A DNA stretch of 64,000 nucleotides from contig JAPLIB010000085.1 of the NCBI GenBank assembly GCA_026389335.1, positions 57,977-121,976 on the forward strand. The letters run 5' to 3'. The notes under the pieces were generated by a model. It saw nothing but the letters and a program-made list of their open reading frames with translations, made no database searches and had not been told where the DNA came from. A program made the translations under genes and the position numbers. Below are positions 1-64,000 of this stretch, one piece after another (position 1 is the first letter of the stretch; each line of letters starts with the position of its first letter). This DNA comes from Cyanobacteriota bacterium. Its GTDB lineage: Bacteria; Cyanobacteriota; Cyanobacteriia; PCC-6307; Cyanobiaceae.

Positions 1-1
1 G

Positions 2-823
2 GAGGTGGCGCTGCAGCGCTTGCTGGCCCAGGCCTGTCCTGGCCATCCCTATGGCGAGCCGATCCTCGGCCAGCGCCAGGCGCTGCTGGCCCATGATCCG
101 GCCGCCATGGCCGCCTTCCATCAGCGGCTCTATGGCGGTGGTCGCTGCGTGCTGGCCCTCAGTGGCGCCGTTGCCGATGGCCAGCTGGCCCGTCGGATCG
201 CCACCGGGGCCCTGGCGGATCTGGCCCCGGTGGCGGCGGCCCCAGCACCGGTGCCGTTGCGTTTGATCCAGGGGGAAGAACGCCTGGTGCTGCCGCGGCT
301 GGAGGCGGCCCGGCTGCTGATGGCCTGGTGGCAACCGGCCGCCGACGATCTGGAGGGGGTGCTGGGCGCTGATCTGGCCACCACCGTGCTGGCCGAGGGG
401 CGCCGCAGCCGTCTGGTGGAACGGCTGCGGGAGCAACTCCGCATCGTCGAAAGCATCGACGTTGATCTGCATGCGATGGAATCCGGCAGCCTGGCCCTGC
501 TGGAGGCGGTCTGTGAACCGGAGGAGCTGCCGGAGGTCCGCCTTGCCATCAGCCAGGTCTGGAGCGAACTGATGGCCGAGGAGATCGGCGCTGCGGAGTG
601 GCAGCGAGCCCAGCGATTGGTGGCCAACGCCTATCGTTTTGGCCTGGAGTCGGCTGGCAGTGTGGCCGGCCTGATCGGCAACAGTTCGCTCTGGGGCCGG
701 CGCCAATCCCTGCAGCACCATCTGGAGCTGCTGCAGCTCTGGTCACCGCAGCGGCTGCGGGAGCAGGCGCTGGCACGGCTTGATCCAGCCCAGGCCTACA
801 TCCTCGAGGCGGTGCCGGCATGA
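2..823 (+). CDS. M16 family metallopeptidase (insulinase-like), C-terminal part; 5' end lies outside the window
   Basis: ORF open from the window edge; M16 C-terminal-like sequence (ADLATTVLAEGRRSRLVERLREQ); followed directly by a second M16 gene. Confidence 0.8.
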   Translation, partial: EVALQRLLAQACPGHPYGEPILGQRQALLAHDPAAMAAFHQRLYGGGRCVLALSGAVADGQLARRIATGALADLAPVAAAPAPVPLRLIQGEERLVLPRLEAARLLMAWWQPAADDLEGVLGADLATTVLAEGRRSRLVERLREQLRIVESIDVDLHAMESGSLALLEAVCEPEELPEVRLAISQVWSELMAEEIGAAEWQRAQRLVANAYRFGLESAGSVAGLIGNSSLWGRRQSLQHHLELLQLWSPQRLREQALARLDPAQAYILEAVPA

Positions 824-2127
824 CCCCAACCCAACGCTCCCCGCTGGCGGAGTCCCTGAGCCTGGCCGGGGGGCTACCTGTGCGCCTGCTGCGGCGCCAG
901 GGGCCTGCCATTCTTTCGGCCCGGCTGGCGATCCGCGGCGGCAGCAGCAGCGATCCCGAGGGCGGCCGCGGGGCCCATCAGTTGCTTGCCGGCCTGATGA
1001 CCCGCGGCTGCGGCGATCTCGATGCCGAGGCCCTGGCCGATCTGGTGGAAGGGGCCGGGGCCGGCCTGCGGGCTGAGGCCCTGGAGGATGCCCTGGTGAT
1101 CGGGCTCAAGTGCGCCGCCGCCGATGCCGCCAGCCTGCTGCCCCTGCTGCTGGCCATGGTGCGCCAACCGCAACTGAGCCCGGACCAGCTGGATCTGGAG
1201 CGCCAGCTGAACCTGCAGACCCTGCAACGCCAGCGGGAAGACCCCTTCCAGCTCGCCCACGACCAGTTGCGCCACAGCCTTTATGGCGCCGGTCCCTATG
1301 GCCACGATCCCCTGGGCGTGGAGCCAGACCTGGAATCCCTCTCAGCAGACGATCTGCAGCCGTTGGTGGCCAACCTGGGCCGTAGTGGGGCCGTGCTGGT
1401 GCTCAGCGGCGAGATCCCCGACGATCTGTCCGAATTGCTGGAAGCGGGCCTGGGGGGGGAACCCTGGCCCACCGTTCTGCAAAGCGCGGCGGCCTGGTCG
1501 ACCCGGCCCGGTGCAGCCCCCGCGACGCGACTGGCGCAGCAGGAGCAGGACACCGAGCAACTGGTGCTGATGCTGGGCAGCGCCACGCTGCCCCTGGGCC
1601 ATCCCGATGCGGTGGCCCTGCGCCTGCTCCAGGCCCATCTGGGCCTGGGCATGTCCTCGCGTCTGTTCGTGACGATGCGGGAGGAGCGCGGCCTTGCCTA
1701 CGACGTCGGTGTGCACCTACCGGCTCGCTGCGGCGCGGCGCCCTTCGTGATGCACCTCTCCACCTCAGCCGATCGGGCCGAGGAAGCCACCGATTGTCTG
1801 CTGCAGGAATGGCAGCGGGTGCGGCAGCAACCGCTGGATCCAACCGAGCTGGCCCTGGCCCTGGCCAAGTATCGCGGCCAGGATGCGATGGGCCGGCAGA
1901 CCTGCTCCCAGCTGGCCGAACGCCTGGCCCTGGTGCTCAGCCATGGTCTGCCGAGCAACCATGTGGAGCGCTGCCTGGAGCAGGCGTTGCAGCTGTCCGC
2001 CGAGGCGATCCGCCAGGCCGCCGACACCTGGCTCGGCCAGCCAGCTCTGAGCTTGGTCGGTCCGGCCCCAGCTCTGGCTGCCGCCACCAGGGCCTGGCAT
2101 GGTCATGCGCTCAGCGGCCTGGGCTGA
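820..2127 (+). CDS. M16 family peptidase, second subunit (degenerate HxxEH)
   Basis: M16 architecture (LRLLQAHLGLGMSSRLFVTMREERGLAYDVGVHL); ATGA overlap with the preceding gene. Confidence 0.82.
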   Translation: MTPTQRSPLAESLSLAGGLPVRLLRRQGPAILSARLAIRGGSSSDPEGGRGAHQLLAGLMTRGCGDLDAEALADLVEGAGAGLRAEALEDALVIGLKCAAADAASLLPLLLAMVRQPQLSPDQLDLERQLNLQTLQRQREDPFQLAHDQLRHSLYGAGPYGHDPLGVEPDLESLSADDLQPLVANLGRSGAVLVLSGEIPDDLSELLEAGLGGEPWPTVLQSAAAWSTRPGAAPATRLAQQEQDTEQLVLMLGSATLPLGHPDAVALRLLQAHLGLGMSSRLFVTMREERGLAYDVGVHLPARCGAAPFVMHLSTSADRAEEATDCLLQEWQRVRQQPLDPTELALALAKYRGQDAMGRQTCSQLAERLALVLSHGLPSNHVERCLEQALQLSAEAIRQAADTWLGQPALSLVGPAPALAAATRAWHGHALSGLG

Positions 2128-2527
2128 ACTCCGTTCCTTCACGGCGCAGATCCCGGGCTGCGATTAAAAAAGTGCCGCGGCGAAAACGCACCGCCAGCTG
2201 GTTCAGGGCGCGGATCTCCACCACCTGGCCCTGTTCGCCAACATCGACCACATCGGGGGGACGCAGCATCGGCATCGGATCGGCGCTCTTGAGATAGGAG
2301 AGCTGACCCTCCAGGCACACCCGCTCGCCGATCTGGAACGCTGCTGGAGCTGGGGCTGGCGCCACCGATGCAGTTGCTGATGCCGCTGCCGCCGAATCTG
2401 CCGCGCCTGAAGTCTCTGGGACGGCAGAGGGATCCGGGCCTGCGGCGGCCGCCGCCGTCACTGCGGGATCCCCAGACACCAGCCGGGCGGGATCGCTGCT
2501 GTTGCTGCTCACACCGACGCCGGTCAA
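2111..2527 (-). CDS. sipA: SipA-like / DUF3148 regulatory protein
   Basis: Motif LKSADPMPMLRPPDVVDVGEQGQVVEIRALNQLAVRFRRGTFLI is characteristic of DUF3148/SipA. Confidence 0.75.
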   Translation of the reverse strand: MTGVGVSSNSSDPARLVSGDPAVTAAAAAGPDPSAVPETSGAADSAAAASATASVAPAPAPAAFQIGERVCLEGQLSYLKSADPMPMLRPPDVVDVGEQGQVVEIRALNQLAVRFRRGTFLIAARDLRREGTEFSPGR

Positions 2528-2593
2528 AATCGATTCCCCCTTCTCAGTTGAACCTAGCTGCAGCAGGATGGGCGCGCGCCTGAGATCAATTCG

Positions 2594-3163
2594 TTGCGAG
2601 CTTTAGCCACCTGGAGCGGCGCCATCGCCGGTTTGCTGCTGATTGTGGTGGGAGGCCTGGTGCCGACGGCCTTCCCCTTCCACGATGCTGCGGGCTGGAG
2701 CCTCAGGCCTCTGGGCATCACCCTCCAGGTGCCGGCCTTGCTGCTCACGGCTCTGGTGGCAGGTCCCCGCAGCGCCCTGTTGGCAGCGGTTGCCTATCTG
2801 AGCGTGGGCCTGTTCCAGCTGCCGGTCTTCCATGAAGGCGGCGGTGTCGGCTACCTGCTGGATCCCGGTGCTGGCTATCTGGCCGGCTTCGTGCCGGCGG
2901 CCTGGGTGAGCGGCCGCCTGGCACGCCAGCCCGACATGGGTGATCCACTCAGCCTCGCCGTGGTGGCGGGCCTCGGGCTGCTCGTGATCCAGCTCTGCGG
3001 ACTCACCAATCTGGTGATCGGCGCCGCCATGGGACGCTGGGGCAGTGGCGTGCTGCCACTGGTGATCGGCTACAGCCTCGCCCTGCTGCCGCAGTTGCTG
3101 CTCTGCTGTGCCGTGTCGGTGCTCGCCTGGCTGCTGCGGCGCATCCTGCTGATCGAATCATGA
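2594..3163 (+). CDS. bioY: Biotin transporter BioY
   Basis: Multi-TM protein with BioY motifs (LGITLQVPALLLTALVAGPRSALLAAVAYLSVGLFQLPVF); TTG start. Confidence 0.88.
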   Translation: MRALATWSGAIAGLLLIVVGGLVPTAFPFHDAAGWSLRPLGITLQVPALLLTALVAGPRSALLAAVAYLSVGLFQLPVFHEGGGVGYLLDPGAGYLAGFVPAAWVSGRLARQPDMGDPLSLAVVAGLGLLVIQLCGLTNLVIGAAMGRWGSGVLPLVIGYSLALLPQLLLCCAVSVLAWLLRRILLIES

Positions 3164-3654
3164 GACAGCACCCCAGCGGGCGCTCAAGCCTGGCTCGGCG
3201 GCTCTGGCCCTGGCTAGTGGCCGGGGCCGTAGTGCTGCTGGACCAGCTCAGCAAGGCCTGGGCGCTCCAGCAGCTGGCTCCAGGCCAGACGCTGCCCTGG
3301 TTGCCGGGGCTGCTGCAGCTGCAGCGGGTGGGCAATACGGGCGCTGCCTTCAGCCTGCTGAGCGGCAACAGTGCCGGGCTCGGCCTGATCAGCGCTCTGG
3401 TGACGCTGCTGGTCGGGGCCTGGTTGCTGCTGCGGCCGCCGCCGCGGCGCTGGTTGGCCCTGGCTGTGGCCTTCCTGCTGGCTGGTGCCCTGGGCAATGG
3501 TCTCGATCGCTGGCGGCTCGGTTTCGTGGTGGATTTCCTCGAGTTCGTACCGATCCACTTCCCGATCTTCAACGTCGCTGATGTGGCGATCAACGCGGCG
3601 CTGGTCTGCTTCGCCATCGACTGGTTGCGCAGCGGCAGACACCTCGATGACTGA
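3160..3654 (+). CDS. lspA: Lipoprotein signal peptidase (signal peptidase II)
   Basis: VLLDQLSKAW, NTGAAFSLL, GALGNGLDRWRLGFVVDF and NVADVAI motifs. Confidence 0.95.
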   Translation: MRQHPSGRSSLARRLWPWLVAGAVVLLDQLSKAWALQQLAPGQTLPWLPGLLQLQRVGNTGAAFSLLSGNSAGLGLISALVTLLVGAWLLLRPPPRRWLALAVAFLLAGALGNGLDRWRLGFVVDFLEFVPIHFPIFNVADVAINAALVCFAIDWLRSGRHLDD

Positions 3655-5788
3655 AGCCCTGCTGGAGATCCAGCTCCCCGGGGAGCCCACACGCCGCCAG
3701 CCCCTGCTGGGAGGCTGCTATCGGCTGGGCCGCGATCGCAACGCCGAAATCGTCGTCGCCCATGCCGCCGTCAGCCGCCACCATGCGCTGCTGGAGCAAT
3801 GCAGCGGCCATTGGCTACTGCGCGATCAGGCGTCCACCAATGGCCTCTGGTGGCACGGCACCCGGATCCAGGAGCTGCTGCTGCGCGATGGCGACAGGGT
3901 GCGCTTCGGCCCCAGCCATCTGCCCGACCTGCCCGAGATCAGCTTCATCAGCCAGCCCCGGCCCCGGCTGGCGGCGGTTGTGCAAGGGGGTGCCCTGGCG
4001 CTGGCTGGGGCGGCTGGCGGTGGCCTGCTGCTGCTGCTGCTCTCCCTGCTGCAGATCCCGATCCGCGGCAGCCTCGCCACCGTGCATGGCCCCCTGGTGC
4101 TCTACGACCGCAACAGCCGGCCGATCGCCTCGGTGAATGACCAGCGGCACCACGAGCTCGGGCAACTGAGCCAGTACCCCAAGGTGTTGACGGAGGCACT
4201 GCTGGCCAGTGAAGACACCCGTTTCTGGTGGCATCCAGGGGTGGATCCCATCGGCACCGGCCGTGCCCTGCTGGCGAACCTGGTGGGCGGTCGGGTGCTG
4301 GAGGGGGGCAGCACCCTCACCCAGCAGCTGGCCCGCAGCCTCTATCCCGAACAGGTGGGCCAGGGGGAAACCCTGGCGCGCAAATGGCGTGAGTTGCTGG
4401 TGGCTTTGCAGCTGGAGGCGCGCTACAGCAAACAGGAGCTGCTGCTGAATTATCTGAATCGGGTGTTCCTCGGCAGCGGCTGGGGCTTCGAGGACGCCTC
4501 CCGCCAGCTGTTCGGCAAACCCGCCGCCAGGCTGGAGCTCGCCGAAGCGGCCCTGTTGGTCGGCCTGCTGCCGTCCCCCAACGGTTACGACCCCTGCTTC
4601 GATCCCCAGGCGGCCCTGGCGGCGCGCAACCAGGTGCTGGCCAAGATGGCCGATACCGGTCGGATCAGCACCGATCTGGCCCGTTCCGCCCGGCGCCAGC
4701 CGATCCAGCTGGCCCCCCAGGCCTGCCGCTCCCAGGAGCGCCGGGCGGCGCCCTTTTACACCGACCAGGTGCGGCGTGATCTTGACAAGCTCGTGGGGGC
4801 GGACGTGGCCGCCGAAGGCAATTTCCTGATCGAGACCCACCTCGATCCCTCCCTGCAGGAGCTGGTGGAGCGCTTGCTGCGCCAGCAGATCGATGCCTCC
4901 CGCTCGCTGGGGGTGAGCCAGGGGGCCGTGGTGGTGCTCGACAGCCGCAACGGCGGCATCCTGGCCATTGCCGGCGGCCGCGACTACCGCCAGAGCCAGT
5001 TCAACCGGGCCACGATGGCGTTGCGGCAACCGGGCAGCACCTTCAAGCTGGTGCCCTATCTGCTGGCCCTGGAACGGGGCAGCAAGCCCAGTGACCGGGT
5101 GGACTGCGGCCCATTGGAATGGCGCGGACAGCGGTTCAGCAGTGGTTGTGGCGGCCAGCTCAGCCTGCGCCAGGCTCTGGCGATCAGCAGCAACACCGCC
5201 GCCCTGAGGCTGGCCCGCCGGGTGGGCCTGGAGGCTGTGGTGCGGAAGGCCCGGGACCTGGGCATCAGCTCGCCGCTCAACCCGGTGCCGGGCCTGGCCC
5301 TGGGCCAGAGCGAGGTGACCCTGCTGGAACTCACCGGCGCCTATGGCGCCATCGCCGAGGACGGCGTCTGGCATGCCCCCAGCACGATCCGCCAGCTCAC
5401 CGATGCCGAGACCTGTGCCCCCTCGCTCAAGGGCAACTGCCGCAACCCGAAGCCGCCAACCGCCAACCCACCCACCTCCCTGCGCAGCGCCAGCGCCGCC
5501 GGCCGGCGTGTAGCCAGCCCGGCCAACGCCAAGGCGATGCGCAGCCTGCTGCAGTCGGTGGTGAGCAGTGGCACGGGCACGGCGGCCTACGTGGGGGGCG
5601 GAGCCGGCGGCAAGACCGGCACCACCAATGACGGCCGCGATCTGTGGTTCATCGGCTTCCTGCCCCAGCGCCACTGGGTGATGGGCATCTGGCTCGGCAA
5701 CGACAACAACGCCCCGACCCAAGCCAGCAGCGCCCTGGCCGCCTCCCTCTGGGCGGAGATCGTGCGCTCCTCCAGTCCGGCACCCTGA
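3647..5788 (+). CDS. FHA domain fused to class A penicillin-binding protein (glycosyltransferase 51 plus transpeptidase)
   Basis: N-terminal FHA (GCYRLGRDRNAEIVVAHAAVSRHHALLEQ); GT51 (ASEDTRFWWHPGVDPIG, EGGSTLTQQLARSLY); transpeptidase (RQPGSTFK, ISSNTA, GKTGTT). Confidence 0.92.
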   Translation: MTEALLEIQLPGEPTRRQPLLGGCYRLGRDRNAEIVVAHAAVSRHHALLEQCSGHWLLRDQASTNGLWWHGTRIQELLLRDGDRVRFGPSHLPDLPEISFISQPRPRLAAVVQGGALALAGAAGGGLLLLLLSLLQIPIRGSLATVHGPLVLYDRNSRPIASVNDQRHHELGQLSQYPKVLTEALLASEDTRFWWHPGVDPIGTGRALLANLVGGRVLEGGSTLTQQLARSLYPEQVGQGETLARKWRELLVALQLEARYSKQELLLNYLNRVFLGSGWGFEDASRQLFGKPAARLELAEAALLVGLLPSPNGYDPCFDPQAALAARNQVLAKMADTGRISTDLARSARRQPIQLAPQACRSQERRAAPFYTDQVRRDLDKLVGADVAAEGNFLIETHLDPSLQELVERLLRQQIDASRSLGVSQGAVVVLDSRNGGILAIAGGRDYRQSQFNRATMALRQPGSTFKLVPYLLALERGSKPSDRVDCGPLEWRGQRFSSGCGGQLSLRQALAISSNTAALRLARRVGLEAVVRKARDLGISSPLNPVPGLALGQSEVTLLELTGAYGAIAEDGVWHAPSTIRQLTDAETCAPSLKGNCRNPKPPTANPPTSLRSASAAGRRVASPANAKAMRSLLQSVVSSGTGTAAYVGGGAGGKTGTTNDGRDLWFIGFLPQRHWVMGIWLGNDNNAPTQASSALAASLWAEIVRSSSPAP

Positions 5789-7392
5789 TGCTGCCCCGTC
5801 GCCTCTGGCTCTGGATCGGCCTGGGCCTGCTGCTGTTGCTGCTGGCGGGCCTGGTGCTGCAGGCCGTCAACCAGCTGATCTGGCAGCTCAGCTACTGGTT
5901 GCCCGGCTGGTTGATCGGCCCCTTGCTGCTGCTGCTGCTGGGCGTGGTGCTGCTGGCCGTGATCCAGTTCGGCTGGCCCTGGTGGCAGGCCATGGCCCGG
6001 CGGGGGCCCGGCGGCCGACCAGCCCAGACGCCCCACCTGCCCTCCGGCAGCAAACGGGAGGCCGCCGAACGCAACCTGGCCTCGATTGATCGCACCCTGG
6101 AGCGCATCCGCGATGAGGTGGAGCGCCAGGCCCTGCAGCAGGAGCGTCAACGCATGCAGCAGGAGCTGGAACGGGGCGATCTGGTGATCACCCTGTTCGG
6201 CAGTGGCTCCACCGGCAAAACTTCCCTGATCCGCGCCCTGCTGCGGGAGCTGGTGGGCGAGGTGGGTGCGCCGATGGGCTCCACCACCGAATCGGCCCGC
6301 TATCGCCTGCGGCTGAAGCCATTGCCCCGGGCCGTGATCCTCGAAGACACCCCTGGCATCCTCGAAGCGGGCGGCGCCGGGCGGGAGCGCGAACGGCGGG
6401 CCCGCCATCTGGCGGTGCGGGCCGATCTGCTGCTGCTGGTGGTCGATGGCGATCTGCGCGCCACCGAAATGGAGGTGTTCAACGTGTTGGCCAGCCTCGG
6501 TAAACGCTTGCTGCTGGTGCTCAACAAATGCGATCTGCGCGGTGAACAGGAGGAACAACGGCTGCTGGCCCTGCTGCGCCAGCGCTGTTCCGGCCGTATT
6601 GCCGCCGCCGATGTGATTCCGGCCAGTGCCTCGCCCCAGAGCGTGCCGATGCCGGGCGGCAAGCCCCGCCAACCGCGGCCGGAGGTGGAGGCGTTGCTGC
6701 GGCGCCTGGCCGCCGTCCTGCAGGCCGATGGCGAGGAGTTGATCGCCGACAACCTGCTGTTGCAATGCCGCCAGCTGGGCGAGACCAGCCGGGCCCTGCT
6801 CGATCGCCAACGTCGCCAGGATGCGGAGTCGATCGTCGATCGCTACGTCTGGATCGGCGCCGGCGTGGTGGCGCTCACGCCCCTGCCAGGGGTGGACCTG
6901 CTGGGTGCCGCAGCGGTGAATGCCCAGATGGTGATGGAGATCGGCAAGGTGTATGGCGTCAGCCTCAGCCGCGATTCAGCCCAGGATCTGGCCCTCTCCG
7001 TGGGCCGCACCCTGGCCGGCCTCGGCCTGGTGAAGGGCGGCGTGGCCCTGATCAGCAGTGTGATCAGCCTCAGCCTGCCGGTTCTGCTGGTGAGCCGGGC
7101 GATTCAGGCGGTGAGTGCCGCCTGGCTTACCCGGGTGGCCGGACGCAGCTTCATCGTCTTCTTCCAGCAGGACCAGGACTGGGGCGATGGCGGACTGCAG
7201 TCGGTGCTGCAACGCGAATACGACCTCAATCGCCGCGAGGATGTGCTGCGGACCTTCCTCAAGACCGCTGTCAACCGGGTGGTGGAGCCGCTGCAACACC
7301 GCCAGGTGCGCTTGCCACCCCGTCCACCAGAACGAAGCCAAGCGCCTCAGGCGGAGGGGGGCGCAGCGGACCGCGACTATCGAGAACCGTGA
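5788..7392 (+). CDS. GTP-binding protein with DUF697-type C-terminal membrane domain
   Basis: P-loop GSGSTGKTSL, EDTPGI, NKCDL; C-terminal LTPLPGVDLLGAAAVNAQMVMEIGKVYG. Confidence 0.85.
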   Translation: MLPRRLWLWIGLGLLLLLLAGLVLQAVNQLIWQLSYWLPGWLIGPLLLLLLGVVLLAVIQFGWPWWQAMARRGPGGRPAQTPHLPSGSKREAAERNLASIDRTLERIRDEVERQALQQERQRMQQELERGDLVITLFGSGSTGKTSLIRALLRELVGEVGAPMGSTTESARYRLRLKPLPRAVILEDTPGILEAGGAGRERERRARHLAVRADLLLLVVDGDLRATEMEVFNVLASLGKRLLLVLNKCDLRGEQEEQRLLALLRQRCSGRIAAADVIPASASPQSVPMPGGKPRQPRPEVEALLRRLAAVLQADGEELIADNLLLQCRQLGETSRALLDRQRRQDAESIVDRYVWIGAGVVALTPLPGVDLLGAAAVNAQMVMEIGKVYGVSLSRDSAQDLALSVGRTLAGLGLVKGGVALISSVISLSLPVLLVSRAIQAVSAAWLTRVAGRSFIVFFQQDQDWGDGGLQSVLQREYDLNRREDVLRTFLKTAVNRVVEPLQHRQVRLPPRPPERSQAPQAEGGAADRDYREP

Positions 7393-7534
7393 TCAAGAGC
7401 AGGTAGAGCACCCCGATCAGAATCGAAATCGCCCCGGTGACGATCGCAACCCAGCGGGAGCTGCCCTTCGCCTTGGCTGCCGCCTGCGCCTGTCTGACGG
7501 GCGCTTCAGCGATCTTGTCCTTCGGTTCAGCCAT
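7271..7534 (-). CDS. Small single-TM hypothetical protein
   Basis: ORF with a TM segment (WVAIVTGAISILIGVLYLLLITVL); just downstream of the PLP decarboxylase on the same strand. Confidence 0.55.
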   Translation of the reverse strand: MAEPKDKIAEAPVRQAQAAAKAKGSSRWVAIVTGAISILIGVLYLLLITVLDSRGPLRPPPPEALGFVLVDGVASAPGGVAAAPPPG

Positions 7535-7537
7535 CGA

Positions 7538-9052
7538 TCAGATCCTCCTCGGCAAAACGACCTGCTCAGCAGCGCCATCCGGCAGGTTGGCCTGCACAAC
7601 CTGAGCCAGACGCTCCAGATGGCTGGCTTGGGTGTGGGGATTGCCCAACACCGCCTTGAGGTGATGGTGGCCGTGATACCAAGGTCTGGAGAGCATCAGC
7701 TGCTGCGCCAGCAGGGCCTGGCGGGTGTGGCTGGACCAGGCGGCCGCAGCCTCGCCATCGAGGCCCCGCGGCCGGAAGGCCAGCAGATGCAGGGGTCCGC
7801 CCAGCAGCTGCAGACGTGGTTCGGCCGCCAGCAGGTTTTCCAGCTGCTGCCGCCGCTGAATCGCCCCGTCCACCAGGGCCGTGATGCCGTTCAACCCCAA
7901 CTGGCGTAAACCGAGCCAGAGCTTGAGGATTTCAGCCGGCCGGCTGCCTTGCAGGCCGGATTCGCCGCCATGGCTGGCACCCCAGCTGGGTTCCATGTAG
8001 GGCAGCCCGGTGGCGAAGGCCGCCTGCAACTGGGCCGGCTCCGCCAGCAGCAGCAGGGAGGAGGTCTTGGTGATGCCGAGCAGCTTCTGGGGATTGACGG
8101 TGATCGAATCGGCGAGCTCTAGCCCCACCAGGTGTTGGCGTTGCGAGGGAGCCAGGGCAAAGACGGCCCCAATCGCCCCATCGACATGCAACCAATGGCC
8201 ATGGCGGCGGCACTGGGCGGCAATGGCGTCCAGGGGATCGATGGCCCCACGAACCGTGGTGCCGGCCGTGGCCACCACCGCCAGCACCGGGATGCCTGCG
8301 GCAGCGAGCTGATCGAGCCGCTCCCCCAGGGCCGCGGCATCGAGTCGGCCCTGGCCATCCACCGGCAGGCGCTGCAAGGCGTTGGCCGGCAGTCCCATCA
8401 CGGTCATCGCCTTGTCGAAGGAGACATGGGCATCGACGCTGCAGAGCACCACCGCATCCGGGCGGCAGCCGAGACCGCGGCTGCGGCGAGCGGTGACCAG
8501 GGCCATCAGGTTGCTGAGTGAACCGCCGCTGGCCGCCACCCCACCGGCCTGGTCGCCGAGGCCGAGGCGCTGGGCCAGCCAGGAGCAAAGGCTGCGCTCC
8601 AAGCGCGTGAGGCTGGGGGAGAGCTCTTCGGCCAGCAGATTGTTGTTCAGTCCGGCACAGATCAGATCGGCGGCGATCGAGGCCGCCAGGGGTGGGGGAT
8701 CGAGATGGGCGAGGGCGCCGGGGTGGTTGGGGTTGAAGGCTCCCTCCATCACCAGCTGCAGATCGGCCAGCAACCGCTCCGCCGGCAGACCCTGCAGTTC
8801 CGGTTCCACGGCTGGCAACACGCTCAGGGCCGGCAGCGGCGATCCCGTTTCGGCCTGGCCGAGCCACTGGCAGAGCAGGCTCGAGGCTTGATGCAGAAAG
8901 CGTTCGAGCTGGGGATCGAGTCCGGTGGGAGCGGCAAAGCCCTGGAGCTCGGCAAAGCCGTTCAGCTCGGCGGCGTCCGCGAGAACGGGGGAGGGGGAAA
9001 GCCGTTGAACGGAGGGCGCGCTGGCCAACGGGGCTGGTCGGTGTCGGGGCAT
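7538..9052 (-). CDS. PLP-dependent group II decarboxylase (diaminobutyrate/aspartate/glutamate decarboxylase-like)
   Basis: HVDGAIGAVFAL and VNPQKLLGITKTSSLLL (PLP lysine), GGSLSNLMALVTAR; start taken at MPRHRPAP. Confidence 0.85.
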   Translation of the reverse strand: MPRHRPAPLASAPSVQRLSPSPVLADAAELNGFAELQGFAAPTGLDPQLERFLHQASSLLCQWLGQAETGSPLPALSVLPAVEPELQGLPAERLLADLQLVMEGAFNPNHPGALAHLDPPPLAASIAADLICAGLNNNLLAEELSPSLTRLERSLCSWLAQRLGLGDQAGGVAASGGSLSNLMALVTARRSRGLGCRPDAVVLCSVDAHVSFDKAMTVMGLPANALQRLPVDGQGRLDAAALGERLDQLAAAGIPVLAVVATAGTTVRGAIDPLDAIAAQCRRHGHWLHVDGAIGAVFALAPSQRQHLVGLELADSITVNPQKLLGITKTSSLLLLAEPAQLQAAFATGLPYMEPSWGASHGGESGLQGSRPAEILKLWLGLRQLGLNGITALVDGAIQRRQQLENLLAAEPRLQLLGGPLHLLAFRPRGLDGEAAAAWSSHTRQALLAQQLMLSRPWYHGHHHLKAVLGNPHTQASHLERLAQVVQANLPDGAAEQVVLPRRI

Positions 9053-9091
9053 TCTGCCCCGTGCCAGGGCGCCCACGGCTACAAGGGAGGG

Positions 9092-9562
9092 ATGGAGCAG
9101 CGTCAGCGGGATGAATTCTGGATGGAGCGCCTGCTGCGCCAGGCGGAGCGGGTGGGCCGGCAGGGGGAGATTCCGGTGGCGGCAGTGATCCTCGATCGCC
9201 ATGGCCATGGCCTCGGCTGGGGCAGCAACCGCCGCCATCGCCAGCAGGATCCTCTCGGCCACGCCGAGCTGGTGGCCCTGCGTCAGGCGGCGGCCCTGCG
9301 CGGGGACTGGCGCTTCAACGACTGCAGCCTGCTGGTGACCCTCGAACCCTGCCCGATGTGTGCCGGCGCCCTGATCCAGGCGCGGGTGGGACGGGTGGTG
9401 TTCGCCGCCAGCGATGCCAAGCGCGGCGCCCTCGGCGGCTGCCTCAACCTGGCCGCCGACCCCAGCGCTCACCACCACATGACGATCGTGGCGGGCGTTC
9501 GGGGCCAGGCCGCCCAGCAGCAACTCAGCGACTGGTTTCGCCGCCGCCGCGCCCAGCGTTGA
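9092..9562 (+). CDS. tadA: tRNA-specific adenosine deaminase
   Basis: HAELVALRQAA and LEPCPMCAGALIQARVGRVVFAASDAKRGA zinc-deaminase motifs. Confidence 0.93.
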   Translation: MEQRQRDEFWMERLLRQAERVGRQGEIPVAAVILDRHGHGLGWGSNRRHRQQDPLGHAELVALRQAAALRGDWRFNDCSLLVTLEPCPMCAGALIQARVGRVVFAASDAKRGALGGCLNLAADPSAHHHMTIVAGVRGQAAQQQLSDWFRRRRAQR

Positions 9563-9601
9563 ACCACCGATTGACTGGCCTCCCCAAGGGGCTGACCAAC
9601 C

Positions 9602-10792
9602 TCAGCCGACGGACACCATCGCCGGAGCGCTGGCCTGGAATGCGGGCAGCTCCTCTTCCAGCAGCTTCAGCAGCCGATCGACATTCTCCGGGGTGCTGTT
9701 GTAGCCCATCAGGCCGATGCGCCACACCTTGCCGGCCAGAGCACCAAGGCCGCCGCCGACTTCGATGCCATGGGTATCCAACAGATGGCGGCTGAACGCC
9801 TTGCCATCCACCCCTTCGGGGATGCGCACGGTGGTGAGGGTGGGCAAACGCAGCTCAAGCGGCACATGCAGGGTGAGACCCAACCGCTCCAGACCGGCCC
9901 AGAGCCGTTCGGCATTGCGGCGGTGGCGGCTCCAGGCGTTGTCCAGACCTTCTTCAGCCAACAGACGCAGCGCTTCGCGCATGCCGAAGTTCATGTTCAC
10001 CGGGGCGGTGTGGTGATACACCCTGTCGCTGCCCCAGTACTGGTTGAGCAGGGAGACGTCGAGATACCAATTGGGTACTTTGCCGCTGCGGGCAGCCAGC
10101 TTGGCTTCGGCTCGCGGACCCATGGTGAAGGGGCCGAGGCCGGGGGGGCAGCTGAGACCCTTCTGGCTGCAGCTGTAGGCCAGATCGACCTTCCACTCGT
10201 CCAGTAGCAGCGGCACGGCCCCCAGGGAGGTGACGGTGTCCAGCAACAGCAGGCAGTCGTGTTGGCGGCAGAGCGCGCCAATGCCCTCCATGGGCTGGCA
10301 GACGCCGGTGGAGGTTTCGGCATGGACCATCGCCAGAATCGCCGGCTTGTGGGCGATCAGGGCCTGCTCCAGCTCCGCAAGGTTGAAAGCCTCGCCCCAG
10401 GGGCGCTCGATCGTCACCACCTCGGCCCGGTAACGACCGGCCATGTCCACCAGGCGCAGGCCGAAATATCCCATCACCGCCACCAGCACCTTGTCGCCAG
10501 GTTCGATGGTGTTGGCCAGGGTGGCCTCCATGGCGGCGCTGCCGGTGCCGCTCATCGGAATCGTGAGCCGGTTGTCGGTCTGCCAGGCGTAGCGCAGCAG
10601 TTCCTGCACTTCCCCCATCAGCTCGATGTAGAGGGGATCGAGATGGCCGATGGGGGGCCGGGCGAGAGCCTCAAGCACCGTGGGATGGGCGTTGGAGGGG
10701 CCTGGACCGAGCAGCAGACGTTCGGGGGTGGCGATCGGATCCAGCTGGAGCCGATGGCTGGAATTGACAGGAGGCTGCGCGGAAAGAACCAA
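9602..10792 (-). CDS. Alanine/serine-glyoxylate aminotransferase (class V)
   Basis: LLLGPGPSNAHPTVLEAL, SGTGSAAMEA, YSCSQKGLSCPPGL. Confidence 0.9.
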   Translation of the reverse strand: MVLSAQPPVNSSHRLQLDPIATPERLLLGPGPSNAHPTVLEALARPPIGHLDPLYIELMGEVQELLRYAWQTDNRLTIPMSGTGSAAMEATLANTIEPGDKVLVAVMGYFGLRLVDMAGRYRAEVVTIERPWGEAFNLAELEQALIAHKPAILAMVHAETSTGVCQPMEGIGALCRQHDCLLLLDTVTSLGAVPLLLDEWKVDLAYSCSQKGLSCPPGLGPFTMGPRAEAKLAARSGKVPNWYLDVSLLNQYWGSDRVYHHTAPVNMNFGMREALRLLAEEGLDNAWSRHRRNAERLWAGLERLGLTLHVPLELRLPTLTTVRIPEGVDGKAFSRHLLDTHGIEVGGGLGALAGKVWRIGLMGYNSTPENVDRLLKLLEEELPAFQASAPAMVSVG

Positions 10793-10965
10793 GACCGGAG
10801 CGGCGGCGGACGGGTGCGGTGAGATTAGGGAACGATGGACCCAAGCGCTGAAGCCAGTGGCTTTGCCAGTAGCAAGCAGGCCTTGGCAAGTAGTTCAGGG
10901 GCAAGCAAGCCAGCGGCTGGGGGCTGCCGTTGGCTTGTCGAACAGCGGTGGGTTCGGCGAGGTGT

Positions 10966-11508
10966 TCAGCGAGCGCGGATGTTGCTGCTGGCCAGCCCTC
11001 GCACCAGGTGCTCGAAGGGCACCCGCACCACGGCGGCAGCATCAGCCACACCGGCATCGGCCAGCATCTCGCTCACCACTTCAGCCAGCAGGGCGATGCC
11101 ACGCACCGTCGGACCGGTGGGCACACCCAGACTCTTGTAGGTGTCATCAAGGCCGTTGAGCACCCGTTCGTCGAGGATCGTCAGATCGTCGGCGATCAAG
11201 GCGTAGCTGGCGTAGCGCAGGAAGTAGTCGAGGTCGCGCAGGCAGGCGGCCAGGCGCCGGGTGGTGTAAGCGTTGCCGCCGGGAAGGATCAGCTCGGGAT
11301 CTTCCAACCACAGGCGCTGGGAAGCCTCACGCACGATCGTGGTGGCTTCACGGTTGATCAGCTCCACAGCCGCCAGGCGAATCCTGGACTGGGCGAAGTA
11401 ACCATCGAGGCGATCGATGGCCGCCCGATCGAAGTAACGGCCCAGCTGGTCATAACGGCCGATCAGGCCACTGATGGCATCGCGCATGGTCGGATCAAAT
11501 CGACGCAC
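10966..11508 (-). CDS. apcF: Allophycocyanin beta-18 subunit
   Basis: MRDAISGLIGRYDQLGRYFDRAAIDRL and PGGNAYTTRRLAACLRDLDYFLRYASYALIADD. Confidence 0.88.
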   Translation of the reverse strand: MRRFDPTMRDAISGLIGRYDQLGRYFDRAAIDRLDGYFAQSRIRLAAVELINREATTIVREASQRLWLEDPELILPGGNAYTTRRLAACLRDLDYFLRYASYALIADDLTILDERVLNGLDDTYKSLGVPTGPTVRGIALLAEVVSEMLADAGVADAAAVVRVPFEHLVRGLASSNIRAR

Positions 11509-11665
11509 CTGGGGCGGAAGCTAGCACTTGCAAACCGCCACAATCCTTTGCCTGGAGTGGATCTGGGCAAGTTGACAGAAACGGTTACGCAGCCACCACA
11601 GCTCTGACGCGGCGCTGCCTTAGCCATGGCGCCGGGACGGCCACCCAGGCTGAACCGGCAATTCT

Positions 11666-11708
11666 GTTGCAACGGATACAAAATTGAAACGGTATCGCTC
11701 CGTACCTT
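11666..11708 (+). promoter_or_regulatory. Putative NtcA-dependent glnA promoter: GTTN8TAC (11666-11679), -10-like TACCTT (11703-11708), second exact GTAN8TAC (11692-11705)
   Basis: Motifs read directly; 23-nt spacing from the first site to the TAN3T box fits class II NtcA promoters. Confidence 0.6.
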
Positions 11709-11757
11709 CCAGCCTGCCGCCCCTCGGGAGCGGCCATCCCCAGCTTCTTTCCGTGCC

Positions 11758-13176
11758 ATGGCCAAATCCGCCCAGGACGTTCTGCGTCAGATCAAGGACG
11801 AAGGCATCGAGCTGATCGACCTGAAGTTCGTCGATCTGCATGGCAAGTGGCAGCATCTCACCGTCTGTAACGACCTGATCGATGCAGCCGCCTTCAGCGA
11901 AGGCGTGGCCTTCGACGGCTCCTCGATCCGCGGCTGGAAGGCCATCAATGAATCAGACATGGCGATGGTGCCAGATCCGAACACCGCCTGGATCGATCCC
12001 TTCTACAGCCATAAAACTCTGAGCTTGATCTGCTCGATCCAGGAGCCGCGCAGCGGCAAGCCCTATGGCCGCTGCCCCCGGGCCCTGGCTCAGAAAGCGC
12101 TGGAATACCTGGGCTCCACCGGGCTGGCCGACACCGCTTATTTCGGTCCTGAACCTGAGTTCTTCATCTTCGATGACGTCCGCTACAAGAGCAGTAACGG
12201 CAGCAGCTTCTACAGCGTCGACTCAATTGAAGCCGCCTGGAACACCGATCGCCAGGAAGAAGGCGGCAACCTCGCCTACAAGATTCTGCTGAAGGAAGGC
12301 TATTTCCCAGTCGCGCCCAATGACACTCTGCAGGACATCCGCAGCGAGATGTTGCTTACCATGGCCTCCCTCGGTGTGCCGGTGGAGAAGCAGCACCATG
12401 AGGTGGCAACGGCCCAGCATGAGCTCGGCATCAAGTTCGCCGAACTCATTAATGCGGCTGACAACGTGATGATTTACAAATATGTGGTACGTAATATCGC
12501 TAAAAAATATGGAAAAACGGCCACCTTCATGCCCAAGCCGGTGTTTGCCGACAACGGCAGCGGCATGCACGTGCATCAGAGCCTCTGGAAAGCCGGTCAG
12601 CCCCTGTTCTTCGGCGAAGGCACCTACGCCAACCTGTCCCAGACCGCCCGCTGGTACATCGGCGGCCTGCTCAAGCATGCCCCCAGCTTCCTGGCCTTCA
12701 CTAACCCCACCACCAACAGCTACAAGCGTCTGGTGCCGGGCTTCGAGGCACCGGTGAACCTGGTGTATTCCCAGGGAAATCGCTCCGCCGCCGTCCGGAT
12801 CCCGCTCACCGGCCCCAATCCCAAGGCCAAGCGGCTCGAGTTCCGTTCCGGTGATGCCCTGGCCAATCCCTACATTGCCTTCTCGGCGATGTTGATGGCC
12901 GGCATCGACGGCATCAAGAATCAGATCGATCCGGGCGATGGCACGGATGTCGATCTGTTCGATCTGTCGGCTGAAGAGCTCGCCAGGATCGCCACGGTTC
13001 CCGCCTCCCTCAACGGCGCCCTCGAAGCGCTCGATGCAGACAAGGACTACCTGCTGGCCGGTGGCGTCTTCAGTGAAGACTTCATCAATAACTGGATCGC
13101 CCTCAAGTACGAGGAAGTGCAGCAGCTGCGCCAGCGCCCCCACCCCCATGAGTTCGTGATGTACTACGACGCCTGA
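11758..13176 (+). CDS. glnA: Glutamine synthetase type I
   Basis: [55 protein letters not shown]. Confidence 0.97.
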
Positions 13177-13218
13177 GGCCAGGGGCGTTCCGTTGACTCT
13201 GAGCAGCGCCTCATCGCT

Positions 13219-13244
13219 GGCCCCGGCTGACACCGGGGCTTTTT
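13219..13244 (+). terminator. Rho-independent terminator of glnA
   Basis: gccccgg-ctgaca-ccggggc followed by ttttt. Confidence 0.8.
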
Positions 13245-13323
13245 GCTGGCCTGCCGGCTAGGGCTGCCCTCGGTTCGCGGTTGAACCTGTTGAAATGGGG
13301 CATCTGTTCCCCGCCCCGCTTCC

Positions 13324-14382
13324 GTGCCCGAAACGCTCACCAAGCTGGCTTACCAGACGATGCAGCAGGGCAAGAGCCTGATGGGCCTGGCCCATAAGGA
13401 GGCCAGCAGCCGCTTGATGGGATTGCTGGCACCGGAGGGCAAACCGAAAACCGAACCGCTGCCGGCTGAGCTGCTTGATCGTCTGCGTCAGGCCATGGAG
13501 CAGCTCACCGAACGGGACTGGCAGGAGGCGCAGCAGGGCCTCTATCCCACTTCGCTGCTGTTCGATGCCCCCTGGCTCGATTGGGCGGCGCGCTATCCGC
13601 TGCTGTGGCTCGATCTGCCGCTCACCTGGCGGCGGCGGCAGGAGCGCAAGGTGCGCGATCTGCCCAGCGATGTGAACCACGAGGCCTACCCGGACTACTA
13701 CCTCCAGAACTTTCACCACCAGACCGACGGCTACCTCAGCGACCACTCCGCCGCGCTCTATGACCTGGGGGTGGAGATTCTCTTCAACGGCACCGCTGAC
13801 CCGATGCGACGCCGTATTTTGCGCCCCCTGCGGCGCGGTCTTGAGGCCTTTGCCCATCGTCCAACCAGCTCGCTGCGGGTGCTGGATGTGGCCACCGGCA
13901 CCGGCCGCACCCTGCGCCAACTGCGCGGCGCGCTGCCCCAGGCCCAGCTGGTAGGGCTGGATCTTTCCAGTGCCTATCTGCGTCAGGCCAACCGCTGGCT
14001 GTCCCAGCTCAATGGCGAGCTACCCCAACTGGTGCAGGGCAATGGGGAGGCCATGCCCTTCGCCGATGGCTGCTTCCAGGCCGTGAGCTGCGTCTTCCTG
14101 CTGCATGAACTGCCGGCCCAGGCCCGTCAGAACGTCATCGACGAAGCCTTCCGGCTGCTCGAACCCGGTGGGGTGCTGGTGCTGGCCGATTCGGTGCAAC
14201 TGCAGGATTCACCCGAATTCAAGGTGGCGATGGAAAACTTCCGCCGTGTTTTCCACGAGCCCTACTACCGCGACTACCTCAGTGACTCGATCGAAACGCG
14301 GCTCAGCCAGGCGGGGTTCGAGGCGATCACGGCCGAGTCCCACTTCATGACCCGGGTGTGGTGTGCTCGCAAACCGGCTTAG
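13324..14382 (+). CDS. Class I SAM-dependent methyltransferase
   Basis: VLDVATGTGRTLRQL (motif I), LLEPGGVLVLADSVQ; GTG start. Confidence 0.8.
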   Translation: MPETLTKLAYQTMQQGKSLMGLAHKEASSRLMGLLAPEGKPKTEPLPAELLDRLRQAMEQLTERDWQEAQQGLYPTSLLFDAPWLDWAARYPLLWLDLPLTWRRRQERKVRDLPSDVNHEAYPDYYLQNFHHQTDGYLSDHSAALYDLGVEILFNGTADPMRRRILRPLRRGLEAFAHRPTSSLRVLDVATGTGRTLRQLRGALPQAQLVGLDLSSAYLRQANRWLSQLNGELPQLVQGNGEAMPFADGCFQAVSCVFLLHELPAQARQNVIDEAFRLLEPGGVLVLADSVQLQDSPEFKVAMENFRRVFHEPYYRDYLSDSIETRLSQAGFEAITAESHFMTRVWCARKPA

Positions 14383-14669
14383 CGCTGCAGCAGCCAGGCC
14401 AGGAACAAGCCCATTCCGCCCCAGCGCAGCCCCCGCCAGAAGCGCTCGCCGCCCTGGCGCGATGATCCGAGCCCCTCGGGCAGGGGATTGAGCAGGCGCT
14501 GGGCCAGGGCGAGGCGCTGGCGCCGTCGCCGCAGCAAGGACCCGGAGGGTTCCGCCGGCGGTCGCCTCAGGCCGAGGCTCAGCACGGCGGCCAGGTGATG
14601 CAGCACCCCGGGGGGGCTGAGGCGAGGCTGCCAGCGGCGGCTGGACGAGCGCGGGGAAGGGCGGGGCAT
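14379..14669 (-). CDS. Small basic hypothetical protein with C-terminal hydrophobic segment
   Basis: ORF with ATG at 14669; few other cues. Confidence 0.45.
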   Translation of the reverse strand: MPRPSPRSSSRRWQPRLSPPGVLHHLAAVLSLGLRRPPAEPSGSLLRRRRQRLALAQRLLNPLPEGLGSSRQGGERFWRGLRWGGMGLFLAWLLQR

Positions 14670-14719
14670 GGCGACGGCCTCAGCGGCAGACCCGAAGCAG
14701 CCCACCCATAGGCGCCAGG

Positions 14720-15067
14720 ATGGTGCTTGAACCCCATGCGCGTCCAGTGGTGAGTGCCTTGACCCAGATCGATCCCAGCGCCGGGCCGAACCGACAACAG
14801 TGGCCCGAAGGAGCACTGGAGCTGGCCCAGAGCCTGCAGCGGCAGCTGGTGATCCACGATCGCGACTGGCATGCCCTGAAATCCCAGCGCTGTCGTCGGG
14901 CCAGCGAACAGGTGGCCGCCGCCCTCGTGCAGCTACTGGCCGCCGACCATCCGGCGGATCGGGCCACCAGCCCGGCCCGGCTGGAAGCGATCGCCTTGCT
15001 GGAGCATGCGATCGGCTGGTTGAAGGCCGAGGTCAGTGATCCGGGCTGCCCCAGCCACGGCCGCTGA
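14720..15067 (+). CDS. Conserved cyanobacterial-type hypothetical protein
   Basis: ORF 115 aa; ends convergently with the anti-sigma-like gene. Confidence 0.6.
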   Translation: MVLEPHARPVVSALTQIDPSAGPNRQQWPEGALELAQSLQRQLVIHDRDWHALKSQRCRRASEQVAAALVQLLAADHPADRATSPARLEAIALLEHAIGWLKAEVSDPGCPSHGR

Positions 15068-15476
15068 ACAGGGCACGGGCGGCCGGCTCCGGCCGGCGCA
15101 CGGCCAGTTGCAGCCGATTGCCGCGCCGACTCCAACGCACGTCGTCGAAACAGTGGTGGATCAGAAAGAGCCCCCGGCCAGCCAGGGCATCCACAGCCTC
15201 CGGCAGGGCGTACTGCCGGGCCGGCTTCGGCACCCCAGGGCCCTCATCTTGGATCTGCCAGACCAGCCAGCGGGGCGTCTGGATCAGCCGCACCCGCAGG
15301 CATTTGCCGGGATCACAGCCGTTGCCGTGGCGCACCGCATTGACCAAAGCCTCATGCAGGCCCAGCTGTAGTTCGGCCAGGCGGGCCCCACAGTCCACCG
15401 GCTCCAGCAGCACCTCCACCAGGGGGGCCAACTGCAGCGTCGATGGCGTGATGAAATCGGCCCAGCGCAACGGCAT
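15033..15476 (-). CDS. RsbW-like anti-sigma regulatory factor (HATPase)
   Basis: LHEALVNAVRHGNG (N box), IQDEGPGVP, GRGLFLIHHCFDDV. Confidence 0.85.
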   Translation of the reverse strand: MPLRWADFITPSTLQLAPLVEVLLEPVDCGARLAELQLGLHEALVNAVRHGNGCDPGKCLRVRLIQTPRWLVWQIQDEGPGVPKPARQYALPEAVDALAGRGLFLIHHCFDDVRWSRRGNRLQLAVRRPEPAARALFSGRGWGSPDH

Positions 15477-15518
15477 ATGCAGAGTCAGCCTGCAGGCATC
15501 TGTGGCACTGTTTTGACC

Positions 15519-16280
15519 TTAACCCGATGGGCGGCCTGAGGCGGCGTTGCTGCGCTGCAACAAGGCCGGGTGCTGGAGCAGCGCATCCATCAGTCGCACG
15601 CCCCGCAGTTGATTGACTAGCGGCATGTGACCCTCCGGCGCCGCCAGCGACCAGGTGAAGGAACCGGGATAGCGGGTCCAGCGACCTTTATGTTTCCAGC
15701 CCAGCCGGGCCCAGAGCCGTTCCCATTGACCGTTGCAGCCCTGCAGCAGCCGGCCCTGCACCGAAAAGCCGAAGCGGCCGCGGGAATAGCAGATCCAGAG
15801 CCGATCGAGTGATTCCAGATCGACGGCGGGGATCGCCGCCACCTCGCTGAAGAACACGTAGCCCCGCTGTTCCGCGCCGGAACCAGCCAGTTGGCGCAGC
15901 ATGGTGCTGGTGAGCCGATCGGCATCCTCGAACTGCTGCAGCATCAGGTGCCGCTGCAGCGGGGCGTAATCAAGGCCGGCAGCACTGCTCACCGCCAGCC
16001 AACCGTCGGGATAGCGGGCCAGAAAAGCCTCACCCTCGCCAGCCTCACCCTCGCTAGCCGGACCGGCCGCCAGCAGCAGCTGCACCAGCAGTCCGGCGGC
16101 CCAGTCATCGCCTGTGGCATCCAGCCGATCCAGTTGATCGGGGATCAGGGGCAGCAGGTCGTCGCGGCGCTGCTCGATCGACTCCACCAGGCTGCGGCGC
16201 TGGCGCGGCGAGCCGGAGAGAAAGCGTTCGAGCAGCTGATCGGCGCGGGCGGTGCTGGTGACCGGGGGACCGGAGAGCAT
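15519..16280 (-). CDS. gun4: GUN4-domain tetrapyrrole biosynthesis regulator
   Basis: [56 protein letters not shown]. Confidence 0.88.
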
Positions 16281-16421
16281 GGAGAACGGTCTGCCGAAGG
16301 GACATGCGGCCGGGGGCCGTCGGCTTCGGCCCACTATGTCAGGGCAATCAGAATCCCGGCAAACCAGCCGCAGGGGTCTGGGGGGATGGCCCTGCCTAGG
16401 ATCCCCTTTTCGCCAAAGGTC

Positions 16422-16799
16422 ATGGGCGCCGCCATTCAGTTTTTTCGGGGTGTGGACGAACTGGTTGTGCCCGACATCCGGCTCACCCGCTCCCGTGATG
16501 GCCGAACCGGCCAGGCCCTGTTTGTGTTCGAGGAGCCGGTGGCCCTGGCACCGGAAACCATGGGCGACATCACCGGCATGTTTTTGGTGGACGAGGAGGG
16601 GGAACTGGTGAGCCGCGAGGTCAAGGCCCGCTTCGTCAATGGCAAGGCCTTTGCGCTCGAAGCCACCTACACCTGGAAAACCACCGCCGATTTCGAACGC
16701 TTCATGCGCTTCGCCCAGCGCTACGCCGACGGCCATGACCTGGGCTTTGCCGGCAAGGACGACGACGGGGCCGAAGACGTGGGGGACGCGGACGCTTGA
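16422..16799 (+). CDS. psb28: Photosystem II assembly protein Psb28
   Basis: [35 protein letters not shown]. Confidence 0.92.
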
Positions 16800-17869
16800 A
16801 ATTCGGCCAGTGGCTGGGACTGATCGGCCTGGCGGCAGCGCTGCTGCTGCTCTGGAGCCTGCGGCACGCCGTGTTGTTGATCTTTGCGGCCGTGGTGCTG
16901 GCCATGGCCCTTTGCACCCTGGTGGGAGCCGTGCGGCGGCGGTTCGGCTTGCCGCGACTGGCGGCCCTGCTGCTGAGCCTGCTGGGTCTGGCTCTGGTGC
17001 TGGCGGTGGCTGGCGCCGTGATCGTGCCCCCGTTCGTCGACCAGTTCAGCCAACTGATCGAGAAGCTGCCCCAGGCCGCCAGCCTGTTGCTGTCCCTGCT
17101 GCACCAGGGGCTGCAGCGGGCGGCGGGCATGATCTACGGCAACGCCGATGCCAGTCTCGGCTGGCTCAGCGACAGCTTCAGCGCCCCAGCAGAGGCAGGC
17201 AGTGGTCTGGCCAACGGCCTCGGCGGCGGTCTGCTCAAGCTGCTGGGTTTTGCCGGAAACGTAGGCACCGCCTTGGTGCAGACCCTGTTTGTGGTGGCCG
17301 TCGCCCTGATGGTGGCCGCCCAGCCCGATGCCTACCGGGACGTGCTGCTGCTGCTGGCGCCCTCGTTTTACCGCCGCCGCCTGCGGCAGGCGCTGCTGCA
17401 CTGCGGTGACGCCCTCAGCGCCTGGATGGTGGGGGTGCTGATCAGCTCTGTTTGTGTTGGCACGTTGGCCGCCATCGGCTTGTCGCTGCTGGGGGTGAAG
17501 CTGGTGGCCGCCAATGCGGTGCTGGCCGGCCTGCTCAACGTGATTCCCAATGTGGGACCCACCCTCAGCACCCTGTTTCCGATGTCCGTGGCCCTGCTGG
17601 AAGAGCCGTGGAAGGCGCTGGCGGTGCTGGTGCTGTACGTCGTGGTTCAGAGCCTCGAGAGCTATGTGATCACCCCCTCAGTGATGCATCACCAGCTGAG
17701 GCTGCTCCCTGGCTTCACCCTGATGGCCCAGCTGCTGTTCACGGTGGTGTTCGGGCCCCTGGGACTGCTGCTCGCCCTCCCGCTGGCGGTGTGCCTGCAG
17801 GTGCTGATCAGGGAGCTGCTGATTCACGACATCCTCGATCCCTGGAAGCTGCAGTGGAGGGGCCGATGA
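16796..17869 (+). CDS. AI-2E family transporter (PerM-like)
   Basis: 8-TM family pattern; [14 protein letters not shown] signature. Confidence 0.85.
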
Positions 17870-18873
17870 AGGCCCGCACCCTGCTGGGAGCTCTGGCTCT
17901 GGTGGTGCTCTCCCTCCTGGTATGGGAGCTGCGCTGGGTGCTGCTGGTCCTTTTTGGCGCTGTGGTGCTGGCGGTGGCCCTGGATGTGCCGATCAGCCTG
18001 CTGCGCCGCATCTTGCGCCTCAACCGACCCGCAGCCCTGGCGATCGTGTTGGTGCTGCTGGTGCTGGTGGGCTGGCAGATCTCCAATCTGCTGCTGCCCG
18101 AGGTGATTCAGCAGATCCAGCAGTTGATCCAGCTGTTTCCGGTGCTCACCCGCCGCCTGGCGGCCCTCGGCGGCCAGGTGCCCTGGCTGCCCGACCTGGA
18201 GCGGCAACTCAGTTCCGGCACCTACTGGGAGCGGTTGCAGCCACTTGGCGCCCAGGTGCTGGGGTTGGCTGGCGGTGCGGCCAACACCAGCATCCAGCTG
18301 CTGCTGATGGCCCTGCTGGCGATCCTGATGGCCCTCGATCCCCGCAGCCATCAGCGGCTGGTGGTGGCGGCGACGCCGGCCTTCTACCGCGCTCGCATGG
18401 CGACCCTGCTGAGCGAATGTCGCGAGGCGCTGGGGGGCTGGCTGGCCGGCATGACTCTGTCTTGCCTGGTGGTTTTCCTTACCACCTGGGCGGGCCTGGC
18501 CCTGCTCAAGGTGCCCCTGGCCCTGCTCAGCGGCCTGGTGTGTGGGCTGCTCACCTTTGTGCCCACGATTGGGCCTACCGCCGCAACCCTGTTGCCGCTA
18601 GCGGTGGCCCTGCTGGTGTCACCGGCAAAGGTGCTGCAGGTGCTGGTGCTGCGTCTCGTGCTTCAGAACGCTGAGGCGTTCCTGCTCACGCCGGTGCTGT
18701 TGAAGCGCACCGTCAACCTGCTGCCCACGGTGGCCCTGATGTCGCAGTTGTGCCTGGGCGCCCTGCTGGGGCTGCCCGGTCTGCTGCTGGCCCTGCCCCT
18801 GGTAGTGGTGCTGCAGGTGCTCTGCGAAGAAGTGTTGGTTCGAGACATCATGGATCGCTGGGACGGGCACTGA
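17866..18873 (+). CDS. AI-2E family transporter, second copy
   Basis: Paralogous sequence; LLTFVPTIGPTAATL signature; ATGA overlap with the upstream gene. Confidence 0.85.
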   Translation: MKARTLLGALALVVLSLLVWELRWVLLVLFGAVVLAVALDVPISLLRRILRLNRPAALAIVLVLLVLVGWQISNLLLPEVIQQIQQLIQLFPVLTRRLAALGGQVPWLPDLERQLSSGTYWERLQPLGAQVLGLAGGAANTSIQLLLMALLAILMALDPRSHQRLVVAATPAFYRARMATLLSECREALGGWLAGMTLSCLVVFLTTWAGLALLKVPLALLSGLVCGLLTFVPTIGPTAATLLPLAVALLVSPAKVLQVLVLRLVLQNAEAFLLTPVLLKRTVNLLPTVALMSQLCLGALLGLPGLLLALPLVVVLQVLCEEVLVRDIMDRWDGH

Positions 18874-19102
18874 TGTCGCCGACCTGGCGCTGCCGCTTCC
18901 CATAGCGACGCCAGAGGGAGGGTTGGGCCAGCAACACCACCACCGCCAGCGGATGGGAGCGGATGGCAGTGACCAGCGTGGTGACGGTGAAGTGGTCCAG
19001 CAACAATTGCAGATCAATGCGCAGGTCGCCCAAGGCCAACAACAGCAGCAGCGGCGGTAACAGCGACCAAGAGCGCTGACCCTGGGGCGATGGCGACTTC
19101 AT
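18848..19102 (-). CDS. Small hypothetical membrane protein
   Basis: ORF with hydrophobic segments; start overlaps the secF 3' end. Confidence 0.55.
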   Translation of the reverse strand: MKSPSPQGQRSWSLLPPLLLLLALGDLRIDLQLLLDHFTVTTLVTAIRSHPLAVVVLLAQPSLWRRYGKRQRQVGDISARPSDP

Positions 19103-20091
19103 CGGCGCGAGAGCACGGGGAGCAAGGTGGGCGCCAGGCCGATGCTGGACCAACTGCCCACGGCGATGCCGATGATCAAAGCCACGGCAAACCAGAACAG
19201 GCTGCTGCCGCCGAAAAACAGCAGACCAAACAGGGGCAGCAGGGTGGTGAGCGAGGTATAAAGCGAGCGGGTGAGGGTGGCATCGACGGCCACATCCACC
19301 TGGTCAATCAATGGCAGATCGGCCAGCAGTTTGCGCTGCTCGCGAATGCGGTCGTAGATCACGACCGTATCGGTGACCGAATAGCCCGCCACCGTGATCA
19401 GGGAGACAGCAAACAGTGAATCCACCTCAATCCCCTGCAAAAGCCCCAGCCAGGCGAAGACGCCACAGGTGATCAACACGTCGTGGGCGAGGCAGAGCAA
19501 GGCCAGAAAGGCAAAGACGCCGTTGTACATGAAGCTGATATAGACAGCAATCGCGGCGAAACTGACCAGCAGGGACACAATGCTGCCCTGCAACAGTCGG
19601 GAGCCCAGGGTGGGGCCGATGGTGTTGATCGAGGTGGCACTGGTCTTGAGCGGCCCGGTGACCGGCGTCAGCTCCTCGATCAGAGCTGTGCTCTGGTCGG
19701 CGCTCAGAGCCGGTAGCCGCAGTAGCAGCGAGCGGCCGCCATCAAGCACCTGCACCGCAGAACTGCTGAGATTGGGGCTGGTCTCCCCGGGGACAGGCGG
19801 CAGCGAAAGGTCGCCGAGGCGTTGCTGGAGCTGGGACACACTGAGTTCAGCGCAGGCGTTCTGGCAGCGGCGCTCCACCTGGATCTGGGTGCCACCGGTG
19901 AAATCAAGGCCCGGCTTCAGCGGCGACGCGATGGCCGGATTCAGCCAGCAGAGCGCCAAGCCCAACAGGCTGAGGCCGCAGGCGATCGCGGAGGCGATCC
20001 AGGCCAGACGCCGATGGCGGCTGATGCGCATGTAGCGGATCGGAATCGCCGCGAGAATGGGGGCGGGAACTGGGGCTGGGGAGGAAAGCAT
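19099..20091 (-). CDS. secF: Protein translocase subunit SecF
   Basis: GLDFTGGTQIQV, GYSVTDTVVIYDRIREQ, SLYTSLTTLLPL. Confidence 0.95.
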   Translation of the reverse strand: MLSSPAPVPAPILAAIPIRYMRISRHRRLAWIASAIACGLSLLGLALCWLNPAIASPLKPGLDFTGGTQIQVERRCQNACAELSVSQLQQRLGDLSLPPVPGETSPNLSSSAVQVLDGGRSLLLRLPALSADQSTALIEELTPVTGPLKTSATSINTIGPTLGSRLLQGSIVSLLVSFAAIAVYISFMYNGVFAFLALLCLAHDVLITCGVFAWLGLLQGIEVDSLFAVSLITVAGYSVTDTVVIYDRIREQRKLLADLPLIDQVDVAVDATLTRSLYTSLTTLLPLFGLLFFGGSSLFWFAVALIIGIAVGSWSSIGLAPTLLPVLSRR

Positions 20092-20112
20092 CAGGGGCAG
20101 GCAGGGTCGGGA

Positions 20113-21615
20113 TCAGGCCGCCGATGCGGGCAACTGGGCAGCGGGCAGGAAATAGGTGGGGCGGCGCAGGGCCGGATAGCTCATCAGCAGCCTCAGCAGA
20201 CTGCGGGTGCAGGTAAGGGCCGTGAACAGGCTCAACAGCAGGCCGATCGCCAGGGTGACAGCGAATCCCTTGACCAGGCCGGTGCCGAGGAAAAACAGGG
20301 CGGTACAACTGATCAGACCGGTGATGTGGCCATCAAAGATCGAAGAGAAGGCCCGGGCAAAGCCGGTGTCGATCGAGCGGATCAGGGTGTTGCCGGAGCG
20401 CAGCTCCTCCTTCACCCGCTCAAAGATCAGCACATTGGCATCCACCGCCATCCCCACCGAAAGGATGAAGCCGGCGATGCCGGGCAAGGTGAGGGTTACC
20501 GGGATCAGGGAATAGACCGCCAGGTTATAGAGCGCATACAGGCTGAGAGCCAGCACCGAAACCACGCCCGGCAGGCGATAGACGAGCACCATGAATACCC
20601 CTACCAGCACCAGGCCGGATAGGGCGGCCAGCAGGCTGGTGCGGATGTTTTCGGCGCCGAGGGAGGGGCCGATGGTGCGCACCTCCACGATCTTCACCGG
20701 CAGGGGCAGGGAGCCACCGCGCAGCTGCACCTCCAGATCCCTGGCCTCATCGGCGGTGAAGTTGCCGGTGATGCTGGCGGCGCCACCGGCGATGCCAGCG
20801 GCCTTGAACTCCGCGCCGACACTGGCCTCGCTGATCGAACGGCCGTCGAGCACGATGCCAAGCAGGCGGCCGGTGCCGGCGATCGCTTGGGTGAGGGACG
20901 CGAATTTCTCGCCACCCTCACGATTGAAGCCCAGGGTCACGTCCCAGGCGTTACCGGTGGCGTTCTGCTGCCGGCCGGCACTGGTGAGGTCCTTGCCACT
21001 GAGCAGGGTGGGGCCATAGAGGGCGACAACACGGCGATTCACCTCAGCCAGCAGCACCTCGATCTGATCGGTTTCACTGCTGCCTTCCGGCACGCTGAGA
21101 CCGAGGGCCCGCAGGGACTTGGCCAGGTCTTCCGGAGCCAGTTGGGGCTTGGGCGGCGGGGGCGGCAGGCCGCTCTCGGTGCTCGTGGTTTTAGGTTGCT
21201 TGGCGGCCAGCACGGCCTCCGCCTGGCGCTTGAGCTGCAGCAGCCCCTGCATCTCCTTTTCGGTGCCGGGCTTCTGGGCCTTGAACTCAAGCAGGGCCGT
21301 GCTGCCCAGCACCTTGGCGGCCCGGCCGGGATTCTGCTCTCCTGGCAGTTGCAGGATCAGCTGGTCGGTGCCGATGGTCTGCAGGGTGGACTCCGCCACC
21401 CCCAATCCATTGATGCGCCGCTCCAGCACCTCCTTGACAGCTTCCAGCTGTTCGCTTTCCACCTTCAAGATGGCGCCGGCCGGCATCACCTGGAGGGTGA
21501 GCTGGCTGCCGCCGCGCAGGTCCAGGCCCAGTTGCAGGCCGTAGGTGGCCAGCAAGACGCCGCTGGCGATGGCGAGCACCAAAATAAAGGCGACCCAGCC
21601 CTGTTGGCGTGCCAT
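20113..21615 (-). CDS. secD: Protein translocase subunit SecD
   Basis: GLDLRGGSQLTLQV, LTLPGIAGFILSVGMAVDANVLIFERVKEELR. Confidence 0.95.
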   Translation of the reverse strand: MARQQGWVAFILVLAIASGVLLATYGLQLGLDLRGGSQLTLQVMPAGAILKVESEQLEAVKEVLERRINGLGVAESTLQTIGTDQLILQLPGEQNPGRAAKVLGSTALLEFKAQKPGTEKEMQGLLQLKRQAEAVLAAKQPKTTSTESGLPPPPPKPQLAPEDLAKSLRALGLSVPEGSSETDQIEVLLAEVNRRVVALYGPTLLSGKDLTSAGRQQNATGNAWDVTLGFNREGGEKFASLTQAIAGTGRLLGIVLDGRSISEASVGAEFKAAGIAGGAASITGNFTADEARDLEVQLRGGSLPLPVKIVEVRTIGPSLGAENIRTSLLAALSGLVLVGVFMVLVYRLPGVVSVLALSLYALYNLAVYSLIPVTLTLPGIAGFILSVGMAVDANVLIFERVKEELRSGNTLIRSIDTGFARAFSSIFDGHITGLISCTALFFLGTGLVKGFAVTLAIGLLLSLFTALTCTRSLLRLLMSYPALRRPTYFLPAAQLPASAA

Positions 21616-21616
21616 A

Positions 21617-22627
21617 TCAGATCCGACCGCTCTTGAGCTGGCGAGCGGCCTCAACAATCTGGTGCGGCTGGATGATCGTCAGATTCTCGAGGTTGCCGTT
21701 GTAAGGCGTGGGGATGTCCTGGGAGGACAGGCGCACCGGCCTGGCATCGAGATCATCGAAGCAGTGTTCGGTGATCAGGGCGAGCAGCTCGGCGCCGATG
21801 CCGCCGGTTTTCATGCATTCCTCCACCACCAGCACCTTGTGGGTCTTGCGAATCGAGGTGGCGATGGTGTCCATGTCAAAGGGCTTGAGGCTCACCAGAT
21901 CGATCAGCTCCACATCCACCCCTTCGGCCTCAAGCTGTTCCATCGCCTTGAGGCAGTGATAGCGCATGCGCGAATAGGTGAGAATGGTGATGTCCTTGCC
22001 GCTTCGCACCACTTCGGCCTGGTCGAGGGCGCAGATGTAATCGCCTTCCGGAATATCCTCGGAGAGGTTGTACAGCAACACGTGCTCGAAGAACAGCACC
22101 GGGTTGTTGTCGCGAATGGCGGCCTTCATCAGGCCCTTGGCGTTGGTGGGGGTGCTGACGGCGACGATCTTGATGCCAGGCACAGCATGAAAATAGGCCT
22201 CGAGCCGCTGGCTGTGTTCCGCGCCGAGCTGGCGACCGACCCCACCGGGGCCCCGCACCACGGTGGGAATCGTGTAGTTGCCGCCGCTGGTGTAGCGGAG
22301 CATGCCCATGTTGTTGGAGATCTGGTTGAAGGCCAGCAACAGGAAGCCCATGTTCATGCCCTCCACGATCGGCCGCAGGCCGGTCATTGCTGCGCCGACA
22401 GCCATGCCGGTGAAGCTGTTCTCAGCGATCGGCGTATCGAGCACGCGCAGCTCGCCGTACTTCTCGTATAGATCCTTGGTGACTTTGTAGGAGCCGCCGT
22501 ACTGACCGACGTCCTCTCCCATCACGCAGACATAAGGATCCCGTGCCATCTCTTCATCGATGGCCTCGCGCAGGGCGTTGAACAGGAGGGTTTCGGCCAC
22601 GGCAGAAAGGCTCGGGGACTGGCGCAC
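21617..22627 (-). CDS. pdhB: Pyruvate dehydrogenase E1 component beta subunit
   Basis: [34 protein letters not shown]. Confidence 0.95.
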
Positions 22628-22667
22628 CGTTGAGAGCGGAGCGGGCTCAACTTAGCCTCCTCGGCCC

Positions 22668-22763
22668 TCAGCCACCGGCCGCGAACGTGCTCAGCAGCAG
22701 CACCGACAGCAACATGCCCGGCAGCAGCAGCGCCACCAACAGGCCGAGATCGTGGGGAGTCAT
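22668..22763 (-). CDS. 31-aa single-TM microprotein candidate (MTPHDLGLLVALLLPGMLLSVLLLSTFAAGG)
   Basis: Hand-translated from sequence; below the ORF-track length cut-off; between pdhB and DUF3082 on the same strand. Confidence 0.5.
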   Translation of the reverse strand: MTPHDLGLLVALLLPGMLLSVLLLSTFAAGG

Positions 22764-22799
22764 GGGGATGAAGCGGCAGCGGCCATTGCAGGCGGCAGC

Positions 22800-23318
22800 T
22801 TAGGAAGGCCTAGCCGCCACGGCCGGTCGCAGGCTGCGCAGGAAGGTGAGCAGCAGGCCGATGCCGATGAAGGCGAAGCTGAAGGTGGCCAGAAAACACA
22901 TGCCGACGATCAGGGTCTTGAGGGCGGTGGCGATGCTCTGGGCGATCTGGGCGTCGTAGTGGGGAGGATGCTCGGCGTAGTAGCCCACGACGCGGCCGCT
23001 CAACCCCAGACACACCCAGGCCAGCAGGCCGCTGGTGAGGGCGCCGGAAAGGAAGCTCAGTGGCCCCTTGCGCGGGGCTACTGGTCCAGCCGTTTCATTG
23101 GACAACGAGGCCGCCGCCGCTGCATCGGCAACTGTTGTGTTGGTAGGCGCGGTCTGAGCAGAGGCGACGTTTTCAGCCCCAGGATTGAAAGCGGTGGCGT
23201 CGGTAGCCGCAGCATCGCCAGCCTTGGGATGGGCCGTCCCTGCTGCTGCTGAGGGCTGCCCCTCCGGTCTGGCCGGAGCCGGATCACCGGCCTGGGTCGC
23301 TGCGGGGTCGGAAGACAT
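22800..23318 (-). CDS. DUF3082 family membrane protein
   Basis: Ala/Thr-rich N-terminus then two TM segments (SGALTSGLLAWVCLGLSGRVVGYYAEHPPHYDAQIAQSIATALKTLIVGMCFLATFSFAFIGIGL). Confidence 0.7.
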   Translation of the reverse strand: MSSDPAATQAGDPAPARPEGQPSAAAGTAHPKAGDAAATDATAFNPGAENVASAQTAPTNTTVADAAAAASLSNETAGPVAPRKGPLSFLSGALTSGLLAWVCLGLSGRVVGYYAEHPPHYDAQIAQSIATALKTLIVGMCFLATFSFAFIGIGLLLTFLRSLRPAVAARPS

Positions 23319-23326
23319 GGGGGGTC

Positions 23327-24277
23327 TCAGGCGGGAAAGGCGGCCCCTTCCAGGGTGACACCGGCTGGGCGGAACCCGCAGCACCAGCTCTCGAAACCGG
23401 CCGCGTCCAGGTCTGGGCTGATCTGCGCCCGGGCGGCTTCAGCCCCATCCCCGTGGGGGTAGAGAGCAAACAGGCTCGGGCCGGAGCCACTCATCGCCAC
23501 CGCCAGCGGATCCCCCGCCCGGCGCAGCAGCTCCAGCCCCTGGACCACGCTCTCCACCTCCGGTGCCACCACCGTCTGCAGGTCGTTGCGCAGCAGCGGC
23601 ACCGGCCCCTCGCCACGCAGGGCCTGGACCAGAGGGCCCTGCCGCAGACTCTGGCGCCGCTGCTCGAAGTCCTCCTCACAGCTGAGGTAGAAGTCGCCGC
23701 GCATCTCACGGCAGCGGCCGTAGGCCCAGGGAGTGGAAACGCTGACGGCCGGCTGCTTGATCAACAGCACCGCCCAGGAGCGCTCCTGCTCTGGATTCAC
23801 CGTCTCCAGCAGCTCGCCCCGACCGAAGCAGAGGCGGCTGCCTCCCTCCAGACAAAAGGGCATGTCGGAGCCCAGTTCGGCGGCAAAGTCCAGCAGCGCC
23901 TCGTGGCTGAAGCCCAAGCCCCAGAGGCTGTTCAGACCCAGCAGGGCTGCGGCACCGTCGCTGGAGCCCCCCGCCAGGCCGGCGCCGATGGGAATGCGCT
24001 TCAGCAGCTCAATCTGGGCCCCCAGCTCCGGTAGACCGGCGCGGGCCTTGAGCAGCTCCGCGGCCCGCACGATCAGATTGCGGCCATCGGTGGGCAGCTC
24101 GGCGTGATCGCAGGCCAGGTGGATCTGGCCATCGGCCGTGGGCGCCAGCGTGAGCTGATCGCCGAGATCGAGGCTCTGCATCACCATCGCCAGCTCGTGG
24201 TAGCCATCACCGCGCAGGCCCAGCACCTCCAGGTGCAGGTTGATCTTGGCGGGGGCAAAGACGGTGAGAGGGGCCAT
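23327..24277 (-). CDS. ispE: 4-diphosphocytidyl-2-C-methyl-D-erythritol kinase
   Basis: [51 protein letters not shown]. Confidence 0.95.
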
Positions 24278-24280
24278 CGA

Positions 24281-25123
24281 TCAGCCGGCAGGGGCGGCGC
24301 TGTTGAGCCGATTCAAACCGTTGGCCAGCGCCACCCAGGCCTGGGGGGCCAACTCCTGGGGCCGTTGCTCCAGGTTCAACCCCAGCTCCTGGGCCAGCTG
24401 CAGCAGCTGGGGCGCCGGCAGCAGGCCGGCCAGGCTGTTGCGCAGCATTTTGCGGCGCGCCGCAAAGCAACGCCGCAGCAGCAGCTCCACCTGGCGGGCA
24501 CTCGCCGCCGGCAGCAACTGCTCTGCCGCCAGGGGCTCCAGCAGAATCACCTCCGACATCACCTTCGGGGGTGGGACAAAACAGCGGGGCGGCACGGCGC
24601 AGATTGCGCTGCAACGGGCCAGCAGCTGCATCCGCACGCTCAGGGCCGAGTAGGCGCTGCTGCCGGGGGTGGCCCTGATCCGCTCCCCCACCTCCTGCTG
24701 CACCAGCAGCACCAGCCGCTGATAGGGGGGCAGCACGGGCCGATCCAGGCGACCCACCAGGCGCTCCAGCAGCGGCCCGGTGATGTTGTACGGGATGTTG
24801 GCCACCACCTTGCCTGGCAGCTCCACACCAGCCGGTGGCAAGGGCACGGTGAGCACATCCCCCTCGATCAACTGGAAGCGCGGATCCGCACCGAACTGAA
24901 CCCCCAGACCCACCACCAGATCCCGATCCAGCTCCACCGCCAGCAGGGCCGCCAAGGGCGTGGCCAGCAGCCGTTCGGTGAGTGCGCCGCGACCAGGCCC
25001 CACTTCCAGCACCCGATCGCCGGGCACGAGCTCGGCGGCGGCGACGATGCGATCCAGCACCGAGCCATCCACCAGCCAGTGCTGGCCGAAGCGTTTACGG
25101 GCCCGATGGGCGCCAAACGACAT
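24281..25123 (-). CDS. rsmA: 16S rRNA dimethyladenosine transferase
   Basis: RKRFGQHWLVD, VLEVGPGRGALTERLL, VVANIPYNITGPLL. Confidence 0.94.
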   Translation of the reverse strand: MSFGAHRARKRFGQHWLVDGSVLDRIVAAAELVPGDRVLEVGPGRGALTERLLATPLAALLAVELDRDLVVGLGVQFGADPRFQLIEGDVLTVPLPPAGVELPGKVVANIPYNITGPLLERLVGRLDRPVLPPYQRLVLLVQQEVGERIRATPGSSAYSALSVRMQLLARCSAICAVPPRCFVPPPKVMSEVILLEPLAAEQLLPAASARQVELLLRRCFAARRKMLRNSLAGLLPAPQLLQLAQELGLNLEQRPQELAPQAWVALANGLNRLNSAAPAG

Positions 25124-25200
25124 CTGCAGGCCTCAGTTGTCCCCAGATTGCTCCCAGCTGGGTCTGGGTTGACTAAACAGACACCATTGCCACGCCTCTG

Positions 25201-25542
25201 ATGCCGCCTCTGCTCACCGCGATCCGCACCTCCATCCGCAGCACTGCGATCCGCCCGGCTTGCGTGCTGCTGCTGGGGCTCAGCCTGGCGGCCGGCCCAG
25301 CCCTGGCTGGCAGCATCACGGCCGATTCGGTGATGGACAAAGCGGGCGCCCGTCAGGACGCCATGGAGCAGGTGCCCAAGGGCGCCACGATCACCAGGAC
25401 CAGGTGCCAGGAGATTGAGATCGGCATGGACAACATCCGCTACCGCTGCACCGTCTGGTACGTCAAGCCGCCGATGGTTGCGCCGACCCCCGCGCCGTCC
25501 CCCGCCCCGGCTCCCGGTAGCAGCAGCACACCCGGCAGCTGA
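25201..25542 (+). CDS. Secreted hypothetical protein (signal peptide, Pro-rich tail)
   Basis: Signal peptide-like N-terminus ending ALAGS; PTPAPSPAPAPGSSS C-terminus. Confidence 0.6.
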   Translation: MPPLLTAIRTSIRSTAIRPACVLLLGLSLAAGPALAGSITADSVMDKAGARQDAMEQVPKGATITRTRCQEIEIGMDNIRYRCTVWYVKPPMVAPTPAPSPAPAPGSSSTPGS

Positions 25543-25568
25543 ACGCCGCTCGCGGGCGAGCAGGGCCT

Positions 25569-25934
25569 TCAGTTCTCGATCCGAATCCAGAACACCGGCT
25601 GCCTGGCCGGTGGCAACGTCACCAGGGCGGCCACCTGCTCCACCGGCGTGTCGCCCCAGTGGGGATGGGCGGCCAGCCAGCAGCTCCAGGCCCGCTGCAA
25701 CCGCAAGCGCTTACCTGGGCCCAGGGCGGCGCGGCCACCGCCATCGGCGCCCCGGCGCTGGCGAGCCTTGACTTCCACCAGCAGCAACCGGCCCGGTTTG
25801 GCCATCACCAGGTCGATTTCGCCCCAGCGGCAGCGCCAATTGCGATCCAGTAGCTGCCAGCCGCGCGCCAGCAGCAGCCGCAGCACCCGCTGCTCGGCCC
25901 AGGCCCCCTGGCGTTGCGCTTGGGTGCGGCTCAT
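25569..25934 (-). CDS. YraN/UPF0102 family endonuclease-like protein
   Basis: AEQRVLRLLLARGWQLLDRNWRCRWGEIDLVM...LLLVEVKARQ. Confidence 0.88.
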   Translation of the reverse strand: MSRTQAQRQGAWAEQRVLRLLLARGWQLLDRNWRCRWGEIDLVMAKPGRLLLVEVKARQRRGADGGGRAALGPGKRLRLQRAWSCWLAAHPHWGDTPVEQVAALVTLPPARQPVFWIRIEN

Positions 25935-26044
25935 GCAGACGAATAAGCCGGTCCCTGCAGGGTTCCCAGCTCCTGTCAGGTGGGCTGGCGGGCAGGGGGG
26001 GCACGCTGACCTGCCTAGGCTTGGATCAGCCCGTACCTGATGCC

Positions 26045-26593
26045 ATGGCGTTGATCGCCGCGACCCCTGCCCAGCCCTCCGCTGTCGGCGCCCGCTGGCA
26101 CCTCAGCCGCACCCGCTTCCACCGGGGGCTGCTTGGTCTGCTGCTGGCGAGTGTGCTGCTGCTGGGGGCCAGTGCCCCGGCAGCGGCGGCGATGGACTAC
26201 GCCAAGCAGGTGCTGATCGGCGCCGACTTCCGTGGCGCCGACCTGAAGGCGGTGACCTTCAACCTCACCAACCTGCGCGACGCCGATTTCCACGGCGCCG
26301 ATCTGCGCAACGCCAGCCTGTTCGGCGCCAAGCTCCAGGATGCGGACATGGGCGAAGCCGATCTGCGGGACGCCACCTTGGATTCGGCCGTGTTTGATGG
26401 CACGGACCTGCGCAATGCCCGCCTCGATGACGCCTTCGCCTTCAACACCAAGTTCAGCAACGTGCTGATCGAGGGAGCCGATTTCACCAACGTGCCACTG
26501 CGGGGCGATGCCCTCAAGACGCTGTGCGCGATCGCCAGTGGCACCAACCCCAGCAGCGGCCGCGCCACCCGCGACACACTGGGCTGCGTTTGA
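26045..26593 (+). CDS. Exported pentapeptide-repeat protein
   Basis: A(D/N)LxX repeats (GADFRGADLKAVTFNLTNLRDADFHGADLRNASLFGAKLQDADMGEADLRDATL); N-terminal hydrophobic segment. Confidence 0.88.
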   Translation: MALIAATPAQPSAVGARWHLSRTRFHRGLLGLLLASVLLLGASAPAAAAMDYAKQVLIGADFRGADLKAVTFNLTNLRDADFHGADLRNASLFGAKLQDADMGEADLRDATLDSAVFDGTDLRNARLDDAFAFNTKFSNVLIEGADFTNVPLRGDALKTLCAIASGTNPSSGRATRDTLGCV

Positions 26594-26613
26594 CCCCCAG
26601 TTGAGCTGGCGCC

Positions 26614-27102
26614 ATGAGCTTCGATGCCCGCAGCCGGGAACGCCTGGAAGCCCTTGGGCGCCAGCTGCCCAAACCCCTGCCCCTGCCTGAGCCCGCCAGG
26701 CCCCAGACCGGGCCCGATGCCCCCCGCCATGCGCTGGAAACCGAGCAGGATCCGGAGCAGCTGTTCCGGGAGCTGATGGCCGCCAGTGCCGACGGCAGCG
26801 TGCCGCCGCATCTGCTGGAACGGCTGCGGGAGCTGGAGGAGTCCCGCCGGCGTCTCGCCCGCGCCGGCGTTCAGAACATCAGCAGCGCCCCTGGTTCGGC
26901 CCGTCCCCCCCAGAGCAGCCCGACCGGCGCCGCAGGGCGCGCGCCGAACCGCAGCAGCCGGCCCAGCCAGGGCGAGACGCGCAGCAGCCGTCCCCGCAAC
27001 AACCGGCCTGGCAACGCTCCCCCCCGCAATGCCGAGGAGGAGTCGCTGTACACCGCCTTCCAGCAGCTGCTGCTCGAAGGCGACGACGACCTGGCGGACT
27101 GA
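26614..27102 (+). CDS. Hypothetical protein with disordered Arg/Ser/Pro-rich middle region
   Basis: ORF 162 aa, structured ends and a low-complexity centre. Confidence 0.6.
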   Translation: MSFDARSRERLEALGRQLPKPLPLPEPARPQTGPDAPRHALETEQDPEQLFRELMAASADGSVPPHLLERLRELEESRRRLARAGVQNISSAPGSARPPQSSPTGAAGRAPNRSSRPSQGETRSSRPRNNRPGNAPPRNAEEESLYTAFQQLLLEGDDDLAD

Positions 27103-27244
27103 GCCGCCACGCCGCACCGGGTTCGCCCACGGCCCAGCGCGGTGATGGCCGCCGATCGATGCGGGCGGCTGAACCACCCCTGGGGTCCGTCAGGCCCTGG
27201 GGCGACCCAGAAAACCAGGACGGATCGGAACCTGATCCATCGGG

Positions 27245-27345
27245 GTTCCTGGGCTTTGTGCCGTCAGGATGTTCGGCTGAGGGCCTTCGGCTCAGAACCG
27301 TTTGCTCAGAACCGTCTGCTCAGAGTTTTCGCTTCAGAGCCTGTC
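27245..27345. repeat. Degenerate ~14-bp tandem repeat (gctcagaaccgtyt)
   Basis: gctcagaaccgttt / gctcagaaccgtct / gctcagagttttc / gcttcagagcctgtc. Confidence 0.5.
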
Positions 27346-27362
27346 GCGCCTGGCGACGCGAT

Positions 27363-28283
27363 TCAGCCGTCTTCCGGAGGCTCCAGCTGAATCGTGCTGT
27401 GGGCGATGCCCAGCTCGGCCAGCCGTTGCTTGGCCTCGTGCAGCAGGGCCAGGTCGTCGATGCTGCCGAGCCGGCGCTTGAGATGGGCGGTCATGGCGTT
27501 CTGGGAGGTGCTCATGCCCCACACGTGCAGATGGTGCACCTCCAGCACTCCCGGCAAGTGGCGCAAGAGGCCGTCCACCTCGGCCAGATCGATGCCGGCG
27601 GGCACGGCATCGAGGGCCACAACCAGGGCATCCCGCAGCAGCTGCCAACCACTCCAGGCCACCGCCAGCCCCACGCCGATGGCAGTGGCGGCATCGAGCC
27701 AGTTCCAGCCGGTGAGGTGTACCAGCAGGGCGCTCACCAGTACGGCGGCGGACACCGCCGCATCGGTGAGCAGATGCACCACGGCGGCGCGGCGATTGAG
27801 ATCGTGGCTGTGGTCGCTGCCGAACAGACGGGCCGAGCCCAGATTCACGGCGATCCCCACCGCCGCCGCCACCGCCACCGGTCCCCCCACCACGGCCACC
27901 GGTTCCATCAGCCGCTGCAGACCCTCGACGATCACCACAGCGGCGGCCATCAGGATCAGCACCGCATTGATCAGCGAGGCCAATTGGGTGCTGCGGCCGT
28001 AGCCGTAGGTGAAGCGCGCTGTGGGCGGCCGGGTGCTGAGGCGTTCGGCCCCCCAGCCGAACAGCAGACCGGCGACATCGCCGAGATTGTGAACCGCATC
28101 GCCGATCAGGGCCAGGGAGCCAAAGGCCAGGCCGATCGCCAGCTGCAGCCCCGAAAGGGCGCTGTTGAGGATGATGCTCCAGCGGAAGGCCGCCGCCGAG
28201 CCGGGCCGATGCTGATGTTGGCGCGGATGGGGCTGGCGCTGGATCTGCACCGCCGGATGGACGTGCTCGTGTCGGGTACCCAT
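27363..28283 (-). CDS. Cation diffusion facilitator transporter
   Basis: SLALIGDAVHNLGDVAGLLFGWGAERL; His-rich N-terminus; DAAVSAAVLVSALLVHLTGWNWLDAATAIGVGL. Confidence 0.9.
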   Translation of the reverse strand: MGTRHEHVHPAVQIQRQPHPRQHQHRPGSAAAFRWSIILNSALSGLQLAIGLAFGSLALIGDAVHNLGDVAGLLFGWGAERLSTRPPTARFTYGYGRSTQLASLINAVLILMAAAVVIVEGLQRLMEPVAVVGGPVAVAAAVGIAVNLGSARLFGSDHSHDLNRRAAVVHLLTDAAVSAAVLVSALLVHLTGWNWLDAATAIGVGLAVAWSGWQLLRDALVVALDAVPAGIDLAEVDGLLRHLPGVLEVHHLHVWGMSTSQNAMTAHLKRRLGSIDDLALLHEAKQRLAELGIAHSTIQLEPPEDG

Positions 28284-28291
28284 GGGAAGCG

Positions 28292-28927
28292 TCAGGTGAG
28301 GGCCTGGCCCAGGGCCGCCAGACCAAACAGGAGGAACAGGCCGCCACTGAGGCGATAGAGCAGGCGCTCGCTGATGCGACCGCCGATCCAGCGGCCGGCA
28401 CCCACCGCCAGCCAGGTGACCAAAGCATGGCCGGCGAGGGTGCCGGCGAGCAGCGCCGTGAAACCAAAGCCCGGCGCCGTGGCCAGGAAGATCGTGGTGA
28501 ACTGGGTGCGATCGCCCAGCTCGGCGATGAACACCAGGGCAAAGGCTTCCCAGATCACGGCCCAAGGGGTGGTGATCGTCTGGTGTTTTTCGGCCTCATT
28601 CACCGCCGCCTCCGCATCCTCAGCCTCCTCAGCGGCGGCGCCGCTGCCCATCGCCTGGGCATCGATCAGCAACTTGAGGCCAAAGGCCAGAAACAGCACC
28701 GCCGCCAGCCAGGGCACCAGGGCCTGGGGCAGCAGTTCCCGCAGGCCGTAGCCCAGGGCCAGGGAGATCAGGGTGACGGCCGCCAGGGCGGCGAAGGCAC
28801 CGATGAACACCCAGCGGGCCCGATGCCGGGCCGCCAGGATCAACGCCATGAAAAAGGTCTTGTCACCCAGCTCCGCCAGGGTGATGGCCGTGAAGCTCGA
28901 CCCAAAGGCCGCCAGAGAAGGTTGCAC
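28292..28927 (-). CDS. GDT1/UPF0016 (TMEM165-like) cation transporter
   Basis: Two signature motifs ELGDKTFFMALILA and ELGDRTQFTTIFLA; GTG start inferred. Confidence 0.85.
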   Translation of the reverse strand: MQPSLAAFGSSFTAITLAELGDKTFFMALILAARHRARWVFIGAFAALAAVTLISLALGYGLRELLPQALVPWLAAVLFLAFGLKLLIDAQAMGSGAAAEEAEDAEAAVNEAEKHQTITTPWAVIWEAFALVFIAELGDRTQFTTIFLATAPGFGFTALLAGTLAGHALVTWLAVGAGRWIGGRISERLLYRLSGGLFLLFGLAALGQALT

Positions 28928-29086
28928 TACGGCTGCGGAGCTGAACTGCCCCAGCTTGCCGCCTCGCCCTGCCGCCGTAGATGGCACAACGCCCCAGCCA
29001 GCAGCAACGGCGCGAACCCATCCTGATTCCAGTACGCATGAACTACTCTGGCGCTGTTGGGTGCCGCGCCTGGGTAGGGGGCCGGG

Positions 29087-29206
29087 CCGATCGCCTTTGA
29101 GGTCGCGTTTGAGGTCGCTTTTGAATTCGCCTTTGAGTCCGCGCTTGATCCCCAGCCTGGAGCCCGATCTGGAGCCCGCACCGGCATCGGGCCTGGAGGC
29201 CAGCCT
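29087..29206. repeat. 12-bp degenerate tandem array (consensus approx. gagbycgcbttt), ~9-10 units
   Basis: Consecutive 12-mers read directly: gaggtcgcgttt, gaggtcgctttt, gaattcgccttt, gagtccgcgctt, gatccccagcct, ggagcccgatct, ggagcccgcacc. Confidence 0.7.
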
Positions 29207-29651
29207 GAAGCCACCAGCCGCCGCCCTGTCACAAGCGCAGGCCGATCCGTCCGCGGTGCCCACGAACCGTGAGGGGATCGACCTGGCTCGCATGCTGATC
29301 CGCGATCCGGCCCACACGCTGCTGTTGCGCGTAGCCGGCGATTCGATGCAGGGAGCCGGCATCCGTCACGGCGATCTGCTGGTGGTGGATCGCGCCCGGG
29401 AGCCAACGGCCGGGTCGATCGTGGTGGCGCGCTTCGGTGGCCAGTTCACGCTCAAGCGCCTCTGCCAGAGCCAGGGTCGCCGCTGGCTGGAGGCGGCCCA
29501 TCCCGACTATCCGCCGATCGCGCTGGAGCCGCCGGCCGGGCAGGGCGAGCCGCCCGACGACAGCGCGGTTGGCAGCAGCGCTGCTCCCTGGGCCGACGGC
29601 TGCGAGGTGCAGCTCTGGGGTGTGGCCGTGCATGTGATTCACCCCCTCTGA
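29100..29651 (+). CDS. umuD: UmuD-like S24 peptidase (start uncertain)
   Basis: Catalytic GDSMQGAGI and VVARFGGQFTLKRL; immediately upstream of umuC. Confidence 0.75.
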   Translation, partial: RSRLRSLLNSPLSPRLIPSLEPDLEPAPASGLEASLKPPAAALSQAQADPSAVPTNREGIDLARMLIRDPAHTLLLRVAGDSMQGAGIRHGDLLVVDRAREPTAGSIVVARFGGQFTLKRLCQSQGRRWLEAAHPDYPPIALEPPAGQGEPPDDSAVGSSAAPWADGCEVQLWGVAVHVIHPL

Positions 29652-29679
29652 CAGCACCAGCTCTGATGCGCCATACCCG

Positions 29680-30972
29680 ATGACCCGCGCCACCGTATTG
29701 ATCGATGGCAACAACTTCTATGCCTCCTGCGAGGCGGTGCTCGATCCGAGCGTGATCGGCCGGCCGCTGGTGGTGCTCTCCAACAACGACGGCTGCATTG
29801 TGTCCCGCAGCGCCGAGGCGCGGGCCCTGGGCATCCCCATGGGCAGCCCCTACTTCAAGCTGCGCCAGCAGCTGCAACGGCACGGGGTGATCGTGCGCAG
29901 CTCCAACTACGGCCTCTACGCCGACATGAGCCAGCGGCTGATGGCCACCCTGGAGGTGTGGGTGGAGGAGCTGGAGATCTATTCAATTGATGAGGCCTTC
30001 GGTCTGCTGCACCGCCCGGCAGCCACCAACGGCCAGCCGGGCGATCTGCGGGACTGGGGGCAACGCTTGCGCCAGCGGGTTCGCCGCGATCTGGGCCTGC
30101 CGGTGGCCGTGGGCATCGCCCCCACCAAGGTGCTGGCCAAGCTGGCCAACCGCATCGCCAAGCGCGATCCGCTCCAGGGTGGTGTGTTCGACCTCGGCGC
30201 GCTCGACGACCCCAGCCCCTGGTTGGAGGCGACCGCCGTGGAGGATGTGTGGGGCATCGGCCGCCAACTCTCGCGCTGGTGCCGCCTGCGGGGCATCGCC
30301 CATGCCCGCGCCCTGCGCGACATGCCGCCGGGGGAGTTGCGGCGCCGCTGTGGCGTGGTGGGGCTGCGGCTGCAGCAGGAGCTGCAGGGCCACCCCTGCC
30401 TACCGCTGGTGAGCCTGCCGCCAGCGAAGCAGGAAACCTGTGTCAGCCGCAGCTTCAGCCAGCCCGTCACCAGCCTGGTGGAGTTGCGCCAGGCGATCGC
30501 CACCTATCTGAGCCGGGCCGCCGAAAAGCTGCGCCGCCAACGGCAGCGGGCCGGAGCGATCACCGTGTTCGTGCGCAGCAGCCCCTTCGATGGCAGCAGC
30601 TTCTACAGCAATGCCGCCACCGCGGTGCTGCTGCTGCCCAGCAACGACACCGGCGTGCTGCTGGCCGCTGCCTTGCCCTTGACGGACAGCTTGTATCGAC
30701 GCCATAAACCGCTGCAGAAGGCGGGGGTGCTGCTGCAGCAATTGCAGCCAGACAGCCTGCTGCAATATCACCTGCTGGCGCCGCTGGAGCCCCAGCAGCA
30801 ACGGCGCCGCGAAGTCTTGATGGCCACCGTGGATGGGCTCAACCGCCGCTTTGGCAGCGGCACGGTGCAGTGGGCCGCCTGTGGTCTGCAACCGGTCTGG
30901 GCGATGCGCCGCTCGCGGCTGTCGCGGGCGGCCACCACCCGGCTCAGCGAGGTACCGCTGGTGCGGGCCTGA
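29680..30972 (+). CDS. umuC: Y-family DNA polymerase V catalytic subunit UmuC
   Basis: LIDGNNFYASCEAVLDP, VVLSNNDGCIVSRSAEARALGI, YSIDEAF, GIAPTKVLAKLAN. Confidence 0.95.
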   Translation: MTRATVLIDGNNFYASCEAVLDPSVIGRPLVVLSNNDGCIVSRSAEARALGIPMGSPYFKLRQQLQRHGVIVRSSNYGLYADMSQRLMATLEVWVEELEIYSIDEAFGLLHRPAATNGQPGDLRDWGQRLRQRVRRDLGLPVAVGIAPTKVLAKLANRIAKRDPLQGGVFDLGALDDPSPWLEATAVEDVWGIGRQLSRWCRLRGIAHARALRDMPPGELRRRCGVVGLRLQQELQGHPCLPLVSLPPAKQETCVSRSFSQPVTSLVELRQAIATYLSRAAEKLRRQRQRAGAITVFVRSSPFDGSSFYSNAATAVLLLPSNDTGVLLAAALPLTDSLYRRHKPLQKAGVLLQQLQPDSLLQYHLLAPLEPQQQRRREVLMATVDGLNRRFGSGTVQWAACGLQPVWAMRRSRLSRAATTRLSEVPLVRA

Positions 30973-31050
30973 GTCCGCACCGGATCACTTGGAGCGCTTG
31001 TCCTGGCGCGAGGCAGTTCGTCGCCACGCAGGCCCTTGCACAAACCGGGC

Positions 31051-31353
31051 TCAGCCGGGTAACACGGCAGGGAGCTGGGCCACGGCCGTGTCGATCATGC
31101 TGGCGCTGACGAGGATCGTCTCGAGGGCGTCCTCGTTATCAAGAAAGGCCTCGAAGCTGGCATGGCGCTCTAGGTGGGGTTCGGCACCGGCTTCAGCGCA
31201 GGCCACCGCCCAGTCGCCATCGTCGGGCTTCACCAGCACGTAGCAGGCCAGAGCCTCCTGCAGATCGCCGCCGTCGCCGATCGCCTCGCCGTGCCAGTAC
31301 ACCTCGTAAAAATCCTCGGCCGGTGCCCTGTCCAAGGCCATCTCAGCGTTCAT
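31051..31353 (-). CDS. Small acidic hypothetical protein
   Basis: ORF 100 aa. Confidence 0.5.
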   Translation of the reverse strand: MNAEMALDRAPAEDFYEVYWHGEAIGDGGDLQEALACYVLVKPDDGDWAVACAEAGAEPHLERHASFEAFLDNEDALETILVSASMIDTAVAQLPAVLPG

Positions 31354-31406
31354 CCAGATCAGCGACCATCATCCGCGACCACAGCGTCCAACATCAGCAT
31401 CCACGA

Positions 31407-32405
31407 TCAACGACCATGCAGCAGGCTGGCAATCTGATTGCGGCCGTTGCTCTTGGCCAGCTCCAGGGCCCTGGAGCCGCGCTGCATCAGGTCGGCGAAA
31501 CTATGATCAGCCTGGCCGAGGCTGGTGAGGCCACCACTGATGTGCAGCTTAAAATCCGTGTGGCTGTACACCCCAGGAATCGCCGCCACCGCCTGGCGCA
31601 GATGATCGGCCAGGGCCATCGCCTGGTCGTGATCCATGCCTACCAGCAACAGCGCAAACTCACCATCGCCGAGGCGGGCGGCGAAATCCACCTCACGTAA
31701 ATAGGTACGGCTGAGATTCACCAAATCCAGCAATAACTTATCGCCGGCTGGATGGCCCCAGCGGCTGTTCACCTGGCGCAGATTGTCGATGTCGAAGCAC
31801 AGCAGCGACAGGGGCTGGCCCTCCAGGCGGGCCCGTTTGTACTCGCGATTGCCGATCGCCAGGAAGGTTTGGCGTAGCGGTAGGCCGGTGATCGGGCAGA
31901 GCATGGCGATGCGGCGCAGCTCGATCTCACGCATCACCAGCTCCGAGAGCAGCTGCAGCTGGTGGATCTGCTCGCTGCTGGGCTGGCGCGGCTGCTGATC
32001 GATCACGCACAGGGTGCCGAGGTTATGGCCATCGGGGCTGCGCAGCGGTGCACCGGCATAGAAGCGGACGTGGGGCTCGTCGATCACCAGAGGATTGGTG
32101 CTGAAGCGCTCATCGGCCCGGGCATCGGGTACCACCAGCACGCCGCTGGCGGCAATGGCGTGGGCGCAGAAGGCCATGGTGCGCGGCGTTTCGCTCGCCT
32201 CCAGGCCCTTGCGGGTGAGAAACCACTGGCGATCCCTCTCCACCAGGGAGATCAACGACATCGGTGCCTGGAAGATCGAACTGGCCAGCTCCACGATGCG
32301 ATCGAAGTGCTCGTCGCTGGCCAGGCCAATCACGCCATGGCGCTCAAGATCACGCAGGCGCTGCTCCTCATCGGCGGGAATCGGATAGGCCGGATAGGGG
32401 GCCAC
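31407..32405 (-). CDS. GAF plus degenerate GGDEF domain protein
   Basis: GAF (FQAPMSLISLVERDRQWFLTRKGLEASETPRTMAFCAHAI); GGDEF fold (DIDNLRQVNSRWGHPAGDKLL) with active-site loop RLGDGEFALLL. Confidence 0.85.
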   Translation of the reverse strand: MAPYPAYPIPADEEQRLRDLERHGVIGLASDEHFDRIVELASSIFQAPMSLISLVERDRQWFLTRKGLEASETPRTMAFCAHAIAASGVLVVPDARADERFSTNPLVIDEPHVRFYAGAPLRSPDGHNLGTLCVIDQQPRQPSSEQIHQLQLLSELVMREIELRRIAMLCPITGLPLRQTFLAIGNREYKRARLEGQPLSLLCFDIDNLRQVNSRWGHPAGDKLLLDLVNLSRTYLREVDFAARLGDGEFALLLVGMDHDQAMALADHLRQAVAAIPGVYSHTDFKLHISGGLTSLGQADHSFADLMQRGSRALELAKSNGRNQIASLLHGR

Positions 32406-32493
32406 AGACAGATCTCCCTGCAGGGGTTCAGGCTAGGCGGACCGGTGCCGCCTCAGCGGCCTTGGCAACGAACCGCAGGCGCAGCACTGAGCC

Positions 32494-34701
32494 TCAGGCG
32501 GCGGCGGCAGGGGTAAGAATTTCGTCGTAGCCGGCGCAGCGGCGCTGATCAAGATCCTGCAGATAGCGGCGCTCGCTGTAATAGGCCTCCTGAAAGCGCA
32601 GGGCATCGGCGTTGAGCTCGCTGAACAGTCCTTCGATGCGCATCTCCATCGAAAGCGATGCATCCCTGGGGGGCAACGCTGGCGCCGTTGCCGGCCAGGG
32701 GGAAGCGTCGCCGCTGGCATCAACAGGCCGCACCAGCGGCTCCCCATCGCTGCCGAGATGTTCCTGCTCCAGCAGGGTGGCCAGGCAGTGCTCCAGGGTG
32801 CGCAGTCGTTGCGAGCCCCAGGCAGCAAGCAGGTGGCGGCAGCGTTTTTCCGTGGCCAGGCGGGCTCGCATCGCAATCGCCCCCCGCAGCAACAGCAGGG
32901 GCTGGCTCAGAGACAAGCGCTGCACTTCGGTGGGCTGCAGCAGGGGGGTGAGCCGGGGCAACAGCTCATTGCCCTCCACCAGCAGCTGATCGAACAGCAG
33001 TCGCGGCAGATCGAGATCGGCCAGATCATGGCCCGGATCCAGGCCGCGGCTGATCGCCTCCAGCCGTCCGGCGCCGAGATTATCTTCCTCCAGTTCGGCG
33101 ATCGCTGCCCAGAGCCGGCGATGGGGCTGCAAGGCGAAATCCTCCTGCTCCCATAAGCGCAATTGCTGGCGCATGGCGGCACGATCGCGGCCGCAATGGA
33201 GATAAAGGCGCAGCAGATCCGCCTCGGCCCGCTCCTGTACCGAAGCGGCCCCGGGCTGTTCCCAGCGGGCGGAGCGCCCATGCCAGCGCTGGCCCTTCAC
33301 CTGCTGACGCAGGTCGTCCTCGAGGCTCTGGGCGAGGCGGGCCTGGCCGCCGGAGAGCCGTTCGGAAACCTGCTGCAGATAGCGGCTGCGCACGGCGCTC
33401 TGGGGCAACTTGCCCAGCAGGGCCACCAAAGCCGAAACGGCCTGCTGAAACTGATCAGCCTGGGCCAGATCCCGGCCCTCGAGCACCTGGTCGATCTGCC
33501 AGTCGAGCCACAGGGGCGAGCCATCGAGCAGGGCGCGGTACTCGCCGGCCCCATGCTGCTTGAGGAAGTCATCCGGATCCTTGCCGGCGGGCAGCTGCAG
33601 CACCCGCAGTTCCAGTTGGCCCTGCAGCGCCAGCTGCTCGACTTCGCCGATGGCCCGCTGGGCCGCGCGCACGCCGGCGCCATCACTGTCGAAGTTGAGA
33701 ATCAGCCGTTTGCTGTCACAGCAGCGGCAGAGCTGGGTGATCTGCTGGCTGCTGAGGGCCGTGCCCAGGGCTGCCACCGTGTTGGTAATGCCAGCGGCAT
33801 GGAGGGCGATCACATCGAAGTAGCCCTCCACCACCACGGCCCGATCGGCCTTGCGGATGGGCTCGGCAGCCCGATCGAGGCCAAACAGGTGCTTGCCCTT
33901 TTCGAACACCTCCGTTTCCGGCGAGTTGAGGTATTTGGGTTCGGCCCCATCGAGGCTGCGACCACCAAAGCCGATCACCCGGCCCTGCCGATCCCGGATC
34001 GGCACCATCAACCGATGGCGGAAGCGATCGTAAAAGCCATCGCCGCCCTTGCGCGCCACCACCAGACCAGCGGCCTCCAGCAGCTCCGGGCCCAGGCCCT
34101 CCACCTGCTGTAGATGGCGCAGCAGACCATCCCAGCGCTCCGGGGCATAGCCGAGCGCAAACGCCTCGATGGTGGGTTCCGCCAGAGCGCGGGCTTCCAG
34201 CAGATAGCTGAGGGCACCGGCCCCTTCCGGCGAACGCAGGCAGCTCTGGAACCAGCCCGCCGCCAGGGCCAGCACCCGGTGCATTTGTTCGCGGCGTGAC
34301 AGCTGCTGACGCAGCCGCTCCTGCTGGGGACCATCGAGGGTTTCCACCGGCAGCTGATATTTGCGCGCCAGCTCCAGCACCACGTCAGCGAAGCTGAGCC
34401 GCTGGAACTCCATCAGGAACTTGATGGCGTTGCCGCCGGCGCCACAGGAGAAGCAGTAATAAAACTGCTTGGCCGGTGACACCGTCATCGACGGCTTGCT
34501 GTCGTCGTGAAAGGGGCAGATGCCGACGAACTCGCGGCCCTTCTTGTTGAGCACCACGTGCTCTCCCACCACATCAACGATGTCAGCCCGTTCCTTGACG
34601 GCCTCGATCGTGCGGGGGTGGAGGCGGGGAAGGGACAGGGGGAAACGGACGCAGGGTGGACCACTACCCCTGGTGGGGCCGTGCCATCCATTGTGAACCA
34701 T
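32494..34701 (-). CDS. dnaG: DNA primase
   Basis: CPFHDDSKPSMTVSPAKQFYYCFSCGAGGNAIKFLM; VVVEGYFDVIALH. Confidence 0.95.
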   Translation of the reverse strand: MVHNGWHGPTRGSGPPCVRFPLSLPRLHPRTIEAVKERADIVDVVGEHVVLNKKGREFVGICPFHDDSKPSMTVSPAKQFYYCFSCGAGGNAIKFLMEFQRLSFADVVLELARKYQLPVETLDGPQQERLRQQLSRREQMHRVLALAAGWFQSCLRSPEGAGALSYLLEARALAEPTIEAFALGYAPERWDGLLRHLQQVEGLGPELLEAAGLVVARKGGDGFYDRFRHRLMVPIRDRQGRVIGFGGRSLDGAEPKYLNSPETEVFEKGKHLFGLDRAAEPIRKADRAVVVEGYFDVIALHAAGITNTVAALGTALSSQQITQLCRCCDSKRLILNFDSDGAGVRAAQRAIGEVEQLALQGQLELRVLQLPAGKDPDDFLKQHGAGEYRALLDGSPLWLDWQIDQVLEGRDLAQADQFQQAVSALVALLGKLPQSAVRSRYLQQVSERLSGGQARLAQSLEDDLRQQVKGQRWHGRSARWEQPGAASVQERAEADLLRLYLHCGRDRAAMRQQLRLWEQEDFALQPHRRLWAAIAELEEDNLGAGRLEAISRGLDPGHDLADLDLPRLLFDQLLVEGNELLPRLTPLLQPTEVQRLSLSQPLLLLRGAIAMRARLATEKRCRHLLAAWGSQRLRTLEHCLATLLEQEHLGSDGEPLVRPVDASGDASPWPATAPALPPRDASLSMEMRIEGLFSELNADALRFQEAYYSERRYLQDLDQRRCAGYDEILTPAAAA

Positions 34702-34776
34702 CCCACCACCAATGGGGCATCACCAGCCCAAGGGCCTGGAGTGGCAGCGTTGGACCGCTGATCGGAGGCGCCACTG

Positions 34777-35703
34777 GTGCAGGAGCGGGGCAGGGCGGAA
34801 CGGAGTGAGCCAGGGCTGGCAACACCTGCGGCGGCGGTGCTGGGCTTATTGCTGGCCGCCTTCAGCTTCAGCCTGATGACCGTCTGCGTGAAAGGGGCTG
34901 GCGACCGCCTGCCGGTGGCGGAGGTGGTGCTGGCACGGGCGCTGGTGAGCCTGGGCCTGAGCTGGTGGCTGCTACGCCGGGCGGCAATCAACCCCTGGGG
35001 GCAGCGGCGCCGCTTGCTGGCGCTGCGCGGGCTGCTTGGCAGTGTGGCCCTGGCCTGCGTCTACGGCGCCGTGACCCGCTTGCCCCTGGCAACGGCCACC
35101 CTGCTGCAGTACCTCTACCCCACCTTCACCGCCCTGCTCGCCTGGCTGAGCCTGGGGGAGCTACTGAGCCGCCGCATGCTGCTGGGCTGCGGTTGCGGCT
35201 GGCTCGGGGTGCTGGTGGTAGCCCAGGGCACCAATCCAGCTATGGCTGGCTTGACGATCTGGCACTCCCTGTTCCATCCGCTGGCCTGGTCCGGCTCGCC
35301 GGCGGTGATCGGCCTGCTGCTGGGCTTGCTCGGGGCTCTGCTCACGGCCCTGGCCTATGTGAGTGTGCGCGAACTCGGGCGCAGCGAGCACCCGCTGGTG
35401 ATCGTGTTCTGGTTTCCGCTGATGGCCCTGCCGCTCACGTTGCCCTGGGTGCTGCTCGATCCCGTGCTGCCCAATGGCATCGAACTGCTGTGGTTGCTGG
35501 GGGTGGGGCTGTTTACCCAGCTCGGTCAGATCGGCCTCACCCATGGGTTGACCCAAATGCCGGCGGCCCGAGCCACGACGATCGGCTATGCCCAGGTGCT
35601 GTTTGCGGCGTTCTGGGGCTGGTTGCTGTTCGGCGAGTCCATCAGCAGCACAACGGCACTCGGCGCCTTGCTGATCCTGGCCGCCGCCCTGATGAGCCGC
35701 TGA
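34777..35703 (+). CDS. EamA/DMT family permease
   Basis: 10-TM pattern; ATLLQYLYPTFTALLAWLSLGE. Confidence 0.85.
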   Translation: MQERGRAERSEPGLATPAAAVLGLLLAAFSFSLMTVCVKGAGDRLPVAEVVLARALVSLGLSWWLLRRAAINPWGQRRRLLALRGLLGSVALACVYGAVTRLPLATATLLQYLYPTFTALLAWLSLGELLSRRMLLGCGCGWLGVLVVAQGTNPAMAGLTIWHSLFHPLAWSGSPAVIGLLLGLLGALLTALAYVSVRELGRSEHPLVIVFWFPLMALPLTLPWVLLDPVLPNGIELLWLLGVGLFTQLGQIGLTHGLTQMPAARATTIGYAQVLFAAFWGWLLFGESISSTTALGALLILAAALMSR

Positions 35704-35906
35704 ACAGATCCTGCCCAGCGACCGGGACCGTGCTTCGACGCTGGCCGGCCGAGCCCCCATCCCCCCGACAGCACGGCATTCAGAAGCTGGCATGGAGTCT
35801 AGGCCTAAGCTCAGGGCCTAGGAATTGCGTTACATCCAACTTTCTGATGATTCTCTACTGGCAGACTTTTCTGAACATCGGAGCGGCTGGGTCTGAGGCG
35901 ATCGCC

Positions 35907-37274
35907 ATGGCCTCAGCGCCGGTCCAGATCAATCCTTCCAGCCTGATTCCCGATCAACTCCACCACAGCGGCGTGCCCCTGTCCGTTGTGATGGTGGTGA
36001 TCGGTAGCATGTTTCTGATCACTTTGGCCATCAGTCGCTTCAGCCTCAGGCTGGGTGTACCGGCGATTCTCGGAGTCTTGCTCTTTGGCCTGCTGATCGA
36101 TCCTGGAGAGTCCCCATTCACCCCGGTCACCATTGAGTGGTTGCATACGCTCAGCCTGTCAATGCTGCTGTTTTATGCAGGGCTGAAAACCGAGCTGCGT
36201 TCGATTCGTGGGTTTCTCGAATACGGCATTGTGCTGGCGATCGGTGGCGCCATCCTCTCGTCGCTGATTCTGGGGTTGATCATCTGGTTCATGGGCTCAT
36301 CCACCGCCTCCAGCCTCAGCCTGGGCTTCAATCAACTGCCTCTGGCGGTGGCGATGTTGATCGCGGCCTGCCTGGGATCAACCGATGCCGGCGCCACCAT
36401 CGCCGTGCTCAATGCCAGCGGCCCGATTCTGCCGAAGCGACTGCAGGCACTACTGGAGTTTGAGGCTTCTGTCAACGATCCAGCCGCCATTCTGTTTCTT
36501 GGCCTGGTGGTGGGTCTGACCACCATCGGCTCTGGTGCCAATCCGGATGCAGTTCTGATCCAGCAACTGCAATACTTTCTGCAAAAAGTTGGATCCGGCC
36601 TTGTTGTTGGCCTGATTGTCAGTTATATAGCGCGCTTCAGTCTGGAGCGACTGGTGCATGATCAGGCCCAGCTGTTGGTATTGGGCGTGGCGATTGCCCT
36701 GCTGTCCTATGGCATCGCCGATTTGCTGGGTGGCTCAGGCTTCATTTCTGCCTATATCTGCGGTGTTTTTCTCTCCAATCACAATTATCAAAACACCAAT
36801 ATCAGCACCTATTCTTTGCAGCAAAGTTTGCTGCCATTCAACTCGATGACCGAGATCGCCGTTTTCCTGATATTTGGGGTCGAAATGTTACCAGTCAAGC
36901 TGTTGAACGTCGTTCCTCTGGGCCTCGTTTCGGCCCTGGTTCTGATGTTGGTAGCCCGTCCAATCAGTGTGTTGCTGTTTCAGTGGCTGTCGCCTTTCAG
37001 CCTCAAGGAAAGCCTGTTGATCTCCTGGTGCGGCTTGCGAGGCGCTGTGCCCCTTGCCCTGAGCTTTGCGGTCACCGACACGATCCCCAGGATCCGTGCA
37101 ATCAATCCCACGCAATTGAAGGATCTGCTCAACAATGCCGAAGGCATCATTTTTTGCGTGGTGATCATCAACCTTATGGTGCAGGGCCTCAGCCTGCGCC
37201 CGCTGGCGCGCTGGCTGGGGCTGAGTGCTGATGGCGAGGAGGCTCTTGCCGTCGTTCCCGTGCCTGAAGAATGA
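35907..37274 (+). CDS. CPA1-type cation:proton antiporter (start may be 35847)
   Basis: LLIAACLGSTDAGATIAVL; FEASVNDPAAILFLGLVVG; SWCGLRGAVPLALSFA. Confidence 0.88.
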   Translation: MASAPVQINPSSLIPDQLHHSGVPLSVVMVVIGSMFLITLAISRFSLRLGVPAILGVLLFGLLIDPGESPFTPVTIEWLHTLSLSMLLFYAGLKTELRSIRGFLEYGIVLAIGGAILSSLILGLIIWFMGSSTASSLSLGFNQLPLAVAMLIAACLGSTDAGATIAVLNASGPILPKRLQALLEFEASVNDPAAILFLGLVVGLTTIGSGANPDAVLIQQLQYFLQKVGSGLVVGLIVSYIARFSLERLVHDQAQLLVLGVAIALLSYGIADLLGGSGFISAYICGVFLSNHNYQNTNISTYSLQQSLLPFNSMTEIAVFLIFGVEMLPVKLLNVVPLGLVSALVLMLVARPISVLLFQWLSPFSLKESLLISWCGLRGAVPLALSFAVTDTIPRIRAINPTQLKDLLNNAEGIIFCVVIINLMVQGLSLRPLARWLGLSADGEEALAVVPVPEE

Positions 37275-37295
37275 TCTCTCGTACCTGGGGAGTGA

Positions 37296-37817
37296 TCAGC
37301 CCAGGCCCATGGCCCTCCGCGCGCCGGGCAGGGGCAGGGGATCGGTGATCCAGTCCTGGCTGCTGCCGTCGCTGCTGCCGATCGGCCGGGCCAGGCGCCA
37401 GCTCTGACCCCGTTCGCCCTGCTGCAGAAACAGCTCGAAGCCACTGTCCACCCGAATCGGGTCACCGGCTAATCGCCAGTCAAAGCGCCCGGCCAGCTTC
37501 AGGCCGGCAGCCCCTCCGATCTGGATCGGCTGCTGCAGCTCCACCCGCACCCGACTCACCTCCGGCAAGCCCACCGCTTCCAGATCAAGAGCCTGGGCCA
37601 CCTGGGCCTGGGTGAGCTGGATCTGCAGGGCCAGGGCCTCAAGCAGCACCGAACGCGGCGGCTGGGCCCGCAGCCCGCAGCCCGCCAGGCCCAAGGGCAG
37701 CAGCAACGCCAGGGTCAGAGCCAGGGCCGTGAGCCTGTGCCCAAGGGCGTGGTGCCAGCTCAGACGGCAAGGGCTAGGCAGGGCGGGCAGCATGGGGGCC
37801 GGTGCACGGGATTCCAT
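37296..37817 (-). CDS. Lipoprotein-like hypothetical protein (lipobox LAGC)
   Basis: LALTLALLLPLGLAGCG lipobox; start 37817 or the internal Met nearer 37793. Confidence 0.65.
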   Translation of the reverse strand: MESRAPAPMLPALPSPCRLSWHHALGHRLTALALTLALLLPLGLAGCGLRAQPPRSVLLEALALQIQLTQAQVAQALDLEAVGLPEVSRVRVELQQPIQIGGAAGLKLAGRFDWRLAGDPIRVDSGFELFLQQGERGQSWRLARPIGSSDGSSQDWITDPLPLPGARRAMGLG

Positions 37818-38469
37818 GATCGGCTGGCTCCAGGGACAACTGGCCGAACCATGGCAGCAGGCCAACCGTTGTGGGGCGCTGTTGATCTGCCAGGGGGTGG
37901 GCTACGAACTGCAGTTCAGCCCAAGGCACTGGCGCGCCTTGCCCCAGGTGGGTGCCGAGCTGGCCCTGCATGTGCATCACAGCATCCGCGAGGACGGCTG
38001 GACCCTCTATGGCTTTCCATTGCGGCACGAGCGGGATCTGTTTCGGGAACTGGTGGCCGTCAGTGGCGTCGGTCCCCAGATGGCCCTGGGATTACTGGGA
38101 ATCATGACGGCCGAGGTGTTGGTGCGGGCGATCGTCCAGGCAGATCTGCGGCGCCTGGCCGAGGCGCCGGGGGTGGGCAAGCGCACAGCCGAGCGCCTTT
38201 CGGTGGAACTGCGCAGTCGGCTGCAGGAGCGCTTCTGCTCCCTGGTGGAGCTGCCGGAGAGCTTTGACGATTTACTGGATGGCGCGGTGAACCTGCCCCA
38301 GGGCGCCGGCCGCGATGATGTGCAGATCACCCTGGGCGCCCTGGGGTACGAGCCCCTGGAAATCCAGCGGGCCTTGCGGGCCGTGGCGGCCCAGGGATTG
38401 ACCGCCGCCGCCGACGGCGATGAGTGGATCGGCGAGTGTCTGCGCTGGCTGTCCCGCTCCGCCGCCTGA
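37816..38469 (+). CDS. ruvA: Holliday junction branch migration protein RuvA
   Basis: MIGWLQGQL; LVAVSGVGPQMALGLLG; EAPGVGKRTAERLSVELR. Confidence 0.93.
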   Translation: MIGWLQGQLAEPWQQANRCGALLICQGVGYELQFSPRHWRALPQVGAELALHVHHSIREDGWTLYGFPLRHERDLFRELVAVSGVGPQMALGLLGIMTAEVLVRAIVQADLRRLAEAPGVGKRTAERLSVELRSRLQERFCSLVELPESFDDLLDGAVNLPQGAGRDDVQITLGALGYEPLEIQRALRAVAAQGLTAAADGDEWIGECLRWLSRSAA

Positions 38470-38565
38470 TGCCGCCGAGGGGCCAGGGCAGTGAAAGCGT
38501 GCAGCTGACACGGTAAAGTCGTTGTTTGAATTGCCAGGGCTTCGGCCTCCGCTCGCTTTTCGCCC

Positions 38566-38835
38566 ATGCCGCTCACCATCACCAAGAAGCAAGAACTGAT
38601 CAACGGTCATCAGACCCACGGCACCGATACGGGCTCGGTGGAAGTGCAGGTGGCGATGTTGAGTGAGCGGATCAGCCAGCTCAGCGGCCATCTGCAAAAA
38701 AACATCCACGATTTCTCTTCCCGCCAGGGACTGCTGAAGATGATCGGGCGCCGTAAGCGGCTGCTGAGCTATCTGCGCAGCCAGAGCCAGGAGCGCTACA
38801 CCGTGCTGATTGCCAAGCTGGGCATCCGCGGCTGA
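38566..38835 (+). CDS. rpsO: 30S ribosomal protein S15
   Basis: [53 protein letters not shown]. Confidence 0.97.
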
Positions 38836-38845
38836 GCTCGTCTTC

Positions 38846-39283
38846 ATGGCTCCGCAGCGGAATCCCAAATCCTTTGGTTCGGCGCGAGCCGCCAAGGGCA
38901 GCAACGGCAAAGCCGAGGCCAAGGCCAGCAATGACAAAGTAGCGGCCAAGGCCAGGCCCGCACGGCAGCAGGCGATTCCCGATGCGGTGGCCAATCGCAT
39001 GGCCCGGCGCATCGCCATCGCCACGGGCATTCCCACCGTGATGGGCATGTCCGTGTTCATCGGCAGTTATCTGGTGGTGAGCCGCGGTCTCCTGGAGATT
39101 CCCACCGGCATCACCCTGGTGGCCTCCGGCGGCTGCTTTCTGCTGGGGCTGCTCGGACTCAGCTACGGCGTGCTCTCTTCCAGCTGGGAAGACGGCGCCG
39201 GCAGCCTGTTGGGAACCGAGCAGATCGGCCTCAACATCGGCCGGCTCAGGCAGTCCGTCAAGGCGATGCGCGAAGGCTCCTGA
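38846..39283 (+). CDS. PAM68-like (DUF3464) photosystem assembly protein
   Basis: IPDAVANRMARRIAIATGIPTVMGMSVFIGSYLVVSR...LGLSYGVLSSSWEDG. Confidence 0.82.
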   Translation: MAPQRNPKSFGSARAAKGSNGKAEAKASNDKVAAKARPARQQAIPDAVANRMARRIAIATGIPTVMGMSVFIGSYLVVSRGLLEIPTGITLVASGGCFLLGLLGLSYGVLSSSWEDGAGSLLGTEQIGLNIGRLRQSVKAMREGS

Positions 39284-39312
39284 AATCCTCCCCTTGAATC
39301 AGGGGGGATTTC
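39282..39312. terminator. Hairpin between convergent PAM68-like and dnaE genes
   Basis: gaaatcctccccttgaatcaggggggatttc inverted repeat; no strong T tract. Confidence 0.5.
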
Positions 39313-39351
39313 ACTTGAACAGAATCAGCTGCAGCGATCGCTGCTGAGGCT

Positions 39352-42300
39352 TCAGGCCGCCGGCCCGATCGGAGAGCGCAGGCTCACCCTGAAATCAGCG
39401 GCCGCCAGGGTTTTGACGGCAGCTGGAGCATCAGCCACGCAGAACTGGGGTCCGAGGCGCACCCAGCGAGATTCGCTGCCCTGACGCACCAGCGCCACCA
39501 CCGGCACCCGCACCCCAGCCTCATCCAGGGCGGGGCGATGGCGGGTGAGGCATTCGCGCAGGCGATGCTGAATGGCGATGTCGCCGGCCTGGTTGGGATC
39601 GAGTTCCACCTGCAGCAGTTGCAGATCATCGATGCTGCGGCAGTCATCGACGATCAGCTGCACCCGTTCATCGCGGCGATCCACCGTTGCCCACACCAGC
39701 AGCCGGGCATCCACCATCAGGTGGTCGGCCAGGCGGGCATAGGTCTTGGGAAACACCACCGCCTCACAACTGCCGGTGAGATCCTCCAGCTGCAGCACCG
39801 CCATGCGATCCCCCTTGCGGGTGTTCACCTGGCGCAGTTCCGGCACCATCGCCACAATGCTCACCTTGGCCTTGTCGGCCTGTTCTTCCAGCCGGCCCAG
39901 GCCGATCGGTGACAACAGGCTGACCTGAGTGGAGAGCTGGCGCAGTGGATGGTCGGAGATGTAGAAGCCCAGTAACTCCTTCTCCAGCTTCAACTTTTCG
40001 GTGGGGGGATAATCGGCCACTGGGGCCGCCCTCGGTGCCGTGCTCTGATCAGCGGCGCCAGGGGCGGCAGTGGCGCCAGCCAGCAGATCGAAGAGATTGC
40101 CCTGGCCGCTGGCCCGATCGCGGGCGCGGGAGTTGGCCCAGTCGAGAATCAGATCGAGATCGGCCATCAATTGGGCCCGATTGGCGCCGGCCTCGAGGCC
40201 ATCGAGGGCACCACAGTGAATGAGGGATTCCATCGCCCGGCGATTGAGCTGCTGGGTGGGCAGACGATCACAGAGATCCGCCAGGGACGCGAACGAACCA
40301 TCGGCATTTCGTTGCTCGATCAGCAGGCGAATCGCCCCTTCGCCGAGATTGCGCACCGCCGAAAGACCAAACAAGATCCGATCTCCCAGCGGCGTAAAAT
40401 CAATGCCGGAGGCATTGACATCCGGCGGCAACACTTCGATGCCCATTGCCTGGCAATTGGCGATGTAACGCTGCACCTTTTCGGTCTGCCCGGCATTGAC
40501 GGTGAGCAGGGCCGCCATATAGGCCACCGGATAATGGGCCTTGAGATAGGCCGTCTGGTAGGTGACGGCGCCATAGGCGGTGGAATGGCTCTTGTTGAAA
40601 CAGTATTCAGCGAACAACACCATCTGCTCAAACAGACCTTCCGCCACCTTCGGGTCCACGCCGCGATCGCTGGCGCCCTGCACAAACAGGCTCTGGTGCT
40701 TCTCCATCTCCGACTTCTTCTTTTTGCCCATGGCGCGCCGCAGCAAATCGGCCTCACCCAGGGAATAGCCGGCCAGATCCTGAGCAATCTTCATGATCTG
40801 CTCCTGATACACCATGATCCCGTAGGTTTCCTTCAGGATCGGTTCCAGCTTGACATGGGCCACATCAATCGCTTCACGACCGTGCTTGCGATTGATGAAT
40901 TTGGGGATCAGGCCCGCATCGAGAGGTCCCGGCCGGTATAGGGCGAGGATGGAGGAGATATCCTCGAGAGAGGAAGGCTTGAGATCGCGCACGATCTGGC
41001 GCATTCCACTGGATTCAAGTTGAAAAATACCCTCCAGATCACCGCGGGCCAGCAGAGCGAAGGTACCGGCATCGTCCTCGGGCAGGGCATCAGGATCGAG
41101 ACGCGTACCACTGCTCTTATGCACAAGATCGATCGTCTTCTCGATCATCGTGAGGTTCTTGAGGCCAAGGAAGTCCATCTTCAGCAGCCCCATCGCCTCC
41201 ACATCTTCCATGTAGTACTGGGTGATCACCTGGCCATCGTTGTTGCGCTGCAGCGGCACCAATTCATCGAGGGGTTCGGCGGCGATCACCACACCAGCAG
41301 CGTGGACGCCAAAAGTTTTGTTGGTGCCCTCGATGCGCATGGCCAGATCGACCCAGTGGCGCACCTTGGGATCGCCTTCATACTTTTCGCGAAACTCTGG
41401 CGCCGGTGATTCGGCACCGATCATCTCCTTGAGTTTGGCAGGCTTGCCCCGCACCACCGGGATCAATTTGGCCAGCCGATCAGCCTCGCCATAGGGAATA
41501 TCCAACACCCGCGCCACATCCTTGAGCACGGCCTTGGAGGTCATGCGGTTGAAGGTGATGATCTGGGCCACCTTGTCTTCGCCATAGCGGCGGGTGACGT
41601 ACTCGATCACCTCGCCGCGACGCTCGATGCAGAAGTCGGTGTCAATATCCGGCATCGACTTGCGTTCCGGATTGAGGAAGCGCTCAAACAGCAGCCCATG
41701 CCTGACGGGATCGATGTTGGTGATGCCGAGGGCATAGGCCACCAGCGAGCCGGCGGCCGAGCCCCGGCCTGGACCCACGGCAATGCCGCTATCGCGGGCG
41801 AAACGGATGTAGTCCCACACCACCAGAAAGTAGGTGGGGAAGCCCATCTGCTCCATCACCTGCAGCTCGAAGGCAAGGCGATCGCCATAGAGTGAATCGA
41901 AGGGTTGTCCATCATCAAGAGCAAGGCGAACCCGCAGACCCTGTTCACTCACCTCGGTGAGATAGCTCACAGCGGTGTGGCCTTCAGGGATCGGGAAGCG
42001 CGGCATCTGATAGCGGCCGAGGATGTCATAGTCCTCCACCTTTTCAGCCACCTTCACCGTGTTGGCAATCGCTTCAGCAATCACCTCGGGCTCGAGATGA
42101 TCGCTGAACAGGCGGGCCATCTCGGCCTCACTTTTGATGTATTCAGTACCGGTGTAGCGCAGGCGTTTCACATCAGTGATCAGCTTGCCGGTGAGCACGC
42201 AGAGCAGGGCATCGTGGGCCTCCACATCTCCCACACTCAGATAATGGGCATCGTTGGTGGCAATCAGCGGAATCCCGAGCTCCGTACCGATGCGGGCCAT

Positions 42301-42873
42301 CTCCGTGTTGACGATGCGATCTTCAAGGCCGCCGTGATCTTGAATCTCAAGGTAGAAGTTGTCGCCGAACGTCTGCTGATACCAGCCGGCCACCTCGCGC
42401 GCCACCTCGGGCCGCCCGCTCAGGATCGCTTGGGGTATCTCACCACCAAGGCAGGCCGTGGCCACGATCAGCCCCTCGCTGTACTGCTGCAACAGCGGCT
42501 TGTCGATGCAGGCCCGCGAAAAGATGCCACGGCCGCGCATGCCGCGCAGATGGCTGATGCTGGTGAGCTTCACCAAGTTGCGGTAGCCGACCGCATTCTT
42601 GGCCAGTACCACCAGGTGATATCGCCGTTCTTTCTTTGGCTGTGGATCCGTGATCGAGCCGTTGATCACATACATCTCATTGCCGATGATCGGCTTGATG
42701 CCGGCCTTCGTGCACAGCTTCAGCAATTCGATGGCGCCGTACATGACGCCGTGATCGGTGAGGGCCAGGGCCGGCATGCCCAGGGCCACGGCCCGCTCCA
42801 CCATGGCCGGCAGCTGGGAGGCCCCGTCGAGGAGGCTGTAGTCGCTGTGGTTATGGAGGGGAACGAACGCCAA
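39352..42873 (-). CDS. dnaE: DNA polymerase III alpha subunit (TTG start inferred; ORF open to 43008)
   Basis: [18 protein letters not shown] (PHP); [38 protein letters not shown]. Confidence 0.95.
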
Positions 42874-43219
42874 GGAGGGGGAGCTTGGGGGTGGGCTCAG
42901 GTTAAGGCCACACGCAACATTCAGTGCCCCAACCGCTGCTTGGTCCCCAGGTGGCACCAGATGTGGCGTTGCCCGTGCAGCTCCGGGCCTGGGAGCGGCT
43001 GGCGCCATGGTGGCAGCAGGGGCTCGGGTGGTCAGGGGTTCGGGCGGTTTGGCCTTGGCCGGGTCTGGGGGTGTGGCAGAGCCAGAACCCCGGCTGAGCT
43101 ACCTCCGGGACACGGCGCCGGTACAGCAGGGGCATGCACAGGGTGTGAGCCCGCGGCCAGGTAGCGACATCGGCTCGCCCCGGCCTGGGATGGGCTGGAC
43201 CCCGGAATGCTGACAGCGC

Positions 43220-44692
43220 TCAGGCCGCCAGTGCGGCCGTGGGCCGCCGGGCCATCACCCCTGCCGCTTGCTCGTAGTGATGGGCCAGCTGCAACAGCCG
43301 GGCTTCCTGCAGCACCCCAGCGATCAACTGCAGGCCGATCGGCAGGCCCTGGTCGTCGAAACCACAGGGCACATTGATCGCCGGCAAGCCTGCCATGTTG
43401 GCCGGGATCGTGAGCAGATCGGCCAGATACATGGCCAGGGGATCTTCGGCATGGGCGCCGAAGCGGAAGGCGGTGGTGGGGGAGGTGGGGCTGAGCAGCA
43501 GATCCACCTGGGCAAAGGCACGATCGAAGTCCTGACGGATCAGGGTGCGCACCTGCTGGGCCTTGCGGTAGTAGGCATCGACATAGCCGGCTGAGAGGGC
43601 ATAGGTGCCGATCAGGATGCGGCGTTGCACCTCATCACCGAAGCCCTCGGCGCGGCTGCGGGCCGTCATCATCGCCAGGTTGTCGGCGCCACCGGCTTCG
43701 GCCAGGGCCCGGTGCCCGTATTTGACGCCGTCGTAGCGGGCCAGGTTGGCGGAGGCCTCCGACGGGGCGATCACGTAATAGGTGGCGATGCCGTCGTTGA
43801 AGCGGGGGCAACTGATGTCCACCAGCTCACAGCCGAGCTGCTCCAGCTGGGCCGCTGCCGCCAGCACGGAGGCCTTCACCTGGGGATCGAGCCCCTCGGC
43901 CTCGAAGCACTCCCGGATCAGGCCCACCCGCAGGCCCTTGACGGGCTGCTCCAGGGCCCGGCAGTAATCCGGCACCGGAGTGGTGAGGCAGGTGGCATCG
44001 CGCCGATCGGCACCGGCAATCACCTGCAGGATTTCGGCACTATCGGCAACGCTGGTGCTGAAGGGGCCCACCTGATCGAGGGAACTGGCGAAGGCCACCA
44101 GCCCCCAGCGACTCACCCGGCCATAGGTGGGCTTGAGACCCACCACGCCGCAGAAGGAGGCCGGCTGGCGGATCGAACCGCCGGTGTCGGAGCCGAGCGA
44201 GGCGAGGCATTCGCCGGCGGCTACCGCCGCGGCACTGCCACCGGAACTGCCCCCCGGCACCCGCTCGGGATTCCAGGGATTTCGGCTGGGGCCGAAGGCT
44301 GAGGTCTCGGTGGAGCTGCCCATGGCGAACTCATCGAGGTTGGTCTTGCCCAGCAGCACCGCTCCGGCATTCCAGAGCCGTTCGGTGACGGTGGACTCGT
44401 AGGGAGGCACGAACGTCTCCAGCATGCGGCTGGAGCAGGTGGTGCGGATCCCCTTGGTGCAGAGGTTGTCCTTGATCGCCAGCGGGATGCCTGCCAGCGG
44501 CGGCAGGGATTCACCGGCAAGACGGGCGGCATCGATGCGATCGGCATCGGCGCGGGCCCGTTCGGCCGTGATCTCCAGGAAGGCGTGAACCGTGGGATCG
44601 ACCGCGGCAATCCTCGCCAGATGCTGATCGGTCAGCTCCCGTGCCGAAACCTCTCCCCGTTGCAGTTTCCCGCGCCATTCGGCGATCCCCAT
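43220..44692 (-). CDS. gatA: Asp-tRNA(Asn)/Glu-tRNA(Gln) amidotransferase subunit A
   Basis: [57 protein letters not shown]. Confidence 0.95.
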
Positions 44693-44737
44693 CCACCCGC
44701 ACACCAGCTGGCCTGGACGCTATCAGCTGACCTGCAT

Positions 44738-45031
44738 TCAGGCCGAAGCCTCGGAGCTGCTGACCAGATCAGCGGCCTCGGTGAGGGGTTCCTGGCGGTT
44801 GGTGCGCAGGCAGGTGGATTCGAGCGTGCCGGGAGCTTCTGAGCGCAGATCGGCCAGGAATGTCGGCAGGGCGGCTTCAAGAGTGCTGCGGCGCATGAAC
44901 GGCCCGAACCAGTAGATGGCATCAGGAGAATGGGTTTCCACCCGTGCCCACCAGGCCATCCCCATCCCATTGGCGAGGTTGCGCATGGGCCAGAGGAGGG
45001 AATTCATGGGCGAAGGTTTCAAGGGCTCCAT
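44738..45031 (-). CDS. DUF1816 domain protein
   Basis: AWWARVETHSPDAIYWFGPFMRRSTLEAALPTFLADLRSE matches the DUF1816 pattern. Confidence 0.65.
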   Translation of the reverse strand: MEPLKPSPMNSLLWPMRNLANGMGMAWWARVETHSPDAIYWFGPFMRRSTLEAALPTFLADLRSEAPGTLESTCLRTNRQEPLTEAADLVSSSEASA

Positions 45032-45424
45032 TCTGACCAGATCGTCGGCCCCGAACCGGTCGGTGTGAAGGCGACGATGCAGCGCTTTGCTTTGGCCTAC
45101 TTCCCCTGTTGGCTTCCGGGTCGGATCGGCGTATAGCGATCTCAGTGGCGCGGTGCCGAGATAGGGATCCAACAGCGGTCCAGACCTGTCCGGGAAACGT
45201 CCTGGGGTGACGGCTGAATCAGCACGGACCAGGTGCGGCTGCGGGCTGCAGCTGGCAAGCCCGCAGCCAGCAACAAGCCGGGGGCGCCCTGCCGAAGCGC
45301 GGCAGGCGCATCCAAAAGTCACCCGAATCCGGCCCCGGCAACGGCAGCCAGGGGGGAGCGCTGCTAATCGGCCCCGCTTAAAGGCAGGGCCATGGGCCAG
45401 GGATCACGGTGCGGTGACCAGCCC

Positions 45425-47647
45425 TCAGAGCTGGATATCCGCCGCGAACGAAGACACTCCATCGACCAGGGACTCGGCAGCGGCGCTGGCCTGGGGGCCG
45501 GAGGCTTCGGCGGCGATGCGGGCATGCCACTGAGGCTCTTCGCCCTGGGGCGGAGCGCCGCTGGGAGCCGCGTGATGGCCAGGAGCCTCAAGCACCGCTT
45601 CGGTCTCCAGAAGCGGCGCTGGCTCCTGATCTGGCCTCGCCGGAACGGAGTCCTGGGACGGGGCACCAGCCTCGTACTGGGAGGCGAGCTCAGGCCGATC
45701 CTGCGGCTCCTCGGTCGCTTGCTCGTCGGCAGCGGCCTCAGCCGCGATCTCAGCTGCGAGATCAGGCACGACGGCTGAAGCCGCGTCACGCTCGGCGCCA
45801 GGGATGACGGCAGCGTCACTTTCTGGCTTGCCCTCAGCCTCGAGCTGGGGCTCCTGCCCGGACGCCAGAACGGGACTCCCGAGCGGACTACCAGCAGGCT
45901 CGATCCCCTGGGCTGAATCCGCAGCCTCAGCCGCAGGGCTGAACAGATCGGCCTCGAAGGCCTCTGCATCCAGAGCGGCATCCAGAGCGAACTCCCGTGC
46001 CTCTTCAGGCCCGTCGAACGCCTCAGTGTCTGCCGCTACCAGCTCCGGCATCGCCGGGGTCGCCATCGCTGGGGCCGGCAGGGAAGGCCGCACCAGCCGC
46101 GGTGCCGGGCTGGTGCCATGCAGCCCCCGCATCCAGCCGCGTCGGGCGATCTCGTAGAGCAACAGGGCTGTGGCCACCGACGCGTTGAGACTCGGGGTGG
46201 CGCCCCGCAGGGGAATGCGCACCAGCTGGTCGCAGTTGCGGCGGGTCAGCATCGATAGGCCATCGCCCTCCGAACCGGTGACGATCACCAGGGGACCATC
46301 CAGATCGGCCTCCTCGAGGCTGATGTTGCCCTCCTCCGCCAGGCCGATCACCCGATAGCCCTCGTCTTTCAACGTTTCCAGGGAGCGGTTGAGGTTCACC
46401 ACCCGGGCCACGGGCAGATGTTCCAGTGCCCCGGCTGCCACCTTGGCCACCGAGCCGGTGAGGCCGGCATTGCGTCGCTGGGGCAGCACCATGCCGTGGG
46501 CGCCGAGGGCTTCGGCACTGCGCACGATGGCGCCGAGATTCTGGGGATCGGTGAGGCCATCAACGGCCAGCAGCAGCGGCGATTCCCCGATCTCCCGGCA
46601 GCCGTCAATCAGGGTGGCGAGGTCGAGGGTTTCGGCGGCTGCCGGTTGCAGCACGATTCCCTGGTGCACGGCACCACCGCTGATCTGGCCGAGGCGGGCC
46701 CAGGTGACCTCCTCTACCAGCACCCCGGAGGCCTTGGCATCACGCAGCAGCTGCAGGAAGCGGGGGCTGAAACGCATCTCCGGCGTGCACCAGATGCGAT
46801 GGATCGGTCGACCGCTCTCCAGGGTGGCCTGGGTGGAGTGACGGCCCCAGATCAGATCGCTGGGCGCGGCCGATGAAAAGGTGTCGGTCTCCAGGGGCGC
46901 CCCGGCCGCATCGCGGGGCTGATCGCGGACGGGGCGCCGGGGCGGCGCGCCGAAGTCAGGTCTGGCTTCACCGCGACCAGCGGAGCGAAACAGAACCGGT
47001 CGGCCCGCAGGCAGGCGACCCGCCGCTGGCCGGGGGCGACGATCGCGATCCGGAGGGCCGCCCTCCGCAGGGCGGCGGTCCGCAGGGCGGCGGTCCATGG
47101 GGCGACGATCGGTTGGCCGTCGGTCGCTGAAGCGGCGCTCACTGGGGCGTGCGTCCGCGGGGCGGTCCTCCGAGGAGCGACGATCGATGGGACGGCGATC
47201 CGTCGGGCTGCGATCGGTCGGGCGGCGATCGGTGGCGGGGCGTTCGCCGAAGCGGCCTTCTTCGGAACGGCGAGGCAGCGGCGGGCGACCGGGGGAACGC
47301 TCAAAGCGCGCCGGGCCACCGGCTGACTCGCCACCACGACGCTCCCGGGGTTTCCATTCGCCGGTCGGGCGCTCCCGATCGGGGCTGGGGCGATCACTGC
47401 CGGCGCGATCCGGGCTGGAGCGATCGGCACTGAAACGGCTGCCGCCTTCACGGCCGTAGCGGGGACGCTCGCCGGGGCCCTCACTGCGACTGCCCTCCGG
47501 CCGGCTCCAGCGCGGACTACTGGTGCCGCCGGGCCGGAAGGAGGACCCAGCCGGTCGCCCGCCGGCACGGCTGCCGGAGGCTCCGGCCGGACGGCGGGGG
47601 GCCCGATCCGGACGGGAGTCAGGGCGGCGATCAGGACGGGGACTCAT
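45425..47647 (-). CDS. rlmB: SpoU/TrmH family 23S rRNA 2'-O-methyltransferase (RlmB-like) with long disordered N- and C-terminal extensions
   Basis: Core: LLLAVDGLTDPQNLGAIVRSAEALGAHGMVLPQRRNAGLTGSVAKVAAGALEHLPVARV, VIVTGSEGDGLSMLTRRNCDQLVRIPLRGATPSLNASVATALLLYE. Confidence 0.88.
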   Translation of the reverse strand: MSPRPDRRPDSRPDRAPRRPAGASGSRAGGRPAGSSFRPGGTSSPRWSRPEGSRSEGPGERPRYGREGGSRFSADRSSPDRAGSDRPSPDRERPTGEWKPRERRGGESAGGPARFERSPGRPPLPRRSEEGRFGERPATDRRPTDRSPTDRRPIDRRSSEDRPADARPSERRFSDRRPTDRRPMDRRPADRRPAEGGPPDRDRRPRPAAGRLPAGRPVLFRSAGRGEARPDFGAPPRRPVRDQPRDAAGAPLETDTFSSAAPSDLIWGRHSTQATLESGRPIHRIWCTPEMRFSPRFLQLLRDAKASGVLVEEVTWARLGQISGGAVHQGIVLQPAAAETLDLATLIDGCREIGESPLLLAVDGLTDPQNLGAIVRSAEALGAHGMVLPQRRNAGLTGSVAKVAAGALEHLPVARVVNLNRSLETLKDEGYRVIGLAEEGNISLEEADLDGPLVIVTGSEGDGLSMLTRRNCDQLVRIPLRGATPSLNASVATALLLYEIARRGWMRGLHGTSPAPRLVRPSLPAPAMATPAMPELVAADTEAFDGPEEAREFALDAALDAEAFEADLFSPAAEAADSAQGIEPAGSPLGSPVLASGQEPQLEAEGKPESDAAVIPGAERDAASAVVPDLAAEIAAEAAADEQATEEPQDRPELASQYEAGAPSQDSVPARPDQEPAPLLETEAVLEAPGHHAAPSGAPPQGEEPQWHARIAAEASGPQASAAAESLVDGVSSFAADIQL

Positions 47648-48041
47648 GGGCGGACGGACACAGGGTGGGTGGGGGTTCCTCCAGCTGATCCAGCAGCTCG
47701 GCCAGCCGTCCCGGATTGCGAAGAAAGAGCCATCCCAGCATCGTCTCAAATCCCGTGGCCTGCCCATAGGTGCCGGGATTCCCCCGGCGCGGTCCGCGAC
47801 CGGCCCGATTACGGCCCCGCCGCACCTGCTCCAGCTCCTCGGCTCGCAACAGGCCACCAAGGCGCTGCAGAGCTCGCGCCTGGGCCTCGGCCTTCACCTC
47901 CGCCACCACGGCCCGATGCAGATCAGCACTGCGTCCTGGGCTGGAACAATGGCGCAGACGCTGGTGTAGATCCCACACCGCATCGCCCAGCCAGGCCAGC
48001 TGCAGAGCCCCGAGTTCGAGGCTGGGAATGGGGGGCTCCAT
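47631..48041 (-). CDS. mrnC: Mini-ribonuclease III
   Basis: LQLAWLGDAVWDLHQRL; RGRNRAGRGPRRGNPGTYGQATGFETMLGWLFL. Confidence 0.88.
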   Translation of the reverse strand: MEPPIPSLELGALQLAWLGDAVWDLHQRLRHCSSPGRSADLHRAVVAEVKAEAQARALQRLGGLLRAEELEQVRRGRNRAGRGPRRGNPGTYGQATGFETMLGWLFLRNPGRLAELLDQLEEPPPTLCPSAHESPS

Positions 48042-48069
48042 GGCCGCCAGCCAGCGACTGGCGGGGGGC

Positions 48070-48420
48070 TCAGGCCGCGGTGAGCCGGCCAAGCGCTGTG
48101 TCGAGATCAGGTTGAAGATGCAGGAATTCTTCCAGGCGCACCAGCTTCACGGTCTGCACGACCCTGGCATTGCCGACCACCAGGAACTGGGTGCCGGCCT
48201 CGTTGCACTGCTTGGCCAGTTGCACCAAGGCACCGAGCCCGGAGGAATCGATGAAGTCGATGCGGCTGAGGTCAATCACCAGGGCGAGCTTGCCTGGGCC
48301 TTGCTCGCTGGCGATGAACGCATTGAAGTGCTTGTCGGAATAGGCATCCAGCTGTCCCGTGAAGCTGAACAGCAGGCAGGACGCCTGCCGCTCACAGCCC
48401 CCTCGAAGCGAGACGGTCAA
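48070..48420 (-). CDS. STAS-domain anti-anti-sigma factor
   Basis: LALVIDLSRIDFIDSSGLGALVQLAKQCNEAG. Confidence 0.9.
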   Translation of the reverse strand: MTVSLRGGCERQASCLLFSFTGQLDAYSDKHFNAFIASEQGPGKLALVIDLSRIDFIDSSGLGALVQLAKQCNEAGTQFLVVGNARVVQTVKLVRLEEFLHLQPDLDTALGRLTAA

Positions 48421-48546
48421 TCGCTGCAGGTCAGAGATGGCTCAGTCCCCTTCGAACGCTGTGGGCTGAAGTGTAGGGACGTCCTGGCTGAATGACTCAA
48501 CCGCAACAGAACGTCCCCGAACTGCAGACAATCGACCTGCGGTCTT

Positions 48547-49764
48547 TCAGCGACGTTGGGCCATCAGGGCGGTGAAACGCTGAAAGTGATGGTCGCTGTC
48601 GTGGGGGCCGGGGCTGGCCTCCGGGTGGTACTGCACCCCGAAGACGGGCTGATCGGCCAGGGCCAGCGCCGCCACGGTGCGGTCATTGAGGTTGTGGTGG
48701 GTGATCGTCACCCGGTCGGCCGGCAGGGAGTCGGCATCGAGAGCAAAGCCATGGTTCTGGCTGGTGATCTCCACGTTCCCCGGGGAGCCGCAGGGATGGT
48801 TGAGGCCGCGATGGCCATAGCCGAGCTTGTAGGTGCGCCCCCCCAGGGCCAGGCCGAGAATCTGATGCCCCAGACAGATGCCGAACAGGGGCAGCTGACG
48901 CTGGAGCAGCAGCTCCCGGGCCAGGGCGATGCCACTGGTCACCGCCGCCGGATCGCCAGGGCCATTGGACAGAAACACCCCTTCGGGCTGCTGGGCCAGC
49001 ACCGCGTCGACGGTGGCATCCGCTGCCAGCACCGTGACCTCACAGCCATGGGCGACCAGCCGCTCGAGGATGGCCCGCTTGATGCCGAAGTCGATGGCCA
49101 CCACCCGGTAGGGCGTGGCCGGCTGGGGCTGGAGGCGGGTGTCGAAACCGGCGGCGCAGAGGCTCGACCAGTGATATAGCTCCTTGGTGCTGACGCCGGC
49201 CGCCAGATTCAGACCTGCCATGGACGGAGCCAGGCGCACCTGCCGCAGCAGCTCGGTGGGGGCGAGACCCTCACTGCTGATGATGCCGTTGATCGCACCG
49301 CCTTCGCGCAGATGGCGCACCAGGGCGCGGGTGTCCACGCCGCGGATTCCCACCACGCCGTGGCGCCGCAACCAGGGCTCGAGGGCTTCCTCGGCACGCC
49401 AGTTGCTGGCCAGCGGCGACAGCTCCCGGGCGATCACGCCGCGCACCTGGGGCCGGCTGGCCTCGAGGTCCTGCGCGTTGACACCCGTGTTGCCCAATTC
49501 GGGGTAGGTAAAGGCGACGAGCTGCCCCGCATAGCTGGGGTCGGTCATCACCTCCTGATAGCCGGTCATGCCGGTGTTGAACACCACTTCGCCGACGACC
49601 GTGCCCCTGGCGCCGAAGGCCAGACCGCGCAGCAGGGTGCCATCGGCCAACAACAGCACCGCCGGCACCGCCGTCTCGGCCGCGGAGTTGGCCGCACTCT
49701 GCGGCTGGGGCCCAACGGCAACGGAAGATAGGGACACGGCCGGGCGCTCAACTGGCTCGATCAT
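48547..49764 (-). CDS. carA: Carbamoyl-phosphate synthase small subunit
   Basis: [50 protein letters not shown]. Confidence 0.96.
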
Positions 49765-50804
49765 CCCGCAGCAGGGTGGGCCAGGGCCGCACGCAGGGCT
49801 TCCAGCCGCTGCCAGGGTCGACCGCTCTGCAGACAGTCCCTCGCCTGCGGCAGCGCCTCAGCCACCGAAGCCGCCAGGCCGCAGGTCCAGAGCACCAGGG
49901 CGGTGTTGAGGGCCACCACATCGCTACGGGCCTGGTCCCCTTCGCCCTGGAGCACCGCTTCGAGCAGGCGCCGGTTCTGCTCCAGGTCGCCGCCGCCGAT
50001 GGCCGCCATGGGGGCCTGATCCAGGCCGAGGGCGACCGGATCAAGCCACTCCTGTCGCACGACGCCGTTCTCCAGCAGGCGCAGTTCACTGGGCCCAGAC
50101 AGGGTGGCCTCATCGAGGCCGCCATGGCCATGGACAACGATGGCGCGACTCTGCCCCAGGCGCCGCAGCGCCTCGGCCATCGGATCGAGCAGATCGGCCC
50201 GGGCCACCCCCAGCACCTGACAATCGGGCTGCAGCGGGTTGACCAGGGGCCCCAGCAGGTTGAACACGGTGCGCACCCCCAGGGCCCGACGCAGCGGCAC
50301 CAGGCCGACCAGGGCCGGATGCCAGCCCGGGGCAAACAGAAAGGTGACCCCCGCCGCGGGCAGGGCGGCGATCACCCGTTCGGCAGGGGCCTGGAGCTCG
50401 ACTCCAAGGGCTTCGAGCACATCGGCGGAGCCCACCCGGCCGCTGGCACTGCGATTGCCATGCTTGGCGACATGGGCACCGCAGGCAGCGGCGGTGAAGG
50501 CCACGGCGGTGGAGATATTGAAACTGTCAACGCCGGCGCCACCGGTGCCGCAGGTGTCGACCAGATGCAGTTGGGGGCGGGGGGCCGGCAGGGGGCAGTG
50601 GTCGCGCAGCACCTGGGCCATGGCGGCCAGCTCCTCGCCCCGCATGCCTTTGCAGCGCAGGGCCGCCAGCAAGGCACCGGTGAGCGCCGGATCGATCTGC
50701 TCACCGATCCAGCCCCGCATCAGCTGATCGGCCTGCTGGCGGTCGAGATCACGGCCCTCGATCAGCTGCTCCAGCAGCTGGGGGAAGGACAAGGCGGCAC
50801 CCAT
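49761..50804 (-). CDS. trpD: Anthranilate phosphoribosyltransferase
   Basis: [53 protein letters not shown]. Confidence 0.95.
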
Positions 50805-50984
50805 GGCAGCTGAGCTGGCTGGCCCCGACGCTATGTCGTCAACCGCTGAATCGCCGCAACTGCGCCTGGCAACGCTGGGTCCGGGGTGAATGCCAAGCCA
50901 AGGATCGTGTCCTGGAAGCGCGTTGAGGCCGGCCGATGGGGTGCCGGTCCGGGCGGGGCAACGGCTGACGGATCGGGTCCAACC

Positions 50985-51017
50985 AAAAAAAAAGCCCGGG
51001 TGCTAAGCACGCCGGGC
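50985..51017 (-). terminator. Rho-independent terminator (minus strand)
   Basis: Minus strand: GCCCGGCGTGCTTAGCACCCGGGC followed by 9 Ts. Confidence 0.85.
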
Positions 51018-51160
51018 CGGGTGATGGGGACAGCTCTACTATCACCCGAGGAGGGCCGATCTGGCGACTGCGACCCACGCGATCGAACCCAGGCCACGCC
51101 CCAGTTGCAGGTTCCAGAGGCTGCTGGCTGACCCGGAAGCCTCTGGGGCGTGGCCATCCG
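50985..51160 (-). ncRNA. Candidate structured RNA or long structured 3' UTR
   Basis: 13-bp perfect stem 51092-51104/51143-51155, nested 9-bp stem 51114-51122/51138-51146, 8-bp stem 51018-51025/51041-51048, then terminator. Confidence 0.45.
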
Positions 51161-51227
51161 GTTCCAGGAAAGGTCCGGCCCCAGCTGCGTGCAGCCAGCT
51201 GGGTCTGAGCAGCCGCCCGGCAGGGAT

Positions 51228-51536
51228 TCAGGGGGAATCGGTATCGGCCGTGTCAAATCCCGAGCCGACCGCCTCGGCCACCGGCGCCGGACCGGGACGG
51301 AATCCGGCGGCCCAGATGGCCCGGGTGCGCTGATGCAGGCCGTCGCGATCGAGGCCCCACAGCCGCAGCACCCGTTCGAGATCGTCCTGGAGGTCGGTGG
51401 CTCCGGGAAAACCCTCGTAGCGCATCAGCAGCCGGGCGGCATCCACCAGCTGCTCGTCGCCCGGGGGATCGGCAGCCAGCAACCGGTCGATGCTCTGGCG
51501 GTCGATGGCATGGAGGGGGTGGCTCTGCTCGTCCAT
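51228..51536 (-). CDS. DUF3288 family protein
   Basis: HPLHAIDRQSIDRLLAADPPGDEQLVDAARLLMRYEGFPGATDLQDDLERVLRLWGL. Confidence 0.75.
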   Translation of the reverse strand: MDEQSHPLHAIDRQSIDRLLAADPPGDEQLVDAARLLMRYEGFPGATDLQDDLERVLRLWGLDRDGLHQRTRAIWAAGFRPGPAPVAEAVGSGFDTADTDSP

Positions 51537-51642
51537 GGCAGGGGGCATCCAGGGGATCAGCAGCGTGGAGGCTGGCACGAACACGGCTGGGGGATCGCTG
51601 GGATCCCGGCCGGCTGCTTAGGTTGAGTCCCTCGATGGCCGG

Positions 51643-53400
51643 ATGAGCAGCATGAGCGCGATAAGGCTCGGCCTGATCGTCAGGTACCTGCGCCCTTATC
51701 GCCGCACCCTCGCGCAGGGGGCAGTGGCGCTGCTGGTGGTGAACCTCCTCGGTGTCGCCATCCCCCTGCAGGTTCGCAACATCGTCAACGATCTGCACCA
51801 GGGCTTCACCCTGAATGCGGTGTTGCGCCAAGCGGCGCTGATCGTGCTGATGGCCACCACGATGGGGGTGGTGCGGCTGTGGTCGCGGATGTTGGTGTTC
51901 GGGGTGGGACGCCAGGTGGAGGCGAACCTCAAGCAGCAGATCTTTGATCACGTGCTCACCCAGGAACCGGGTTGGGTGCAGAGCACCGGCAGCGGCGAGG
52001 TGATCAGCCGCGCCACCAGTGATGTGGAAAACGTGCGGCGCCTGCTGGGTTTCGCCGTGCTCAGCCTCACCAACACCGGCCTGGCCTATGCGCTCACCTT
52101 GCCGGCGATGCTGGCGATCGATCCCGGCCTGAGCCTGGCGGCCCTGGGGCTCTATCCGCTGATGTTGATGGTGGTGCGGCTGTTCGGCGGCCGCATGATG
52201 CGCCAGCAACGGCTTCAGCAGGAGGCTCTCGCCGACCTCAGCGATCTGATCCAGGAGGATCTCTCAGGCATCGGCGCGATCAAGATTTACGGCCAGGAGC
52301 GCACCGAACTGGAAGCTTTCCAGGTTCGCAACCGCACCTTTCGTGATGCGGCCCTGGCCCTCGGTCGCACCCGCAGCACCCTGTTCCCGCTGCTGGAGGG
52401 GATCTCTTCGGTCAGCCTGCTGGTGCTGATCGCCTTCGGCAGCGGCCAGATCGAAAGCGGCCGCCTGACGATCGGCGGATTGGTGGCTCTGATTCTCTAC
52501 GTGGAGCGGCTGGTGTTCCCCACGGCGTTGCTGGGTTTCACGCTCAACACCTTCCAGACCGGCCAGGTGAGCCTGGAGCGGGTGGAAGCCCTGCTGAGCC
52601 GCCGCCCCGGGATTGTCTCCCCCAGTGCACCGCAGGCACCGGCCAGCCCCGCCCGCGGCGCGATCGAAGCCCGCGACCTCACCGTTCAGTACGCGGGTGC
52701 CAGCCGGGCGGCCCTGGTGGATCTGAACTTTGCGATCCAGCCCGGCGAACTGGTGGCTGTGGTGGGCCCCGTGGGCTGTGGCAAAACCACCCTGGCCCGG
52801 GCCCTGGGCCGGATGGTGGAGGTCCCCAGGGGCAGCCTGTTTCTCGATGGTGTTGATGTGCGGTCGCTGGCCCTGGCCGATCTGCGCCGCGAGGTGGCGC
52901 TGGTGCCCCAGGAGGGCTTCCTGTTCACCGCCAGCCTGGCCGACAACCTGCGCTATGGCGATCCGGATGCGGCGATGGAGCAGGTGGAGCAAGCGGCCCG
53001 CCAGGCGCGGTTGGAAGGGGATATCAAGGGTTTCCCCGATGGCTACGACACCCTGGTGGGTGAGCGGGGCATCACCCTCAGTGGCGGCCAACGCCAGCGC
53101 ACCGCCCTCGGCCGTGCCCTGCTGCTGCAGGCCCCGCTGCTGGTGCTCGATGACGCCCTGGCCAGCGTCGACAACACGACAGCCGCCGAGATCCTGCGTT
53201 CGATCCGCCAGCAGCGCAATCGCACGGTGCTGATGATCAGCCATCAGCTCTCGGCGGCGGCGGCCTGTGATCGCATCCTGGTGCTGGAGGAGGGCCGGCT
53301 GGTGCAGGAAGGTCCCCATCTGGAGCTGGTGGAACAAACGGGCACCTACCGGCGCCTGTGGGAACGGGAACAGGCCAGTGAACGGCTGCAGGCGGCCTGA
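51643..53400 (+). CDS. ABC transporter, fused permease and ATP-binding protein
   Basis: GPVGCGKTTLARALG (Walker A), LSGGQRQRTALGRALLLQAPLLVLDDALASVD. Confidence 0.94.
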   Translation: MSSMSAIRLGLIVRYLRPYRRTLAQGAVALLVVNLLGVAIPLQVRNIVNDLHQGFTLNAVLRQAALIVLMATTMGVVRLWSRMLVFGVGRQVEANLKQQIFDHVLTQEPGWVQSTGSGEVISRATSDVENVRRLLGFAVLSLTNTGLAYALTLPAMLAIDPGLSLAALGLYPLMLMVVRLFGGRMMRQQRLQQEALADLSDLIQEDLSGIGAIKIYGQERTELEAFQVRNRTFRDAALALGRTRSTLFPLLEGISSVSLLVLIAFGSGQIESGRLTIGGLVALILYVERLVFPTALLGFTLNTFQTGQVSLERVEALLSRRPGIVSPSAPQAPASPARGAIEARDLTVQYAGASRAALVDLNFAIQPGELVAVVGPVGCGKTTLARALGRMVEVPRGSLFLDGVDVRSLALADLRREVALVPQEGFLFTASLADNLRYGDPDAAMEQVEQAARQARLEGDIKGFPDGYDTLVGERGITLSGGQRQRTALGRALLLQAPLLVLDDALASVDNTTAAEILRSIRQQRNRTVLMISHQLSAAAACDRILVLEEGRLVQEGPHLELVEQTGTYRRLWEREQASERLQAA

Positions 53401-53570
53401 AGGGGCCAGGAGCGCAGGCGCAGCCTGGGGCTGCTCAGCGCCCAGGAGGCCGATCCGATCCGTGAGTGTCAGATTGCGCCGTCCCGTCCGGCAACTCCGG
53501 CCCCGGCTCAGGTCCGTGGGGCTGGTTGCACCAGATGGAATCAGATTGGTCTGGATCGCCCATTTTGATT

Positions 53571-53840
53571 CGGATGCTTCAGGTCGGTTCAGATGATCCA
53601 GGTTCGTTTTGATGATCCAGATCGCTTCGGATGGTCCAGATCCAGATCGGATCCATCACAGACACCAGATCGGATCGATCAGACCAGATTCAGACCAGAT
53701 CGGATTGGATTGGATTTGATCAGAGTGGATCGGATTGGATTGGATTGGATCAGATCAGATCAGATCAGATCGCAGAAAATCTGATCAGATCGCGAAAAAT
53801 CAGATCGTGTAGACCGGAGAAGACAGGATCCGATCTCAGC
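53571..53840. repeat. GATC-saturated degenerate repeat (gatcagatc / gatcggattggatt units)
   Basis: About 20 GATC sites read in ~270 bp; core ggatcagatcagatcagatcagatc at 53746-53770. Confidence 0.85.
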
Positions 53841-53841
53841 T

Positions 53842-53963
53842 CTTGATTACCCAGAGCGCCTCGCCAATCCCGGATCAGTCCCAGCTAAGGCTTTATTCAT
53901 GTGGCGGGAACACGGCAGACCATGGGCAGCACGCCCCGCCAGGGTGTGAACTGGGTAATCAAG
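53842..53963. mobile_element. Candidate MITE-like element: 13-bp perfect terminal inverted repeats with 7-bp flanking direct repeats (alternatively a structured RNA)
   Basis: cttgattacccag (53842-53854) / ctgggtaatcaag (53951-53963); tctcagc at 53834-53840 and 53964-53970. Confidence 0.5.
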
Positions 53964-54052
53964 TCTCAGCCTGGTCTGGCTCGTGGGCCGGGCAGGCCGG
54001 GGCAGGGCCCAATCCAGATCGGCAGGGTTGAACGCGAGGAGTTGCTCGCAAC

Positions 54053-54158
54053 GGGTTGATCGGTGCGGTTGATCAGTGCGGTTGATCTCAGCCGGTTGAT
54101 CGGAGTGGCTGGATCAGTGCGGCTGGATCAGAGCCAGTTGATCTGAACAGTTGTTGAG
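54053..54158. repeat. 13-14 bp tandem repeat with consensus ggttgatcagtgc
   Basis: gggttgatcggtgc / ggttgatcagtgc / ggttgatctcagcc / ggttgatcggagtg / gctggatcagtgc / ggctggatcagagcc / agttgatctgaac. Confidence 0.8.
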
Positions 54159-54213
54159 GCTTGACCCCGAAGCGCAGCTCGGGGGGCTTACGTGAGTCAT
54201 ACCAACCGGTCGC

Positions 54214-54486
54214 ATGACCTCCATGGATCCCAACAGGGCCTTCAACATCCGCTGCACCCTGAGCTTCGGGGACATTTACGGCCAGATCATGATCTGGATG
54301 GGGGTGATCTTCGCCAGCCTCGCCTCCGGCCTGGCCTTGATGGGAGCCAGCAAACCGATCTTTGCCCTGGTGGGCGTGGGCCTGATCCTCGTGCTCTCGT
54401 TGCCCTTTCTGCTGTTCGCCTTCACCACCACCCTGCTGAACCACATCGCCCTGGTGCCTGACGCAAACGAGCGGCGGACTACTTAG
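54214..54486 (+). CDS. Small membrane hypothetical protein
   Basis: ORF 90 aa with two TM segments. Confidence 0.65.
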   Translation: MTSMDPNRAFNIRCTLSFGDIYGQIMIWMGVIFASLASGLALMGASKPIFALVGVGLILVLSLPFLLFAFTTTLLNHIALVPDANERRTT

Positions 54487-54511
54487 GCTCGAAGATCTTT
54501 GCGTTCCTGCC

Positions 54512-55240
54512 TTGTTCGGCCTGTTTCCCAAAGCCGCCACGCCTGAAGCCGGGGCGATGCGCGAGCAACTGCAGGGTGTGGCCCACGCCGTGCTCGGCAC
54601 GGAGATCAGCGCAGCCGCAGCCGAGGGTCAGCAGGAGGCCCTGTTCGGCTGCGGCTGCTTCTGGGGGGCAGAGAAAGGGTTCTGGCGTCTGCCCGGGGTG
54701 GTGACCACCGCCGTCGGCTACGCCGGTGGCGCCAGCGAGAACCCCAGCTATGACCAGGTCTGCGGCGGCCGTACGGGCCACGCTGAGGTGGTGCGGGTGG
54801 TCTGGGACAGCCAGCGACTGCATTTCAGCGATCTGTTGAAACTGTTCTGGGAATGTCACGACCCCACCCAGGGCAATCGCCAGGGCAACGATCGCGGCAG
54901 CCAGTACCGCTCGGCGATCTTCGTCGACGATGCGAGCCTGCTGCAGCTGGCCGAGGCGAGTCGCCTCAGCTACGCAGCCGGGCTGGCCGCGAAGGGATTC
55001 CCGGCCATCACCACCGAGATCGCCAGCGACATACCCCTGTTTTATGCCGAGGCGTACCACCAGCAGTACCTGGCCAAACCGGGATGCCGGCCTTACTGTT
55101 CCGCCCAGCCGACTGGAGCCACCCTGGCTGATTTTCCAGGCGCCGATTACCGCTTACCGCCCTCCGTATGGACTGCCTATGACTGGTCCGTGCCCCATTG
55201 CGTTCTGCGCGGCGACAACACGCCGATCGTGCTCCCCTGA
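54512..55240 (+). CDS. msrA: Peptide-methionine (S)-S-oxide reductase
   Basis: ALFGCGCFWGAEKGFW; VGYAGG; HDPTQGNRQGNDRGSQYRSAIF. Confidence 0.95.
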   Translation: MFGLFPKAATPEAGAMREQLQGVAHAVLGTEISAAAAEGQQEALFGCGCFWGAEKGFWRLPGVVTTAVGYAGGASENPSYDQVCGGRTGHAEVVRVVWDSQRLHFSDLLKLFWECHDPTQGNRQGNDRGSQYRSAIFVDDASLLQLAEASRLSYAAGLAAKGFPAITTEIASDIPLFYAEAYHQQYLAKPGCRPYCSAQPTGATLADFPGADYRLPPSVWTAYDWSVPHCVLRGDNTPIVLP

Positions 55241-55258
55241 GTGCTAGCGCCGTTTCCC

Positions 55259-55594
55259 ATGGCCCCGATCAGCTCGCGTCTGGCTCTGTGCACCTGCTTG
55301 CTGCTGGCCCCACTGGCCAGCCCTGGGCAGGCGATGCAATCCCCCTGGTGGGAAAACTATGACCAGAAGGAACGCTTCGTCTGCCCCGATCGCGGTGCCT
55401 TGGTGTTGGAACGCAATGAGTCCCAGGCCTCCCTGATCAGTGGCCGCTCCAGCTCAATCCTGTTCCGCGAAGCCAGCGATAACCCCGGCCTCATCTATGG
55501 CAACGGGACCCTGCGGGTGATCCTGCGCGGCGACGAACTCACCCTGGAGCAACTGCCCCAGCGCCTCATCTGCCTGCGTACCGAAGACGTATGA
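55259..55594 (+). CDS. Exported hypothetical protein
   Basis: Signal peptide-like N-terminus (LALCTCLLLAPLASPGQA). Confidence 0.6.
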   Translation: MAPISSRLALCTCLLLAPLASPGQAMQSPWWENYDQKERFVCPDRGALVLERNESQASLISGRSSSILFREASDNPGLIYGNGTLRVILRGDELTLEQLPQRLICLRTEDV

Positions 55595-55755
55595 CTCCCT
55601 TGTCCGATCGTGTTGTGATCGTGGCTTTGATCGCCACGGTGGCCCTGGTGTTTGCCCTGGTGTTCTGGACCGTGAGGCTCCATCCCGCCCCGGATCAACA
55701 GCTCCAGTGGCGCCAGGGTCCCGCCCGCCTCCAGCCAGGCGGATCCACGATCTGA
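55591..55755 (+). CDS. 54-aa single-TM protein
   Basis: Hand-translated MTPLSDRVVIVALIATVALVFALVFWTVRLHPAPDQQLQWRQGPARLQPGGSTI; ATGA-type overlaps with both neighbours. Confidence 0.6.
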   Translation: MTPLSDRVVIVALIATVALVFALVFWTVRLHPAPDQQLQWRQGPARLQPGGSTI

Positions 55756-56144
55756 TGACCAACGCGCTGCCGCCAACCGAGCCGTTGGACCAACCGGAAC
55801 TGCCGGCGGATTCTGATCCGCCGCCGCACCGTCATCCTCCCCGCCAGCTCCATCCCTTGCCGCGGGGGCTGGTGGAGCTCTACGGCCTGCTGGCTGTGCT
55901 GTTCGTGCTTGTACCCGAATGGATGGCCGGCAGCGCCCTGTTCGGCTTCCGCGATGGCCGCGAGGGGTCCAATCTGCCGGCACCCTCGGGCGCCTGGCGG
56001 CGGCTGCCGGAGCTGCGGCTGGCGGCGATGGACACGGCCCAGCTGCGCCGGCTGGCGCAGCAACAACGCTTGGCTGGCTACGGCCGACTGAACCGGGAGC
56101 AACTCACGAGCAAGCTGCTGAAACGGCTGAAACGGCTGGCCTGA
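55755..56144 (+). CDS. Hypothetical protein with SAP/Rho-N-like C-terminus
   Basis: AMDTAQLRRLAQQQRLAGYGRLNREQLTSKLLKRL; TM segment upstream. Confidence 0.65.
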   Translation: MTNALPPTEPLDQPELPADSDPPPHRHPPRQLHPLPRGLVELYGLLAVLFVLVPEWMAGSALFGFRDGREGSNLPAPSGAWRRLPELRLAAMDTAQLRRLAQQQRLAGYGRLNREQLTSKLLKRLKRLA

Positions 56145-56177
56145 GGGGGCAAGGTCGCTGTGATAACTTCAGGGCGC

Positions 56178-56251
56178 CGGGGCGTAGCGCAGCTTGGTAG
56201 CGCACCACTTTGGGGTAGTGGGGGTCGCAGGTTCAAATCCTGTCGCTCCGA
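56178..56251 (+). tRNA. tRNA-Pro(GGG)
   Basis: Acceptor cggggcg/cgctccg; anticodon stem ccact-ttggggt-agtgg giving anticodon GGG; T arm gcaggttcaaatcctgt. Confidence 0.92.
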
Positions 56252-56281
56252 TTCAGTTCCAGCCTTGAACCCCAGTCAGAG

Positions 56282-56309
56282 AGCCGCTTCTTCCCAGAGG
56301 CGGCTTTTC
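56282..56309 (+). terminator. Rho-independent terminator after tRNA-Pro
   Basis: agccgc-ttcttcccaga-ggcggct followed by ttt. Confidence 0.7.
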
Positions 56310-56593
56310 TGTTGGGGCGCTTATTGGTCATGCTTGGACCTGAGTTTGCGGCAGCAGCAGTCTGAACGGGGATGACTGCAACGAAGCCGCCAACTCAGCT
56401 CGGCCATCCAGCCCAGGCAGCACGGATTTGTCCCTGCCGTTGAGCAAAGGCTGACCTGGCCAAATCCCTCCCATGGTTGGGGTTGCGTCTGACGGAGTAA
56501 CGGTGCAGCAAGCGACCGGGACAGTAGAAAAACCAGGCGTGGGTTGGGCGGGAGAAAGCAAACCACTAGCCTGGGAGCCACTCTCCAGTTTTG

Positions 56594-58741
56594 ATGCCCC
56601 GCTACGCCTGCGTCGAACAGCACTCCGAGGAAGACTGCGGGGCGGCCTGTCTGGCCACGGTGGCCCGCCAATACGGCAAGCGACTGCCACTTTCAAGAAT
56701 TCGCGAGCTGGTGGGCACCGGCCAGGACGGCACCACTTTGCTGGGTCTGCGGCGGGGAGCCGATGCCCTCGGCTTCCAGGCCCGCGCCGTTCGGGCCAAT
56801 GCCCAACTGCTCGAGCAACTTGAGGCGATCCCCCTGCCGGCCATCTGCCACTGGAATGGCAATCACTGGGTGGTGCTGCATGGGCGCCGTGGACGCCAAT
56901 GGGTGATTGCTGATCCGGCCGTGGGCGTGCGCTTCCTCAGCCGGGAGCAACTGCTCCAAAATTGGACTAACGGCGTGATGCTGTTGCTCCAGCCCGACCA
57001 GGAGCGACTGGAGGAGCAACAGGAGGCGCCTCGCAATTCCTTTGGACGCTTTCTGCAGCAGGTGCTGCCCTATCGGGGGCTGGTGCTTCAGGTGCTGGCC
57101 ATCAACGCTGTGATTGGCCTGCTGGCGCTCACCACGCCGTTGCTGATGCAGTTCCTCACGGATGATGTCTTGGTGAGGAGGGATAGTCAACTGCTCGCCA
57201 GCCTGGGCCTGGGCATGTTGCTGCTCTTTGTCTTTCGGGCCCTGATGGAGCTCATCCAGGGACAACTGGTGAGCCATTTCTCACAGCGCCTGCTGCTGGC
57301 GACTGTGATGCAGTACGGACACAAGCTACTGCGATTGCCGATTGCCTGGTTCGATAGTCACCGTAGCGGCGAGGTGGTGAGCCGTATCGGTGATGTCTCC
57401 CGCATTAATCAGATTGTGGGACAATTGGTGATCAGCCTGCCCAGCTCCCTGTTCATCGCCGTGATTTCGCTGATGGTGATGCTGCAGTACAGCCAGGCGC
57501 TCACCGTCGCCTCACTCCTGGCGTTTGGCGTGGTCAGTGTTGTGGGTCTGATGTATGTGCCGTCCCTGCAGCAGATGACACGCCGCATGATCGTCGAATC
57601 GGCCGACAACCAGGGGTTTTTGGTGGAAACGGTTCGCGGTGCTCGCGTGCTCAAGACGACGGAAGCTCTACCCCAGGCCTGGGAGGAGTACCAGAGCAAT
57701 TTCGGCCGTATTTCCAATCTTTCCTGGCGCATGCAACGGCTGGGACTGTTCAGCTCGACCACTAATAGTCTGCTGTCAAACCTCACCACCCTGGGCTTGC
57801 TTTGGTATGGCAGCAGTTTCGTTATCGCTGGCCAACTGAGCATTGGCCAGCTGCTCGCCTTCAACGGTTTCAGCATCAATGTGCTTGGATTTTTAGAAAC
57901 CTTGATCGGCTTCACCGACGAGTTCATCACTGCTCAGGTGGTGTTTCGTCGGCTCGCCGAGGTGCTGGATGCTGATGTTGAGGATGCCGGTGCGGCCCAG
58001 AAGCCTGCGGTGCTGCTACCCCGCGGTTGCTCGTTGAGCTGCAACCATGTGAGCTTTCACCACCCTGGCAGGGTGGAGTTGATGAACGATCTCTGCCTGA
58101 CGATTCCAGGTGGGCGTTGCACAGCGCTGATCGGAGAATCGGGCTGCGGCAAGAGCACGCTGGTGAAGATGCTTGCCGGCCTCTACTTTCCCCAGGCCGG
58201 CACCATCCATTACGGCCCCTACGGGCTCCGGGATCTGTCGTTGGAATGCCTGCGGCAGCAGGTGGCCTTGGTGCCCCAGGAGGCAGAATTCTTCAATCGC
58301 TCCATCCTGGCTAACTTCCGTTTTGCCTATCCAGGCATGGACTTTGAGGCCGTGGTGGCTGCCTGTCAGCTCGCCATGGCCGATGACTTCATTCGCGACC
58401 TACCGGATGGCTACCAGACCGTGCTCGGAGAATTCGGTGCCAATCTTTCCGGAGGCCAGAGGCAGCGCCTGGCGATCGCCCGCGCTCTGGTGAGTGATCC
58501 AGAGGTGCTGCTGCTGGATGAGTCCACTGCTGCCCTTGATCCGGTGATGGAGCAACGGCTGCTGGATCGACTGCTGGCCCATCGCTCCTCGCGGACCACC
58601 TTGATGGTGAGCCATCGACCCAGCGTGATCATTCGCTGCGACTGGGTGGTGCTACTGCGAAACGGGCGCGTGGCTTTCCAGGGAGTGCCTGGGGAGATGG
58701 GCAAGGTCGCCGATCTCGTTCCTTACCTGCCCGCCGCATGA
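56594..58741 (+). CDS. Peptidase C39-containing ABC transporter (PCAT/bacteriocin-type exporter)
   Basis: C39: QHSEEDCGAACLATVARQYG, HWNGNHWVVLHG, IADPAVG; ABC: GESGCGKSTLVKMLAG, LSGGQRQRLAIARALVSDPEVLLLDESTAALD. Confidence 0.95.
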   Translation: MPRYACVEQHSEEDCGAACLATVARQYGKRLPLSRIRELVGTGQDGTTLLGLRRGADALGFQARAVRANAQLLEQLEAIPLPAICHWNGNHWVVLHGRRGRQWVIADPAVGVRFLSREQLLQNWTNGVMLLLQPDQERLEEQQEAPRNSFGRFLQQVLPYRGLVLQVLAINAVIGLLALTTPLLMQFLTDDVLVRRDSQLLASLGLGMLLLFVFRALMELIQGQLVSHFSQRLLLATVMQYGHKLLRLPIAWFDSHRSGEVVSRIGDVSRINQIVGQLVISLPSSLFIAVISLMVMLQYSQALTVASLLAFGVVSVVGLMYVPSLQQMTRRMIVESADNQGFLVETVRGARVLKTTEALPQAWEEYQSNFGRISNLSWRMQRLGLFSSTTNSLLSNLTTLGLLWYGSSFVIAGQLSIGQLLAFNGFSINVLGFLETLIGFTDEFITAQVVFRRLAEVLDADVEDAGAAQKPAVLLPRGCSLSCNHVSFHHPGRVELMNDLCLTIPGGRCTALIGESGCGKSTLVKMLAGLYFPQAGTIHYGPYGLRDLSLECLRQQVALVPQEAEFFNRSILANFRFAYPGMDFEAVVAACQLAMADDFIRDLPDGYQTVLGEFGANLSGGQRQRLAIARALVSDPEVLLLDESTAALDPVMEQRLLDRLLAHRSSRTTLMVSHRPSVIIRCDWVVLLRNGRVAFQGVPGEMGKVADLVPYLPAA

Positions 58742-59961
58742 CCGATCCCGCCCTGCCCATCGACCCTGAATCTGCCGCCGCCAAGCCAGCGCCCCTGGCC
58801 GCTCGCGAGCAGGCAGCGGCGGGACCGCTCGGATTTGCCGCTGGAGATCTCATCCCAATCCAGGAGGCGACTCTGGATGATTTCCTGCCCCCATTGAGCC
58901 CGTTGTTGCGCTGGGCAGGTGTGCTGATGGTCGCCAGCTTCCTGGGCAGCGTGGGGCTGATGGCGATCTGGCCGTACCGCGTTGTGGTTCGGGGCCAGGG
59001 CAGCCTGAGGCCCCAGGGCGAAACCACGGTGATCAATGCCCCCTTCTCCGGCCGGGTGCAACGCATCGCCGTGCGACCGGATCAGATGTTGAGCAGGGGT
59101 CAATTGCTGGCCGAACTTGATCCAATTGATCTGCTGGGCCGCCGCAATCAGCTCAAGGAGAGCCAGGTTGCCCTGACCCGGCAGGCTGAGGCGCTGCGGC
59201 TTGAGGCCGGCTCCAAGGCCAGGGAAACACGTCTGGACGTGGGCAAGAACCAGGCGGCCTTACAACTGGCCGAGTCCGAATACCGCCGCTATCAACAATT
59301 GGTGTCCTCCGGAGCGGCCTCCCGCTCCCAACTCGATGAAAAGCTGGCATCGTTCCAGGTGGCCAGCCGGGAACTGGCCAAGGCCCGGGAGGCTATCGAT
59401 GCCCAAACCATGCGCAGCCGCGCTGAACTGGCCCAGCAGAGCCGGCAACTGGCGGACGCCAGAGCGGAGCTGGGCCAGGTCGGCAGGGAGCTGGGACGCA
59501 CCGCCCTGCGGAGTCCGGTGGCCGGGGTGGTGCTGTCTCTGGGTCTGCGCAATCCACAGCAGATCGTCGCGACAGGCCAGGAACTGATGCGTATCGCCCC
59601 CAGCCATGGGGCCCTGGAAGTCAAGGTGATTGTGCCGGGAGAGAAGATCGACGCCGTGCAAAAGGGTCAGCGAGCTGATCTCCGCATCAGTGCCTGCCCC
59701 TATCCAGACTTCGGCACAATGCGGGCCCAGGTTGTCTCAATTGCACCCGATTCAGTGCGCGCGCCCCAGCCGGCTGGGGACGCGACGACTGCTGGCCGGG
59801 GCTATGAGGTGACGCTGGTGCCGGCACAGCAGCAGATGCGGGTCCGTGGTCGCAGCTGCCAACTGCGACAGGGTATGGATCTCAGCGCGGACATCACCAC
59901 CCGCAAGGAAACGGTGCTGCGGTTCCTGCTGCGCCAGGCCCGGCTCACGGTCGGCCTCTGA
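58738..59961 (+). CDS. HlyD-family membrane fusion/adaptor protein
   Basis: PYRVVVRGQGSLRPQGETTVINAPFSGRVQRIAVRPDQMLSRGQLLAELDP; coiled-coil and beta-barrel regions; ATGA overlap with PCAT. Confidence 0.93.
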   Translation: MTDPALPIDPESAAAKPAPLAAREQAAAGPLGFAAGDLIPIQEATLDDFLPPLSPLLRWAGVLMVASFLGSVGLMAIWPYRVVVRGQGSLRPQGETTVINAPFSGRVQRIAVRPDQMLSRGQLLAELDPIDLLGRRNQLKESQVALTRQAEALRLEAGSKARETRLDVGKNQAALQLAESEYRRYQQLVSSGAASRSQLDEKLASFQVASRELAKAREAIDAQTMRSRAELAQQSRQLADARAELGQVGRELGRTALRSPVAGVVLSLGLRNPQQIVATGQELMRIAPSHGALEVKVIVPGEKIDAVQKGQRADLRISACPYPDFGTMRAQVVSIAPDSVRAPQPAGDATTAGRGYEVTLVPAQQQMRVRGRSCQLRQGMDLSADITTRKETVLRFLLRQARLTVGL

Positions 59962-60004
59962 ACCCCAGGAGCGGCAGGCTGGCCTGGAACGCTGAGGTGG
60001 CTCG

Positions 60005-60140
60005 GAACGGTGCCGCAAACTGCTGAGACAAGATGCTGAGACAAACTGCTGAGGCAAACTGCTGAGGCAAAGCCCTGAAGCAAAGCCCTGAAGCAAACCG
60101 GTGAAGTAAAAACAGTGAACTTCAAACAGTGAACTAAAAT
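60005..60140. repeat. Degenerate 13-bp tandem array (caaactgctgagg)
   Basis: caaactgctgagg x2, caaagccctgaag x2, caaaccggtgaag, taaaaacagtgaa, and degenerate flanking units. Confidence 0.8.
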
Positions 60141-60197
60141 GGTGAAATCAAACGGCAAGCCGGAGTCTGGACACTTAGCTTGGTACAAGGTTGACCG

Positions 60198-60920
60198 ATG
60201 ACAATGATGGATGCATTAACGCGACTTGGCGAACCTTTTCTGGGCGATCTGCAATCGCTCTATGCCAATCAACCCCAGACAGGCCTCGATGGCAAGAGCT
60301 ACGCTATCGATGCGTCAACAAGGATCTCCGTTGAGGAGGGATTATTTCTGCATGACAGCTGTCGCAACGCCGCGATGACGGCCACGTTGGAAGTTGGCAT
60401 GGGCTATGGATTCAGTACCACCTTTTTGCTGGCTGCCCTGGATGCCAATGGTGGCGGTCGCCACATTGCCATAGATCCCTATCAGCACAGCGACTGGGAT
60501 GGCATTGGTGAAAGTCGTATGGCCTCACTGCTGCCGCGCACACAGAATCTGAAACATCACGATTTCACCCTGATTCACGATCGCTCCGACCATGCCGCAA
60601 TTGACCTGGAACGCAGCGGAGCAAGTTTCGATCTACTGTTCATCGATGGCTATCATCGTTTCGATGATGTGCTGATTGATGTTTATCTATTGACTAGATT
60701 ATGCCGCCCCGATGGCCTGATTGTATTGCACGATCTGTGGCTTCCCAGCGTGCAGGCTGTGCAATCATTTCTCTGTCACAATCGCCCTGATCTGCAGCCC
60801 ATCCCGACGAGTTGCACCAATCTGGCGGTCTTCCGTCGCCGTGATACAGACCAACGCAACTGGGATCATTTTGTGCCTTTCCCGATGGCATTCGAGATCG
60901 AGATGGCCAGCGAGAGCTGA
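60198..60920 (+). CDS. Class I SAM-dependent methyltransferase (Methyltransf_24-like)
   Basis: LEVGMGYGFSTTFLLAAL; FDLLFIDGYHRFDDVLID; PDGLIVLHDLW. Confidence 0.8.
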   Translation: MTMMDALTRLGEPFLGDLQSLYANQPQTGLDGKSYAIDASTRISVEEGLFLHDSCRNAAMTATLEVGMGYGFSTTFLLAALDANGGGRHIAIDPYQHSDWDGIGESRMASLLPRTQNLKHHDFTLIHDRSDHAAIDLERSGASFDLLFIDGYHRFDDVLIDVYLLTRLCRPDGLIVLHDLWLPSVQAVQSFLCHNRPDLQPIPTSCTNLAVFRRRDTDQRNWDHFVPFPMAFEIEMASES

Positions 60921-60958
60921 AGCGACGCGTCCGAGCCGGCTCTCGCCGCCGGGCCGGA

Positions 60959-62887
60959 TCAAGCGGCCGGCAGCCAGTCGATCTGGCCGAGCTTGGCCAA
61001 CCACACCAGGCTCAGCCAGAGCTGGTGGCGGCGGCTTTCGGGAAAACTGGCCAGCAGCTGCTCGACGCTGTGATCAGCCCCATCCGCCAGAAGGTCGAGC
61101 AAGGCGCCATTCTCCTGCCCCGTTCCGCGCAGGCCCTGGAAGAAGTGATCCAAGGCCACCGAAGGTTGATCTGTGCCGGAGGGGGTGGTGAGCACCCGGC
61201 GCACCATCAGCTGGGGATCCAGCGTGGCCGTGGCGAAATGGGCGAAATCATGGAATGGATCGCCACGCAACGGCCGCCGCTGGCGTCTGGCCACCAACGC
61301 ATCTGCCGCAGCCGCACCGTGGCGGCGCCGTTCGCTGAGATGATCAAACAATTCCAGATACTGGGAGACGATCCGGGACCAGTCGAACTGCTCTTGAGCA
61401 CGCCGGCGACCGGCCGTGCCCATGGCAGTCCGCAGACTGGGAGAACGGATCAACTGCAACAGGGCCTCGGTGGTGCGACCGATATGAACGGCCATATGTT
61501 GAGCCACCGAGCCCATATAGAACGGCCAATCCAGAATCTCCAGGGCTTCGAGATTGGCCAGCATTGAACCCTGGGGTACGGGCCCGGGGCCCAGGGTCGG
61601 GATCAGGAAACCATCAATACCATCGCGCACGATCAAGCGGTAACCATCCCAATCGCTGAGCACCACCGGGACCCCTGCCGCCATCGCCTCCAGCGGAGCC
61701 TGGCCGAAGGTTTCCAGAATCGTGTCGGAAAGGAGCAAGAAGATGTCAGCGCCGGCCCAGCACTCCGCCACCAGGTCCGGATCATTGCCATCGAGAATCA
61801 GCACGTTCACATCCGGGGCACAGAGGCGCGCCGCGTCCCGGTAGCGGGTTTCATCGTCTTCGCCAAGCGGAAACCAGCCAGCCATCACGAAGTGCAGACG
61901 AAGGTTCGGACGTTCTGCCGCCGAAACCTGAGCCGCAGCCTGTAAAGCCCGCAGCATCGCCTGCGGAAAGGCCTTGTCAAAACAGGACAGGCGCCCGAGG
62001 TGGAACACCATCACATCGCCGTCCTCGATGGCATGGCTCTGGCGGAACCGGCGACGCGCCTCGGCATCGCCACCTTGGGCAGCCAGCCGCTCGGCATCCA
62101 CGCCCAGGGGAATCATGGGCAGCTGGGGCCGCGTCAACCGCTGCAGGCCGAGGCGTTGGCGCAGATCGTCCTCCCAGTCATCGAGGTTGGCCACCACCGC
62201 TGCGTGCAGGCTCGGGGAGGTGCAGATGAGCGCATCCCACTCCTGCAGCGGAGCCAGCAGGGAGGCGAGCATTTTCTCGCGATGTACGGGAGAGGCAAAG
62301 GCAAAGATCGAACCGACGATGCTGTAGGCCTGTCCATGGCCAGCCTGCTGACGGATCCAGGCCAGATCGCTGAGATAGGGCTGGCCGGAGAGCAACATGC
62401 CAGTCTGCGCGGCAATGCCACTGTTCAGCACTGATCCCACGGTGATGGCACAGCCGCTCGAGCCGTTCGGCAGGAATTCCCGCTGCAGGGCCTGGCTGGA
62501 GAGGGGCTGGTGACCGAGAACATCAATCTGCCGGTAGCCGCCATGGCTGGCCAGGGCCCTGAAGGCCCCAGCATTGGCGATTAGGCGGCCGTAGGGATTT
62601 GGGGGCGGCGCGATGGTGCCGGATGGCAAATAGATCGCCAACCGATCGCGCACCGCCACAGAACGACCGACCCCACCGATGACGGCATCCAGGTCTTGCT
62701 CATCGAAATCGTCAGCTAGCGGCGCGCCGATCCGAAAATCGCGGAGCTCTTCAGCGCTGAGTGCAAAACCGGCGCCATTGGCAATGGCAGCCGCCTGCTC
62801 CGGGTTGGTGGCCTGCTCGAGCGCACTGCGCAATTCTGGTGTGGCCTCCACCGCCACGATGAAATCCAGCAGCGTGTCGGAGGGCAT
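60959..62887 (-). CDS. GT4-like glycosyltransferase with N-terminal Nif11-type leader domain ending in GG
   Basis: N-term MPSDTLLDFIVAVEATPELRSALEQATNPEQAAAIANGAGFALSAEELRDF...DEQDLDAVIGG; GT: VMVFHLGRLSCFDKAFPQ, ADIFLLLSDTILETFGQAPLEAMAAGVPVVLSDWDGYRLIVRDGIDGFLIP. Confidence 0.85.
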   Translation of the reverse strand: MPSDTLLDFIVAVEATPELRSALEQATNPEQAAAIANGAGFALSAEELRDFRIGAPLADDFDEQDLDAVIGGVGRSVAVRDRLAIYLPSGTIAPPPNPYGRLIANAGAFRALASHGGYRQIDVLGHQPLSSQALQREFLPNGSSGCAITVGSVLNSGIAAQTGMLLSGQPYLSDLAWIRQQAGHGQAYSIVGSIFAFASPVHREKMLASLLAPLQEWDALICTSPSLHAAVVANLDDWEDDLRQRLGLQRLTRPQLPMIPLGVDAERLAAQGGDAEARRRFRQSHAIEDGDVMVFHLGRLSCFDKAFPQAMLRALQAAAQVSAAERPNLRLHFVMAGWFPLGEDDETRYRDAARLCAPDVNVLILDGNDPDLVAECWAGADIFLLLSDTILETFGQAPLEAMAAGVPVVLSDWDGYRLIVRDGIDGFLIPTLGPGPVPQGSMLANLEALEILDWPFYMGSVAQHMAVHIGRTTEALLQLIRSPSLRTAMGTAGRRRAQEQFDWSRIVSQYLELFDHLSERRRHGAAAADALVARRQRRPLRGDPFHDFAHFATATLDPQLMVRRVLTTPSGTDQPSVALDHFFQGLRGTGQENGALLDLLADGADHSVEQLLASFPESRRHQLWLSLVWLAKLGQIDWLPAA

Positions 62888-62982
62888 CGATGGCTCGGGT
62901 ACGTTTGGAAGCAAGCGTAGGCAGGCGCAGATAAGCCTTCACACCTGCCTTCAGAATGGTGGCTCGCTCACCACCATGTTGG

Positions 62983-63738
62983 ATGTCTCGTGCTCTGGTT
63001 GTGGTCACCTGGTGCGGATCGGGCCCGCCCCTCTCCAGGCTCGAGTTGGATGCGGAGCCCGATTTTGAACTGGTCTGCTTTGATTACAGCGGCACGCAGA
63101 CTGTCAAATGGCTACCGGAAACAGGAGTGCGTCTGCTGACTCGAGCAACCGAATGCAAAGGCCAGATCCTGGATGCCCTGGCAGAGACTCTGGCCTCAAC
63201 AGAGGTTGTCTATGACTATATCAGCGTGATCGACGACGATGTTGAGATCAGCTTATCCGCGATCAATCAAGCCTTGCGCATCGGCCGGCGGCTGGGCTTG
63301 CTCACGTTCAGCCCCTCGCTGACAAAGGATTCCCTAGGCTACCACAGCCACATGTTCCAGCGGGAGGGCTTCCTTTATCGCCGGGTGCTGTGGGTGGAGA
63401 TCATGATGCCGTTCATCGCCATGGATTTATTTATGGCTGCGGCCCCCTACTATTCCCTGGCCATCAGTGCCGCCGGGATTGATTGTTTCATATATCCCGT
63501 ATTGGCGCGGCTGTTATCGCTCGAGGGTGGCCATGCCGTGTTCGACTGTGTCGTAGCCGCCCATCGCCGCGAGGTGACGTCTGGCCAACGGCGCTTCTCG
63601 AACGGCTGTACGGCGATGGAGGAAGCCGGGCAGCTGCGTTGGCTGTGTCAACAGCTACTGGCTGAGCAGAAACCCGAACTCCTGCTGGACCGAGACCTAC
63701 GGCTGCTGCTCGGATTGGCTGGCCACTCCTGCGTATGA
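62983..63738 (+). CDS. DUF707/glycosyltransferase-like protein
   Basis: Short N-terminal Rossmann-like strand MSRALVVVTWCGSG; DDD motif YISVIDDDVEISLSAINQAL; overall DUF707-like layout. Confidence 0.55.
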   Translation: MSRALVVVTWCGSGPPLSRLELDAEPDFELVCFDYSGTQTVKWLPETGVRLLTRATECKGQILDALAETLASTEVVYDYISVIDDDVEISLSAINQALRIGRRLGLLTFSPSLTKDSLGYHSHMFQREGFLYRRVLWVEIMMPFIAMDLFMAAAPYYSLAISAAGIDCFIYPVLARLLSLEGGHAVFDCVVAAHRREVTSGQRRFSNGCTAMEEAGQLRWLCQQLLAEQKPELLLDRDLRLLLGLAGHSCV

Positions 63739-64000
63739 CGGCCGCCAACAGGGACAGACTACAAGAGCTGGAAGAACGGGTCTGAGCTGTCGCCGGCTCA
63801 AGCGCCACAATCAGGCGAAGAACATGGTAAAATCATGCTGTTGATTCATATTTGTCCCGGCGTATCCGTTCAGGGGTCGTGATGCTCGCCGCGAACGGTG
63901 GCCCCATTTGAGCCCTTGACGCCAGCTTGAACCCCGGTTGCATTTCAGGTAGAGATCGCCTGCGATGACCATTCCTCCGGCCGGGATTTCAGAAGCAGAC

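Follow-up and report, generated by a model that had tools for sequence, protein, structure and literature searches.

Leaders normally mark small peptides as substrates for modification and export, and in the Nif11 RiPP precursors (TIGR03798, N11P; prochlorosins) a leader that ends in a double glycine (GG) precedes a short core. In borosins a RiPP precursor is fused to its own methyltransferase, and the core is carried and modified in cis, whereas the transferases of glycocins are SunS-like GT2 (GT-A) enzymes. Glycocin clusters combine a glycosyltransferase with a GG-leader peptide and a C39 exporter (PMC12457901). Among cyanobacteria, the bacteriocin clusters of groups I–VII have a short C39-ABC protein and HlyD, and in the EbfG/PteB system of S. 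elongatus small GG proteins are matured by a C39 exporter; the portions of PMC3140520 and PMC4997328 behind these two statements describe neither a leader-fused glycosyltransferase nor a GEA motif. C39 domains bind leader helices in hydrophobic pockets, which in LahT147 seat the leader residues V-4, L-7 and L-12, and cut after the GG (PMC6363468). Nif11 leaders are also already known on folded domains, i.e. in the picocyanobacterial ‘Nif11 domain/cupin’ proteins (PMC10783134), in which a Nif11 leader runs into a small cupin domain, GG marking the junction, and the combination is already named in annotation.

The locus described here lies near one end of a 64000-nucleotide stretch of DNA, which was analysed whole (the window) and whose last position, 64000, is also the end of contig C3. 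Its features are as follows.

62672–62887, minus strand: Nif11-type leader, fusion residues 1–72, with IGG at its end (PF07862, TIGR03798, AlphaFold2 helices).
62654–62728, minus strand: tether, residues 54–78, with the C39 recognition helix (V-4, L-7, F-12) and the GG at 62672–62677 (AlphaFold2 pLDDT <50).
60959–62644, minus strand: GT4/GT-B glycosyltransferase, residues 82–642 plus the stop codon (PF00534, AlphaFold2, PDB comparison).
61688–61714, minus strand: EX7E motif ETFGQAPLE of retaining GT4 enzymes, residues 392–400 (read in the translation).
56591–58741, plus strand: ABC exporter containing a C39 peptidase (PCAT; PF03412, E=6e-37, with ABC_membrane and ABC_tran).
58738–59961, plus strand: HlyD-type membrane fusion protein (HlyD_3, E=6e-21; TIGR01843, 149 bits, below cut-off).
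60198–60920, plus strand: Methyltransf_24 methyltransferase, a conserved cluster partner (PF13578, E=6e-20).
62983–63738, plus strand: unannotated protein with an invariant IDDD, a putative GT-A transferase, divergent from the glycosyltransferase gene and with homologues in the clusters of relatives.
63965–64000, plus strand: first codons of an ORF truncated at the end of the contig (MTIPPAGISEAD...), possibly the beginning of a GG-leader peptide and listed as a lead only.

Close to the position of the last of these, a GG-leader ORF is found in a related genome. The residues of the C39 triad are present in the exporter by motif (EEDCGAACL, GNHWVVL and IADP, read in the translation), and the exporter and the fused glycosyltransferase (GT) lie on opposite strands and do not form one operon. 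Homologues of the 62983–63738 protein, 38–41% identical, occur in the GT clusters of two family genomes (G081 and G284); a fold assignment was abandoned, as the AlphaFold2 model was too poor (pLDDT 58.7) and gave only weak GT-A matches. Elsewhere in the window, 53593–53846 is a repetitive stretch, probably a short tandem repeat, whose overlapping open frames have many DRIGLD/DQIRSD units.

A complete Nif11 leader is joined here, in frame, to an intact GT4 enzyme. The ORF at 60959–62887 on the minus strand encodes 642 amino acids without internal stop codons, and its translation is the text given in the initial annotation. PF07862 matched residues 1–48 (E=1.5e-8, 35.2 bits against a curated cut-off of 23.8), and TIGR03798 (leader_Nif11) covered residues 1–72 over its full length (1–68 of 68; E=3.5e-10, 40.0 bits, cut-off 32.3), the closing GG being residues 71–72. 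These profile matches, both above the curated cut-offs, bear out the initial annotation, which had read a Nif11-type leader and GG on a full-length glycosyltransferase from the letters alone and had suggested such a search. The leader has the complete length, the recognition helix and the GG of the Nif11 RiPP precursors, but where those continue into a short core, here the GG is followed by a glycosyltransferase of approximately 570 residues, with no GEA or other core. In the same way it resembles the Nif11/cupin proteins in placing leader and GG before a folded domain, although that domain is a glycosyltransferase, and this combination appears to be new; a leader–cupin fusion of the known kind, with LLGG at the junction, is also found elsewhere in this genome (C71:65541–65663, L017). 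The residues V-4, L-7 and F-12 ahead of the GG agree with the hydrophobic -4, -7 and -12 positions of C39 substrates (PMC6363468). GC content by codon position was alike in the leader (0.75/0.44/0.69) and in the remaining gene (0.71/0.48/0.75), so the leader looks coding.

Behind the leader, Glycos_transf_1 (PF00534) matched residues 279–430 (E=1.5e-18), and E392, T393, F394, G395, P398 and E400 of the EX7E motif were invariant across 35 homologues. The AlphaFold2 model of the fusion had a mean pLDDT of 85.7 and showed a GT-B fold from residue 82 onward, mostly at pLDDT 85–98, to which the closest solved folds were the GT4 enzymes MshA, PimB′, BshA and HepE; the enzyme thus has both the GT-B fold and the EX7E motif of GT4, and the initial reading of an intact transferase holds. 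Its C-terminus, DWLPAA, aligns with those of the homologues. In the leader, the model placed helices at residues 6–13, 17–24, 29–38, 45–48 and 64–70; those within residues 6–48 were short, with blocks of pLDDT up to 84, whereas residues 54–78, including the GG, fell below 50 and were disordered. The input alignment for this model comprised 35 GT sequences and no leader homologues, a mixed alignment of Nif11 peptides and GTs having been dropped because MAFFT misplaced the peptides. By this prediction the leader forms a module of its own, linked to the enzyme by a flexible tether that contains the GG, and is not an integral part of the GT fold; an integral fold was among the findings that the initial annotation had named as refuting its reading. 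A domain profile search of the translation matched no leader-recognition domain in the GT. The chain shares with borosins the joining of a precursor part to a modifying enzyme, but it carries the leader alone, at the other end, and we rejected a borosin identity as there is no core peptide in it. A glycocin identity was likewise rejected, since the enzyme is GT4 by match and GT-B by model and not a SunS-like GT2; in addition, GEA cores are not known from glycocins.

Matches to the GT were found in 60 of 400 family genomes (its own genome included, and the set being drawn evenly from a larger group), and none other than the own match reached the Nif11 domain at residues 1–48; ten further GT loci from a GTDB scan had starts at residues 70–83. 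No second Nif11–GT fusion was therefore present among the family genomes and GTDB loci searched, in agreement with the initial view that a leader on a whole enzyme is unusual. Seemingly longer homologues, matched from residue 51, 52 or 71, have no leader, their alignments crossing a stop codon. Orthologues that start after the GG had been named initially as a finding that would count against the fusion; every homologue found does start there, at the enzyme itself, yet the fusion still stands, and the leader is seen to be an extra part that the rest of the GT family does not need. No relative was found in viral contigs, and in plasmids there were only distant leaderless GTs (the one annotated neighbourhood examined being polysaccharide synthesis). 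The GT sequences of two family genomes (G070 and G259) recur in loci of named Prochlorococcus and Synechococcus records, so the family is probably Cyanobiaceae. A limited search of the open-access literature found no description of a Nif11–glycosyltransferase fusion or of a GEA cluster.

When the leader alone was searched against the 400 family genomes, the Nif11 ORFs that it matched were no more than 43% identical, and the longest other frame that it matched, 418 amino acids, is pseudouridine-synthase-like and not a glycosyltransferase. A single open frame in L113 (G328:C87) runs from a pseudouridine-synthase-like part (RluD-type, by eye) into a Nif11 domain and is either a fusion or an overlapping start. 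The own genome has 20 Nif11 matches, the fusion leader among them, 18 of which are above cut-off. A prochlorosin-like set of Nif11 precursors is found on C108 (L030, L112) and C158 (L031), accompanied on C108 by a LanC-domain protein (1121-amino-acid frame), and at least two of these precursors (C158:35042 and C108:1640) have in-frame stop codons in the leader.

In a tree of the 35 homologues, the window GT fell inside a clade of ten (SH-aLRT 100, by a quick method) that comprises all GTs found in peptide clusters and no others, the tree requiring one state change where shuffles gave 8.8; one of the nine other members, L069, is a near-copy of L068 on a contig piece too short to show a peptide. 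Methyltransferase homologues adjoin the GT in six loci and are 51–54% identical to the window gene at 60198–60920, and the clade loci also have in common an alpha/beta hydrolase and a 235-amino-acid unannotated protein with GT-A-like features; one GT-A-like gene of relatives (L127:3919–4623) gave no match in the own genome in a search run without a positive control. For the exporters of L065, L066, L127 and L129 the best-scoring models were TIGR03796 and TIGR03797 of the NHLM systems, and L127 also has a partner of the TIGR03794 type; the cut-offs were passed only by L066 (TIGR03796, 868 against 853) and L065 (TIGR03797, 847 against 709); the window exporter scored 419 bits with TIGR03796, the NHLM equivalog, below its cut-off of 853. 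The taxon labels of L065–L071 are metagenome-bin labels and may be wrong. The window holds the exporter, the methyltransferase, the fused GT and one putative GT-A gene of a cluster that combines a GT4 enzyme, a class-24 methyltransferase, a hydrolase, a putative GT-A protein, C39/NHLM export and GG/GEA peptides, and that is apparently undescribed. The initial annotation had been right about the leader and its GG, about the GT being intact and about how rare the fusion is, but it had missed this membership of a GG-leader peptide cluster.

Two further gene associations were noted in these neighbourhoods. Sister-clade GTs (L119, and also L118, L120 and L126) lie beside group-I-like secretion operons with an ABC protein, a rotamase-family gene, HlyD and a conserved SecA gene; in L119 the ABC protein has cNMP-binding and weak C39 domains, and an RTX-type protein is present. 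In addition, a conserved Nif11 protein that stands alone, lacks a GG and has the tail WQL..VA.WQ...WWQ adjoins the hydrolase in the clusters (L065, 11703–11960; L066, 11197–11454; L067, 5853–6104; L071, 4375–4629; L127, 3560–3859), and a 55% identical protein is found in the own genome at C110:6666–6920.

The peptides of the cluster came to light in the relatives, where small GG-leader ORFs, whose tails have EA or GEA at the end or inside, lie beside the GT in G081, G140, G284, L065, L066 and L068; the motif scan that found them required no core sequence. When GEA itself was scanned for, L067, L071 and another ORF in L068 joined these. The precursor and GT genes of G140 and G284 share a strand, and the end of the former meets the start of the latter. 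GEA occurred in nine of 12 cluster peptides, a set in which some were kept by GEA-independent patterns and near-copies were counted, as against none of 48 ordinary Nif11 cores. A profile built from the GEA peptides of the relatives gave no convincing match in the own genome (best E=0.05), and the own precursor was reached through G032, a genome of the same genus that is 98.4% identical over the exporter region 56351–60459. G032 is without 2.8 kb that span the entire Nif11–GT, and past the window's last gene it has a GG-leader ORF. With this leader as a query, of which GEA was no part, a GG/GEA precursor was found at the start of the own contig C30 (E=4.6e-6), with the core GKFTQAWFQTQVGEAAFSVVGCLKSKLLGMHYITVGEAAYTGGK and with a sister in G032. 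The cluster hydrolase is also on C30 (46–49% identical), and we infer that C3 and C30 are physically linked. The C30 precursor has a short, non-Nif11 leader, whereas the relatives' GEA precursors beside the GT have Nif11-like leaders. The deletion in G032 is itself a natural one (L148, G032:C123, 7208–7215), in which the Nif11–GT is gone and the methyltransferase and the 62983 gene are truncated.

As the GT belongs to the peptide-cluster clade and the window and C30 hold parts of the cluster, its most likely role is the modification of GG/GEA peptides in the cytosol. Our preferred reading, put forward tentatively, adds to this that its leader docks to the C39 exporter. A cytosolic GT4 of a peptide-modifying and export cluster would then carry, joined in frame, a Nif11 double-glycine leader; the GT would glycosylate GG-leader precursors with GEA cores, alongside the methyltransferase, the hydrolase and the putative GT-A protein, and the neighbouring C39/HlyD system would afterwards export the modified peptides. 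On its tether, the leader would serve as a docking tag in the C39 groove that recognizes precursor leaders and would hold the GT at the export gate, possibly to be clipped later, after the GG; such cleavage could make the docking short-lived. Against docking stand the occurrence of the fusion, with its leader and GG, in one genome only, the lack of the leader in all relatives, the deletion of the gene in a 98%-identical one and the placement of GT and exporter on opposite strands, outside a common operon. The leader is also nearer to ordinary Nif11 leaders than to GG/GEA leaders, scoring 103 with the former and at most 42 with the GT-adjacent precursors of relatives, although the ordinary set was collected with the fusion leader and is biased in their favour.

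The strongest rival, given a fusion without a second example and a locus prone to decay, is that a local rearrangement joined the leader neutrally or nearly so to a GT that works with the leader idle or clipped off. This we consider rather unlikely: the recognition positions, the GG and all other leader features are intact, and the GT is only 52–55% identical to its nearest relatives, although the fusion itself could be of any age. It would nevertheless suit a single occurrence in a family that works without a leader, in a genome rich in Nif11 genes and at a locus marked by the G032 deletion, a decayed methyltransferase copy on C66 and divergent sequence at the contig end. That copy (C66:33852–34715, L149) has a stop codon and is accompanied by an HlyD remnant and, next to it, a GG-leader ORF without GEA. 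Origin of the fusion from some neighbouring precursor is possible; that the GT and a GEA precursor overlapping it were joined by a mere frameshift was discarded, as the other frames give no GEA core and the leader scores much higher with the (biased) set of ordinary Nif11 leaders than with the GT-adjacent precursors. That an assembly or sequencing error joined two genes is very improbable. The fusion is known from one genome, and only 1.1 kb separate the start of its gene from the end of the contig, but the join is in frame and falls exactly on the domain borders; the sequence on either side has coding statistics, and the other frames meet no stop nearby. As these two frames extend 30–50 codons into the GT before they stop, a single sequencing indel between two overlapping genes is not an easy explanation of the fusion.

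Two further readings give the leader another role. It might sit on a leader-binding site of the GT itself and keep the enzyme switched on, so that substrates would need no matching leader, a natural counterpart of engineered leader–enzyme fusions. The short, non-Nif11 leader of the C30 precursor, set against the Nif11-like leaders in relatives, would suit such an activator, but the disorder of residues 54–78, the modest confidence of the module and the failure to match a recognition domain in the GT make it unlikely, although the alignment behind the model contained no leader homologues. Export of the whole GT, cut after the GG to a mature enzyme beginning VGRSVAV, appears at least as unlikely. 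The GG leader with V-4, L-7 and F-12, the C39 triad and the HlyD partner in the same window would allow it; however, GT4 enzymes require cytosolic nucleotide sugars, which are absent outside the cell, the cargo would be some 570 residues of compact GT-B fold, and the conserved cluster already has small GG substrates of its own. Of the two functions suggested in the initial annotation, in-cis docking would thus fit better, and export with trimming, while possible, is unlikely to be the purpose of the leader.

It is possible, although we would not yet call it probable, that this is a natural fusion in which a substrate-type leader recruits or activates a RiPP tailoring enzyme, and that the GG-leader peptides with GEA cores to which it belongs are a glycosylated family not described before. 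If so, the tag that marks peptides would also gather tailoring enzymes at the exporter or switch them on, a use of leader and enzyme that to our knowledge has so far been achieved by engineering. The fusion also led to a conserved cluster that occurs both in picocyanobacteria and in metagenome bins labelled as other phyla, and this combination of GT4, methyltransferase, hydrolase, putative GT-A, C39 and GEA components is a candidate new class of glycosylated ribosomal peptides.
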